This document shows, one piece after another, positions 1 through 49,467 of a stretch of 49,467 nucleotides of DNA (position 1 is its first letter; the number at the start of each line of letters is the position of its first letter). The notes beneath the pieces are model-generated. The model was not told where the DNA came from. It saw nothing but the letters and a program-made list of their open reading frames with translations, and did not search any database. A program made the translations under genes and the position numbers. The DNA is from an uncultured Comamonadaceae bacterium. Its GTDB lineage: Bacteria; Pseudomonadota; Gammaproteobacteria; Burkholderiales; Burkholderiaceae. Location of the stretch: the NCBI GenBank assembly GCA_946482595.1, contig CAMLSD010000024.1, positions 1 through 49,467 on the forward strand. Reading direction: 5' to 3'.

Positions 1-337
1 GCTCGACCACCACAAAGCAGTTCGACTGCTGGATCATCATGCGCAGCACCGGCACAGTGGAGCCGAGCTTGTACTGATTGAGCGTCTGATACCAGGGCGC
101 GGCCTGGTCTTCGACCACCGCCAGCGTGCCCAGCGTTTCATCACAACGCTCGAGCTGGCTGTTGGCATTGGCCGCGGTCGAGCCGCCGGCCGCACCGGTG
201 GCCACTGTGCCGCCCTCGCCCATCTTCGGCGTGGTGCCGCCGCCACAGGCGCTCAGCAGGACAACCACCGCGCTCAGGGCGACAAGATGACGGGCACGCC
301 CGGAAACGGCTTCCGAGGCCTCGCTCTTCACGTTCAT
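1..337 (-). CDS. CsgG/HfaB-like outer-membrane lipoprotein, N-terminal part
   Basis: The gene starts at the ATG at 337 and runs off the left edge, leaving 112 codons. A GGAG ribosome site lies about 10 nt upstream. The N-terminus has a basic stretch, a hydrophobic segment and a lipobox ending LLSAC, so it should be a signal-peptidase II lipoprotein. After a Gly/Ala/Thr-rich linker the chain reads RCDETLGTLAVVEDQ and then QQSNCFVVVE, which resembles the start of the CsgG/HfaB domain found in betaproteobacterial curli-type secretion or envelope lipoproteins. CsgG proteins form oligomeric outer-membrane channels for amyloid or adhesin export. Most of the domain is outside the window, so the family call rests on about 60 residues and the substrate cannot be named. 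No partner genes are visible. Confidence 0.6.
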   Translation of the reverse strand, partial: MNVKSEASEAVSGRARHLVALSAVVVLLSACGGGTTPKMGEGGTVATGAAGGSTAANANSQLERCDETLGTLAVVEDQAAPWYQTLNQYKLGSTVPVLRMMIQQSNCFVVVE

Positions 338-561
338 TGCTGGATCTCCACAAACTGACAAGAATGCCGGACCGCCGACCCACACGTGGACCGGCAAAGT
401 TCGTGAGTGTCGTGGCGCCGGGCGTGTGCGCCTATCCCGAATTCGTGGGATGCCGGCCGCAGGCAACATCGCTTAGCCCACCCAAAGCGTATCGACAGGT
501 AACAAGTGGAGGCAGATCGGCGGTGTCAGCCGCTCGACCTGTGTCGACAGGGCGTTCGATT

Positions 562-617
562 CGCATGCACCAGGCCGCATGCACCGAGCCGCATGCACCC
601 GGCGGCGTGCATCAGGC
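562..617. repeat. Four tandem 14-bp repeats, unit CGCATGCACCNGGC
   Basis: Four consecutive 14-nt units are seen at 562-575, 576-589, 590-603 and 604-617. The first three share CGCATGCACC and differ in the next two bases; the fourth has two changes in the core and begins with G. Each of the first three contains the palindrome GCATGC. The array sits upstream of the minus-strand CsgG-like gene (about 230 nt from its start) and could be a multimerised protein-binding site, but no known operator family is recognised. Confidence 0.75.
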
Positions 618-648
618 GGATGGTCTCGTCCCACCCAGAAAAGCGAAA

Positions 649-676
649 CCCCTCCAGGCCTTGACGGCCGGAGGGG
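649..676 (-). terminator. Candidate intrinsic terminator downstream of the ydcF-like gene
   Basis: Read on the minus strand, an 11-bp stem with one bulged base (CCCCTCCGGCC pairing with GGCCTGGAGGGG) and a 5-nt loop is followed by TTTCGCTTTTC, a broken T tract. It lies about 185 nt past the stop of the ydcF-like gene, so it would end the ubiD-ydcF transcript. The distance and imperfect T run keep confidence moderate. Confidence 0.5.
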
Positions 677-860
677 TGGTGGCTCACGCCACGATCGGGG
701 CTCCGGAGGAATGAGGTCCGGGGCTCCTGAGCGCAGAGACTGCGCAAGTTGTAGACCTGCTTGGCAGGCCTGCGTAGGTTAAGCACAGCCGCCCGAGCGC
801 ACAAGGCCAGATTTTCTATGGCCTCCCAGCCGGCCATTGAGACCGCGCGCAGCTTGCCGA

Positions 861-1679
861 TCAATGGCCCACCAGCCAGCCCAGGGCCTCGCGCACCACC
901 ATGCGCGACTGCATCAGGCCCTCGACGCTCGGCAGCCACCGGTCGCTCGGCAGGCCCTGCCCCGCCACGGCCACGTGGCCCATCGCCGCGGGCAACAGCT
1001 CGACCTGCGCCGGCAGGTCGGCACGGAAGGCCCGAAGCGCTCGCGGCATGTGCCAGGAATGGGTGACCAGCACCACCCTGCGGATGCCGTCAGCCGTGAG
1101 CATCGGCGCCATGTAGCGTGCGTTCTCCCGTGTGTTGCGCGACGCCGACTCGGCCCACCGCAACGTCTGGCCGTACTCGTGGCTCAGGATGCGCTGCGCG
1201 ATCGCGGCCTCGGACGGGGTCGAGGCGGGCACGGTGCGCGGCACGCCTCCACAGAAGCCCAGGGGCAGCCCCGTCTGACGTGCCAGCCACACGCCATAGC
1301 GCAGCCGGGCCAGCCCGTAGCGGGAGAGATCGGCCTCGCGGTACTCCGGCGCCATCGGCCTCAGCCCGCTGCCCAGCACGACGATGGCCGTGGTGGTGTC
1401 ACCCTGCGCACGCGCCTGGGCCAGTTCGGCGATGCGCGCCGGCGTGAGCGGTGCCGGCACGGCCATCACCTGGCGCTGGAACCACTCGGCAAATCCGACG
1501 CTGGACAGCAGCCACAGCGCCACACACGCCAGCAAGGTGGCGAACATGCCGATGCGCCGCCACGTCAGCCGGGCCGAACGCCGCCACCAGGCGGCCAGCA
1601 GCAACAGAACCACGGGACCGACCGGCGGCAGCGCCAGCCAGGTCAGCATCGACTTGATCGACGCGATCACCTCAGGCAC
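861..1679 (-). CDS. YdcF/ElyC-like DUF218 membrane protein
   Basis: A 272-residue protein with two N-terminal membrane helices (about 12-31 and 44-62) and a DUF218 domain behind them. Family motifs are AIVVLGSG (98-105), a central SRNTRENA and VVLVTHSWHM near 205. DUF218 proteins (YdcF, SanA, ElyC) are inner-membrane envelope proteins; ElyC takes part in peptidoglycan and lipid-carrier homeostasis in E. coli, but the chemistry is not established. The start lies 9 nt after the ubiD stop, so the two are probably one transcript. The helix pair followed by a periplasmic-type domain fits ElyC better than the single-domain YdcF. Substrate unknown. Confidence 0.85.
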   Translation of the reverse strand: MPEVIASIKSMLTWLALPPVGPVVLLLLAAWWRRSARLTWRRIGMFATLLACVALWLLSSVGFAEWFQRQVMAVPAPLTPARIAELAQARAQGDTTTAIVVLGSGLRPMAPEYREADLSRYGLARLRYGVWLARQTGLPLGFCGGVPRTVPASTPSEAAIAQRILSHEYGQTLRWAESASRNTRENARYMAPMLTADGIRRVVLVTHSWHMPRALRAFRADLPAQVELLPAAMGHVAVAGQGLPSDRWLPSVEGLMQSRMVVREALGWLVGH

Positions 1680-1688
1680 GGGCCGACC

Positions 1689-3245
1689 TCATCGTGTGGC
1701 CATCAGCTCGTCGAACAGCGAGGCCACCCGCGCCTCGACCTCGGGCTCCATCCGGATCAGGCGCCCCCACTCGCGATCGGTCTCGCCGGGCCACTTGTTG
1801 GTGGCGTCCAGCCCCATCTTGCCCCCCAGACCCGAGACGGGCGAGGCGAAGTCCAGGTAGTCGATCGGTGTGCGGTCGACCAGCGTGGTGTCGCGCACCG
1901 GATCCACCCGGGTCGTGATGGCCCAGATCACGTCCTGCCAGGAGCGGATGTCCACGTCGTCATCGGTCACCACGATGAACTTGGTGTACATGAACTGGCG
2001 CAGGAAGCTCCACAGCCCGAACATCAGCCGCTTTGCATGGCCCGGGTAGGCCTTGCGGATGCTGATGATCGCCATGCGGTAGCTGCAGCCTTCGGGCGGC
2101 AGATAGAAGTCCACGATCTCCGGAAACTGCTTCTGGAGAATCGGCACGAACACTTCATTCAGAGCCACCCCCAGCACGGCCGGCTCGTCGGGCGGCTTGC
2201 CGGTGTAGGTGGAGTGATAGATGGCGTCGCGCCGCATCGTGATGCGGTCGATCTCGAACACAGGGAACCAGTCCTGCTCGTTGTAATAGCCGGTGTGGTC
2301 GCCATAGGGTCCTTCCAGCGCATGCAGGTAGCCGCCCTTTTCGCGCAGCGGCACGCCGTGCTCGGACACCCCTTCGTAGCCACTGGCAGCCGGGGGCACA
2401 TGGCCTTCCAGCACGATCTCGGCGCTGGCCGGCACCTGCAGCCGCAGCCCCGTGTCACCGACCGCGGTCTCGACCACCTCGGTGCGGCTGCCACGCAGCA
2501 GGCCGGCAAACTGGTACTCGGACAGGGTGTCAGGCACCGGTGTGACGGCGCCCAGGATGGTGGCCGGATCAGCCCCCAGCGCCACAGCCATCGGGAAAGG
2601 CACGCCGGGCTGGGCCAGTGCGAACTCGCGAAAGTCGAGCGCACCACCGCGATGGGCCAGCCAGCGCATGATGACCCGGTTGCGGCCGATCACCTGCTGT
2701 CGATAGATGCCCAGGTTCTGTCGACGCCGCGGCTGGGGCACGTTCTGCGGCCCGCGCGTGACCACGAGTCCCCAGGTGATCAGCGGTGCGACATCCCCGG
2801 GCCAGCAGTGCTGGACCGGCAGCAACCCGAGGTCGACGTCCGCTGCCTCGATCACCTGCTCCTGGCAGGGCGCCGAACGCACCTGCGCCGGTTTCATGTC
2901 CCACAGGGCCTTGCCCATCTGCAGCAGCTGGCCGGCATCCTTCAGGCCCTTGGGCGGCTCCGGCTCCTTCAGGCTGGCCAGCAACTGGCCGATCTGGCGC
3001 AACTCGGCCACTTCGGCCGCGCCCATGCCCATCGCCACCCGCCTGGGGGCGCCGAACAGGTTCGTCAGCGCAGGTATTTTGTAACCAACCGGCTGCTCGA
3101 ACAGCAGGGCCGGACCGCCCGCCTTGAGCACGCGGTCACTGAGCGCCGTCATCTCGAGGCGCGTCGATACAGGCTTTGCGACCCGTTTCAGCTCGCCGAG
3201 CCGCTCCAGGCCGTGAATGAACTCACGCAGATCTCGATACTTCAT
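1689..3245 (-). CDS. ubiD: 4-hydroxy-3-polyprenylbenzoate decarboxylase UbiD
   Basis: A 518-residue UbiD decarboxylase. It removes the carboxyl group of 3-polyprenyl-4-hydroxybenzoate in ubiquinone synthesis, using prenylated FMN made by UbiX, which is not in this window. The N-terminus [20 protein letters not shown] is typical of proteobacterial UbiD and fixes the start. Hallmarks include [32 protein letters not shown] and [20 protein letters not shown], the last holding the conserved acidic region of the active site. The length is close to the E. coli enzyme. There is no Shine-Dalgarno sequence before the ATG; TAATAA lies 9 nt upstream, so the mRNA may be leaderless. The divergent promoter of the lytic transglycosylase lies directly upstream. 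Confidence 0.97.
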
Positions 3246-3278
3246 ACAAATTAGTTATTAGAGACGAATTCCACAAGC

Positions 3279-3308
3279 TTGACTGGTTATTTCAAGGCTC
3301 TCTAGAAT
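3279..3308 (+). promoter_or_regulatory. Sigma-70 promoter for the lytic transglycosylase
   Basis: TTGACT (3279-3284), an 18-nt spacer and TAGAAT (3303-3308) make a near-consensus promoter on the plus strand. Transcription would begin near 3315, about 175 nt before the lytic transglycosylase start, leaving a long leader. The promoter lies in the 244-nt region shared with divergent ubiD. Confidence 0.75.
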
Positions 3309-3314
3309 CCGCCC

Positions 3315-3489
3315 GTCCCTAAGTTAAGGGATAACCCGCACCGTTCATTGGTGCGACGCTGCCGATGCCATCAACCGCTGAGCCGCCTTCGCCTCCTGCG
3401 AAGCCCGGGCTCCACAGCGCGGGGCATTATCGCTGCCGGACCTGCAGGCTCCTCAGAGCCCCCGGGCCCGGTGGGAGGAAAGGAGTGCC
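3315..3489 (+). promoter_or_regulatory. Hairpin-rich 5' leader of the lytic transglycosylase gene
   Basis: The leader between the promoter and the start codon holds four hairpins: CGCACC/GGTGCG at 3337-3355, CTTCGC/GCGAAG at 3387-3403, CAGCG/CGCTG at 3415-3435 and GGCTC/GAGCC at 3447-3460. CCCGGGCTC at 3404-3412 could instead pair with GAGCCC-CCGGG at 3456-3466, which excludes the last hairpin. The ribosome site GGAGGAAAGGAG follows within about 10 nt. This looks like a switchable leader, but it does not match a riboswitch class I can name. Confidence 0.5.
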
Positions 3490-4455
3490 ATGACAGCGTT
3501 CGATTCCGTGCGCCGATCCTTCGGGACTGCACAACAAGCCTCCGTGGATTCGTTCACGGTGTTCGTCAAGGATGTCGCCCACGGGCTGCTCGAGATCAGC
3601 CACAACGGCCTGGCTCTGGTGGGCCTGATCGTTCTGGCCGCCGCGGTGTTTGCACTGGGCCGGCCCGATCTGCGTCACACCATCGAGGTGCAGGCGCTGG
3701 GCTGGTTGCAACAACGCCAGGAAGCCCGCGCCGGTGATTCGGCCGAGGCCCTGCTGGCAAGCCTGGCAGAGCCTTCGGCCATCCAGCGTGCCACGGCGGC
3801 CGACCCCAAGGAGCTGTCGAAGCAGCAGGCGGCGGTGGCCCAGTGGCTGTCGCGCCGGTACCGCGTGGCCCCGGAGCCCATCAGCCGCCTGGTCCGCGAG
3901 GCCTGGGAGGTCGGTTCCGTCGCCAAGCTCGATCCCATGCTGATCCTGGCTGTGATCGCGATCGAGTCCGGCTTCAACCCCTTCGCGCAGAGCCCGGTTG
4001 GCGCGCAGGGCCTGATGCAGGTGATGACCCGCGTGCACGACGACAAGTACGAGGCATTCGGCGGCAATCACGCCGCGTTCGACCCGGTGACCAACCTGCG
4101 GGTCGGCGTGCAGGTGCTGCGCGAATGCATCGCACGCGCCGGCAGCCTCGAGGGCGGTCTGCGGTATTACGTGGGCGCGGCCAACCTGCCGCACGACGGT
4201 GGTTATGCCGCCAAGGTGCTGTCCGAGCGCTCGCACATTGCCAGTGTTGCCGCCGGCCGCGCCGTGCCGATCAACGTGCCCCAGCTGCTGCGTACCGTGC
4301 AGGCGGCTCCTGAACCCGCACCGGCGGGTGCCTCGGCCGCCGAACCGGCCTTGCCGGCCACGCCGGCGGCCGCCCGCCCGCTGCCCGGCACCGATGCGCC
4401 CATCGACACCGCGGCGGTGGCGCTGCCCCGCCAGGTCGTCGCTTACGTCAACTGA
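3490..4455 (+). CDS. Membrane-anchored lytic transglycosylase (SLT domain)
   Basis: A 321-residue protein. One hydrophobic helix at about 40-57 should anchor it in the inner membrane with the rest in the periplasm. Residues 115-260 form an SLT (goose-lysozyme-like) domain: the catalytic Glu is E159 in IAIESGFNP, followed by SPVGAQGLMQVM and a late GLRYYVGAAN in place of the usual YN(A/G)G segment. Such enzymes cleave the MurNAc-GlcNAc bond and form 1,6-anhydro ends. The C-terminal 60 residues are a Pro/Ala-rich tail of low complexity. A strong GGAGGAAAGGAG ribosome site sits before the ATG. It has its own promoter and structured leader, and the glyA riboswitch region follows. The exact subfamily is not clear. 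Confidence 0.88.
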   Translation: MTAFDSVRRSFGTAQQASVDSFTVFVKDVAHGLLEISHNGLALVGLIVLAAAVFALGRPDLRHTIEVQALGWLQQRQEARAGDSAEALLASLAEPSAIQRATAADPKELSKQQAAVAQWLSRRYRVAPEPISRLVREAWEVGSVAKLDPMLILAVIAIESGFNPFAQSPVGAQGLMQVMTRVHDDKYEAFGGNHAAFDPVTNLRVGVQVLRECIARAGSLEGGLRYYVGAANLPHDGGYAAKVLSERSHIASVAAGRAVPINVPQLLRTVQAAPEPAPAGASAAEPALPATPAAARPLPGTDAPIDTAAVALPRQVVAYVN

Positions 4456-4542
4456 CGGGGTCCGACGGGCGGCCCGCCGGGCTGCCTGCCGGTCGTGCCG
4501 TCTGATCCGCCTCGGCGCGCTGCGCCAATCCAGTACACTTCA

Positions 4543-4673
4543 AGCGCCGCACAACTGGCGATAAGGGCCCCCGGAGCACTCTGCAACCGGGCGCGCCCAA
4601 GGTGGTGTACCACCGGGAAGTGCGGCCGGAGCCTTGCGGCTTCGCCCCGCCGTTCGCCTGGGCAGCCCTCCGA
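4543..4673 (+). promoter_or_regulatory. ZTP (pfl motif) riboswitch upstream of glyA
   Basis: The region carries the conserved parts of the ZTP/pfl aptamer in order: a P1 stem GCCGCAC (4546-4552) with GTGCGGC (4620-4626), the ACTGGCG segment at 4554-4560, the GGTGG-tgta-CCACCGGG hairpin at 4601-4616, and the downstream CGCCTGGGCA segment at 4655-4664, inside a CGGAG/CTCCG stem. ZTP riboswitches sense the purine precursor Z nucleotide that builds up when 10-formyl-THF is short, and they commonly control glyA. About 100 nt remain before the ATG for the expression platform. A weak -10-like TACACT lies at 4534-4539. The assignment is from memory of the consensus. Confidence 0.85.
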
Positions 4674-4770
4674 GCATCCTGCATGCGTGCCAGGCGGCCA
4701 CACCCTCAGTCGTGGACCGTTCCGGTTGCCGGTGCATCGAGGGGAAGATCCGACACTGAAGAGGACTGCC

Positions 4771-6018
<1,248 letters not shown>

Positions 6019-6034
6019 TCGAGCTCCCCTCGTC

Positions 6035-6478
6035 ATGCGCTGTCCTTTTTGCGGCAACGGCGAAACCCAGGTCGTCGAGACCCGCGAGTCCGACGAGGGG
6101 GATGTCATTCGCAGGCGCAGGCGCTGCCTGTCCTGCGACACCCGGTTCACGACCTACGAGCGCGCTGAAGTCACGATGCCGCTGGTGGTCAAGAAAGACG
6201 GCACACGCGCCGAGTTCGACGGCAGCAAGATGCGCGCCTCCATGGTGCTGGCGCTGCGCAAGCGCCCGGTGAGCATCGAGCAGATCGACGCCGCGCTGCA
6301 ACGTATCGAACAGAAGCTGCGCTCCAGCGGCGCGCGCGAAGTGGCGTCTTCCAAACTCGGCGAGTTCGTGATGCGCGAGCTGAAAAAGCTCGACAAGGTC
6401 GCCTACGTACGGTTTGCCTCGGTCTATCGCAGCTTCGAGGACGTCGACGAGTTCAGCCGCCTGATCAAGGAAATCTGA
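6035..6478 (+). CDS. nrdR: Transcriptional repressor NrdR
   Basis: A 147-residue NrdR. The N-terminal zinc ribbon has Cys3, Cys6, Cys31 and Cys34 (CPFCG and CLSC) next to an arginine-rich stretch that binds DNA. The rest (about 49-139) is an ATP-cone, with [15 protein letters not shown] at its start, which reads ATP/dATP levels. NrdR represses ribonucleotide reductase genes by binding paired NrdR boxes. It lies 16 nt after glyA and should be co-transcribed. No reductase genes or clear NrdR boxes are in this window. Confidence 0.97.
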
Positions 6479-6485
6479 CGCCCTG

Positions 6486-6520
6486 ACCTGCGCGTGCCAC
6501 GCGGCTTGCACCGCGCAGGT
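6486..6520 (+). terminator. Hairpin after nrdR
   Basis: A perfect 9-bp inverted repeat, ACCTGCGCG (6486-6494) with CGCGCAGGT (6512-6520), lies 8 nt after the nrdR stop; TGC/GCA can extend it inward with one bulge. There is no T tract, so it may be a transcript-end stabiliser or a factor-assisted terminator for glyA-nrdR. Confidence 0.45.
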
Positions 6521-6523
6521 GCG

Positions 6524-6556
6524 TGCCAGGCGCTTGCCAGGCACTTACCAGGCGTC
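6524..6556 (+). repeat. Three 11-bp direct repeats upstream of pilin cluster A
   Basis: TGCCAGGCGCT, TGCCAGGCACT and TACCAGGCGTC follow each other without gaps at 6524-6534, 6535-6545 and 6546-6556. The 11-bp period places each copy on about the same face of the helix, as in arrays of activator sites. They end 94 nt before the first gene of the pilin cluster. No known regulator motif is recognised. Confidence 0.55.
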
Positions 6557-6650
6557 ACAGTCGTTTCGAACCCACCCCTCGTCCAGGGGGGACGGTCACC
6601 CCAAGGTTCTCCCTAGAGTCTCGCCCGAGCGTAGAACTCAGGGAGGAACA

Positions 6651-7181
6651 ATGAGCACGCCACACCACCAGCACGGGCTGACGCTCGTGGAGGTCGGCAT
6701 CGCCATGGCGATCAGCGCACTGATCACCGCGTTGGCGCTGCCATCCTTGGGCGATATCCTCGCCCGTCGCAAGCTGCACGGCTGGGCCCAGCAGCTTGTC
6801 GCCGACATCCGCCTTGCGCGCTCCGAGGCCATACTGCACAACGCGCCGGTGCGCATCTCATTCGCATCAGGTGCATCCGGCACGTGTTACGTCATCCACA
6901 CCGGCCGTGCTGACGGTTGCCCCTGCGCCCCGGGACCCGCCACGACGGCCTGTCCCGCTTCCGCCCGGATCAAGCAGGTGGTGGTCGAAGACCACGCGGG
7001 TATCCGGCTGTCGTCGAACGTCAGGTCCATGCTGTTCGAGCCTCGGGGCACCGTCACGCCGGCCGCAACGATCACCGTGCACAGCGACCGCGGTGGTTCG
7101 ATCCGCCATGTGGTCAACATCCTCGGGCGTGTGCGCAGCTGCGCCGTGCCTGCGGCCGCCCAGGCAGGTGCAACATGCTGA
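6651..7181 (+). CDS. FimT/GspH-like minor pilin, cluster A
   Basis: A 176-residue prepilin. The start at 6651 has a GGGAGG ribosome site 5 nt upstream; the open frame further upstream is not used. Gly9 followed by LTLVE gives a class III signal cleaved by PilD with Glu at +5, then a hydrophobic helix to about residue 32. The C-terminal part has the GspH/FimT fold pattern, with LFEPRGTVTPAATITV and late cysteines. FimT/GspH pilins prime assembly of type IV pili or pseudopili. It opens a five-gene operon and its stop overlaps the next start (ATGCTGA). Confidence 0.85.
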   Translation: MSTPHHQHGLTLVEVGIAMAISALITALALPSLGDILARRKLHGWAQQLVADIRLARSEAILHNAPVRISFASGASGTCYVIHTGRADGCPCAPGPATTACPASARIKQVVVEDHAGIRLSSNVRSMLFEPRGTVTPAATITVHSDRGGSIRHVVNILGRVRSCAVPAAAQAGATC

Positions 7182-7639
7182 ACATGCCGGACGCACAGCG
7201 CCCGTCACGCGGCTTCACGCTGATCGAATGCCTGATCGCACTCACGATCGTGGGCATCCTGGCAGCCATCGCCTACCCCAGCTTTGTCGAACAGGTCCGA
7301 AAGAGCCGGCGTACCGAGGCGCTGCTGATCTTCTCCGAAATCCAGACTGCCCAGGCGCGGTGGCGTGGCAACCATTTTCGCTATGCCACGTCGCTGGATG
7401 AACTGGGCCTGGCGCACACCGCAGCGTCCAGTTCGGGAGCGCGATACCGGTTCTCGGTTTCTCAGGCGTCCGTGACCGGCTACATCGTCCATGCCGAGGC
7501 GCTGGGCGAGCAGGCATTCGACCGGCCTTGCAACCATCTGCGCTTGACCGTGTCGAGGCACGATCAGTACCGTGAGTCCGGGACGACCACCTCGCTCGGC
7601 AACGGCGCTGTCGACAACCACCGCTGCTGGAGGTCTTGA
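7175..7639 (+). CDS. PilE-like minor pilin, cluster A
   Basis: A 154-residue type IV pilin-like protein. The ATG at 7175 overlaps the previous stop, while an in-frame ATG at 7184 is also possible. The processing site is Gly13 before FTLIE, followed by a classic pilin helix ([19 protein letters not shown]). The C-terminal segment has two cysteines and ends HRCWRS, like the disulfide D-region of PilE-type minor pilins. In the canonical order pilE comes last after pilY1; here it is second. The gene ends one nt before the PilW-like start. Confidence 0.85.
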   Translation: MLNMPDAQRPSRGFTLIECLIALTIVGILAAIAYPSFVEQVRKSRRTEALLIFSEIQTAQARWRGNHFRYATSLDELGLAHTAASSSGARYRFSVSQASVTGYIVHAEALGEQAFDRPCNHLRLTVSRHDQYRESGTTTSLGNGAVDNHRCWRS

Positions 7640-7640
7640 C

Positions 7641-8330
7641 ATGTCGCGTCGAGAACAGCGGGGCGCGAGCCTGGTCGAGGCACTCGTCGGGCTCAGTCTG
7701 GGTGGCGTTGTGGCCGGGCTCGCTGTCGCGCATCTCGGGCACCAGGTTCACGCCAGCAGGGCGATGGTCGAAGATGCACGTGTCGCCCAGGACCTCAGGT
7801 CCGTCACCGACGTGGTCCTCAGAAACCTTCGCACGGCGGCCTATTGGCAGGCATCGTCGAGTCAAGGGGTGTGGCAAGTCCGCACGGGGCAGTTCGCACC
7901 TGCGCTGGTGCAGCCCACACTGTCCAACCCCCATCGCTCTGTCCGTGCCCCGTCCCTCGCTGAACTGCACTGGACCCAATCAGAAATGGGCGATACCGCC
8001 CGGCACGACGGCGCCGGCATCGATCAACTCGGCTTGCGTCTTCACGGCGGCGCCCTCCAGATGAAGGCCGGTGGCCGTGGGTCCTGGCAAACGCTGACTG
8101 ATCCGGACGCCTTCACCATCACCGCCTTCAACGCTCGCATCGATCGCACGGCGGTGCCCTTGGCGGCTCTGTGCACGCAGGTCTGCCTCCAGGCCGGTTG
8201 CCCGACCCTTGAAATCAGGCATGCGACGATCGAAGTGCGGGGCCACCCTGCGGGCGCAGTCGCACGCGAAAGGCGAGTGGTGGTTCACACCCGACTGCGC
8301 AATGACACCGTCGAGGGGGCCTGCTCATGA
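7641..8330 (+). CDS. PilW-like minor pilin, cluster A
   Basis: A 229-residue prepilin with cleavage after Gly8 in QRGASLVEAL and Glu at +5, followed by a hydrophobic helix to about residue 30. The pattern of a long globular part with FTITAFNAR and CTQVCLQAG late in the chain fits PilW/GspJ pilins. It is clearly shorter than the 305-residue PilW in cluster B. The stop overlaps the next ATG by 4 nt. Family call rests on the N-terminal signal, operon position and size. Confidence 0.7.
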   Translation: MSRREQRGASLVEALVGLSLGGVVAGLAVAHLGHQVHASRAMVEDARVAQDLRSVTDVVLRNLRTAAYWQASSSQGVWQVRTGQFAPALVQPTLSNPHRSVRAPSLAELHWTQSEMGDTARHDGAGIDQLGLRLHGGALQMKAGGRGSWQTLTDPDAFTITAFNARIDRTAVPLAALCTQVCLQAGCPTLEIRHATIEVRGHPAGAVARERRVVVHTRLRNDTVEGACS

Positions 8331-9640
8331 TCCGGAGCGCGTCGCGACTGCTGGCCGGCCGACGTGCGGGCCTCTGCGACGGCATGGCACCGCGAATGTC
8401 ACACGTCGGGATCGATGCCTTCGGTCAGCACGCCCATCGCGACATTGGCGTGACCGTCGGCGCACGAGGCGGTGTCGCACTGCCGGTGGTGGCTGGACTG
8501 ATCGCCGCGAGTGCCTTGCTGCTGGCGTTCACTCAGCGCAACCTGTTCATCGACGAACTGGCCTCGATGAACGACTACAGCGCCGTACGCGCCCATGAGG
8601 CCGCCGAGGCGGGTGCCGCCTGGACAACGGCGGCTCTCAACGCGGTGCACACCCCACTCGAAGGTTGCCCGGTCCGCGCTGGCGCCTCCGGTTCGCTGCG
8701 TGGCAGCGTCGACCTGAGCACCCCCATGAGGCCCGACAACCGCCCCCCTTGGGGCCGGATGCTGAATCATCGACTGGAGCTGAGCTGTGGCTCGGGCGCC
8801 AGCACGCCGGGTGCCGCCGAGGTCTGGCGGTGCCGCTGCTTCGACGCATCGGACACCCGTGCGCCCGATGCGGCCGCCGCGGGGACCGGTGGCGGGGGAA
8901 CGAGTTCAGCCACGAGCGTTCGTGTCATCCTGCAGCCCGGGCCGCGCCCCGGAACCATCTTGTTGCGTGCCCATGGCTGCAGCGCGACATCGACCGAATG
9001 CGTGCCTGCAGGTAGCTCGCACGCACCGACGGATTCAGCGCCGCGCCCCGCACCGGCGCAGCGGCCCGACGCAGACCGACTCGCTGCCGCATCGATCGCC
9101 CACGCTGAACTGGGCGAAACACTCCTCGTTCTTCCCGCGATGCAGATCGTCCCCGATGGTGCTGTGACCTGGGTCGACACATCCGCGTCATCCAGCGACG
9201 CCGAGTTCACGCGTCAGTTCGGTATGCCGCCGCAGTCCTACCGACGCATGCCCGTGGTGCACCGACTCCACTGCGCAGCAGACTGCCTGCCGGCCATTCG
9301 GCGTGCGCTGGATGCCGGTTGGCGCCTCATCTGGATCGATGGAGACCTGCTGATCGACCGGCCTCTGGACCTGACTGTCGCCTCGGGTGGTGCGCTGCTG
9401 TTTGTCGACGGCAAGCTCACGCTTGACGCCTCGATCGCCTTCCAAGGCCTGATCCATTCGCGTGGACTGCGATTCACGCCGAGGGCGTCTGATGCCCGCA
9501 TTCGAGGCGCGATGCTCGCAGAGCAGCTTGAGACGGACTTCATGCCGGCCGGCGTGGTGCATGACCTGCCGGTCCTTGAGCACCTGCAGGCAACAGTCGG
9601 ACCCGTGGTGCCCGTGCCTGGGAGCTGGCATGTACCGTAA
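8327..9640 (+). CDS. PilX-like minor pilin with an added C-terminal domain, cluster A
   Basis: A 437-residue protein. A PilX/GspK-type hydrophobic helix (GGVALPVVAGLIAASALLLA) is followed by AVRAHEAAEAGAAW, as in PilX N-termini, which normally lack Glu at +5. Two features are odd. The helix starts after about 48 residues, far longer than a usual prepilin leader. The C-terminal 120 residues read LIWIDGDLLIDRPLDLTV and GALLFVDGKLTLDASIAF, a repetitive beta pattern like polymer-forming domains found in some PilX-like proteins. Start at 8327 overlaps pilW and has GAGGGGG upstream. It overlaps the next gene by 11 nt. Confidence 0.65.
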   Translation: MIRSASRLLAGRRAGLCDGMAPRMSHVGIDAFGQHAHRDIGVTVGARGGVALPVVAGLIAASALLLAFTQRNLFIDELASMNDYSAVRAHEAAEAGAAWTTAALNAVHTPLEGCPVRAGASGSLRGSVDLSTPMRPDNRPPWGRMLNHRLELSCGSGASTPGAAEVWRCRCFDASDTRAPDAAAAGTGGGGTSSATSVRVILQPGPRPGTILLRAHGCSATSTECVPAGSSHAPTDSAPRPAPAQRPDADRLAAASIAHAELGETLLVLPAMQIVPDGAVTWVDTSASSSDAEFTRQFGMPPQSYRRMPVVHRLHCAADCLPAIRRALDAGWRLIWIDGDLLIDRPLDLTVASGGALLFVDGKLTLDASIAFQGLIHSRGLRFTPRASDARIRGAMLAEQLETDFMPAGVVHDLPVLEHLQATVGPVVPVPGSWHVP

Positions 9641-10256
9641 AGCGCACGCGGCGCAAGGGCATGCCTGGCGTGCGCGTGTCAAGCCGCGGCCGTGGTACGC
9701 GTGCGCCATGAGCAGCAGCCTGCCGAGCCGTGGCGCACAGCGGACTCGACGCGCCTGCTTCAGCGCCGTTACAGGAGCGCCACAGGGCGAATGCCTGAAC
9801 TCGCGAAGGTCGGCGCAGCAAGGTATTGCCCTGCTCGATGCCCTGCTGGCCTTTCTGGTGCTTTCAATCGCAGCGGTGGCCACGCTGCGGTTCAATGCGA
9901 CGCTGACGGCGCATGCCGAACTGGCGGCCCAACGGACGTTCGCCGTACGCGCAGCACAGTCAAGGCTGGAGGCCTTGCGCCATGGCTCGATGTTGCGTGG
10001 CGCACTCGGGGTGGCGACAAGCGCCGAACCTCTCATCGAGTCTCTGGCGCTCCACAACGCGACCTACCGGGTGAACACAGCGCTTTCGCCGCATCGTGAC
10101 TGGCACCTGACGCACGTCAAGGTGACCGTCGACTGGCAGGATCCGCAAGGTCATGCCCAATCCATCAGCTTGACGTCCATGATTCGCCACCTTGACCCAG
10201 AACTGTCTGGCCTGGCAGCAATGCCACGAGCGAACCGCGGCGCATCAGGCCCTTGA
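9630..10256 (+). CDS. PilV-like minor pilin with long leader, cluster A
   Basis: A 208-residue protein from the ATG at 9630, which has GGGAG about 8 nt upstream and overlaps the previous gene by 11 nt. The pilin signal is at Gly65, reading QQGIALLDALLAF, with Asp70 in place of the usual Glu at +5. A 65-residue leader is very long; starting at Met27 (9708), which lacks a ribosome site, still leaves 39. The remainder, with AQSRLEALRHG and a C-terminal VDWQDPQGHAQ, fits PilV/GspI. It closes the cluster; a convergent hairpin follows. Confidence 0.65.
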   Translation: MYRKAHAAQGHAWRARVKPRPWYACAMSSSLPSRGAQRTRRACFSAVTGAPQGECLNSRRSAQQGIALLDALLAFLVLSIAAVATLRFNATLTAHAELAAQRTFAVRAAQSRLEALRHGSMLRGALGVATSAEPLIESLALHNATYRVNTALSPHRDWHLTHVKVTVDWQDPQGHAQSISLTSMIRHLDPELSGLAAMPRANRGASGP

Positions 10257-10291
10257 CGCCAGAGACTGCTGATCATCGGGTCACGAAGCGC

Positions 10292-10313
10292 GCCGGCATG
10301 CAGGTGGGCCGGC
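10292..10313. terminator. Hairpin between the converging pilin clusters
   Basis: GCCGGC at 10292-10297 and again at 10308-10313 can form a 6-bp stem with a 10-nt loop in the 129-nt gap between the two converging pilin operons. Neither side has a clear T tract, so termination activity is inferred from position. Confidence 0.35.
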
Positions 10314-10385
10314 CCGGCAAGTGCCTGTCACCCCACCAAACGCCAGATTCATTGCGGTGTCACGACGCAAGTCGCATGCGCGGCT

Positions 10386-10826
10386 TCAGCGCCAGCACTC
10401 CGCCACGGTTCCCGATCCGCCAGTGACGTTGCGTACACCGGTGTTCGTGACGGTGAAGGTTCCGCACTTGTCGCCAGACAACGGACCTCCGGGCGTCGCA
10501 CTCAGCGTGAACGACACGCGATTCACGTTGGCAATCGCAATCGTGTACAGCTGCGTTCCGGTCTGCGGCGAACGCTGCAGTTGAGCCGGCAAGGCGACGG
10601 CAGTGCCGCCACGTGTCTGGTCGAAGCGCTCATTGGCGGCATAGAAGCGCTGCATGAACTGCTCTGCTTCCAGCAGCACTGTCCGCGCCTCCGCACGCTG
10701 GCTTCGCCGGATGTACTCGGTGTAGCTCGGGAACGCGATGGCCGCGAGGATGCCGACGATCGCAACGACGATCATCAACTCGACCATCGAGAACCCGCGA
10801 GGCCTCGCATGTTTGACAACTTTCAT
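10386..10826 (-). CDS. pilE: Type IV pilin PilE, cluster B
   Basis: A 146-residue minor pilin. Cleavage after the Gly in [18 protein letters not shown] gives mature FSMVE with Glu at +5. Two C-terminal cysteines (DKCGTFTV and AECWR) form the usual D-region loop. It is the last gene of the canonical fimT-pilV-pilW-pilX-pilY1-pilE operon, 37 nt after pilY1, with a GGAG site about 10 nt before its ATG. In Pseudomonas-type pili PilE joins the minor-pilin complex that primes pilus assembly and carries PilY1. Confidence 0.92.
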
Positions 10827-10863
10827 CCGGCGATCTCCAGCATTCAGTGACTATCAGTGTGCC

Positions 10864-13800
10864 TCACTGCGGACGGGTATACAGCTGCCGCCAGATTCGC
10901 GGGCGCTGCAAGGGCGCGCAGAAGACACTGCCCCCACCCGCCGACGTATTGCTCAGCGTCATCAGTTTGCGTCCCGGCCCGCAGCCACCCTCGTCCACCG
11001 GGATCGGCGGGGCTCCGGGCGGCTGACCCAGCTTCACGTCGCGTCCGTCGGCACCCGTCTTGTAGCCAGCGATGGCTTCGTCGGACGAGTTGACCACACC
11101 GTCTCCGTTCGTGTCCATCAGTGGTGGTGCCATCTCGCCCGTGATCGGGTCGACCAGGATGTTGAACCCTTCACCTGAAGTCTCAAGACATGGATTGGTC
11201 GATACACCACTGGATGGTGCAACCGTCTGGAACAGCGCCAGGCCCTGGAAGTTGCTGACTTCAAAGACATTGCGCTGCCCGCTCGCCAGGGTCTGGCCGA
11301 GAGACCATCCGCGATGAACGGCCCAGTCGATCGGTGACGTGGTCACCTTGTAGTACGTCTGGCCTTCGGGTCCCGCCACGGTGGTCGCATTGAAGACATT
11401 GCTGACCACGCTGAGGGGGTCCGTGATGCGAGGCTCATCCGTCCAGACAAAGGTGCCGCCCGACTTGACGAGTTGCTGCTGATCCCAGAGCCCGTACAGG
11501 GTCTGGCGCGACGTGTCGAGTTGGTCACCTTCCTCGAACAGCTTGCCGGTACCGACCACCACCATGTAGCCTTGTTTCGGATGCGGCACATAGTCGGGCG
11601 TCGCGGTGATGGGTTGGGGCGACGACATGTAGGTCGCCGTGAACAGCGGCTGACCACTGAACGCGACGCCCCAGCTCGCAGGCGAGGTCGAGTCCAGGTC
11701 GAACTTCCAGACGTTCCCCTTCAGGTCGCCGGCATAGGCGCCAACCACCATGCGGTTCTCGTCCCGGATGAGTCGAGCACCGCCCAGTCCGTTGCCGGAT
11801 CCGACACCGGTGTCGATCTTGCGGATCACGGCACCCGTCTGCACGTTGACGATGAAGAGCTGGGCCTTGCCGCTGGCGCTGTCGTAGCCGTTGCCGAAGA
11901 CCGCCGCCCAGGTGCCGTCCTTCATCGGACCCACTTCGATGGGCGACAGGATGTGGCCCAGCTCGTCGTCGTTCGTCGAGTCCAGCTCCCACAGCACGTT
12001 GCCTGCGCCCAGCGAGGTCGTGTTCGTCACATCCAGGGCAAAGACCGCGCGAGCGCCTGCCCCGGTAGAACCGACCAGCAGGTTGCGCCACGCGCCGCCC
12101 CAGTATGCGTCCGTCTCGACGAGCGGCCCGTCGACAAAGTAGCGGTGGCCATAGGACGGCGACGACAGCAGATTCAGCGTCGGCAGGAGCGCACGCGGAA
12201 TGAAACCGAACACCTCCGAACCTTGCTCCGCGGGCGTTCCGTAGTCGCGGAAGGCGTGCAGCATGCCGTCATTGCCGCCAATGAAGACCACCCCATTTCG
12301 CGCGGACTTCGCGCTCAGGAAGCCGTCATAGGTGCCGCGCCCGGGTGTGCCGGCAGGCAGCAGGCTGTAGCCCATGTCGACGAGGCCCTTCACATACACC
12401 GGCTGCGAGTTCACGAAGTCACCGAGCTTGCCGTTGCGCTTGCGGTAGGTCGTTCCTTCAAGCGACTTGTCGCCGCGCAGGTAGTTGACCAGGTTGGCAC
12501 TGGCGCTGCCACCCATTTCCGTGCGCATCGCCGTGGGCAGGGAATCCCACTTGAAGTCGACCGCCTTGGGCGAACCATTGCGCGTGCCCGCGACAATGTT
12601 GCGCGAGCCATGTTCCGGCACCTTGGCGTCGGCGTCCCAGGCCAGAGTGGTCTGCTGCCCCAGGGAGTCGAGGTTGTAGGCCAGCAGGTTCCCGGTCCAG
12701 GACCCTGTCTTGTACTCAGGCACGTACTTGCGATTGCCCGCCTGCAGCGTGGCCGCCGCGGTCGCCACACCGCCATCGCTTGCCTGGCGTTCGACGATTT
12801 CCTGCAGGATGCTGGAAAGCGATGCGGCAAACTCGTCCGGGTTCTTGGCGCTGAGGTAGGTTCCCCGGCTGTTAACGGCCGCGTGCCACAGGTCATCAAT
12901 GGTGCTGGGCGTGGCTGCCGACACGGCCGGCCAGGACTTCGCGCCGCTTTCCAGCGCAGCCAGGTCGCCCGGATAGCTCAGCGTACCGGTCAGGCCCAGG
13001 CCCACCGTGAAGTTCACCATGTGCTGCCAGAACGCCGGGTTCTTGCTGTCGGGCGTCACGCGGTTGTCCAGCGTGGGCCGCAGGTCCCGGTTCCAGTAGT
13101 ACATCGCCACATCGGCCAGCGTGTTCTCGTAATTGTCACGGAACGGCCTGATCGGAGAGTAGGTATAGGTCTGTGCGTTGGGGCCGGTGATGGTCGGGCC
13201 AGGCTGGTTGTCGACATTCGCACGGGCCGCCTCGGTACTCGCCGCCGCATCGTTCCAGTAACCGTCAGTCATCAGCAGGTGATACGACTTGCGGCACTGA
13301 ATATGGTCGGTCGGGTCGTCGCTGCCAGGGGTGTTGCCCCACGGGCCGCGGTTGTCGGCGCGTGAGTAGTACTTGCCGATATCGTCCATGGCCCGCCGCA
13401 AGGGCGTATTGCCGACAGGCCCCACCCCGTACAGCCAGTTGAAAAACTCGGTCCGGGGTGCATCCGCAAAGCGTCTCACGCCTCGAACCAAGGTGCGGGT
13501 GCTGACCCCATCCACCGAGGTACTTCCCTTGTTGATGCGGCCGTAACCGATGCGAAAACCATCCCCCTGCTTGGCGAAAGCGCGGCTCGACGCACCGATG
13601 GCCAGCAACATGCGATAGCGGTAGTAGGTGAACCAGTTGGCGAAGTTCTGGTACTCCTGCTCCTGGGTGCAGGTCGCGGTGGAGCCTGACACGGCACAGT
13701 CGGTGCGGCCGGCCCCCCGCGTGAAGCTTGTCGAATCCATGATCCGCACGCGGGTGAAATTCGAGGCCGTCGTGAAGTTGCCGCCGTTGTGGACGTAATA

Positions 13801-14469
13801 CGTGGCGGGCGCGAAGATTTCACCCGTGACATTTTCGCAGTCGGCTCCTGTGCGATTCGCGTTGCCAGGCGCCGTCACGTTGGGCGTGGTGCTGGTCTCG
13901 GACTTGCACCAGATCCTCTCGCCGTATGTGGACTCACCTTCCAGGTTGACGGCGTCACCCGCATTGATCGCATTGGTGCGTTCAGCCGCGGTGCTGACCG
14001 GCACCCGGTTGGTCGGGTCCAGCCAGGCTGCCTTCGGATTCGCGTTCGGGAATGAGGTGTTGTCACCGAACACCCAGGGCACATACCGGATCTCGGGGTT
14101 GTAGTAGATCTGGTTGTACGCCGAGGAGCGAAGCTTCGCCGACACGAGATCACCCGTCCGCGTGGTCACCGGGTAGACGTCGCCTCCCTCGAAACTGTCC
14201 ATGGGGTGATGCCCCAGGTTGTAGGAGGGAATGCCCGAGAACGTGCTGTCGGGCATTGTGCGCCAGGCCATGGACCCGGAATCGTCCATTGTGTAGACGA
14301 GGTTGGGTGTGGCCGGGTTGGCCGCCCGCGTGAGCAGCGGGGTTTGCGCCGGCGCCGCCCAGACCGGCAGCATCTGCCCCCAGCAGATCAGCGCGATGAC
14401 CGCCAAGGCTGCAGGCCTGCTGGCCCGGGAGCCCGACTTGGACGAATGCTTGAAAGCGGAAGCGACCAT
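10864..14469 (-). CDS. pilY1: Pilus tip adhesin PilY1
   Basis: A 1201-residue PilY1/PilC. The start at 14469 is chosen because GGAGAGG precedes it by a few nt and a signal peptide follows (ALAVIALICWGQMLPVWA). The N-terminal third has a von Willebrand A-like region beginning NLVYTMDDSGSM, a MIDAS-type metal site. The C-terminal half is the PilC beta-propeller, with repeats such as VVFIGGNDGMLHAF, VFGFIPRALLPTL and GNVWKFDLD. Near the end DTNGDGVVNSSDE is an EF-hand-like calcium loop of the kind that controls pilus retraction and adhesion. It follows pilX after a 70-nt gap containing a strong hairpin. Confidence 0.95.
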   Translation of the reverse strand: MVASAFKHSSKSGSRASRPAALAVIALICWGQMLPVWAAPAQTPLLTRAANPATPNLVYTMDDSGSMAWRTMPDSTFSGIPSYNLGHHPMDSFEGGDVYPVTTRTGDLVSAKLRSSAYNQIYYNPEIRYVPWVFGDNTSFPNANPKAAWLDPTNRVPVSTAAERTNAINAGDAVNLEGESTYGERIWCKSETSTTPNVTAPGNANRTGADCENVTGEIFAPATYYVHNGGNFTTASNFTRVRIMDSTSFTRGAGRTDCAVSGSTATCTQEQEYQNFANWFTYYRYRMLLAIGASSRAFAKQGDGFRIGYGRINKGSTSVDGVSTRTLVRGVRRFADAPRTEFFNWLYGVGPVGNTPLRRAMDDIGKYYSRADNRGPWGNTPGSDDPTDHIQCRKSYHLLMTDGYWNDAAASTEAARANVDNQPGPTITGPNAQTYTYSPIRPFRDNYENTLADVAMYYWNRDLRPTLDNRVTPDSKNPAFWQHMVNFTVGLGLTGTLSYPGDLAALESGAKSWPAVSAATPSTIDDLWHAAVNSRGTYLSAKNPDEFAASLSSILQEIVERQASDGGVATAAATLQAGNRKYVPEYKTGSWTGNLLAYNLDSLGQQTTLAWDADAKVPEHGSRNIVAGTRNGSPKAVDFKWDSLPTAMRTEMGGSASANLVNYLRGDKSLEGTTYRKRNGKLGDFVNSQPVYVKGLVDMGYSLLPAGTPGRGTYDGFLSAKSARNGVVFIGGNDGMLHAFRDYGTPAEQGSEVFGFIPRALLPTLNLLSSPSYGHRYFVDGPLVETDAYWGGAWRNLLVGSTGAGARAVFALDVTNTTSLGAGNVLWELDSTNDDELGHILSPIEVGPMKDGTWAAVFGNGYDSASGKAQLFIVNVQTGAVIRKIDTGVGSGNGLGGARLIRDENRMVVGAYAGDLKGNVWKFDLDSTSPASWGVAFSGQPLFTATYMSSPQPITATPDYVPHPKQGYMVVVGTGKLFEEGDQLDTSRQTLYGLWDQQQLVKSGGTFVWTDEPRITDPLSVVSNVFNATTVAGPEGQTYYKVTTSPIDWAVHRGWSLGQTLASGQRNVFEVSNFQGLALFQTVAPSSGVSTNPCLETSGEGFNILVDPITGEMAPPLMDTNGDGVVNSSDEAIAGYKTGADGRDVKLGQPPGAPPIPVDEGGCGPGRKLMTLSNTSAGGGSVFCAPLQRPRIWRQLYTRPQ

Positions 14470-14500
14470 GACGCCTCTCCTGATTGGGCGATCCCGTCCA

Positions 14501-14520
14501 GCCGCTGCCTGTGCAGCGGC
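14501..14520 (-). promoter_or_regulatory. Intercistronic hairpin between pilX and pilY1
   Basis: A perfect 8-bp stem, GCCGCTGC with GCAGCGGC, and a 4-nt loop sit in the 70-nt gap between pilX and pilY1, about 30 nt before the pilY1 start. Without a T tract it is more likely an mRNA processing or partial-termination element that sets the pilin-to-adhesin ratio than a full terminator. Confidence 0.45.
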
Positions 14521-14539
14521 CTGCAGGACCAGTTGAAAC

Positions 14540-15139
14540 TCAAAACACGCGAATGACCGACTGCAGCAGGGTCTCTGCACCGCTGATCGCCTCGCCGGAA
14601 CCGTCGCGCTGGTAGTCGGGGCTGAAGCCCCATGCGGTGATCTCGTAGGTCCGCTCGGTTGCCCGGGGGTCGACGCCCGGTACGCGGACCTGCTGGGCCA
14701 TGCACTGAGGCGGCTGCGCATAGTCGACGGTCATCCCGAGTTCTGCGGCAGGCACGGTCAGCACATTCGCACCAGCCCAGTTCGCGCGCGTCAGCCAGAA
14801 TGGCGCCGCCTCGTCGATGTTGCGCAGGTTCGGATAGACACGCGCCCAGGTTGGTGGCGGGCCCACGGGCGCATCTGGGTCCGGGTTCGCACGCACCCAG
14901 ACCAGCAGCAGGTTCTCGCAACTGCGCAGGGCGATCTCGGCAGCCTGCAGTGCAAGCTGCTGTGCCCGCATGTTCTGGCTGGCCAGGCCGCCAAACAGTG
15001 CCGACCTCGCGATCATGGCCGAACTGATGCCGATGACGACCAGCAGGATCAGCGCCACCACCAGGACCACGCCGCGAGACCGCGTGCTGGCGTTCGAGCG
15101 AGGCTGGCGAAAACGTGTATGAAGTGCAGTCGAGTTCAT
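14540..15139 (-). CDS. pilX: Type IV pilus minor pilin PilX, cluster B
   Basis: A 199-residue PilX. The ATG at 15139 lies 11 nt after the pilW stop. The N-terminus STRSRGVVLVVALILLVVIG is typical: PilX/GspK proteins have a hydrophobic residue instead of Glu at +5. It continues NMRAQQLALQAAEIALRSCE, the characteristic helix of the family. PilX helps place PilY1 at the pilus tip, consistent with pilY1 being the next gene. Confidence 0.9.
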   Translation of the reverse strand: MNSTALHTRFRQPRSNASTRSRGVVLVVALILLVVIGISSAMIARSALFGGLASQNMRAQQLALQAAEIALRSCENLLLVWVRANPDPDAPVGPPPTWARVYPNLRNIDEAAPFWLTRANWAGANVLTVPAAELGMTVDYAQPPQCMAQQVRVPGVDPRATERTYEITAWGFSPDYQRDGSGEAISGAETLLQSVIRVF

Positions 15140-15150
15140 GATGCAGGCAC

Positions 15151-16068
15151 TCAAGGCGCAGGGAACGCGGGGGCACCGCTGTCGCGCAGGGCCACCGTGG
15201 CAAACACGGCGCGCCGCAACCGCCGGTCGCCCGAGGCCACGACCATGCCATCGCAGTTCTGGAAGGGCGTGGGCTCCTCGGCGACGTTGTCGCCGGTACG
15301 CATCAACAGGCACAGGCGTATCGTGCCGACACGGCGCCAGTTGTTGACCAGCGCGGCATCGTCCGCATTCACATAATTGGCAACCGTATCGTTGAAGACC
15401 GGGATCTTCGGCGAGTTGTCGGGGTGCAGCGAGAGCAGCCCGTACTGCACGCGCATCAGCTCGACGTTGTCGAGCAGCACCTGCGGCGCCCCGCCGCCGC
15501 TGCCACGACAGAACAACGCGGGGTTGCCGGTGGCAGGGTTGTTGGCAACGAAGAACCGGTTGTCAGCGAAGCGCCCCACCCCGACGCCAGGCAGATTCGT
15601 CTCGGGAATCGTGCGTCCCAGGCAATCGGTCGGCTGACCGGCACGCTGCACGCTGTTGAACTGGTCGACCTGGTAGCGCACGGCAATGGCGTCACCGAAC
15701 GCCCCGCCAGCGCAGGTCAGGTTGTTGGCGGTTGCATCGGTGAAGCCGTTGCGACAGCCAAAGGGCAGCAGCGCCTGCGACGGGAGAAGATGGTTCAGGT
15801 CGGGGTTCAGCAGGTTCAGCACGGCGCGCGGCATGAGTGACCCGGACATGCGCAGGTGGGTGGTGACCAGACCCAGCGCGATCTGCCCCTCTTCGGCCAG
15901 GATGCCTTGTGCGTCCTGCCTGCGGCCACTCGCGCCGGTACCAGCCACGGTGATCAACACCGCCCCCAGCACGATCGCCGCGATCGTCAGGGACACCATC
16001 AGCTCGACCAGCGTCCGCCCCCGTGCGAACCGGGCGCCTCGCATCGTCGATCGGCCATGAGCTCTCAT
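15151..16068 (-). CDS. pilW: Type IV pilus minor pilin PilW, cluster B
   Basis: A 305-residue PilW starting at the ATG at 16068, which overlaps the pilV stop by 4 nt. A basic leader precedes ARGRTLVELMVSLTIAAIVL, with Glu at +5 after the cleaved Gly. Downstream are the typical LVTTHLRMSGSL and several cysteines. The size matches PilW in other betaproteobacteria. It acts in the minor-pilin priming complex. Confidence 0.92.
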   Translation of the reverse strand: MRAHGRSTMRGARFARGRTLVELMVSLTIAAIVLGAVLITVAGTGASGRRQDAQGILAEEGQIALGLVTTHLRMSGSLMPRAVLNLLNPDLNHLLPSQALLPFGCRNGFTDATANNLTCAGGAFGDAIAVRYQVDQFNSVQRAGQPTDCLGRTIPETNLPGVGVGRFADNRFFVANNPATGNPALFCRGSGGGAPQVLLDNVELMRVQYGLLSLHPDNSPKIPVFNDTVANYVNADDAALVNNWRRVGTIRLCLLMRTGDNVAEEPTPFQNCDGMVVASGDRRLRRAVFATVALRDSGAPAFPAP

Positions 16069-16634
16069 ATCACCACCCTCAACGCAAGACACTGTGGCGG
16101 AATGTCGCCACCGACACCGGCCGGACAATGCTGGGCGCTGGTCATGGATGCCCCACCTCCAGCGGTGTTCTTCGCCTCAGGGTCGATCCACAGCACCCAC
16201 ACGTTCAGGATGTTCGTGCCTGCATCCTGTGTGACGTACAGATTCCCCCCGGGCAGTGCATTGCGCGCGATGTTGCGCCACTCCGCAAGGTCGATTGCCG
16301 CACGCTCGGCCGCGGTGCATGCCCCAGCCGTGGCGCAGGCCGGCACCGCCACCGCTGCCGGATTCGATGTGTACGGCACCATGTACACATACGGCGAGGC
16401 CGCAATGGGCAGCGTGAAGTCGAAGGCGCCGCGATTGGCCCGCATGCGGTCGGCAAAATCCGCCCCCAGCTGCATGGCCGTACCGCGGAACTGCGCCATC
16501 TTCCCCTGCTGGATCGAGACGGCATGCAGGCCCGCCATGGCCAGCATGCCGAACGACAGGATCAGGATCGCCACCATGACCTCGAGCAGGCTGGCGCCGC
16601 GCTGGCGGGTCCGTTGAAGGCGTGAATTCAGCAT
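16065..16634 (-). CDS. pilV: Type IV pilus minor pilin PilV, cluster B
   Basis: A 189-residue PilV. The ATG at 16634 overlaps the fimT stop (ATGCTGA). The signal QRGASLLEVMVAILILSFGM is a textbook PilV N-terminus with Glu at +5, followed by LAMAGLHAVSIQQGK. The middle carries DFADRMRANRGAFDF, common in PilV. Gene order and overlaps show translational coupling with fimT and pilW. Confidence 0.92.
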   Translation of the reverse strand: MLNSRLQRTRQRGASLLEVMVAILILSFGMLAMAGLHAVSIQQGKMAQFRGTAMQLGADFADRMRANRGAFDFTLPIAASPYVYMVPYTSNPAAVAVPACATAGACTAAERAAIDLAEWRNIARNALPGGNLYVTQDAGTNILNVWVLWIDPEAKNTAGGGASMTSAQHCPAGVGGDIPPQCLALRVVI

Positions 16635-17167
16635 GACCGCAGCTCCGCACCGGTGGCATTGACGCAAAGACGCTTCGTCAAGGCGGCGTACTCAGAACTT
16701 CCTGAATCCATCTTGGGATACAGCGTGAAGGTATCCGCCACATCAAAAGCGATGCCGCTGGGCTGGAAGGTGATTGCATTGTTGGCGCCCGCAACGATGC
16801 CGCCACTGTTGGCAACGGCGTTCTGCACCTTGATCAGCACATCGTTCGCACTCACGGCCTGATCCCCGTTTCGATCCAGGAACACCAGCCAGCCGGCGGC
16901 CCACCCGCCCGCACCGCCCGCGCTGCAGCTGGGTGAGGCCGCCAGCGGATCCGCGGTCGCGCAGATGGTCACGGGTTGCCCCCGCTTCATTGCCTCGTTG
17001 CGGGCCAGGCGGATCGCTCCGCTGAGTTCGCGCATGTGGGATGTCACGCTGCGCTGGGCCACGAACGTCGTGAACATCGGGGCAGCCAGCGACACGAGAA
17101 TGGCGGTGATCGCAACGATGACCATCGTCTCGATCAACGTGAAGCCGGATTGGTGTGGGTGACGCAT
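16628..17167 (-). CDS. fimT: Minor pilin FimT/FimU (GspH type), cluster B
   Basis: A 179-residue pilin opening the canonical minor-pilin operon. The second of two close ATGs (17167) is preferred because AAAGG lies 9 nt before it but directly abuts the first (17176). Processing follows Gly8 in QSGFTLIETMVIVAITAILV. The globular part has ELSGAIRLARNEAMKRGQPV and WLVFLDRNGD, both standard for GspH/FimT. It should prime pilus assembly together with PilV, PilW, PilX and PilE. Confidence 0.92.
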   Translation of the reverse strand: MRHPHQSGFTLIETMVIVAITAILVSLAAPMFTTFVAQRSVTSHMRELSGAIRLARNEAMKRGQPVTICATADPLAASPSCSAGGAGGWAAGWLVFLDRNGDQAVSANDVLIKVQNAVANSGGIVAGANNAITFQPSGIAFDVADTFTLYPKMDSGSSEYAALTKRLCVNATGAELRSC

Positions 17168-17189
17168 TGGAGGCATCCTTTGGGAGGGA

Positions 17190-17219
17190 ACTTTAGACCG
17201 GCGCCCGAACGCGACACAA
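17190..17219 (-). promoter_or_regulatory. Candidate sigma-70 promoter for the cluster B pilin operon
   Basis: On the minus strand TTGTGT (17219-17214), an 18-nt spacer and TAAAGT (17195-17190) stand just upstream of fimT, giving a leader of roughly 16 nt that contains the ribosome site. Minor-pilin operons elsewhere are often under AlgR-type activators; no such site was identified. Confidence 0.5.
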
Positions 17220-17305
17220 TCGGTGTGCGACGACTGGTCCGATGAGTGCGACGAATGGCGATGATTCCCGAAGACCGCGCAAAGCGCCGTGATGCATTTC
17301 ACGAT

Positions 17306-18427
17306 ATGACCGATACCTCGTGGCCGGCTGACGACCAGCGGGCCATGTCCCTGGCGCTGCAGACCGCCCGTCAGGCCCAGTGGCTGTGTCCGCCCAACCC
17401 GGCGGTCGGCTGCGTGCTGGCCTGGCCGGACGGCCGACAGCTGGCCGCCCACACGCAGGCCACCGGCCAGGCCCATGCCGAGGCGCAGGCACTGCGCGAT
17501 GCCGCCGCGCGCGGCTGGGACCCGCGGGGCGCAACGGCCTATGTCACGCTCGAGCCCTGCTCCCACCACGGCCGCACCCCGCCCTGCGCCGATGCCTTGG
17601 TACGGGCCGGGCTGGCCCGGGTGGTCGTGGCCGTGACCGATCCCAACCCGCAAGTGGCCGGCCGTGGGCTGGCGCGGCTGCGCGAAGCCGGCATCGCGGT
17701 CGACGTCGGGCTGATGTCCGGCGAAGCCCGCGAGATCAACCTTGGCTTCTTCTCGCGCATGGTGCGTGGCCGACCCTGGGTGCGCATGAAGGTGGCTGCG
17801 TCGCTGGACGGACGCACCGCCCTGGACGACGGCCGCAGCCAGTGGATCACCAGCGCTGCCGCGCGGGCCGACGGGCATGCCTGGCGGGCCCGTGCCGGCG
17901 CCATCCTGACCGGCATCGGCACCGTGCTCGAGGACAACCCCCGCCTGGATGTGCGCGAGGTGACGACCCCGCGCCAGCCGCTGCGGGTGGTGGTGGACTC
18001 CCGGCTGGAGGTGTCACCCGATGCCCGCATCCTCGCCCCGCCGGGCCAGGTGCTGCTGTACGCGGCGCAACCCGACCCCGCCCGCCTGCCGCCGCTGCAG
18101 GCCCTGGGTGCCGAGGTCTGCCTGCAGCCCGGTGCGGGCGGCAAGGTCGACCTGCCCGCGATGCTGGCCGATCTGGCCGCCCGGGGCGTCAACGAGCTGC
18201 ATGTCGAGGCCGGCCACAAGCTCAATGGCTCGTTCGTGCGCGAAGACCTGGTCGACGAGTTCCTGGTCTATCTGGCACCCCGCCTGATCGGCCAGGGCCG
18301 CCCGATGATGCAGTTCGGCCCCCTGGCCTCGCTGGACGAGGCGGTGCAGCTGGAGTTCATCGAGACGGCGATGGTGGGCCCGGACCTGCGCCTGCGGGCC
18401 CGTCCGCCAGGCCGCTCGACTTTCTGA
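17306..18427 (+). CDS. ribD: Bifunctional riboflavin deaminase/reductase RibD
   Basis: A 373-residue RibD carrying out the second and third steps of riboflavin synthesis. The N-terminal deaminase domain has the zinc site HAE (57-59) and PCSHHGRTPPC (Cys85 and Cys94). The C-terminal reductase domain begins around VRMKVAASLDGRTAL. The start at MTDTSWPADDQ is chosen by family alignment; in-frame ATGs at 17246, 17255 and 17261 would add up to 20 residues, and none has a good ribosome site. It heads ribD-ribE-ribBA-ribH-nusB. No FMN riboswitch was seen upstream. Confidence 0.95.
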   Translation: MTDTSWPADDQRAMSLALQTARQAQWLCPPNPAVGCVLAWPDGRQLAAHTQATGQAHAEAQALRDAAARGWDPRGATAYVTLEPCSHHGRTPPCADALVRAGLARVVVAVTDPNPQVAGRGLARLREAGIAVDVGLMSGEAREINLGFFSRMVRGRPWVRMKVAASLDGRTALDDGRSQWITSAAARADGHAWRARAGAILTGIGTVLEDNPRLDVREVTTPRQPLRVVVDSRLEVSPDARILAPPGQVLLYAAQPDPARLPPLQALGAEVCLQPGAGGKVDLPAMLADLAARGVNELHVEAGHKLNGSFVREDLVDEFLVYLAPRLIGQGRPMMQFGPLASLDEAVQLEFIETAMVGPDLRLRARPPGRSTF

Positions 18428-18436
18428 GGGCCCCCA

Positions 18437-18462
18437 GGGCCGGGCTGCGCCCAGCCCGGCCC
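18437..18462 (+). terminator. Strong GC hairpin between ribD and ribE
   Basis: GGGCCGGGCTG (18437-18447) and CAGCCCGGCCC (18452-18462) form a perfect 11-bp stem with a CGCC loop, 10 nt after the ribD stop. No T tract follows, so read-through into ribE is likely, or ribE has its own start signal (GACAAT lies 7 nt before its ATG). Confidence 0.5.
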
Positions 18463-18515
18463 GCGGGAAGACCGCACGGCGATCCGGATCGGCCCCGGCC
18501 TGCGACAATCAGCGC

Positions 18516-19175
18516 ATGTTCACAGGCATCATCACCGGGCTGGGCCGCATCACCCAGGTCACCCCGCTGGGCAGCACCGCTCAGCACGGCTACCGTCTGA
18601 CGATCGAGGCGCCACAAGGCTATCTCGACGACGTTCAGCTGGGCGACAGCATCGCGCTCAACGGCGCCTGCATGACGGCCACCTCGCTGGATCTGCCTGC
18701 GCACAGCTTCACGATCGACATCTCGGCCGAGAGCCTGGCCCGCACGGCCGGCCTGGACCGCCCGGGCCCGGTGAACCTCGAAAAGGCCCTGCGCACCCAT
18801 GACCGGCTGGGCGGACACATGGTGTCGGGCCATGTCGACGGGCTCGGCCAGGTGTCCCATTTCGCCCAGGTGGGCGAATCCTGGGAGCTGCGCATCCTGG
18901 CATCGCGCGAGCTGGCACGTTTTCTGGCGTACAAGGGTTCGATCACCGTGAACGGCGTGAGCCTGACGGTGAACCAGGTGCGCGATGGCGCGGGTGACGG
19001 CGACCAGACCGAATTCAGCATCAACCTGATCCCCCACACGGTGCAGCACACGACCCTGGGACTGCTGGCGCCCGGCCGCCCGGTGAACCTTGAAGTCGAC
19101 CTGATCGCCCGCTATGTCGAGCGCATGCTCAGCGTCGGCGCGATCACCGCGCCAGCGACACCGGCAGCCATGTAA
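18516..19175 (+). CDS. ribE: Riboflavin synthase
   Basis: A 219-residue riboflavin synthase (alpha subunit; RibC in E. coli naming), which dismutates two lumazines into riboflavin. It shows the duplicated lumazine-binding barrel: MFTGIITGLGRI starts the first half and HMVSGHVDGLGQV the second, with NGVSLTVNQV near 155. The ATG has no Shine-Dalgarno sequence; GACAAT stands 7 nt upstream, suggesting a leaderless start. It lies between ribD and ribBA. Confidence 0.96.
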   Translation: MFTGIITGLGRITQVTPLGSTAQHGYRLTIEAPQGYLDDVQLGDSIALNGACMTATSLDLPAHSFTIDISAESLARTAGLDRPGPVNLEKALRTHDRLGGHMVSGHVDGLGQVSHFAQVGESWELRILASRELARFLAYKGSITVNGVSLTVNQVRDGAGDGDQTEFSINLIPHTVQHTTLGLLAPGRPVNLEVDLIARYVERMLSVGAITAPATPAAM

Positions 19176-19202
19176 CTGCCCGCAACCTACAATCCTGCCC
19201 CT

Positions 19203-20303
19203 ATGCCCATTTCTCCCATTCCCGAGCTGATTGCCGAACTGGCGGCAGGCCGCATGGTCATCCTGGTCGACGAGGAAGACCGCGAGAACGAGGGTGACCT
19301 CGTCCTGGCGGCTGACCACGTCACGCCGGAGGCGATCAACTTCATGGCCAAGTACGGGCGCGGGCTGATCTGCCTGACGCTCACGCGCGAACGGTGCGAG
19401 CGCCTGCAGCTGCCGCCGATGGCCACCCGCAACGGTACGGTGCACGGCACGGCCTTCACGGTCAGCATCGAGGCGGCCACCGGCGTGACCACCGGCATTT
19501 CCGCCGCCGACCGGGCCCGCACCGTGCAGGCGGCCGTGGCGCGCGATGCCGTGCCGGCCGACCTGGTCCAGCCCGGCCACATCTTCCCGCTGCAGGCCCA
19601 GGACGGCGGTGTGCTGATGCGCGCCGGCCACACCGAGGCGGGCTGTGACCTGACCGCCATGGCGGGCCTGTCGCCTGCGTCCGTGATCTGCGAGATCATG
19701 AACGACGACGGCACGATGGCGCGCCTGCCCGACCTGGAGGTCTTTGCCCGCGAGCACGGCCTGAAGATCGGCACCATTGCCGACCTGATCGAATACCGCA
19801 GCCGCAACGAGACGCTCATCCAGCGCATCGGCGAGCGTGTGCTCAACACCGCGCAGGGCAGTTTCAAGGCGATCGCCTACCGCGACCGCTCCAGGGGCAC
19901 CCACCTGGCGCTGACCAAGGGCGAGTGGTCGTCTGAACACGAGGTGCTGGTACGCGTGCACGAGCCGCTGTCGGTGTTCGACCTGCTCGACGCCGCCGAC
20001 AGCGCACACTCCTGGCCGCTGGCCAAGGCCCTGGCGCGGCTGCAGCAGGCCCCACACGCCGTGGCGGTGCTGCTGAATTGTGGCGAGACCGCCGACGACC
20101 TGCTGCGTCACTTCCAGCCGGGCGAATCCGTCGAGCGCCAGCGCCAGCGCGGCCAGATGGACCTGCGCACCTACGGCATCGGCGCGCAGATCCTGCGTGA
20201 CCTGCGCATTGCCCGCATGCGGGTGCTGGGCAGCCCGCGGCGCATGCCCAGCATGGTGGGCTATGGCCTGGAAGTCACCGGCTTCCTCGGCCCGAACGAA
20301 TGA
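19203..20303 (+). CDS. ribBA: 3,4-dihydroxy-2-butanone 4-phosphate synthase with degenerate GTP cyclohydrolase II domain
   Basis: A 366-residue RibBA-type protein. The N-terminal 200 residues are an intact RibB domain: DEEDRENEGDL near 23-33 and RAGHTEAGCDL near 140-150 carry the active-site acids. The C-terminal part has the RibA fold but lacks the zinc-binding cysteine triad and substrate motif of active GTP cyclohydrolase II; that zone reads HEPLSVFDLLDAADSAHSWP. Such inactive RibA halves are known in betaproteobacteria, so a separate RibA should be encoded elsewhere. TACAAT stands 9 nt before the ATG and no ribosome site is seen. Confidence 0.93.
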   Translation: MPISPIPELIAELAAGRMVILVDEEDRENEGDLVLAADHVTPEAINFMAKYGRGLICLTLTRERCERLQLPPMATRNGTVHGTAFTVSIEAATGVTTGISAADRARTVQAAVARDAVPADLVQPGHIFPLQAQDGGVLMRAGHTEAGCDLTAMAGLSPASVICEIMNDDGTMARLPDLEVFAREHGLKIGTIADLIEYRSRNETLIQRIGERVLNTAQGSFKAIAYRDRSRGTHLALTKGEWSSEHEVLVRVHEPLSVFDLLDAADSAHSWPLAKALARLQQAPHAVAVLLNCGETADDLLRHFQPGESVERQRQRGQMDLRTYGIGAQILRDLRIARMRVLGSPRRMPSMVGYGLEVTGFLGPNE

Positions 20304-20321
20304 ACAGACAAGGACATCCGC

Positions 20322-20786
20322 ATGCAAGGCGCTGACAAGGGACAGGCGGGCCGCCTCGAAGGAGACGATCTTCGCATCGGCATCGTGCAGGCCCGTTTCA
20401 ATGAAGCCCTCACCGGCAAGCTGGCCGAGGCCTGCCTGGCCGAACTCGAGGCCCTGGGTGTGTCGTCGCGGCACGTCCAGCACGTGACGGTGCCCGGGGC
20501 CCTGGAAGTGCCGATCGCGCTGCAGGCCATGGCCGAAAGCGAGAACTTCGACGCGCTGATCGCACTGGGGTGCATCATTCGCGGTGAAACCTACCATTTC
20601 GAGCTGGTCGCCAACGAAAGCGGTGCGGGCGTGACGCGTGTTGCGCTCGACCACCAGGTGCCGGTGGCCAATGCCATCCTCACTGTCGAGAACGAAGAAC
20701 AGGCCTGGGCCCGCGCCGAAGAAAAGGGCCGCGATGCCGCCCGTGTCGCGGTCGAGATGGCCAATCTGCTGGAAGACCTGTCGTGA
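20322..20786 (+). CDS. ribH: 6,7-dimethyl-8-ribityllumazine synthase
   Basis: A 154-residue lumazine synthase that condenses the RibD product with the RibB product. Motifs are [12 protein letters not shown] (the Phe stacks on substrate), [13 protein letters not shown] and [17 protein letters not shown], which includes the catalytic His. Length and order after ribBA are standard. Its stop overlaps the nusB start by 4 nt. Confidence 0.97.
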
Positions 20787-21298
20787 ACGCCCCCGAATCC
20801 CACAACAAGCCCACCGCGCCTGCGGCCACCCCCCGGCCTGCGGGCAAGCGTGTGCCGGCGAAGTCGGCACGCCGCCGCTCGCGCGAGTTCGCGCTGCAGG
20901 GCCTGTACGAATGGCTGGTTTCCGGCAGCGATGCCGGTGTCATTGACGCCCACGTGCGCGAGCAGGACGACTTCGGCAAGTGCGACGCCGCCCACTTCGA
21001 CGCACTGCTGCACGGCTGCATTGCCGAGGCCAGCGAGATCGACGCCCTGCTGGCTCGCCACGTCGACCGCAAGACCACCGAACTGTCGCCGGTGGAGCAC
21101 GCGGTGCTGATGATCGGCTGCTATGAACTGAAGCACTGCATCGACATCCCGTACAAGGTGGCGATCAACGAGGCGGTGGAGCTGACCAAGAGCTTTGGCG
21201 GCACCGACGGCCACAAGTACGTGAACGGCGTGCTCGACAAGGCCGCGCTGGACGTTCGGCCGACCGAGGTCCAGGCCGCCCGCAACGCCCGCCGCTGA
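20783..21298 (+). CDS. nusB: Transcription antitermination factor NusB
   Basis: A 171-residue NusB that pairs with NusE (S10) on boxA RNA during rRNA antitermination. After an Ala/Pro-rich tail of about 25 residues the body begins [18 protein letters not shown] and ends with [18 protein letters not shown] and [11 protein letters not shown], both strongly conserved. Start overlaps ribH by 4 nt, the usual arrangement. A GCCCCG/CGGGGC hairpin follows near 21309-21326, possibly ending the operon. Confidence 0.96.
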
Positions 21299-21368
21299 GG
21301 CGACGCCGCTGCCCCGTGCTGCCGGGGCCCCACCCTGGCCCGCACCTCACTTTTCCAACCCGCTCCCG

Positions 21369-22547
21369 ATGAAGTTCGCTGCACGCACTGGCCTGATCGA
21401 ACCCTTCTATGTGATGGAATGCGCCAAGGCGGCCGAGGAACTGGCGCGCACCCCGCAGTGCGACCCCGCGCAGGGCGGCGAGCCGATGATCTTCCTGAAC
21501 ATCGGCGAACCCGACTTCACCGCGCCTGCAGCCGTACAGGAGGCCGCACGGCGCTGCATCGACCTTGGCCGCACGCAGTACACACCGGCGCTGGGTCTGC
21601 CCGCCCTGCGCGAAAAGCTCAGCCAGTGGTACGCCAGCCGCTTCGGCGTGGACGTGCCGGCCCGTCGCATCGTGCTGACCGCCGGTGCATCCGGCGCGCT
21701 GCAGCTGGCCTGCCTGGCGCTGGTCGATGCGGGCGACGAGATCGTCATGCCCGACCCGAGCTACCCGTGCAACCGGCATTTCGTCTCGGCCGCACAGGGC
21801 CGCGCGGTGCTGGTCCCCAGCGGGCCGGCGCAACGTTTCCAGCTCACGGCCGAGGGGGTCGAGGCGGCCTGGACCGACCGCACCCGGGGCGTGCTGCTCG
21901 CGTCGCCGTCCAACCCCACCGGCACGTCGATCCACCCGGATGAGATGCGGCGCATCGTCGAGCTGGTGCGCAGCCGCGGCGGCGTCACGATGGTCGACGA
22001 GATCTATCTCGGCCTGAGCTTCGACGACACCTTCGGGCGCAGCGCACTGAGCTGCGGCGACGACGTGGTCACGATCAACAGCTTCTCGAAGTACTTCAGC
22101 ATGACCGGCTGGCGCCTGGGCTGGATGGTCGTGCCGGAGGCCATGGTGCCGGTCGTGGAGCGACTGGCCCAGAACCTCTACATCTGCCCATCGACCGTGG
22201 CCCAGCAGGCCGCGCTGGCCTGCTTCGAACCCGACAGCCTGGCCGAATACGAACGCCGTCGCGCCGAGTTCCGCGCACGCCGGGACTTCCTCGTGCCGGC
22301 GCTGGACCGGCTGGGGCTGACAGTGCCGGTGATGCCCGACGGCGCGTTTTATGCCTGGGCCGATGTGTCGCGCTTCAGCGACAACAGCTGGGACTTCAGC
22401 TTCGAGCTGATGCACCGGGCCCACCTGGCCCTGACCCCCGGCCGGGACTTCGGGCACCACGACAGCCAACGCTACATGCGCCTGTCCTACGCCAGCAGCA
22501 TGGCCACGCTCCAGGAGGCCGTGACCCGGCTGGAACGTGTGCTTTGA
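21369..22547 (+). CDS. PLP-dependent class I/II aminotransferase
   Basis: A 392-residue fold-type I aminotransferase. Typical marks are FLNIGEPDFTAPAAV near the start, LASPSNPTGT, VDEIYLGLSF and the PLP lysine in SFSKYFSMTGWRLGW. The C-terminal arginine for the substrate carboxylate lies in RYMRLSYASS. It resembles aspartate/aromatic or alanine-type enzymes, but the amino donor cannot be told from motifs. It stands 70 nt after nusB with a hairpin between, so it may or may not share that transcript. Confidence 0.9.
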   Translation: MKFAARTGLIEPFYVMECAKAAEELARTPQCDPAQGGEPMIFLNIGEPDFTAPAAVQEAARRCIDLGRTQYTPALGLPALREKLSQWYASRFGVDVPARRIVLTAGASGALQLACLALVDAGDEIVMPDPSYPCNRHFVSAAQGRAVLVPSGPAQRFQLTAEGVEAAWTDRTRGVLLASPSNPTGTSIHPDEMRRIVELVRSRGGVTMVDEIYLGLSFDDTFGRSALSCGDDVVTINSFSKYFSMTGWRLGWMVVPEAMVPVVERLAQNLYICPSTVAQQAALACFEPDSLAEYERRRAEFRARRDFLVPALDRLGLTVPVMPDGAFYAWADVSRFSDNSWDFSFELMHRAHLALTPGRDFGHHDSQRYMRLSYASSMATLQEAVTRLERVL

Positions 22548-22602
22548 CACACCGCGTTACCCACTGGCCGGAAAACGGGGTCTTTTCTCACGTTCGATGC
22601 GG

Positions 22603-22631
22603 TTGAGCGCAACATGCGCTTGATCTAAGCT
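22603..22631 (+). promoter_or_regulatory. Candidate promoter placing the kinase start at +1
   Basis: TTGAGC (22603-22608), a 17-nt spacer and TAAGCT (22626-22631) end only 6 nt before the GTG start of the kinase gene. The predicted transcription start coincides with the GTG, which has no Shine-Dalgarno sequence; a leaderless mRNA is implied. Confidence 0.45.
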
Positions 22632-22637
22632 GCCGCA

Positions 22638-24374
22638 GTGGAATTCCAAAAGACCGTCCTCGCCCTGACGCCTGAACAGGCCCTTGAAGCCGAACGTGCT
22701 GCCCGACAGGCTGGCGCCGGCGGCCGGGGCCCGGAATCGGCCGACTCGAGCATCCTCGAAGGCGAGATGATCGAGGGCGAACACACGATCGCGCCGGCAC
22801 CCGAGCCGCGTGCCCGCGAAGGCAGCCTGCCCTACGACGACCAGCCCACCATCGGACACATCGGCCGCTATGCGCTGAAGTACCGCCTGGGCGAGGGTGG
22901 CCTGGGCACCGTCTATGCCGCCCAGGATCCGCTGCTGTCACGCCTGGTGGCGATCAAGACCGTGAGCCTGGAGCTGTCGCCCGAGGCGCGCGAGCAGTTC
23001 AACTCCACCTTCCTGAACGAGGCCCGCGCTGCTGCCGGGCTGAACCATCCGCACATCGTCACGGTGTTCGATGCCGGCACCAGCCCGCAGGGCGCCTACA
23101 TCGCGATGGAGCTCCTCAAGGGCATGGACCTGCGCCAGCGCCTCAAGGAAGGCTGGCGCCCCACCGCCATCGAGGCGGCGCTGATCATCCGCCGCGTGGC
23201 CGACGCGCTGTCCTATGCCCACACCAAGGGCGTGGTGCACCGTGACGTCAAGCCGGCCAACATCTTCATGACCGGTCGAACCCAGCCCAAGGTGCTCGAC
23301 TTCGGCATTGCCCGCGTGGCCAGCCAGCAGGAGCCGGGCGCGGTGGACGAATTCGCCGCCGGCTCGCCCTACTACATGGCCCCCGAGCAGGTGCGCCATG
23401 CGCCCGTCGACCGCCGCTGCGACGTCTTTTCGCTCGGCGTGGTGCTGTACGAGCTGCTCACCTGCACCAAACCCTTCCAGGGCGCAACGCTCACCGAGAT
23501 CGCCACCGCCGTCGTGGCGCACCAGCCGCCGCCAGCCCACGAGATCAATCCGTCCGTGCCACCCGCGCTGTCGGCCATTGCGGCGCGGGCGATGGAAAAA
23601 GACCCCGACGCACGCTTCCGCTCAGCCCGCGCTCTGTCGCGCGAACTGCGCCACTGGCTCGAGGAGCAGGCCGACGTCGCTCAGCAGGATGAACTCGAAG
23701 CGGCCGACCGCCGCGCCCGCCGCAAGCGCTGGCTGCTGGCCGCCACCGCCATCGGGCTGATGGCCACGGCCGTGCTGCTGAACCTGGGCGGGCTGTTCAA
23801 GCCACCAGGCACGGCGACATCCGGCGACGTCCCGGCCGCGACGCCAGCGGTGGCCGGCGCCCCAAGCGCCTCGGCGGCAGCGGCGGGAGCCACTGCCACT
23901 GCCGCGGCGGCTGCCCCATTGGCCACCGCCGGCTCGGCGGCTGCGTCTGAACTGCCCGCCGCCAGCTCGCTCGGCGCGTCCGAGACCCTGGTCACCGGGC
24001 CGGCCAGCGCCGCATCGGCGGCTGCACGCAGCGCCACGAGCGACCCGGCATCGCGAAGTGCCGCCGACGCCAAACCGGCCGAAACGCCGCGCGAGCGCCG
24101 TGCGCGTGAGGCTCGCGAGCGCGAGGCACGCGCAGCGCAGTCCACCACACCGGTCGCACCGGCGACCGGGCAGGTCAACATCGCCGTGAGCCCCTGGGGC
24201 CATGTTGAGGTCAATGGCAACCCAGCGGGCACCGCACCGCCGCTGAGCAAGCTCACACTGCCCGAAGGGCGTCACACGATCACGCTGCGCAACGACGCAT
24301 TCGCGCCCCATTCCGTCACCATCCAGGTGTCGCCGGACCAGCCGGTGACCGTCAGACACAAGTTCGGATCATGA
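22638..24374 (+). CDS. Membrane Ser/Thr protein kinase with C-terminal PEGA domain
   Basis: A 578-residue protein read from a GTG start. A Hanks-type kinase domain covers about 77-345: GEGGLG loop, Lys107 in VAIK, HRD at 201-203 in VHRDVKPANIF, DFG at 221-223, and SPYYMAPEQV. One membrane helix lies at about 368-387, followed by a long Ala/Ser/Pro-rich spacer and a PEGA domain (VNIAVSPWGHVEVNGNPAGT, ending near 578) that should be outside the cytoplasm. PEGA tails are thought to bind surface or cell-wall structures. It overlaps the TssQ-like gene by 4 nt, a pairing seen with type VI secretion regulation, but no other T6SS gene is here. Target unknown. Confidence 0.92.
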   Translation: MEFQKTVLALTPEQALEAERAARQAGAGGRGPESADSSILEGEMIEGEHTIAPAPEPRAREGSLPYDDQPTIGHIGRYALKYRLGEGGLGTVYAAQDPLLSRLVAIKTVSLELSPEAREQFNSTFLNEARAAAGLNHPHIVTVFDAGTSPQGAYIAMELLKGMDLRQRLKEGWRPTAIEAALIIRRVADALSYAHTKGVVHRDVKPANIFMTGRTQPKVLDFGIARVASQQEPGAVDEFAAGSPYYMAPEQVRHAPVDRRCDVFSLGVVLYELLTCTKPFQGATLTEIATAVVAHQPPPAHEINPSVPPALSAIAARAMEKDPDARFRSARALSRELRHWLEEQADVAQQDELEAADRRARRKRWLLAATAIGLMATAVLLNLGGLFKPPGTATSGDVPAATPAVAGAPSASAAAAGATATAAAAAPLATAGSAAASELPAASSLGASETLVTGPASAASAAARSATSDPASRSAADAKPAETPRERRAREAREREARAAQSTTPVAPATGQVNIAVSPWGHVEVNGNPAGTAPPLSKLTLPEGRHTITLRNDAFAPHSVTIQVSPDQPVTVRHKFGS

Positions 24375-24769
24375 CCCGCTGCAAGCTCCTGTTGACCACC
24401 TTCGCGCTCGGCTTTGTCCTGGCCGGCTGCGCCCCGATGCCACCCCAGGGCCCGGTCGGGATCACCGAACTGGCCGAACGCCCGGCCGAGCGCGCGCTGC
24501 TGGCCGGCATCCGTGCCTATGACGACGCGCAGTATCCCGATGCCGAACGCCGGCTGCTGCAGGCGCTCGAGCAGGGGCTGGCCGCACCGAAAGACCAGGC
24601 CGCCGCGCACAAGTACCTGGCGTTCATCTACTGCACCAGCCAGCGTGCGCCGCAGTGTGAAGCGGCCTTCAGGTCTGCCCGCAAGGCCGACCCGGCCTTC
24701 ACGCTGAGCAAGTCGGAAGTCGGTCATCCGCTGTGGGGACCGGTGTTTACCCGCAGTCAGCAGCCATAA
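24371..24769 (+). CDS. TssQ-like T6SS-associated lipoprotein
   Basis: A 132-residue lipoprotein: the signal peptide ends FVLAGCAP, a lipobox. The mature part is a short TPR-like helical domain (AIRAYDDAQ-type repeat, LLQALEQGL, HKYLAFIYC) with two cysteines. This fits the TssQ family of small T6SS-associated lipoproteins found beside kinases in Burkholderiales. It overlaps the kinase gene by 4 nt, so the two are co-translated and probably act together at the envelope. The family name is from memory of similar gene pairs. Confidence 0.65.
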   Translation: MTRCKLLLTTFALGFVLAGCAPMPPQGPVGITELAERPAERALLAGIRAYDDAQYPDAERRLLQALEQGLAAPKDQAAAHKYLAFIYCTSQRAPQCEAAFRSARKADPAFTLSKSEVGHPLWGPVFTRSQQP

Positions 24770-24788
24770 TGCGGGTCGGGCCGCCACA

Positions 24789-24806
24789 GCCTGCCACCCG
24801 GCAGGC
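24789..24806 (+). terminator. Hairpin between the tssQ-like gene and ybgC
   Basis: GCCTGCC (24789-24795), loop ACCC and GGCAGGC (24800-24806) form a perfect 7-bp stem followed by only TTCC. It would separate the kinase pair from the ybgC-tol operon. Confidence 0.45.
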
Positions 24807-24827
24807 TTCCTGCGGCCGGTTGCCTGC

Positions 24828-25232
24828 ATGTCCTCCATCGTCCCCTATCACTTCAAGATCCGCGTCTACTGGGAAGACACCGATGCCGGCGGCATCGTCT
24901 TCTACGCGAACTACCTGAAATTCTTCGAGCGTGCCCGCACCGAATGGCTGCGTGCGCGCGGCATTTCGCAGCAGCACCTGCGCGAGCACGGCGGCGCGAT
25001 GTTCGTCGTCACCGAAACCGCCCTGCGCTACCACGCACCGGCCCGGCTGGACGACCTGATCGAGGTGACCGTGCAGGTGCGTGAAGCCGCCCGCGCATCG
25101 ATGGTGATTGCGCAGCAGGCGTTACGAGATGGAACCTTGCTGGCCGAAGGTGACATCAAAATCGCGTGCGTCGATGCGCGGAGCCTTCGCCCGCGCCGCA
25201 TTCCCGCTGAAATACTCCAGGAAATGGCATGA
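24828..25232 (+). CDS. ybgC: Tol-Pal-associated acyl-CoA thioesterase YbgC
   Basis: A 134-residue hot-dog-fold thioesterase. The motif YWEDTDAGGIVFYANYLKFF contains the catalytic Asp of the 4-hydroxybenzoyl-CoA thioesterase family, and ERARTEWLRARG follows. YbgC sits at the head of tol-pal operons and hydrolyses short or phospholipid-linked acyl thioesters at the inner membrane. Its stop overlaps tolQ by 4 nt. No Shine-Dalgarno sequence is obvious before the ATG. Confidence 0.95.
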   Translation: MSSIVPYHFKIRVYWEDTDAGGIVFYANYLKFFERARTEWLRARGISQQHLREHGGAMFVVTETALRYHAPARLDDLIEVTVQVREAARASMVIAQQALRDGTLLAEGDIKIACVDARSLRPRRIPAEILQEMA

Positions 25233-25942
25233 ACCAGGATTTGTCGATCCTCCAGTTGGTCCTGCAGGCGAGCCTCGTCGTGCAGATCGTGATGGTGCTG
25301 CTGATGCTGATGTCGCTGGCGAGCTGGACAGTCATCTTCGGCAAGTTCTTCGGCATCCGCAGCGTGCGCAGTCTCAACGACGACTTCGAACGTGAGTTCT
25401 GGTCGGGCCGCAACCTCAACGACCTCTACAACCTGGCCTCCGACAGCCCACGCAAGGGCGGGCCGATGGAGCGCATCTTCGCCTCGGGCATGCGCGAGTT
25501 CCTGAAGCTGCGCGAACGCCGCGTGAACGACGCCGGCGCCCTGCTCGACGGTGCGCGCCGTGCGATGCGCGCGAGCTTCCAGCGCGAGCTCGATGCTGTC
25601 GAATCGCACCTGTCCTTCCTCGCCTCGGTGGGGTCGGTCTCGCCCTACATCGGCCTGTTCGGTACGGTGTGGGGGATCATGCATGCCTTCACCGGGCTGG
25701 CCAACCTGCAGCAGGTGACGCTGGCCACCGTGGCGCCGGGCATCGCCGAAGCCCTGGTGGCCACCGCCATCGGCCTGTTTGCTGCCATCCCGGCGGTGAT
25801 CGCCTACAACCGCTTCGCTCGTGACATCGATCGCGTGGCGATCAAGCTCGAGACCTTCATCGAGGAGTTCTCGAACATCCTGCAGCGCAACATCGGCCAC
25901 GCGCCGCCGCCCGGTGCGGCGCCGCATGCACCGCATCACTGA
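25229..25942 (+). CDS. tolQ: Tol-Pal motor subunit TolQ
   Basis: A 237-residue TolQ of the MotA/ExbB family. It has three membrane helices: about 10-35, then a pair in [20 protein letters not shown] and [18 protein letters not shown]. With TolR it converts proton-motive force into movement of TolA for outer-membrane constriction at division. tolR begins 12 nt later. The C-terminus is extended by a His/Pro/Ala-rich tail. Confidence 0.96.
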
Positions 25943-25954
25943 ACGGGGCCTGCC

Positions 25955-26383
<429 letters not shown>

Positions 26384-26384
26384 C

Positions 26385-27341
26385 ATGAACGCCGGCCTGG
26401 CCCGCGACGAACTGCTGCCACGCCCGCCCGACGCGCGCGGGCGCGGGCTGGTGCTGGCCGTCCTGATCCACCTCGTGCTGGTCGGCGCGCTGACGCTGGG
26501 CGTCAACTGGAAGTCCAGCGAGCCTGACGCGGTCGAGGCCGAACTCTGGGCCAGCGTGCCGCAGGCGGCCGCCCCCGCCCAGGCGGCCGAGCCCGAGCCC
26601 CCCGCCCCACCGCCGAAGCCGCAGCCCCGCCCCGAGCCCGTCAAGCCCCCACCACCGGTCCAGCAGCAGGCCCCCGATCGCGAGGCCGAAATCGCACTCG
26701 AGAAGCAGCGCAAGGAACGCGAGGCCCGCAAGCTCGAGCAGGAACAGCGCGAGCGGGAGCAGCGCGAGAAGCAGGCCCGCGAACGCCGGGAAGCCGAGCG
26801 CAAGGAGGCTGAACGCAAGCAGGCCGAGCTCAAGCGCAAGCAGGACGAAGCCGAGCGGCTCAAGCGTGAACAGGCCGAAAAGCTGGCACAGCAGAAAAAG
26901 GCCGAGGCCGAGCGCAAAGCCCGTGAAGAAAAGGCCCGCCTGGCCGCCGAGCAGCAAAAGCGCATCGAGGCCCTGCGCGAAGAGCGGCTGGCCCGGCTCA
27001 CCAGCCAGGCCGGCAACGGCACCCAGGCCACCGGCGTGGCACAGAGCAGCAATACGGGTGCGGGCTCACCGTCGGCAGGCTGGGTCGGCCGCCTGCGCGC
27101 CAAGGTCAGGCCGAACATCGTCTTCACCGACGCCTACACCGGCAACCCGGCGGCCGAGGTCGAAGTGCGCGCCGCCCCGGACGGCACCATCCTCGGCACC
27201 CGCCTGGTCAAGCCCAGCGGCCATGCCGAATGGGATCAGGCCGTGCTGCGAGCCCTCGACAAGACCCAGACCCTGCCGCGCGACGACAACGGCCGCGTGC
27301 CGTCGTCGTTCGTGATCACCTTCAGGCCGCGCGATCTCTGA
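26385..27341 (+). CDS. tolA: Tol-Pal energy transducer TolA
   Basis: A 318-residue TolA. Start at 26385 directly follows tolR. One membrane helix at 21-40 is followed by a Pro-rich stretch and a long Lys/Glu/Arg/Ala coiled region (about 100-215) that spans the periplasm. The C-terminal domain (about 235-318) begins with WVGRLRAKVRPNIVF and ends SFVITFRPRDL, as in betaproteobacterial TolA/TonB. tolB and pal, normally next, are absent; a gene on the other strand ends 24 nt downstream. Confidence 0.95.
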   Translation: MNAGLARDELLPRPPDARGRGLVLAVLIHLVLVGALTLGVNWKSSEPDAVEAELWASVPQAAAPAQAAEPEPPAPPPKPQPRPEPVKPPPPVQQQAPDREAEIALEKQRKEREARKLEQEQREREQREKQARERREAERKEAERKQAELKRKQDEAERLKREQAEKLAQQKKAEAERKAREEKARLAAEQQKRIEALREERLARLTSQAGNGTQATGVAQSSNTGAGSPSAGWVGRLRAKVRPNIVFTDAYTGNPAAEVEVRAAPDGTILGTRLVKPSGHAEWDQAVLRALDKTQTLPRDDNGRVPSSFVITFRPRDL

Positions 27342-27346
27342 CATCG

Positions 27347-27366
27347 GGCCGGCCGTGCGCCCGGCC
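27347..27366. terminator. Shared hairpin between tolA and the convergent flavoprotein gene
   Basis: GGCCGG (27347-27352) and CCGGCC (27361-27366) form a stem with an 8-nt loop in the 24-nt gap between converging genes. There is no T tract, so it is a candidate bidirectional terminator by position. Confidence 0.4.
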
Positions 27367-28481
27367 TACGCCATGGCCGGCGCGACGCGGAACGAGTCGA
27401 TGAAGCGCTGGTCGATGTGGCGCTTCCAGCGCCATGCAAGGCCACCCAGCCAGGGTGGTGACGCCCAGTCGCCCCAGGCCGCGATGGCCTCGCGGTTGCC
27501 GCAGTCGAGCAACTGCAGCGCGCGGCGCTGCGGTCGGTAGGGTTTCAGGGTCTGGTGGGCCAGCAAGGCGCGCAGGTTGGCGGCCAGCACCGGCCCGGCC
27601 CGAACCGCATGCACACCATTGCGAGGGTGGGGTTCGTCGACCCGCGACGACACGTCGCCGCAGGCGAACACCTCCGGGTGTGAACTCGACTGCAGGCTGG
27701 CCACGGTGGCGATGAAGCCGTCATCCGCGGTCTGCAGGCCGCTGTCGGCCACCCACGCGGGAGGCACTGCCCCGGTGGCCAGCAACGGTGCGTCGCAGAC
27801 CAGCCGGGCGCCGTTGCTGAGCACGACCTCACCGTCGAGCAGTTCTACGCAGTCCTCGGGCAGCACCGTGATCTGACGAGCTCGCAAAGCGGCATGGCAG
27901 CGCGCCCTGAGCTGCGGCGAGTGACGGCCCAGCAGGCCGGCGCGCCCGCTCACCAGGCTCACCCGGGCGCGCCCGGCCAGGCGGTGCGCCACCGCCATGG
28001 CCATCTCGACCCCCGCCGCACCACCGCCGATCACGACCACATGGAGTGGCTTGTTGTCTGCCAGGGCCACGACCTGGGGCCAGAGCTGCGCAAACACCTG
28101 CAGCGGTTTCACGAACAGGCCCTGCGTCTGCGCCCCGGGAATGCGCTTGCGGTCCATCACGGCCCCGGTGTCCAGGCTCAGGACGTCATAGTCCAGCGTC
28201 TTGCCGTCGGCCGTGTTCAGCTTGCGCTGAGCCGCGTCCAGGCTGGCCAGGCTGCCCAGCACCACCTCGATGCCGCCGTCGCGTGCCAGTGCGGCCGCGT
28301 CGATGCAGGTCTGTTCGAAGCTGCAGTGCCCGGCCACATGGGCCGGCAGCATGCCGGAATAGACCTGTTGCGGCGAGGGCGTGAGCAGGCGCAGCCGCAC
28401 GCCGGGCATCGGGGTGCGGCCCCAGTCCTTCAGCACTTGCAGGTGCGCGTGACCCGCCCCGACCAGCAGCACCTGCTTCAT
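27366..28481 (-). CDS. FAD-dependent pyridine-nucleotide oxidoreductase, SelD-associated type
   Basis: A 371-residue flavoprotein of the NDH-2/SelD-N-terminal-like group. FAD site GAGHAHLQVL at the start, NAD site VVVIGGGAAGVEMAMA near 150, and the FAD-contact VFACGDVSSRV late. The opening GAGHAH and YSGMLP are typical of the oxidoreductase that in many bacteria is fused to selenophosphate synthetase; here it stands alone and no selD is in view. There is no redox CxxxxC. It is the last of twelve tightly packed minus-strand genes and overlaps the DUF3047 gene by 4 nt. Substrate unknown. Confidence 0.85.
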   Translation of the reverse strand: MKQVLLVGAGHAHLQVLKDWGRTPMPGVRLRLLTPSPQQVYSGMLPAHVAGHCSFEQTCIDAAALARDGGIEVVLGSLASLDAAQRKLNTADGKTLDYDVLSLDTGAVMDRKRIPGAQTQGLFVKPLQVFAQLWPQVVALADNKPLHVVVIGGGAAGVEMAMAVAHRLAGRARVSLVSGRAGLLGRHSPQLRARCHAALRARQITVLPEDCVELLDGEVVLSNGARLVCDAPLLATGAVPPAWVADSGLQTADDGFIATVASLQSSSHPEVFACGDVSSRVDEPHPRNGVHAVRAGPVLAANLRALLAHQTLKPYRPQRRALQLLDCGNREAIAAWGDWASPPWLGGLAWRWKRHIDQRFIDSFRVAPAMA

Positions 28482-29248
28482 GGCCGTGCTCCCGTGCCCG
28501 CAAGGTGCCGCAGGCCCGCCACCCGGCTCACCGCATGACCGCCGGTGTTGTCGGTGTCAGCCCCGATCGCAATGGCCTGCAGGGGCGGCACCTCGGCGCT
28601 TTCGACGCCAAAGGCCTGGAGGAAGTCGGCTGCGAGGTCGCGGGACTCGCTCTGCCAGGCACCGGGCGGCTCATCGCCCGCGCCACGCAGCACCAGGTAG
28701 CGCACCCGCCGGCTGTATGCGTTGTCGAGCCATGTACCAGTCGGTTGTACCGGGTCGCGCACGTAGCACAGTGTTGCCGCCGGCAGCGGCTGATCGGTCC
28801 GGGCGCGAGCCAGCCGCAGCAACTGCCGCTCGACGAAGGGCACACGATCGAGCGGCATGTCGAACAGCGCGCACACCTTGACGCTGGTGTCGTCCGCCTC
28901 ACGGGTGCGCAGATCGGCCGCATCGGCAAACCGCTCGACCTGCCATTGCCAGCTCAGCACCCCCGCGGCACCCCCCAGCGGATGGACCAGGTTGCCGTAG
29001 GCACCGCGCGCCTCGATGCGCACCGCGGTCCGCCCGTCATGCCGCTCGACTGAAAAGCGGGTGGCCGGCAGGCGTTGCGACGGCAACCCGGCCGGACGCC
29101 AAGGCGGCTCGATCGCACCCTGGACCGTCGCCGCAAACCCTGCCAGTGGCCGGACCTGCGCCTGGCTCGCGACGGACCCGAGCCCCGCGACAACCATGAT
29201 CAGCGCGCCCATCACCGGCCTGCACGCCCCCGCCCTGCCTTCATGCAC
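28478..29248 (-). CDS. DUF3047 periplasmic protein
   Basis: About 256 residues if read from the GTG at 29248, which overlaps the upstream stop (GTGCATGA) and has GGAG nearby; an ATG at 29212 is the alternative. A signal peptide follows (MGALIMVVAGLGSVASQA). The mature chain has the DUF3047 pattern: LSWQWQVERFADAADLRTRE, DDTSVKVCALFD, and RYLVLRGAGD with RDLAADFLQAFG. DUF3047 has no known activity; its fold is thought to be beta-rich. Its place between two flavoprotein genes suggests an envelope role in the same process. Confidence 0.75.
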   Translation of the reverse strand: MHEGRAGACRPVMGALIMVVAGLGSVASQAQVRPLAGFAATVQGAIEPPWRPAGLPSQRLPATRFSVERHDGRTAVRIEARGAYGNLVHPLGGAAGVLSWQWQVERFADAADLRTREADDTSVKVCALFDMPLDRVPFVERQLLRLARARTDQPLPAATLCYVRDPVQPTGTWLDNAYSRRVRYLVLRGAGDEPPGAWQSESRDLAADFLQAFGVESAEVPPLQAIAIGADTDNTGGHAVSRVAGLRHLAGTGARP

Positions 29249-31394
29249 CACCACGTCTCCATTCGAAATACCGCTGCAACCACTGCAGCACCCGCTCGGG
29301 CTTGTGAGCCTTTTTCCACTCGCCCGCCGCATACTTGTTGGCTTCTGACAGTGTCGGATACGTGTGGATGGTTCCCAGGATACGGTTCAGGCCCAGGCCG
29401 TGTTTCATCGCCAGCACGAACTCCGCCAGCAGCTCGGCCGCATGTGCACCCACGATGGTGACGCCCAGGATGCGGTCGCGTCCCGGCTCGGTCAGCACCT
29501 TGACGAAGCCTTCGGCGGCCGAGTCGGCGATGGCGCGGTCCAGGTCGTCGATGCCGTAGCGCGTCACCTCGAAAGGCACGCCACGCGCACGGGCCTCATC
29601 TTCGCTCAGACCCACACGGGCGACCTCCGGGTCCACGAAGGTGGTCCACGGGATCACCCGGTAGTCGGCCTTGAAGCGCCGCAGGTCGCCGAACAGCGCA
29701 TTCACCGCGGCATACCAGGCCTGGTGGGCGGCGGTGTGCGTGAACTGGAAGGGCCCGGCCACGTCGCCGGCAGCCAGGATGTTGGGATACAGCGTCTCGA
29801 GGTACTCGTTGGTGTCGATCACCCGGCGTCCTGCCGCAGCAGGAATGCCCAGTGCCTCCAGGCCATAGCCTTCCAGTCGAGCGACGCGGCCCACGGCACA
29901 CAGCAGCACGTCGAACTCGATGGCCACCTCACCGGCGGCACTGCGCGCCCACAGGGTGTGCCCCTCGAAGCGCAGGGCCTGGTGGCCGGTCAGCACGCGC
30001 ACGCCGTCGGCCTCCAGCGCGTGCTGCACGGCCTGCGCCACGTCGGTGTCCTCGCGCCCCATCAGCCGCGGGGCCATCTCGACCTGGGTGACCTGCGAGC
30101 CCAGGCGGGCAAAGGCCTGGGCCAGCTCGCAGCCGATCGGGCCGCCCCCCAGCACCAGCAATCGCCTCGGCCGCTCGCTCAGGGTCCACAGCGTGTCCGA
30201 GGTCAGGTAGCCGGTCTGCTCGATGCCCGGCAGCGGTGGCACGAACGGCTGTGCGCCCGCGGCGATGACGATGCTGCGGGTGGTGAGGCGGCGCGTGCCG
30301 CCCTGCGCATCGGTGATCTCCACCGTCCAGGGGTCGACGATGCGGGCCCGGCCGATGGCCACGTCCACACCCAGGCCGGTGTAGCGCTCGACGGAATCGT
30401 GCGGCTCGATGTCGGCAATCACACGCTGCACACGGGCCATCACGGCCGCGAAGTCGATCTCGGGTTCAACGTCCTTCAGCCCGAAGCGGCCTGCGTGGCG
30501 CATCTCGTGGGCCAGTCGGGCGCTGCGAATCAAGGCCTTGCTCGGCACGCAGCCGTAGTTCAGGCAGTCGCCGCCCATGCGGTGCGCCTCGACCAGCGTC
30601 ACCTTGGCGCGTACCGTCGCGGCAATGTAGGCACTGACCAGCCCGGAGGCACCGCCGCCGATCACCACCAGGTTGCGATCAAAACGGCGCGGTCGCCGGC
30701 CGCGCCAGGGCGCGTAGACCCGCATGCGCTTCCAGGCTTCGAGCACGCGGCGCGCCAGCAGCGGAAACACCCCCAGCAGGGCAAACGAGGCCAGCAAGGC
30801 GGGCGAGACGATGCCCGCCAGTGTGTCGATGCGGGCCAGTTGCGTGCCCGCATTCACGTACACCACCGTGCCGGCCAGCATCCCCACCTGACTCACGAGG
30901 TAGAAGGTCGACGCCTTCATCGCCGTGAGGCCCATGGCCAGGTTGATGATGAAAAACGGCACCAGGGGCACCAGTCGCAGGGTGAACAGGTAAAACGCAC
31001 CCTCGCGCTTCACGCCGGCGTCGATCTGCGCCAGACGAGCGCCAAACCGCGTCTGCACCATGTCTCGCAGCAGATAGCGCGACACCAGGAAGGCCAGGGT
31101 GGCGCCCACGCTGGACGCAAACGACACCAGCACCGTCCCCCACAGCAGACCGAACACCGCACCACCGGCCAGGGTCAGAATGACCGCGCCGGGGAGCGAC
31201 AACGCCGTGACCGCCACGTAGACCAGCGCATAGGCCCCTGCCATCCAGAACGGGTGCGCCTGCCGCCAGGCTTCCAGCTGGGCCCGGCTGGCCTTGAGCG
31301 ACTCCAGGCTCATGTAGCGGCCGAGGTCGAAAGCGAAGAACAGCACCACGGCCAGCACCGCGCTCAGGATCAACAGCAATTTGCGCCAGGGCAT
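29241..31394 (-). CDS. TVP38/VTT membrane domain fused to a mercuric-reductase-like flavoprotein
   Basis: A 717-residue fusion. The start at 31394 has GGAG about 10 nt upstream and clears the preceding stop. Residues 1-225 form a TVP38/TMEM64 (VTT) membrane domain with several helices and LRLVPLVPFFIINLAMG. Residues 240-717 are a class I disulfide reductase: FAD site VVIGGGASGL near 246, redox pair Cys277 and Cys282 in GGDCLNYGCVPSKAL, NAD site VLGGGPIGCELAQAF, and a dimerisation region with IHTYPTLSEANKYAAGEW, where mercuric reductases also end. MerA's N-terminal metal domain and C-terminal vicinal Cys pair are absent. Separate E. coli relatives YdjX and YdjZ lie beside ynjABCDEF. Confidence 0.9.
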   Translation of the reverse strand: MPWRKLLLILSAVLAVVLFFAFDLGRYMSLESLKASRAQLEAWRQAHPFWMAGAYALVYVAVTALSLPGAVILTLAGGAVFGLLWGTVLVSFASSVGATLAFLVSRYLLRDMVQTRFGARLAQIDAGVKREGAFYLFTLRLVPLVPFFIINLAMGLTAMKASTFYLVSQVGMLAGTVVYVNAGTQLARIDTLAGIVSPALLASFALLGVFPLLARRVLEAWKRMRVYAPWRGRRPRRFDRNLVVIGGGASGLVSAYIAATVRAKVTLVEAHRMGGDCLNYGCVPSKALIRSARLAHEMRHAGRFGLKDVEPEIDFAAVMARVQRVIADIEPHDSVERYTGLGVDVAIGRARIVDPWTVEITDAQGGTRRLTTRSIVIAAGAQPFVPPLPGIEQTGYLTSDTLWTLSERPRRLLVLGGGPIGCELAQAFARLGSQVTQVEMAPRLMGREDTDVAQAVQHALEADGVRVLTGHQALRFEGHTLWARSAAGEVAIEFDVLLCAVGRVARLEGYGLEALGIPAAAGRRVIDTNEYLETLYPNILAAGDVAGPFQFTHTAAHQAWYAAVNALFGDLRRFKADYRVIPWTTFVDPEVARVGLSEDEARARGVPFEVTRYGIDDLDRAIADSAAEGFVKVLTEPGRDRILGVTIVGAHAAELLAEFVLAMKHGLGLNRILGTIHTYPTLSEANKYAAGEWKKAHKPERVLQWLQRYFEWRRGGA

Positions 31395-31419
31395 GGAATC
31401 GCTCCAGTGGGTGCGTGGG

Positions 31420-32034
31420 TCAGGGCCGTCCGGCAAAGGCCTGCCAGCCCGCCACGATGCGGGTCACGATGGTCAGTGCGCACAGGGCGGCAAACCCCAG
31501 TGCGAGTGCCGGGAAGTGCGCGGGCCACAGGCACATCAGGCTGAAGCAGATCAAGGTCTCGCTGCCTTCGGTCAGGCCACCGAGGTAGTAGAAGCCCTTG
31601 GACGGATAGGCGGTGCTGCTCAAACCGCGCCGCGCCGCCAGCACCGCAAATGCCAGGAAGCTGCTGCCGGTGCCCATGAACGCCGCCAGCAGCACGGCCG
31701 CCGCCAGCGCGTTGCCGGACGGATCAGCCAGTGCAAATGCCAGCGGAATGCTCGCGTAGAAGAGGAAGTCGAGCGTGATGTCCAGGAAGGCACCGCGGTC
31801 GGTCGGTGTGGTCAGGCGAGCGACGGCGCCGTCCAGTCCGTCGAACAGCCGGCTGAGCCACATCAGCGCCAACCCCCAGCCCGGTCGCCCCGCAGCAATG
31901 GCCGCAGCCGCCCCCAGGCCGGTGGCAAAACCGAACCAGGTGAGCGTGTCGGCATGGCAACGTGCTGCCACCAGGCGGCGAGCCATGGCATCGATCCCCG
32001 GCCTGAGCCAGGCCAGCGCAATGCGGTCAAGCAT
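31420..32034 (-). CDS. CDP-alcohol phosphatidyltransferase, YnjF-like
   Basis: A 204-residue integral membrane enzyme. The family signature is complete: DGLDGAVARLTTPTDRGAFL followed by DITLD, giving the D-G-x2-A-R-x8-G-x3-D-x3-D pattern that binds the CDP-alcohol and two metal ions. Several hydrophobic helices surround it. These enzymes transfer a phosphatidyl group onto an alcohol; the acceptor is unknown. E. coli YnjF, of the same family, also follows ynjBCD. The ATG overlaps the ATPase stop by 8 nt (ATGCTTGA). Confidence 0.88.
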   Translation of the reverse strand: MLDRIALAWLRPGIDAMARRLVAARCHADTLTWFGFATGLGAAAAIAAGRPGWGLALMWLSRLFDGLDGAVARLTTPTDRGAFLDITLDFLFYASIPLAFALADPSGNALAAAVLLAAFMGTGSSFLAFAVLAARRGLSSTAYPSKGFYYLGGLTEGSETLICFSLMCLWPAHFPALALGFAALCALTIVTRIVAGWQAFAGRP

Positions 32035-32674
32035 CGGCGGACTCCCCCTGCGCAGCCACCTGCACCACCCTTGCACCTGGCGGCACGTCGGCCACATCGT
32101 GCGTGACCAGCACGGTCGGGACACCACGCCGCGCCAGTTCGGCAAACACCTGCGTGCGGAAGCGCTCTCGCAGCCGCGCATCCAGCCGCGAGAACGGCTC
32201 ATCCAGCAGCAGTGCGCGTGGCGCCGCGAGCAGGGCACGCAGCATCGACACGCGGGCGCGCTGCCCGCCCGACAGCGTGGCCGGCATGCGATCGCCCAGA
32301 CCGGCCAGCGAGGCGTCGGCCAGTGCAGCATCGCAGCGCGCACGGCGTTCGGCGCGCGAGCCGCCGCGCAGCGCGAACAGCAGGTTCTCGCGAACGCTCA
32401 TGTGCGGGAACAGCAGGTCGTCCTGAAACAGGATGCCGACCTGCCGCGCCCCCAGCGGCAGGTGATGGATCTCGCGCCCGTCGAGCAGGATGCGGCCCCG
32501 CGCACTGAACGCCGGGTCCAGCGTACCGCACAGCCAGGCCAGCAGCGTGGACTTGCCCGAGCCGCTGGGCCCCATCACGGCGAGCACCTCGCCCGGCTGC
32601 ACGCACGCATCCAGGCCGTCGAACAACACCCGATCGCCCAGCCGGATGTGGGCCTCCCGGATTTCCAGACTCAT
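32027..32674 (-). CDS. ynjD: ABC transporter ATP-binding subunit, YnjD-like
   Basis: A 215-residue ABC ATPase. Walker A GPSGSGKSTL (about 35-44), Q-loop ILFQDDLLFPHMSVRENL, signature LSGGQRARVSMLRALLA, Walker B ALLLDEPFSRLD and His switch VLVTHDV are all present, so it should be active. Start at 32674 overlaps the permease by 4 nt. The gene order with an upstream double permease and binding protein matches ynjBCD. Confidence 0.92.
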   Translation of the reverse strand: MSLEIREAHIRLGDRVLFDGLDACVQPGEVLAVMGPSGSGKSTLLAWLCGTLDPAFSARGRILLDGREIHHLPLGARQVGILFQDDLLFPHMSVRENLLFALRGGSRAERRARCDAALADASLAGLGDRMPATLSGGQRARVSMLRALLAAPRALLLDEPFSRLDARLRERFRTQVFAELARRGVPTVLVTHDVADVPPGARVVQVAAQGESADA

Positions 32675-34320
32675 CTTGCCCTCCCCTGCCAGGCGGCCCA
32701 GGCCAGCACGATGGCCGGCAGCACCATCTGCAAGGCCGCGAAGGCGGCACTCAGGTGACGCTGGCCGCCGGCGGCCAGCGTCAGCGCCTCCGTGGTGACC
32801 GTGCCCAGGCGCCCGGCACCGACAAACTGCGTCGGCAGGTACTGCGCCACGCTGACGGCAAAGCCGATGGCAAATGCCGAGGCGAGCGGTGCACGCAGCA
32901 CCGGCCACTTGACCCGCACCAGGTGCGCCCAGGCGCCACGGCCCAGCGTGCGCGCTGTCAGGCGCAGGCGATCGTCATAGGCACGGTAGGCCGGCGCCAG
33001 CGCCACCCAGACGTAGGGCGCGACAAACATGAGATGGACCCACCACAGCCCGGCCGGCTGCCCGTCGAGGCCCAGCTGCAGCGCCACCGTGTAGAAGCCG
33101 GCCGACAGCAGCAGCGACGGCAGCACCATCGACGCATAGATCCAGGGCGTGGCCCACGCATCGACACGCGCGGGCAGTGCCTCGAGCCAGGCAACCACCA
33201 GCAACAACGCCGCAGACGATGCACCGGCCGCCAGCAGCGCCGTGCGACTCACCAGCGGTGCGCTGGCCCACACCTGCTCCCAGGCCGACAGCGTGAGCAG
33301 TTCAGGCCGCAAGTCAGGGAAGCGCCAGACGCCCGCCACGGACACCCCGGCCAGCACCAGCACGCAGACCAGGTAAAGCCCTTGCCACAGCGCCACCCCG
33401 GCACGCACGGCCACCTGCGGGCGCAGCCGGCCGATGCCGCCGGGCGGGCGGCGCGGCAGCCCCCGCGCCAGTGCGTGCCGGCGCATGAACCCGGCCACGC
33501 GCCACACACCGAGCAGGGCCAGCATCACCGCCACCCAGGTGCCCACCAGCAGCCACACGGCCGCTGCACCCTGGGCCTGCAGCGTCGGGCTTGCATCGAG
33601 CAGCCACTGCCATGCCAGCACGCCCAGCACCGGCGGCGTGCCTGGCCCCAGGACCACGGCCATGTCGACCACGGTGAGCCCGTAGGCCACCACCGCGCCC
33701 AATGGCCAGGCCAGCGTCGGCACCAGCACGGGCCACAGCACCTGCCAGGCGATCTGGGGCGACGACAGCCCCATCGAGCGGGCCACCCCGATCTGCTGGC
33801 GCAGCACACCCTGCAGCCCGGCGCGCTGCAGGCCGGCCAGTGCGGTCCAGACGAGAAACGGCACTTCCTTGGCGACCAGCCCGGCCACCAGGGCCCAGCC
33901 ACCCGGGTCCTGCACGGTGGCCATATCGGGCGGCTGTTGCCAGCCCAGCCACGGTGCGAGCAGGCGCGCCACCACACCGCTGGGCATCAGCAGCAGCCCC
34001 AGGGCAATGGCAAAGGCCAGGTGCGGCATCGCCAGCATCGGCGCGAGGCGCTGCTGCAGGCGTCGACCGGCATCGCTGCCGACCACGCTGGAGACCACGC
34101 TCAGTGCCAGCACCAGCGAGACCAGGCTGCTGACCAGGCCCACGCGCAGGCCCAGGCCCCACGCGGGCAGCCACTGGCCGTCGGCCCACAGGGCCTGCCA
34201 TGCGGCCACATCGGCGGCCCGCACGGCCGCAGCGGCCACCGCCCAGGCCATCGGCAGCGCAAAGGCCGCGAGGGCCACGGCAACCACCGCAGCCGGCGCA
34301 AGCCAGGGCGTGACCCTCAT
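32671..34320 (-). CDS. ynjC: ABC transporter permease with two fused membrane domains, YnjC-like
   Basis: A 549-residue permease built from two BPD-type membrane domains in tandem (about 1-270 and 300-549), as in YnjC and in iron/thiamine-type transporters. EAA-like loops appear at QIGVARSMGLSSPQIAWQVL and RLTARTLGRGAWAHLVRVKW. About twelve hydrophobic helices are seen. Start at 34320 overlaps the binding-protein stop by 4 nt. Substrate unknown. Confidence 0.88.
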   Translation of the reverse strand: MRVTPWLAPAAVVAVALAAFALPMAWAVAAAAVRAADVAAWQALWADGQWLPAWGLGLRVGLVSSLVSLVLALSVVSSVVGSDAGRRLQQRLAPMLAMPHLAFAIALGLLLMPSGVVARLLAPWLGWQQPPDMATVQDPGGWALVAGLVAKEVPFLVWTALAGLQRAGLQGVLRQQIGVARSMGLSSPQIAWQVLWPVLVPTLAWPLGAVVAYGLTVVDMAVVLGPGTPPVLGVLAWQWLLDASPTLQAQGAAAVWLLVGTWVAVMLALLGVWRVAGFMRRHALARGLPRRPPGGIGRLRPQVAVRAGVALWQGLYLVCVLVLAGVSVAGVWRFPDLRPELLTLSAWEQVWASAPLVSRTALLAAGASSAALLLVVAWLEALPARVDAWATPWIYASMVLPSLLLSAGFYTVALQLGLDGQPAGLWWVHLMFVAPYVWVALAPAYRAYDDRLRLTARTLGRGAWAHLVRVKWPVLRAPLASAFAIGFAVSVAQYLPTQFVGAGRLGTVTTEALTLAAGGQRHLSAAFAALQMVLPAIVLAWAAWQGRAR

Positions 34321-35546
34321 GTACCGTAACGTCGTGTCCACTCGCGCTCAAGTGCCTCGACCCAGCTGGCGTGTGGTTCGGGCAAGGCCGGCGCGGGCTG
34401 GGTCACTGCGCCGGGCACGGCAGCGCCCAGGAAGAGCTGACGCTGCGCGGGCGGCAGCCGATCCACCGCGAGCACGGTGGGGTCACCCCAATGGCGGATG
34501 TCGGCCTTGCGGGCCTGGGCCAGCGGTGACAGCAGGAAGTCGATCGCCACCTGGGCACCTTCGCGAGCGCGGGCGTTGAAGGGGATGCCGATGAAATGCG
34601 TGTTGCCGATGGTGCCGCCACGGTGCTGCCACGCAATGGTTGTGGGCGGCAGCAGCCGCGACGCCACGTGATTGGCCGCCGCATTGGGGTTGAACGTCAG
34701 CGCGATGTCGAGCTCGCCATCGGCCAGCATCTGGCGCAGCGCCGCATCGTTGGCCGGGAACTGCCGCCCCTGACGCCAGAGCTGGGGATGCAGGGCATCG
34801 AGGTAGGCCCACAGGGGCGCCGTGGCCGCGGCAAAGGCCTCGCTGCGCAAGGGCTTGTGGAGCACCGCGCGCACCGGAGTCAGCTCGCTGAGCACCTGTT
34901 TCAGGAAGGTCGTGCCATGAAAGTTCGGCGGCTTGGGATAGGTGAAGCGCCCCGGCCGACGCCGCGCAAATTCGGCCAGATCCTGCACGCTGCCTGGCGG
35001 CTGCGGCACACGTTCGCGGTCGCCGTAGAAGGTGAGCTGGGCCATGCCCCACGGGGCCTCCATGCCGTCGACGGGCTCGGAGAAGTCCACCCGTGTGGTG
35101 GGTTTGCCGTCGACGTCGACCAGGGCATAGGCCGGCAACTGCTCGGCGAACGGGCCGAACAACAGACCCTCACGTTTCATGGCGAGGAAGTTCTCGCCAT
35201 TGATCCAGACCGCGTCGACTGAACCGTCCCGGGTGCGCCCGGCCTGCTTTTCGGCGCGCACACGCTGCACGACCTCGGCCGCATCGGCGATCTTCACATG
35301 CACGAGCTTCACGCCATGACGCTGCTCGATCTCAGCGGCGGCCCACTGCAGGTAGGCGTTGATGCGGTCACTGCCCGCCCAGGCATTGAAGTGCACGGTC
35401 TGGCCACGGGCAGCGGCCTCGATCCGTCGCCAGGCCTCGGACGGCGCCGAGCCCATCGAGGACTGTGCCGAGCCGAGGCCCGGCCATGCCAGGCTGGCCA
35501 GTGCGGTGCAACGAGTGAGGAGTGTGCGTCGTTTCATCGTGGTCAT
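34317..35546 (-). CDS. ynjB: ABC transporter substrate-binding protein, YnjB-like
   Basis: A 409-residue binding protein; Met4 at 35537 is an alternative start. The N-terminus has KRRTLL followed by a hydrophobic stretch ending GLGSAQ, resembling a Sec or weak Tat signal. The mature chain has the family features VHFNAWAGSDRINAYLQW, VDAVWINGENFLAMK and APWGMAQLTFYGD. YnjB-like proteins belong to the class with iron(III) and thiamine binding proteins, but ligand is unproven. It begins 6 nt after the DinB-like gene. Confidence 0.88.
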   Translation of the reverse strand: MTTMKRRTLLTRCTALASLAWPGLGSAQSSMGSAPSEAWRRIEAAARGQTVHFNAWAGSDRINAYLQWAAAEIEQRHGVKLVHVKIADAAEVVQRVRAEKQAGRTRDGSVDAVWINGENFLAMKREGLLFGPFAEQLPAYALVDVDGKPTTRVDFSEPVDGMEAPWGMAQLTFYGDRERVPQPPGSVQDLAEFARRRPGRFTYPKPPNFHGTTFLKQVLSELTPVRAVLHKPLRSEAFAAATAPLWAYLDALHPQLWRQGRQFPANDAALRQMLADGELDIALTFNPNAAANHVASRLLPPTTIAWQHRGGTIGNTHFIGIPFNARAREGAQVAIDFLLSPLAQARKADIRHWGDPTVLAVDRLPPAQRQLFLGAAVPGAVTQPAPALPEPHASWVEALEREWTRRYGT

Positions 35547-35552
35547 GGAGTC

Positions 35553-36086
35553 TCAGAGCGGATCGGCCAGTGCGATCAGGTCGGTCGTACCCACGTCGAT
35601 GCCGGCCTGCATCAGCAGGGTCGTGACCTGCCCGCGGTGGTGCGTCTGATGGTTGAAGAAATGGCTCAGCGCCTGCCAGGTGCGCATGGCCCGCGGCTGA
35701 CCGGTGGTGGTGGTGTAGTGCAGCGTGCCGGCCAGGAGCGGGTCGGTCAGGGCCTGAGCGAACTGCTCGATGGCCTCGTCAAGGGCCGCCCGCTCATGCG
35801 CCAGCGCGCCGAAATCGGCATGGAGCTGCATGTCCAGGCCGGTGAACCCCGGGATGGCCAGGCGATCAGCGTCCAGGCTCTCGAACGGTGCGAGACCGGC
35901 AAACCGCCGCAGCCAGATGCGGTCTCCGACCATCACATGGTTGAGCGTGCCATGAATGGAGCCGAAAAACGCACCGCGCTCGCGCTTGCGCTCTTCGTCC
36001 GAAAGGCGCCCGGCCGCCTCATACAGCCGTGCGTTGAACCACCGGTTGTACCGGGCCATGAAGACATAGTGGTCGCTTGCGGGCAT
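35553..36086 (-). CDS. DinB-family metal-binding protein
   Basis: A 177-residue four-helix-bundle DinB/YfiT-type protein. Three histidines expected to bind a metal are visible in GTLNHVMVGDRIW and HFFNHQTHHRGQVTTLLMQAG. Some family members are thiol-dependent S-transferases (bacillithiol or mycothiol users), others unknown. It opens with HYVFMARYNRWFNARLYE, as usual. It lies 9 nt after the DoxX gene and 6 nt before the transporter genes, linking the two halves of the long operon. Confidence 0.88.
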   Translation of the reverse strand: MPASDHYVFMARYNRWFNARLYEAAGRLSDEERKRERGAFFGSIHGTLNHVMVGDRIWLRRFAGLAPFESLDADRLAIPGFTGLDMQLHADFGALAHERAALDEAIEQFAQALTDPLLAGTLHYTTTTGQPRAMRTWQALSHFFNHQTHHRGQVTTLLMQAGIDVGTTDLIALADPL

Positions 36087-36095
36087 CGGCGAAGT

Positions 36096-36590
36096 CTACA
36101 CAGCCGCCCCGGCCCGCCCGGTGGCGCGACGCTGCGGGGCGCCACGCAGCCGGCCGCCCAGCCAGTGGTCGAACGACCAGCGCCCGGGCCCCCACAGCAG
36201 CAGGCCCGCCAGCAGGGCGCCCCAGAACAGATGCTGCTGCCAAGCGGCCGGCGCGATCTCGGGCAGGCTCACCACCGCCACGGCATTGACCACGAACAGC
36301 CCCAGGGCCGCAAACCGGCCGGCCAGGCCCAGCATCAGCAGCACGGGCAGCACCAGCTCGCCGGCCGTGCCCATCACGGCCGCCAGCTCGGGCGACAGCA
36401 GCGGCACCTGGTATTCATCAGTGAACAGCGCCACGGTGATCTCCCAGTCGCGCAGCTTGGTGAGCCCGGACAGGAAAAACACCTGGGCGACGTGGTAGCG
36501 CGCCGCCAGCTGTGCCAGCGGCTGGAGTGATTCGAGTCCACGCACGGCACGCTGCCAATGGGTGTCGAGGGTGTGCAGCAAGGGGCTCAT
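36096..36590 (-). CDS. DoxX-family membrane protein
   Basis: A 164-residue DoxX protein with four predicted helices. The first is marked by QVFFLSGLTKLRDWEITVAL, followed by ELVLPVLLMLGLAGRFAALG and a C-terminal helix near HLFWGALLAGLLLWGPGRW. DoxX genes are frequent partners of DUF2282-DUF692-DUF2063 (bufferin) clusters, where their role is unclear. It starts 11 nt after bufC. Confidence 0.9.
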   Translation of the reverse strand: MSPLLHTLDTHWQRAVRGLESLQPLAQLAARYHVAQVFFLSGLTKLRDWEITVALFTDEYQVPLLSPELAAVMGTAGELVLPVLLMLGLAGRFAALGLFVVNAVAVVSLPEIAPAAWQQHLFWGALLAGLLLWGPGRWSFDHWLGGRLRGAPQRRATGRAGAAV

Positions 36591-36601
36591 GGTCGGGTTC
36601 C

Positions 36602-37501
36602 TCAGGGTTGGGGTCGTGGGGGGTCGCCTGCCCCGGCGGGCAAGGCATGCACGGCCAGCAGCCAGCCATGCTTCAGCGCACGCGCCAGCCAGTCGGCAAG
36701 GTCAAAACCACCACCGGCGGCGTCCAGCGCTTCGGCCAGCGTGGCACCGGCCTCGACGGCATCGAACCAGGCTGCGTCGCCCGGCGCCGCCTCGGCCACG
36801 CTCACCTGCCAGCCATGGCGACAGACCACCGCCGTTTGTGCCTGCGCGCCCGCCAGTGCCGTGCGCACGGCCTCGAAGGCGGCATCGCGTGCCGGTCCTT
36901 GTGCGCGATGGGCGTGCCAGATCGACACGATCGGATGTGGCGATGCCAGCCGCACGAGCGCTGGATGCAGCACCAGGCGCAGCCGGTTCGGCTCGGCCGC
37001 CGCCAGCAGGTCAAACGTCTCGGGGGCTGCCGGCGCATCTGCCGCATGCGAGGCCCGATGCACGGCCCAGTCCAGCCGGGCCGAGTCGGCCAGCCAGGGC
37101 CAGTCCTGCAGGTCTTCGCTGTGCTCGACCAGCGCCGGCACGGCCTCGCCGTACCAGGCCAGGTCGCCCCGGGTGGCGGGGTGGCGCAGCCGGTAGACAC
37201 GTGCCAGCGTCTCGAATGATTCGTCGCCCAGCATCTGCTGCAGCGTGGGATACGCCGCCGCGAGCGCGGCATGGGCGCTGGCCTGGGCATTCGCCCGGTA
37301 GGCCGCCACGCCGCGCCGGGCCGTCGCGCCATCCTGCTGGAGCCAGCCGGCCAGCACCGGAGACAGCGGTGCATCAAAGCGCGCGAGCACCGCCGAAGCC
37401 AGCAGTTGCTGGCGCAGTTGTTCACGGCGGCGCAGATCGCCGGTGACTGGCGCGCCGCTGCCCGCCCCGCGTGGCGGCGATGAAGACCGGCGCGCCGTCA
37501 T
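36602..37501 (-). CDS. bufC: BufC/HvfC-family maturation partner (DUF2063)
   Basis: A 299-residue protein starting at 37501, overlapping bufB by 4 nt. The N-terminal half is the DUF2063 (HvfC/BufC) domain, with GVAAYRANAQASAHAALAAA and YPTLQQMLGDESFETLARVY, then HPATRGDLAWYGEAVPALVE. The C-terminal half is helical and alanine-rich. This family is the accessory partner of MNIO maturases and is thought to help bring the precursor peptide to the iron enzyme. The first 25 residues are basic and low in complexity. Confidence 0.88.
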   Translation of the reverse strand: MTARRSSSPPRGAGSGAPVTGDLRRREQLRQQLLASAVLARFDAPLSPVLAGWLQQDGATARRGVAAYRANAQASAHAALAAAYPTLQQMLGDESFETLARVYRLRHPATRGDLAWYGEAVPALVEHSEDLQDWPWLADSARLDWAVHRASHAADAPAAPETFDLLAAAEPNRLRLVLHPALVRLASPHPIVSIWHAHRAQGPARDAAFEAVRTALAGAQAQTAVVCRHGWQVSVAEAAPGDAAWFDAVEAGATLAEALDAAGGGFDLADWLARALKHGWLLAVHALPAGAGDPPRPQP

Positions 37502-38454
37502 GCGGCCTGCCTCCAAGGCGACGCGGCAACGGGCGCCGGGGCCAGCAGCATTTCGCGTTGGCAGTCGGCGGCGCAGGCCGCCTCGTCGAGCAGCACGTCG
37601 AACTCGGGCAGGTCGGTGTCCCACTCGATCAGGGTGGGCACGGTACCGAAACGCTGGAGCGCATGGCGGTACACCGCCCACACCGAGGCATCGACCCGAC
37701 TGCCGTGGTGGTCGATCACCAGGTCTGGCGTCACCAGATGGCCCGCCAGATGGATCTCGGCAACGCTGCCCACGGGCAAGGCATCGACATGGTCCATGAC
37801 CGCCTGCACCGGGTCGACCGTTCGACCGCGACGCCCGGCATTGAGTCCATTGACCACGAGGTTGTTCAGGTCCAGCAGCAGCCGGCAGCCGGTACGGCGG
37901 CACAACTGCGCCAGGAATTGCGCTTCGCTCATCGTGCTGTCGGCCCAGTCAAGGTAGGCCGACAGGTTCTCGACCACCAGTTCCCGGCCGAGGCGCTCCT
38001 GCACCTGCTGGACGTTTTCGCACATGATCGCCAGCGCGTCTTCGGTGAAGGCCACCGGCAGCAGGTCGTTCAGGTGAACGACCTGGGCCGCCGCGCTCCC
38101 GGCATGGCGGGGCCAGGCGGTACGGGCAAACGAGGCATGGTCGGAGACGCGCACCGGCTCGATGCGCTCGACCAGCGCGGCCAGCCGTTCCAGGTGCCAG
38201 GGGTCCAGCCCTGCGGCCGAGCCCAGCGACAGGCCCACACCGTGCAGGCTGACGTCACACCGTGCCCTGGCCTGCTCGAGCAGCCCGAGGGCGGCGCCGC
38301 CATCGCCGAAGTAGTTCTCGCTGTGCACTTCCACGAAATCCAGCGCGTGTGCGCCTTCCAGGAAGTCGCGGTGGTGGGGGTGGCGCAGTCCGACCCCGAC
38401 AGCCGACCGGGCGGCAGCGCCGGGGTGACCCACCGGGATCGGGGTGTGGCTCAT
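37498..38454 (-). CDS. bufB: MNIO-type RiPP maturase BufB (DUF692)
   Basis: A 318-residue DUF692 multinuclear non-heme iron oxidase with a TIM-barrel fold. Likely iron ligands are spread over HSENYFGDGG, SLHGVGLSLG, RVSDHASF, VVENLSAYL, LLLDLNNLVVNG and EIHLAGH, all standard family motifs. Relatives MbnB, TglH and BufB/HvfB modify cysteines of small peptides, in bufferins to heterocycles that bind copper. It begins 10 nt after the bufA1-like gene, which supplies the obvious substrate. Confidence 0.95.
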   Translation of the reverse strand: MSHTPIPVGHPGAAARSAVGVGLRHPHHRDFLEGAHALDFVEVHSENYFGDGGAALGLLEQARARCDVSLHGVGLSLGSAAGLDPWHLERLAALVERIEPVRVSDHASFARTAWPRHAGSAAAQVVHLNDLLPVAFTEDALAIMCENVQQVQERLGRELVVENLSAYLDWADSTMSEAQFLAQLCRRTGCRLLLDLNNLVVNGLNAGRRGRTVDPVQAVMDHVDALPVGSVAEIHLAGHLVTPDLVIDHHGSRVDASVWAVYRHALQRFGTVPTLIEWDTDLPEFDVLLDEAACAADCQREMLLAPAPVAASPWRQAA

Positions 38455-38464
38455 CGACCGGGCC

Positions 38465-38746
38465 TCACTTCTTCATGGCCTTGTCGCGCGCCTCGGCCGT
38501 GGACAGCCCGCCCATCTGCTTGCAGGTGCCCTTGGCCACGTACTTCCACTCGCCCGGGTCACCGTCGACCTTGGACTGCCCGGCGCAGGAGTGCGTGCCG
38601 GCGAGGTTGGCGCAGTCGTTCTGCCCGGCCTTGGCAATGCCGTAGCACTTTTCCTTGCCCTTGTCGTCGGCCGCGGCGGCGCCGGACACCAGGCCCAGGG
38701 CCATCACCGAAGCCAGGGCGGAAGAAACGAGGTGCTTGTGATTCAT
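38465..38746 (-). CDS. bufA1: BufA1-family bufferin precursor (DUF2282)
   Basis: A 93-residue secreted peptide. The ATG at 38746 has AGGAG upstream. A signal peptide ends at about residue 26 ([10 protein letters not shown]). The mature part carries four cysteines, Cys34, 45, 54 and 75, in [25 protein letters not shown] and [10 protein letters not shown], the DUF2282 pattern. BufA1 peptides are modified by BufB and exported to the periplasm, where they bind copper and protect against it. It heads the long minus-strand operon. Product structure here is inferred from family knowledge only. Confidence 0.93.
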
Positions 38747-38747
38747 G

Positions 38748-38832
38748 CGGGATCTCCTGATCGATCGAAGCCAGTCACCCGGGGCGGATGCCGTCGGCCA
38801 TGCACTGGCCTGCTTCAGTCGCGGAGATCCCG
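38748..38832 (-). promoter_or_regulatory. 10-bp inverted repeat covering the bufA1 ribosome site
   Basis: GGAGATCCCG at 38757-38748 (minus) contains the Shine-Dalgarno GGAG of bufA1, and CGGGATCTCC at 38832-38823 is its exact reverse complement, 65 nt upstream. If both arms are transcribed they could form a 10-bp stem hiding the ribosome site. If transcription starts between them, the dyad could instead act only in DNA. Confidence 0.6.
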
Positions 38833-38843
38833 ACCTTCTTACA
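38815..38843 (-). promoter_or_regulatory. Candidate ECF-type promoter for the bufferin operon
   Basis: On the minus strand TGTAAG (38843-38838) and CGACTGA (38821-38815) are separated by 16 nt, a layout like extracytoplasmic-function sigma promoters that drive bufferin operons in other bacteria. Transcription would begin near 38808, leaving a leader of about 60 nt. No sigma or anti-sigma gene is in the window, and the match is by eye. Confidence 0.35.
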
Positions 38844-38852
38844 CAGTGCGCA

Positions 38853-40175
38853 TCAGGGCGGCGGCAGGTCGGGCATGGGCTGGGTCGTCTCGGCCAGGAA
38901 GGGCAAGGACGAGGTCGAGGCGAACAGTCGCGAGTCGAGCTTGCTGGAGACGACCTCGGGCGAGGCGTAGAAGCGCACCCGGTTGCGGCCGGCGCGCTTG
39001 GCTTCGTACAGCGCCTCGTCGGCGTGACGCAGCAGGTCCACCGCGTCGGTCTGGCCCAGCGCGAGCTCGCGCGCCGAGGCATAGGCCACCCCCACGCTCA
39101 TCGTGCAGCTCAGGAAGCTGCGCCCGGTGTCGATCTCCAGCGTCTCGAAGCTGCGGCGCAGTCGATCGGCAAACACGCGGGCGCCGGGAACATCGGTGCC
39201 CGGCAGCACCAGGCAGAACTCCTCGCCACCCAGCCGCGCGAAGATGTCGGTCTCGCGCTTGGCGCGATGCACCAGTTGCGCCAGCGCCTTGAGCACCAGG
39301 TCGCCGACATGGTGGCCGTGGGTGTCATTGACGGCCTTGAAGTGGTCGACGTCGATCACGAGCAACGCAACCGACTGCCCGAGCTGCGCCGACAGCGAGG
39401 CCAGGCGGCCGGTGCGGTCTTCGAAGCCTCGCCGGTTCAGCGCGCCGGTCAGCGGATCACGCACGGCCTGGGCGCGCAGACGCTCGGCGAGCTGAAACGT
39501 CACCAGCAGCACATACAGCATCACCAGCGCGCCGGTGGCCACAAACACCACACCCACCAGCCAGCCGTTGGCCGACACCACCACGGCGCTGATGTCCGCG
39601 CCCCCCAGTGCCGACCACAGCCCGGCCGGCTGCTCGCGCAGGATCAGCAGGCCACGCAGCGCCCAGCCCGCAGCTTCGACCGCGGTGCACGCCGCCACAC
39701 CCAGGAACAGCGGATGGAAGCCACGGCGGGTGTGCCGCAGCGAGGTCCAGCCTGCCCACAGCCACAACCACGCCGCCAGGGCCGACACCGCGGTGGTGGT
39801 CAGCACCGGCCGGTCGAACCATTCGGCCGGCACACACACGGCCGCCCCCAGCCCCAGGGCCACCCCCCAGTGCCAGAACGAACGCGGTGCCCCTGCGTAA
39901 CGGCGCATGCCTTCGATCACGCTGGCCACACTGGCCAGCAGCACCAGCTCGCCCAGCACATAGGTGGCACGGGCGGCGGCCGAGGTGGCCTGCATGGCGG
40001 GGCCTGCCAGCCACATGCCGATCAGCCCGCAGGCCGCCCCGGCGCCCCACCAGCGTGGACCGGGGATGTCACGGACCAGTCGGGCCAGCACCGCCATCAG
40101 CACGATGGTGACGACCAGCAGGATGCTGAAGGCCGCAGCCAGGCCGGCGTACTGGGGCAGGCCCAGGGTGGTCAT
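38853..40175 (-). CDS. Membrane diguanylate cyclase with I-site
   Basis: A 440-residue protein with about six or seven membrane helices (1-225) and a C-terminal GGDEF domain (about 240-405). The active site reads GGEEF, with [13 protein letters not shown] and [14 protein letters not shown] metal-binding motifs, so c-di-GMP synthesis is expected. RETD, five residues before GGEEF, is a complete inhibitory site (RxxD), so product feedback is likely. A 35-residue tail follows. Its start overlaps the upstream GGDEF gene by 4 nt, and it ends 106 nt before bufA1. Confidence 0.93.
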
Positions 40176-41431
40176 GCCGGGCTCCTTGCGGGTGCACGCC
40201 AGGGTGCACCGGGCAGGGGCTGCTCCGGGGCCGGTGCAGGTGGTGCCAGCATGCAGCAGTTGCGGCCCCGGGCCTTGGCCTCGTAGAGCGCCGCATCCGC
40301 GCGCTGCAGCAGCTCGTCCCAGGTGGCCTGGGAGCCGGGCATCGAGGCCACGCCGATGCTCACCGTCACCGCCAGTGGCTGCCCCGCCTCGCCAAAGCGC
40401 TGCTGCAACACCGCCTGGCGCAGGGCCTGGGCAGCCGCAAGGCCGGCGTCGTCATCGGCACCGGGCACGATCACCACGAACTCCTCGCCGCCCAGGCGCG
40501 CCACCAGGTCGGCCTGGTGAAAACTCTTCATCAGCAGCCGGGCGAACTGCTGCAGCACCCGGTCACCGACCGGGTGACCATGCTCGTCGTTGATGCGCTT
40601 GAAGTGGTCGAGGTCACAGGCCAGCACCGCCACCGGCCGGCCCACACGCCGGGCAAACGACAGCAGCGTGGGGACCGCCTCATCGAGCCCGCGGCGGTTG
40701 AACACCTGGGTCAGCGGGTCCTTCACGCTCAGCTCCGCCAGCGCCTCGTTCATGTTGGCCGTCATCAGCAGCGCAAGACCGGTGATCGCCGCGAGCAGCA
40801 GCATGGTCGTGACCATGCCCAGCGCGGCGTTGACTTCGATCGCCCGCGCGTCGGGCAGCCAGCCCGGCACGGCAAACAGGCCCATGCGCAGCACGGCCAG
40901 CAGCGCCATCAGGCCAAAACTGGCGCGCAGGTACAGCCTCACCTCGCGGAGCCCGCTGCGCGAGAGTTCGCCCAGTGACCACCAGGCCGCGCCCATCAGC
41001 AGCGCGATGCCGGCATTGCGCACGGTCAGGCGTGCTTCGACCACGGGCCACACGGCCACGAAACCCGCGCAGGCCACGAGGCTGGCCATCACCACCCCGC
41101 CGGCAAACGCCCAGGGGCGCGACAACCCCAGGTGATGGCGCAGGCCGATCAGCAACAGGCCGTAGCCGCTGAGCAGCACCGGCTCACGCAGCACCAGCAG
41201 CAGCGGCGGCAGCGCCTCGCCCTTCACCAGCAGCGCACTGCCGGCCGCCAGCGGCACGAAAGCGACGGCCCAGTAGCCCGCGCCCCGCACGTCCGGCACC
41301 CAGCGCGAGGCGATACCCACGATCGCCGCCAGCAGGAGGCCGAGCAGGGAGCTGGCAAAGGCGACGGCAGAGAAGTCCAAGGGGCAGGCAGCGTGGCAGT
41401 GGCGGGCAGAAGTGCCGGTCGAGTATGCCAA
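40172..41431 (-). CDS. Membrane diguanylate cyclase without I-site
   Basis: A 419-residue protein with seven or so membrane helices and a C-terminal GGDEF domain. KDPLTQVFNRRGLDE, DLDHFKRINDEHGH and GGEEF are intact, so it should make c-di-GMP. The I-site position reads HQAD rather than RxxD, so feedback inhibition is doubtful. The ATG at 41431 is the longest reading; a TTG at 41380 before DFSAVAFASSLLG is an alternative, and neither has a clear ribosome site. It overlaps its downstream paralogue by 4 nt. Confidence 0.9.
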   Translation of the reverse strand: MAYSTGTSARHCHAACPLDFSAVAFASSLLGLLLAAIVGIASRWVPDVRGAGYWAVAFVPLAAGSALLVKGEALPPLLLVLREPVLLSGYGLLLIGLRHHLGLSRPWAFAGGVVMASLVACAGFVAVWPVVEARLTVRNAGIALLMGAAWWSLGELSRSGLREVRLYLRASFGLMALLAVLRMGLFAVPGWLPDARAIEVNAALGMVTTMLLLAAITGLALLMTANMNEALAELSVKDPLTQVFNRRGLDEAVPTLLSFARRVGRPVAVLACDLDHFKRINDEHGHPVGDRVLQQFARLLMKSFHQADLVARLGGEEFVVIVPGADDDAGLAAAQALRQAVLQQRFGEAGQPLAVTVSIGVASMPGSQATWDELLQRADAALYEAKARGRNCCMLAPPAPAPEQPLPGAPWRAPARSPA

Positions 41432-41607
41432 CCCCCACAGGGTGCATCAAGCCGCGCGGGGCGACCGATCGCGCGAACTGGGCCGGATCTGCCCTGCTTT
41501 TCCCACGGACAGCGCGAAATTCGAGGGCACACTCCAAAGTGCACACTGGGTGCGTGCTGCGCCCGATGCCGGGGCACCCCCGGGACCACCGCAAGCCGAG
41601 ACTGCCC
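41432..41607. promoter_or_regulatory. Divergent control region between the GGDEF pair and the GspE-like gene
   Basis: The 176-nt gap separates divergent genes. It holds a CCGGGG/CCCCGG hairpin with a 3-nt loop at 41569-41583 close to the GspE-like start, and several GTGCAC/GGTGCG-like words at 41525-41555. No convincing -35/-10 pair was found on either strand. Confidence 0.4.
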
Positions 41608-44154
41608 ATGACGACCGACACCCTGCCGATGCCGCTGATGGACGAGCCGATCGCGCCCACGCGCGAGAAGTCGCCCCACCCGAGCTTTCGCTGGCCCACG
41701 CCACCCTTCGGCACGTATCCGCAGGCGACCGAGCAGCAACAGCCGCTGCAGTGCGACATCGAGGGGCTCAACGGCCGCCTGATGAGCGGGCGGCTGATCT
41801 TTTTCGTGCCCGAGGAACAACTGGCCTACGTGCAGGTGCCCCCGGCACGCACGACCATGCCGGTGCGCTTCAATCAGTTCCGCTCGCTGGCGATCCGCGA
41901 CACGCTCAAGCCGCTGGGCCTGGCCGCCGGCGACCCCCACGCCGACGTGCTCGAGTTCCGGCCGCTGTCGCCCTTTCGCGTGGCGATGAAGCAGGGCAAG
42001 GCCCTGGAGGGTGAGTCGATCGGCCATGTCGAGACCGATTTCGGCCTGTTCCTGTTCCCGCCGGCTGACGACCAGGGCAGCGTGCGTCGCCTGTTCGTTC
42101 CGCGCGACAGCTACGACGGTGTCGAGATCGGGCCACGCATCGGCGAGGTGCTGGTGGCCCAGAAGGCCGCCACGCCCCAACAGGTGGAACAGGTGGCCCG
42201 CCAGCAGGAAGAGATGCGCGGGCGCAAGCTCGGCGACATCCTGGTCACCCGCAAGATCGTCTCGGCCGACAAGCTGATGGCCGCACTCGAGCAGCAGTCG
42301 CGCATGCCCATGGTGCGCATCGGCGAGGCCCTGGTGTCGCTGGGCCTGATCAGCCAGGCGCAGCTCGACGAGGCGCTGGAACAGCAGAAGACCGACCGCA
42401 CCGTGCCGCTGGGTGAACTGCTGGTGCAGACCAACCTCGTGTCGCGCCAGGACCTGCAGACCGCACTGGCCCACAAGATGGGCTACCCGCTGGTCGACGT
42501 GCTGAACTTTCCGGCCGACCCGGACGCCTTGCGCAAGGTGCCCTATGCGATCGCCTCCCGCCTGAATGCCCTGCCGCTGGTGCTGCGCGAGGGCCGGCTG
42601 GTGGTGGCGGTTGAAGACCCCTCCCAGCGCAAGGTGCTCGAAGAACTGGAGTTCGCCAGCCAGCTCAAGATCGTGCCGGCGCTGGCCCAGTCGGGCACGC
42701 TGGAAAGCGCGGTGCGCCTGGCCTACGAGAAGATCGGCGCCGACGTCTGGTCCCTGAATGCACCCGGCTCGGGCGGTGCGGGCACAGGCATGCTCGGCGC
42801 GATCGAGTTCGAGCCGCCGGAGACCACCGGCCGCCTGATGGAAACACTCGAAAAGGAAGGCTCGGCCGGTGCTGACAGCGACACCGACGACCACCAGATC
42901 GAGCAGTCCGACAACTCCCTGGTCCGACTGATCAACAGCATGATCGTCGAGGCCCATGCCCAGGGGGTGTCGGACATCCACATCGAGAGCTATCCGGGCA
43001 AGGAAAAGGTCAAGGTGCGCTTTCGCAAGGACGGCCTGCTGCAGCCCTACATCGAGCTGCCGCACACCTACCGCAGTGCCCTGATCGCGCGCATCAAGAT
43101 CATGTGCGACCTCGACATCTCCGAGCGCCGCAAGCCGCAGGACGGCAAGATCAACTTTGCGCGATTCGTGCCCGGCCAGAAGATCGAGCTGCGCGTGGCC
43201 ACGATCCCAACCGCGAACAACCTCGAAGACGTGGTGATGCGTATCCTGGCCTCGGCCAAGCCCATCCCGCTGGACAACCTGGGCCTGAGCGACAGCAACC
43301 TGCGCAACCTCAAGGACGCCATGCAGCGCCCCTACGGCCTCGTGCTGTGCGTGGGCCCCACCGGCTCGGGCAAGACCACCACACTGCACTCGGCGCTGAG
43401 CTTCATCAACGTGCCCGAGCGCAAGATCTGGACGGCCGAAGACCCGGTCGAAATCACCCAGCCCGGGCTGCGCCAGGTGCAGGTGAACCCCAAGATCGAA
43501 TGGACCTTCGCCAAGGCGTTGCGGGCCTTCCTGCGTGCCGACCCGGACGTGATCATGGTCGGTGAAATCCGCGATGAAGAGACCGCACGCATCGCCGTCG
43601 AGGCCTCGCTGACCGGTCACCTGGTGCTGTCCACGCTGCACACCAACAGCGCCCCCGAAACCGTCACGCGCCTGCTCGACATGGGCATGGACCCGTTCAA
43701 CTTTGCCGACTCCCTGCTGGCCGTGCTGGCCCAGCGCCTGGTGCGCCGGCTGTGCAGCGAATGCCGCGTCACCCGCCCGGCCACGCCGGAAGAGGTTGAC
43801 GAACTGCTGGCCGACTACCTGCACGTGTGCCCGCCGGACGACCCCCGCTTCAGCCGCGAGTCGGTGCTGTCCGAATGGCTGGAGCGCTTCGGGCGCGACG
43901 GCAAGCTGATGCACCACCACAGCCCCGGCTGCGACAAGTGCGCCCACACCGGCTTTCGCGGCCGCGCCGGCCTGCACGAGCTGATGGTGGCCTCGCGCGA
44001 GCTGCGCCATCTGGTGCAGACGGGTGCACGCGCCGAACAACTGCAACGCAATGCCATCGCCGAAGGCATGCGCACACTGCGCCAGGACGGCATCGCCAAG
44101 GTGCTGATGGGCGTGACCACCCTGGCCGAAGTGCGGGCCACGAGCAACAGCTGA
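41608..44154 (+). CDS. GspE/PilB-type secretion ATPase with long N-terminal extension
   Basis: An 848-residue AAA+ ATPase, much longer than typical GspE or PilB (about 500-570). Residues 1-180 match nothing I recognise. From about 180 come three GspE-N/MshEN-like repeats (RIGEVLVAQK, KLGDILVTRK, RIGEALVSLG, then LGELLVQTN). The motor domain has Walker A GPTGSGKTTT near 585, the Asp box IWTAEDPVE, Walker B DVIMVGEIRDEET and His box LSTLHTNSAPET; CSEC and CDKC form the zinc site. No other secretion or pilus gene adjoins it, so its machine is unknown. MshEN repeats can bind c-di-GMP, and the divergent neighbour makes it. Confidence 0.9.
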   Translation: MTTDTLPMPLMDEPIAPTREKSPHPSFRWPTPPFGTYPQATEQQQPLQCDIEGLNGRLMSGRLIFFVPEEQLAYVQVPPARTTMPVRFNQFRSLAIRDTLKPLGLAAGDPHADVLEFRPLSPFRVAMKQGKALEGESIGHVETDFGLFLFPPADDQGSVRRLFVPRDSYDGVEIGPRIGEVLVAQKAATPQQVEQVARQQEEMRGRKLGDILVTRKIVSADKLMAALEQQSRMPMVRIGEALVSLGLISQAQLDEALEQQKTDRTVPLGELLVQTNLVSRQDLQTALAHKMGYPLVDVLNFPADPDALRKVPYAIASRLNALPLVLREGRLVVAVEDPSQRKVLEELEFASQLKIVPALAQSGTLESAVRLAYEKIGADVWSLNAPGSGGAGTGMLGAIEFEPPETTGRLMETLEKEGSAGADSDTDDHQIEQSDNSLVRLINSMIVEAHAQGVSDIHIESYPGKEKVKVRFRKDGLLQPYIELPHTYRSALIARIKIMCDLDISERRKPQDGKINFARFVPGQKIELRVATIPTANNLEDVVMRILASAKPIPLDNLGLSDSNLRNLKDAMQRPYGLVLCVGPTGSGKTTTLHSALSFINVPERKIWTAEDPVEITQPGLRQVQVNPKIEWTFAKALRAFLRADPDVIMVGEIRDEETARIAVEASLTGHLVLSTLHTNSAPETVTRLLDMGMDPFNFADSLLAVLAQRLVRRLCSECRVTRPATPEEVDELLADYLHVCPPDDPRFSRESVLSEWLERFGRDGKLMHHHSPGCDKCAHTGFRGRAGLHELMVASRELRHLVQTGARAEQLQRNAIAEGMRTLRQDGIAKVLMGVTTLAEVRATSNS

Positions 44155-44505
44155 CCCGCCGGCATGCCGGGCCGCCCTGCTCTGCCTGGGCGCACGCCGG
44201 GCGTGGCTGCCATGCCCGCGCCAGCCGGCGCCTGTGAACTCCGTCACGCTCGGACCATCCGCTCACGGTGCGCTTCCGCAGTGCGGAACCCGTGGGCCCG
44301 AAACAACCACTCACAGGTTGTCAATTCGTTTCAGATCTGTACGATCCACCTGGGCCCCCGTTCGGGCCCCAGCTTTCAGCAGTCGGCCATTGCAGTACGC
44401 CGCTGCTGAAGCGGTCGGTTCGCCGACCTGCCCTGCCCCTGCCGCACCGCGCATCGCCCTCACCCGGCACGCGTGGTCACCCCAACTGCCTCAAGTACAC
44501 CGGAC
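44155..44505 (+). other. Long non-coding region and structured leader before the giant surface protein
   Basis: The 351 nt hold no gene. The first half is featureless. After a promoter at 44318-44345 come three hairpins: CTGGGCCC with GGGCCCCAG at 44350-44372 (one bulge), TTCAGCAG/CTGCTGAA at 44375-44410, and GGTCGG-TTCG-CCGACC at 44413-44428. None is followed by a T tract. They lie in the predicted 150-nt leader of the surface-protein gene. Confidence 0.55.
44318..44345 (+). promoter_or_regulatory. Candidate sigma-70 promoter of the giant surface-protein gene
   Basis: TTGTCA (44318-44323), a 16-nt spacer and TACGAT (44340-44345) stand about 160 nt before the start codon. The surrounding bases are AT-richer than the rest of the region. 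Confidence 0.5.
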
Positions 44506-47500
44506 ATGACCTTCATGCACGCTGCCTCCCCTGCCCCGGCATCCTTCCTGTCTGACCGCACGCCTCCCGGCCACCGTGCTGAAGTCCTGTTCATCGACCC
44601 TGGCGTAGCCGACGCGCCGGTGCTGGCCGACTGGGCCCGCACCGGTGTCGAGGTGGTCGTGCTCGACGCCGACCAGCCGGGCTGGGCCCGCATCGCCGCC
44701 CATCTGCAGGACCACGGCCCGGTGCAGGCCCTGCACCTGGTCGGCCACGGGCGCCCCGGGGCCTTGCAGTTGGGCAACGAATGGCTGACGCCGGCCACGC
44801 TGGCCCGCGAGGCCGAGGCCTGCGCCGCCATTCGCGCGGCACTGGCCGACGATGCCGATCTGCTGGTCTACGGATGTGAATCAGCCGCAGGAGCACAAGG
44901 ACATGCCTTCGTGCAGGCGCTCGCTGCGGCCACCGGTGCCAGCGTGGCCGCATCCGATCGCATCGTGGGCCACGCTGACCAGGGCGGCACCTGGGCGCTG
45001 CCCATCGGGCACGGCGCTGTGGCCACCTCGCTCGCCTTCCGGCCCGCCGTGGCTCAGGCCTATGCCGGGGCCTTTGCGGTGACCTACTCCGACCGCGACA
45101 ACAGCACCAGTCCGCTGGCCGAAGTGCCTGACGTGGCTGCGGGCACGCTGGTCGGCGACTTCGACAACGATGGCGATGTCGACATCCTGGCGAGCGCGAA
45201 CAACGCGGCGCCGTACGACGACTTCGTCTACTTCCGGAACGACGGCAGCGGCAACTTCATCGAACTGAGCTACAACACGAGCCCGTTCTCGGCCGTGCCC
45301 GGCAGCGCGCAGTTCTTCAATGCGCACAACACCTATGTCTTCGACGTCGACAACGATGGCGACGACGACATCTGGGACTATGCCGGCACGGGCGGCGCGC
45401 CGATCTTCCTGCGCAACAACGGCGGCGTCTTCGAGGACGCCTCGGCAAGCAATCCGCTGGCGGACGTGGCGGCCGTCGGCCAGTACGTGATCACTGGCGA
45501 CTTCGACACCGACGGCGACGTCGATGTGCTGGGATACGACGACAGCGGCACGGCACTCGAGTTTTTCCTGAACGACGGCAGCGGCAACTACGCACTGGTG
45601 ACTGGCGCAGCCAACCCCTTCGACAGTGTGCTGGCCAGCGACCAGTTCTGGAACGCGCACAACACGTTTGTCGCCGACTTCGACGGCGACGGTGACCTCG
45701 ACATCTGGGACCACGTGGGCAACGGTTCGCAGATCTACCTGGAGAACACCGACGGCAGCACCTATGTGCGCCGTACCGGCGGCGCCAACCCCCTCGACGC
45801 CATCCCGGCACCGCTCGGTTCGGTGATCGTGGGCGACTTCGACACCGACGGCGACATCGACGTGCTCTCGTATGACGTGGTGGACCCTGCCGTGTCGGCC
45901 GTGCAGTTCTACCGCAACGATGGCGCGGGCAGCTTCACGCTGGTCAACTACGCCAGCAGCCCGTTTGCCAGCATCACGAACGATGCCGACCACCATTTCT
46001 GGAACGCCCGCAACACGGTGGTGGCCGACTACGACAACGACGGCGACGTCGACATCTGGGACTACTCCGGCCGGGCCGACTTCGACGGCAATGCGATCTA
46101 CCTTGAGCAGCAGGTGGCGCCGCCGGCCCTGACGGCCTCCACCCCCGCCGACAACACCAACGGCGTGGACCCCACCGCGTCGATCACGCTCACCTTCAAC
46201 GAAACCATCACATCGGCGGGCACCGGGCTGATCCGCATCGTGCGCTCCGACAACGACACCGTGGTCGAGTCGTTTGCCGGCAACGATGCGCGCGTGACCG
46301 GCGTGGGCACCAGCACGCTCACGCTGAATCCGGGCATCACGCTGTCCGATCTCACCGGCTACTACGTGCTGATCGACAAGAAGGCCTTTTTTGACAGCGA
46401 CGGCATGACCTTCCAGGGCATCACCGACGCAAGCCGCCTGAACTTCACGACCGGCACGTCCAACCTGCCGCCGGTGGTGTCCAACCTGAACGGAGACAGC
46501 GTCGTCTTCACCGAGGGCGGTGGCGACATCCTGCTCGATGCCGGCGGCAATGCCGCCGTGAGCGACAGCGATTCGACCAACTTCAACGGTGGCCAGCTCA
46601 CCGTGGCGATCACGGCCAACCGGGTCGCGACCGAAGACCAGCTTGCCATCCGCAACCAGGGCAGCGGCGCCGGCCAGATCGGCGTGAGCGGCTCGAACGT
46701 GACGTACGAGGGCGCCACCATCGGCACCTTCAGCGGCGGCTCCAGCACCGATGACCTGATGATCACGCTCAATGCGCTCGCCACGCCCACGGCGGTGCAG
46801 GCGCTGGTGCGCAACCTGAGCTACCGCAACGTCCACCCCAACGATCCCGACACCAGCGCACGCACCATCGGCATCACGGTCACCGACGGTGACGGCGGCA
46901 CAAGCACCACTGCCAACGTGACAGTGACAGTGACGGCGGTGAACAGCAACCCCACGTTGGATCAGGCCATCCCCGACCAGAACGCGACCGAAGACAGTGC
47001 CTTCAGCTTCCAGTTTGCAAGCAACACCTTCAGCGACCTCGATGACAGCCTGAGCTACAGCGCCACACTCGCAGGCGGCGGCCCCCTGCCCGCGTGGCTG
47101 AGCTTCAACACGGCCACACGCACTTTCTCGGGCACACCCGCCAACGCCGACGTCGGCACGGTGTCGATCGAGGTCACCGCCAACGATGGCAATGGCGGCA
47201 GCATCAGCGACAGCTTCGACATTGTTGTTGCCAACACCAACGACGCGCCCACGGTGGCCCAGCCGATCGCATCGCAGGCGGCGACCGAAGACGCCGCCTT
47301 TTCGTTCCAGTTCGACGCCAATGTGTTCGCCGATGCCGACGTGGGCGATTCACTCAGCTACTCGGCCACACTCGCCGGTGGCGCTGCGTTGCCGGCCTGG
47401 CTGAGCTTCGACGCGCTTTCACGCACCTTCAGCGGCACGCCAGCCAACGGTGACGTGGGCACCGTGTCGATCGACCTCACCGCCACCGACACGCAAGGCG

Positions 47501-49467
47501 GCGCGGTGACCGACACCTTCGACATCGTCGTGGCCAACACGAACGACACGCCCACACTGGCCAACGCCATCCCCGACCAGAACGCCACCGAAGGGGTGGC
47601 CTTCAGCTTCCAGTTCAGCCCGACCACCTTCGACGATCCCGATGTGGGCGACACCCTGAGCTACACGGCCGCCCTCGTCGGCGGCGGCAGCCTGCCGGCC
47701 TGGATGAGCTTCAACGCGGCCACACGCACCTTCAGCGGCACGCCGCAAGACCCCGGGACCGGCACCTTCGACATCGAGGTGACCGCCACGGACGGCAGCG
47801 GCAGCACGGCAACCGACACCTTCCAGTTGGTCGTCGCTGCGGTGAACGATGCCCCCGAGGTGGTGGCTCCGCTGAGCATTGCCGTCACCGAGGACACACC
47901 CACCGCACTGACCGGCATCACCTTCAGCGACAGCGATGCCGGCACCGCGCTCGTGGGGACCAGCTTCAGCGTGCCCTCCGGGGCACTTTCCGCCAGCAGC
48001 GGTGGTGGCGTGACGGTCAGCGGGACGTCCTCCCTCCTGAACCTGGTCGGCACGCTGGCCGACATCAACCAGTTCATCGCCGATGGCGCGCTGCTCTACA
48101 GCCCGGCGGCCGATCAGACCGATGACGTGACCCTGGGCATCATCATCGACGACCTGGGCAACAGCGGCTCGGGCAGCGTGCTGTCCGACACCGCCAACGT
48201 GACACTCGATCTGAGCGCCGTCAATGACGCGCCGGTCAACACCCTGCCCGCTGACCAGCACACCGCCACCGACACCCCGCTGGCGTTCAGCACGGCCAAC
48301 GGCAACCTGCTGTCGGTGAATGACATTGACGCAGGCACAACACCGTTGGCGGTCACGCTGGCAGTCACGAATGGCACGCTGACGCTGGGCCAGACCACAG
48401 GCCTGAGCATCCTGAGTGGCGATGTGAACGGCGGGGCCTCGCTCGCGTTTTTCTTCCGCGGCAACATGGCCGATGTGAACGCTGCCCTGGCCACGCTGGT
48501 GTTCACCCCTGCGTCCGGCTTCAACGGTGACGCCACCCTCACCTTCATCAGCAACGACGAAGGGGCACAGGGCAGCGGCGGTGCCCAGTCGGACACCGAC
48601 ACCCTCACGATCACCGTCGCGCCGCCGAACCCGATCGTCACCGAGGTGGGCAGCAGCAGCCCGGACGGCAGCTATGCCGTGGGCGACACCGTGACCCTCA
48701 CCGTGACCTTCAGCCAGACGGTGTTCGTCGACGGCGGGCTGCCCACGCTGCAGCTCGAGACCGGCAGCACCGACCGCATCGCGACCTACAGCGGCGGCTC
48801 AGGCACCAGCACCCTGAGCTTCAGCTACGTCGTCCAGGCAGGTGACCTCAGCACCGACCTCGAGATCCTGTCCACCGCCGCCCTGAGCCTGAACGGCGCC
48901 ACCGTGCGCAACGCCGGCGGTGACGACGCGGTACTCACCTTGCCTGCACCCGGCACGGCCGACGCCATCTCGGCACAGCACGACATCGTGATCGACGGTG
49001 TGGCCCCCACGGTCACCAGCCTGACCTCGCCGACCGCCAACGGCACCTATGGCGTGGGCGACGAGATCATCATCGAGGTGAACTTCTCGGAAGCCGTCGT
49101 CGTGACCGGCTCACCGCAGCTGATGCTCGAGACCGGCGCCACCGATCGCGCGGCCACCCTGGTCGGCGGCTCGGGCACAAACACCCTGAGCTTCCGGTAC
49201 GTCGTGACCCAGGGCGACCTGTCCGGCGATCTGGACGTCGTGTCCACCTCGGCGCTGACGCTCGCCGGCGGCAGCATCACCGATGCCGCGGGCAATCCGT
49301 CGTCGCTGCTCCTGCCGGCGCCGGGTGGCGCGGGCTCCCTGTCCGACGGCAAGGCGATCGTGGTGTTCACCAACACCGCGCCCAGTCTGGCCACGCCCGC
49401 GGCGCTGGAGTTCAACGACACCCCCGCATACGACAGCTTCAGCGTTCGCAGCGGCACGCTGCAGGCC
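44506..49467 (+). CDS. Giant DUF4347/VCBS/Ig-repeat surface or secreted protein, N-terminal part
   Basis: An open frame of 1654 codons that runs off the right edge. Residues about 25-180 are a DUF4347 domain (EVLFIDPGVAD, ALHLVGHGRPGALQLGN, DLLVYGCESAAGAQGHAF). From about 210 to 535 six VCBS/FG-GAP repeats carry calcium loops such as DFDNDGDVDI and DFDGDGDLDIW. An Ig-like Big_5 type domain follows, a cadherin-like region, three tandem He_PIG repeats (LPAWLSFNTATRTFSGTP, nt 46966-47850), another cadherin-like block, and two copies of an Ig-like unit (nt 48634-49370). There is no ordinary signal peptide, as usual in DUF4347 proteins, which are probably exported by type I secretion from a C-terminal signal not visible here. 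Start could also be the ATG at 44515. Confidence 0.9.
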   Translation, partial: MTFMHAASPAPASFLSDRTPPGHRAEVLFIDPGVADAPVLADWARTGVEVVVLDADQPGWARIAAHLQDHGPVQALHLVGHGRPGALQLGNEWLTPATLAREAEACAAIRAALADDADLLVYGCESAAGAQGHAFVQALAAATGASVAASDRIVGHADQGGTWALPIGHGAVATSLAFRPAVAQAYAGAFAVTYSDRDNSTSPLAEVPDVAAGTLVGDFDNDGDVDILASANNAAPYDDFVYFRNDGSGNFIELSYNTSPFSAVPGSAQFFNAHNTYVFDVDNDGDDDIWDYAGTGGAPIFLRNNGGVFEDASASNPLADVAAVGQYVITGDFDTDGDVDVLGYDDSGTALEFFLNDGSGNYALVTGAANPFDSVLASDQFWNAHNTFVADFDGDGDLDIWDHVGNGSQIYLENTDGSTYVRRTGGANPLDAIPAPLGSVIVGDFDTDGDIDVLSYDVVDPAVSAVQFYRNDGAGSFTLVNYASSPFASITNDADHHFWNARNTVVADYDNDGDVDIWDYSGRADFDGNAIYLEQQVAPPALTASTPADNTNGVDPTASITLTFNETITSAGTGLIRIVRSDNDTVVESFAGNDARVTGVGTSTLTLNPGITLSDLTGYYVLIDKKAFFDSDGMTFQGITDASRLNFTTGTSNLPPVVSNLNGDSVVFTEGGGDILLDAGGNAAVSDSDSTNFNGGQLTVAITANRVATEDQLAIRNQGSGAGQIGVSGSNVTYEGATIGTFSGGSSTDDLMITLNALATPTAVQALVRNLSYRNVHPNDPDTSARTIGITVTDGDGGTSTTANVTVTVTAVNSNPTLDQAIPDQNATEDSAFSFQFASNTFSDLDDSLSYSATLAGGGPLPAWLSFNTATRTFSGTPANADVGTVSIEVTANDGNGGSISDSFDIVVANTNDAPTVAQPIASQAATEDAAFSFQFDANVFADADVGDSLSYSATLAGGAALPAWLSFDALSRTFSGTPANGDVGTVSIDLTATDTQGGAVTDTFDIVVANTNDTPTLANAIPDQNATEGVAFSFQFSPTTFDDPDVGDTLSYTAALVGGGSLPAWMSFNAATRTFSGTPQDPGTGTFDIEVTATDGSGSTATDTFQLVVAAVNDAPEVVAPLSIAVTEDTPTALTGITFSDSDAGTALVGTSFSVPSGALSASSGGGVTVSGTSSLLNLVGTLADINQFIADGALLYSPAADQTDDVTLGIIIDDLGNSGSGSVLSDTANVTLDLSAVNDAPVNTLPADQHTATDTPLAFSTANGNLLSVNDIDAGTTPLAVTLAVTNGTLTLGQTTGLSILSGDVNGGASLAFFFRGNMADVNAALATLVFTPASGFNGDATLTFISNDEGAQGSGGAQSDTDTLTITVAPPNPIVTEVGSSSPDGSYAVGDTVTLTVTFSQTVFVDGGLPTLQLETGSTDRIATYSGGSGTSTLSFSYVVQAGDLSTDLEILSTAALSLNGATVRNAGGDDAVLTLPAPGTADAISAQHDIVIDGVAPTVTSLTSPTANGTYGVGDEIIIEVNFSEAVVVTGSPQLMLETGATDRAATLVGGSGTNTLSFRYVVTQGDLSGDLDVVSTSALTLAGGSITDAAGNPSSLLLPAPGGAGSLSDGKAIVVFTNTAPSLATPAALEFNDTPAYDSFSVRSGTLQA

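Follow-up and report, generated by a model that had tools for sequence, protein, structure and literature searches.

The core of a bufferin cluster consists of genes for the precursor, an MNIO protein, a DUF2063 protein and DoxX, and Buf1 clusters contain sigma factor and NrsF genes; additional conserved genes are reported in extremely low proportions, and ABC transporters, TVP38 and ynj genes do not occur in the main text of this landscape study (PMC12452194). The gig cluster of C. metallidurans is induced by copper and gold; in the published account, control by its sigma factor RpoQ was not demonstrated (PMC10304878). The sigma-F regulon of Caulobacter is reported to include MsrP and two buf clusters, with the promoter GTAACC-N16-CGAA (PMC3511200). 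RpoE2 of Haemophilus is described as governing msrAB and a DoxX/MNIO cluster upon hypochlorite (PMC7907618). The ydjXYZ-ynjABCD genes of E. coli are reported to be activated by FNR (PMC3688515) and to show a weak increase when BaeR is overproduced (PMC2731931).

The stretch of 49,467 nt from an uncultured Comamonadaceae bacterium analysed here, further called the window, contains a run of twelve genes similar to several such systems. It shares with the Buf1/gig clusters (gigPABT of C. metallidurans, CC3254-CC3257 of Caulobacter) the four core genes, their order, the four-Cys precursor and an upstream ECF promoter-like site; unlike in these clusters, the core runs unbroken into eight further genes. 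TVP38-type proteins, ynjBCD and a CDP-alcohol transferase occur together in the run as they do in ydjXYZ-ynjABCD plus ynjF of the E. coli type (Klebsiella being an example), but the latter stretch has no bufferin genes. As in mer operons, genes for a periplasmic metal peptide, import and a flavoprotein reductase adjoin. However, the run has neither MerT/MerP nor the C-terminal CC of MerA, and an ABC importer is found instead. A buf cluster does lie inside one mer operon, on a Rhodanobacter plasmid.

Gene content and layout of the run

The twelve ORFs are confirmed, all on the minus strand, and the profile matches uphold the family names given in an earlier sequence-only reading. The features are as follows.

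27366..38746, minus strand: the complete run, with bufA1 first and the TIGR03169 flavoprotein gene last
38818..38843, minus strand: promoter-like site of the ECF type, TGTAAGAAGGTCGGGATCTCCGCGAC, lying 71 nt ahead of the bufA start, 23.7 bits
38465..38746, minus strand: bufA1, Buf1 bufferin precursor, 93 aa (PF10048, DUF2282, 90.5 bits)
37498..38454, minus strand: bufB, MNIO maturase (PF05114, 303.4 bits)
36602..37501, minus strand: bufC, DUF2063 partner protein (PF09836, 56.2 bits)
36096..36590, minus strand: doxX, bufferin-cluster membrane protein (PF07681, 58.7 bits)
35553..36086, minus strand: dinB, DinB-family protein (PF05163, 104.7 bits)
34317..35546, minus strand: ynjB, periplasmic solute-binding protein (NF008633, 515.3 bits, cut-off 203)
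32671..34320, minus strand: ynjC, permease (PF00528, 25.1 bits, just below the cut-off of 26.4)
32027..32674, minus strand: ynjD, ABC ATPase (PF00005, 112.9 bits)
31420..32034, minus strand: ynjF-like CDP-alcohol phosphatidyltransferase (PF01066, 31.1 bits)
29241..31394, minus strand: tvpR, VTT/TVP38 membrane domain fused to a disulphide-type flavoprotein (PF09335, 78.0 bits; PF07992, 192 bits)
28478..29248, minus strand: DUF3047 protein (PF11249, 157.7 bits, scanned from 29245; the GTG at 29248 is one of several candidate starts)
27366..28481, minus strand: TIGR03169 (Nterm_to_SelD) flavoprotein (355.5 bits, cut-off 310)

The distances between neighbouring genes, negative for overlaps, are 10 nt (bufA1-bufB), -4 (bufB-bufC), 11 (bufC-doxX), 9 (doxX-dinB), 6 (dinB-ynjB), -4 (ynjB-ynjC), -4 (ynjC-ynjD), -8 (ynjD-ynjF-like), 25 (ynjF-like-tvpR), -8 (tvpR-DUF3047) and -4 (DUF3047-TIGR03169). 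With the GTG start at 29248, this recount agrees with the earlier description of gaps of at most 25 nt and six overlaps of 4-8 nt. A search of the 26.5-39.5 kb region of the window revealed no sigma-70-like promoter. The same region contains nine terminator-like matches (4.5 expected), seven of them on the strand of the run: six within its coding sequence and one past its end (26922).

By eye, BufA1 has a signal-peptide-like start and four conserved cysteines, a pattern present in 37 of the 39 aligned bufA rows. Among five models, BufB is closest to the NCBIfam BufB model NF050167 (309.2 bits, cut-off 310). According to the profiles and the gap table, the genes for the DUF2063 partner and DoxX follow bufB as in Buf1 clusters. 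Among 80 loci compared, dinB occupies this place in the window and in Caldimonas mangrovi (L001) only.

Recurrence of the linkage

Of 124 distinct ynjB loci, the window among them, the gene-neighbourhood survey proposed in the sequence-only reading found 26 in which Buf1 genes immediately precede ynjBCD; the set is biased towards relatives of the window, the linked loci are mutually related, and the counts are not independent. In an even sample of the family comprising 299 genomes, 48 gave a YnjB match, and Buf1 linkage occurs in 8 of 46 loci, where locus L115 is counted despite having no ynjB call, and G210 and G214 (partial matches) are left out. Where dinB is absent, the distance from the doxX stop to the first possible ynjB start is at most 50 nt, or the genes overlap, in 19 of 20 linked loci with candidate starts. 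Most YnjB loci are unlinked, and YnjBCD without adjacent bufferins is widespread.

One possibility is that two stress modules are merely co-transcribed behind one ancestral promoter and kept together by inheritance, with no shared pathway. In the examined loci, linkage to Buf1 is indeed confined to one part of the YnjB tree (five "short" ynjB loci excluded): all 26 linked rows fall within one clade of 42 rows (SH-aLRT 90), with 6 changes of the linkage label compared to 23.6 when shuffled. In the BufB tree (four linked loci with no full MNIO row excluded), the linked rows form two groups mirroring the two YnjB subclades. Presence of buf and ynj is not clearly correlated across genomes either, any DUF2282 gene being found in 32 of 48 YnjB genomes and in 142 of 251 others. 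However, the same genes are linked in other orders elsewhere. Loci L144 and L149 carry rearranged sets, buf-ynjF-tvpR, and a plasmid island of Enterobacterales (L159) contains, in another order, counterparts of ten of the twelve genes at 35-57% identity; no good match to the window-type promoter motif was found before bufA of this island. In addition, the motif described below stands ahead of unlinked ynjB and tvpR genes. Thus simple co-transcription seems an improbable explanation. Since the linkage recurs at proteins 33-89% identical to those of the window and in a shuffled plasmid version, it is not a chance neighbourhood.

The promoter-like motif and its targets

The site upstream of bufA1 is the sole match of at least 12 bits on either strand of the window. 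The motif has the form TGTAAGR-N15/16-nGAC; its model was trained on bufA upstream regions only, and the score threshold was chosen after the first matches were seen. Each of the 21 loci from which the model was built has a site of this form ahead of bufA, and 16 of them have the strict form. For unlinked bufA, a site above the threshold was found in 13 of the 20 buf loci fetched and none in the other seven, with doubtful bufA calls (L152, L154, L156) scored as site-less. In controls, matches were found in 78 of 9920 random windows (0.8%), with neither the reversed nor the reverse complement motif, and in none of 54 ftsY upstream regions.

The position of the motif differs with the linkage. 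Among 89 loci without Buf1, 26 have it immediately ahead of ynjB, compared to none of 24 Buf1-linked loci (Fisher p 0.0017; two linked loci with no usable ynjB upstream region or anchor excluded). The remaining 63 of the 89 have no motif above the threshold; the three EGKCG loci have none before ynjB. In the even sample it precedes ynjB in 21 of 36 unlinked genomes (L137, whose upstream region is too short, excluded), and the dependence on the presence of DUF2282 is not significant (15/22 versus 6/14, p = 0.18). Two Piscinibacter loci (L004, L006), nested among linked YnjB rows but having no upstream buf genes, carry the motif right before ynjB.

The sequence-only reading inferred that both halves act as one unit, and regarded separate promoters together with a lack of recurrence as contrary evidence; this combination was not observed. 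The recurrence, the rebuilt orders (L144, L149, L159), and the motif before bufA in linked loci and before ynjB in about three of ten unlinked ones support a single unit, as far as genome comparison goes, and suggest that in relatives the two halves are under common stress control. On the other hand, tvpR has its own motif in some linked loci (L009, L016, L020, L074, L079), and thus the whole run need not always depend on the bufA promoter.

Genome-wide, the strict motif occurs one to seven times in each of ten genomes. These totals show no excess over the reversed control, and only position and gene content differ; six of the 36 matches are codons of the sigma factor gene itself. Of 20 strict sites read, 13 precede genes of secreted or membrane proteins, and seven precede other genes or none; a crude signal-peptide test gave 13/20, compared to 5/20 at reversed-motif sites. 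Eleven of the 13 targets were identified: MsrP (2), BufA2 (2), tvpR (2), DUF1223 (2), MsrB, a catalase family protein and a TlpA-like protein. The Msr genes stand under the motif in relatives (MsrP in two genomes, MsrB in one) and not in the window. These targets, mainly Msr, catalase-like, thiol and bufferin proteins, are indicative of oxidation and copper in the envelope rather than of a pathway of import and reduction.

An ECF sigma factor gene lies upstream in 11 of 26 linked loci. An ECF sigma gene accompanied by zf-HC2 (L053) or NrsF (L067) adjoins loci of this type, and C. mangrovi has an ECF/anti-sigma pair beside bufA. In the window, the interval from the GGDEF gene to bufA contains no such pair, and hence a sigma factor encoded elsewhere would be required. 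The layout of the Caulobacter sigma-F promoter is very similar to the window-type motif. In that regulon and in the RpoE2/SigE regulons of Haemophilus and Neisseria, MsrP or MsrAB and MNIO/DoxX clusters stand under one ECF sigma factor, as would be the case here. Unlike in those regulons, ynjBCD and the TVP38-flavoprotein gene of the relatives also bear the site, and the anti-sigma factor is zf-HC2 or NrsF depending on the lineage. We therefore claim for the window a likeness to a sigma-F/RpoE2-like regulon, not proven membership.

What the genomes show directly is the gene set, with its recurrence and rearranged copies, and a motif common to bufA, ynjB, tvpR and msrP-type genes in relatives. 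It is quite likely that the run is a single operon transcribed from an ECF sigma promoter ahead of bufA1 and belonging to a Burkholderiales regulon of envelope copper/oxidant stress like those of Caulobacter sigma-F and Haemophilus RpoE2. The complete explanation, in which the ynj half is the membrane arm of this response, is probable.

Candidate functions of the ynj half

The AlphaFold model of YnjB (pLDDT 90.9) resembles many solved solute-binding proteins. Its listed fold neighbours, which include binders of ferric ion and of metal citrate, take small polar solutes, sugars, dinucleotides or ions as ligands, and the fold is compatible with many ligands. The weak profile match of YnjC is complemented by tblastn orthologues adjoining ynjB in many loci. 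The catalytic motif of CDP-alcohol phosphatidyltransferases, DxxDGxxARx7-8GxxxDxxxD, is present in 76 of 77 aligned rows, including the window sequence, and the disulphide site CxxxxC of the tvpR flavoprotein in 49 of 49. The TIGR03169 flavoprotein has no SelD fusion; its nearest solved relative is NDH-2 YjlD, with FSP1 among the next PDB matches. SelD exceeds the cut-off in 273 of 299 genomes and so provides no contrast as to selenium use.

The sequence-only reading proposed that the genes could jointly capture, take in and reduce a metal or chalcogen. In its Mer-like form, bufferin would bind copper or gold outside, YnjBCD would import the metal or a complex, and the TVP38-flavoprotein would reduce it inside. 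The nearest solved relative of the tvpR flavoprotein is indeed a mercuric reductase, and the metal binders among the YnjB fold neighbours and the buf cluster of the Rhodanobacter mer operon agree with this. However, the C-terminal vicinal cysteine pair, the hallmark of MerA, is absent from the last 40 residues in all 49 tvpR rows, and the score against the MerA model TIGR02053 is 344.3 bits, below the cut-off of 454.45. A single-sequence search found no solved relative of YnjB of any kind at E <= 0.001, YnjBCD is common without bufferins, and the targets identified for the motif are mostly genes of oxidant repair and bufferins. Copper import during copper stress would also be counter-productive. 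Thus the proposed pathway is not specifically supported, and its Mer-like form is distinctly improbable.

Methanobactin importers take the copper-loaded peptide back up, and YnjBCD might likewise re-import copper-loaded bufferin or its fragment. The importer genes directly follow those of peptide maturation, and both the solute-binding protein and the MNIO product are presumably periplasmic. However, no DUF2282 match was obtained for 16 of the 48 genomes with YnjB, and the ligands of the fold neighbours listed are not 70-residue peptides. Such re-import is extremely improbable.

In the envelope-stress operon that we prefer, the sigma factor would be released by copper or thiol-oxidising stress, and BufA1, modified by BufB/BufC and then exported, would retain excess periplasmic copper, as reported for bufferins. 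YnjBCD may import a small polar solute, YnjF may make a phospholipid from CDP-diacylglycerol, and the TVP38 domain may handle membrane lipid, while the flavoprotein domain of tvpR and the NDH-2/FSP1-like flavoprotein would re-reduce disulphides and quinones after copper or oxidant damage. A role of the ynj half in membrane repair is a tentative suggestion, and any named substrate of YnjB is doubtful. Still more specifically, YnjBCD, YnjF, the TVP38-flavoprotein and the TIGR03169 protein could form a pathway within the bufferin regulon that is dedicated to membrane repair, where a phospho- or amino-alcohol head group is imported, a protective phospholipid is built and placed, and quinone and thiols are kept reduced by the FSP1-like flavoprotein. 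This is rather unlikely; if true, the capture of copper outside would be switched on jointly with lipid protection inside, and both would co-travel on plasmids.

To our knowledge, ynjBCD, ynjF and TVP38 proteins, although conserved, have no assigned function, E. coli K-12 included. Their placement in a copper/oxidant ECF regulon together with bufferins and MsrP would provide the first testable role for them, with a promoter motif open to mutation and natural experiments in the form of linked, unlinked and buf-less loci. Bufferins would then stand not for a peptide alone but for a larger response of the envelope, which is also mobile on conjugative plasmids.

The buf and ynj genes and their linkage

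The run lies at 38746 to 27366 on the minus strand, in the order bufA1, bufB, bufC, doxX, dinB, ynjB, ynjC, ynjD, the CDP-alcohol transferase gene (ynjF), the VTT/TVP38-flavoprotein fusion (tvpR), DUF3047 and a TIGR03169 flavoprotein. The starts and gaps of these twelve genes in the sequence-only reading matched on recomputation. Downstream there is a convergent TonB/TolA-like gene. Two features precede bufA1:

38853-41431, co-directional with the run and directly upstream: two tandem GGDEF genes
38843-38818, minus strand, 71 nt before bufA: promoter-like site

The closest relative among the matches listed is Caldimonas mangrovi (YnjB identity 74-78%). It has the same tandem GGDEF pair upstream of the run, with an ECF/zf-HC2 pair between the GGDEF genes and bufA. 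No ECF pair adjoins the run in the window.

A scan of species genomes for YnjB gave at least 584 confirmed relatives, of which the best 80 were kept; in many of those 80, ynjB directly follows buf genes by tblastn with the genes of the window. Adding 58 further stretches, in 57 of which ynjB was called, and the window itself brought the set to 138 loci, 124 of them distinct and skewed towards relatives of the window. Buf1 genes (from the set bufA1, bufB, bufC, doxX) are upstream of ynjB in 26 of the 124, the window included. The remaining contexts are ftsY directly upstream (51), an ECF sigma gene without MNIO (5), other genes (34), stretches that are too short (5), and a cluster with an EGKCG-type precursor and a different MNIO in three loci of Limnohabitans and relatives. 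The linkage also recurs in an even draw of the family, where YnjB occurs in 48 of 299 genomes and Buf1 genes precede ynjB in 8 of 46 loci, a total that includes three short loci and one in which ynjB was not called. A class-wide draw has YnjB in 14 of 369 genomes. Two of these are linked genomes counted before (G001, G119) and two have less than 500 nt upstream; in the remaining ten, Buf1 genes were not found upstream.

In the YnjB tree, a single 42-row clade (SH-aLRT 90) holds all 26 linked rows and the three EGKCG rows; the labels change 6 times, compared with 23.6 times when shuffled. In the BufB tree the linked rows form two groups, and therefore either one gain followed by losses or two gains are possible. 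From the counts in the three sets, the linkage is real, old and lineage-bound; the linked loci are related to one another, so the counts are not independent.

The three Limnohabitans-type loci (L056, L067, L071) carry an EGKCG-repeat precursor, the different MNIO, DUF2063 and an NrsF/ECF pair in place of Buf1. In loci L028, L076, L021, L037 and L117, ynjB is divergent from ECF sigma and/or anti-sigma genes, and no MNIO genes lie between them.

A promoter-like site before the leading gene

The bufA upstream regions have in common TGTAAG, mostly followed by a purine, with nGAC 15-16 nt further on. Apart from the site before bufA, nothing in the window reaches 12 bits for this motif. A matrix trained solely on 21 bufA upstreams was applied to ynjB upstreams, a site being a score of at least 16 bits, a threshold chosen after the first hits had been seen. 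Where Buf1 is absent, a site precedes ynjB in 26 of 89 loci and is thus absent at this threshold in most (ftsY context 16/51, other 9/30, ECF-only 1/5, EGKCG 0/3, the last being L056, L067 and L071). Where Buf1 is linked, none of 24 ynjB upstreams has it. Random windows gave 78 sites in 9,920; reversed and reverse-complemented ynjB upstreams gave none, and ftsY upstreams 0/54. In the even family sample the site precedes ynjB in 21 of 36 unlinked genomes, among which DUF2282 presence and the ynjB motif showed no significant association. Two Piscinibacter loci nested among the linked rows, with no buf genes upstream, have the site right before ynjB. Where ynjB is the first gene the site can therefore precede ynjB, and where the buf genes come first it precedes bufA.

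Twenty unlinked buf loci were hand-picked, 14 of them from genomes with YnjB and 6 from other genomes. The site precedes bufA in 13 of the 20, and in most of the 13 an ECF sigma gene is divergent, with or without zf-HC2; three others (L150, L154, L156) have NrsF-type pairs and no site. The tvpR gene has a site of its own in several linked loci; that of the window has none.

Other genes behind the motif

Each of ten genomes has between 1 and 7 copies of the strict form TGTAAGR-N15/16-nGAC, which is no commoner there than its reversed form; 6 of the 36 strict hits fall on codons of the sigma gene and are meaningless. Of 20 strict sites read, 13 lie upstream of genes for secreted or membrane proteins, and 11 of those targets were identified: MsrP, BufA2, tvpR and DUF1223 (two each), MsrB, a catalase-family protein and a TlpA-like protein, the latter of the AhpC-TSA family with a score below the TlpA cut-off. 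The remaining two are secreted CxxC proteins of no assigned class. Behind the other seven sites stand an ATP-grasp protein, some other gene or no clear gene. A rough automated test placed the start of a signal-peptide-like ORF 5-100 nt downstream of 13/20 real and 5/20 control sites; the two counts of 13 overlap and differ in members (L178 passes this test, L181 fails). In two genomes (L176, L179) the ECF motif is followed by an unclassified secreted protein with an NADCASCW stretch; that of L179 has no Pfam or NCBIfam match.

In Caulobacter, sigma-F acts through GTAACC-N16-CGAA on MsrP (YedY) and on two buf clusters when chromium or cadmium is present (PMC3511200); under hypochlorite, RpoE2 of Haemophilus governs msrAB together with a DoxX/MNIO cluster, as SigE does in Neisseria (PMC7907618); and Msr genes are common to Brucella and other ECF16 systems (PMC8315932). 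The gigPABT genes of C. metallidurans are a Cu- and Au-induced operon adjoining rpoQ-rsqA, with no identified promoter (PMC10304878), and the Legionella gig promoter responds to gold and copper (PMC5413113); the genes named in the landscape study of bufferins are confined to the core set and sigma/NrsF (PMC12452194). In a search that covered papers outside subscription, those on GigP, DUF2282, MNIO or bufferins had no TVP38 or YnjB among the matches listed, those combining DUF692, DoxX and plasmid had none with TVP38, and no paper naming both ynjB and ynjF was found.

Rearranged sets, plasmids and a possible role

Two unlinked buf loci, L144 (G010) and L149 (G285), run on into ynjF and tvpR, with ynjB on another contig. 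On a conjugative Citrobacter plasmid, DUF2282, DUF692, DUF2063, DoxX, the TVP38-flavoprotein, the second flavoprotein, ynjBCD and the CDP-alcohol gene form an unbroken row at 35-57% protein identity to the window, adjoined by a sigma-70 gene. Plasmid records were searched with this stretch:

L159 2900-14400, NZ_CP083652.1: 11.5 kb plasmid island with buf, TVP38-flavoprotein and ynjBCDF genes

Copies at least 99% identical to it occur in 24 of 72,556 plasmid records (L159 and 23 others), 21 of which cover 80% or more of the island; 3 of 5,426 E. coli genomes also carry one. Hosts are Klebsiella, Salmonella, Providencia, Escherichia and Citrobacter; the plasmids are mostly conjugative (20/24), and several come from milk, veal and cattle. 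Since the set stays together through such divergence and shuffling, it has probably been selected as a set.

Elsewhere, a Rhodanobacter plasmid (L164, NZ_CP088981.1) has DUF2282-DUF692-DUF2063 between merR and merT, within a mer operon, which suggests bufferins in mercury resistance. Paraburkholderia pSYMBR3459 (L163) has a buf cluster and, next after it, a gene with the annotation GDCCVxC domain-containing (seleno)protein.

At the level of sequence, the gene set, its linkage, the motif and the sharing of the motif among genes are established. Other work has shown that bufferins are copper-binding and that MNIO makes them together with a DUF2063 partner. The sequence-only reading had proposed one unit for capture, import and reduction of a metal or chalcogen. 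The tvpR flavoprotein domain has CxxxxC in 49 of 49 rows and the His-Glu site of disulphide reductases in 46; the C-terminal pair of MerA is absent from all 49. Of the solved structures, NDH-2 is the nearest to the last flavoprotein and FSP1 is one of those that follow; both enzymes reduce quinones. YnjF keeps the catalytic motif. The predicted model of YnjB is excellent (pLDDT 90.9), and its fold is common to binders of 2-AEP, sugar phosphates, glycerophosphocholine, polyamines, iron and sugars. Lipid head-group import and membrane repair is the best single guess, and a tentative one; its rivals are a Mer-like pathway of import and reduction, and co-transcription alone. The ynj half would serve the same stress as the bufferins, as an arm that may import lipid head groups and repair the membrane.
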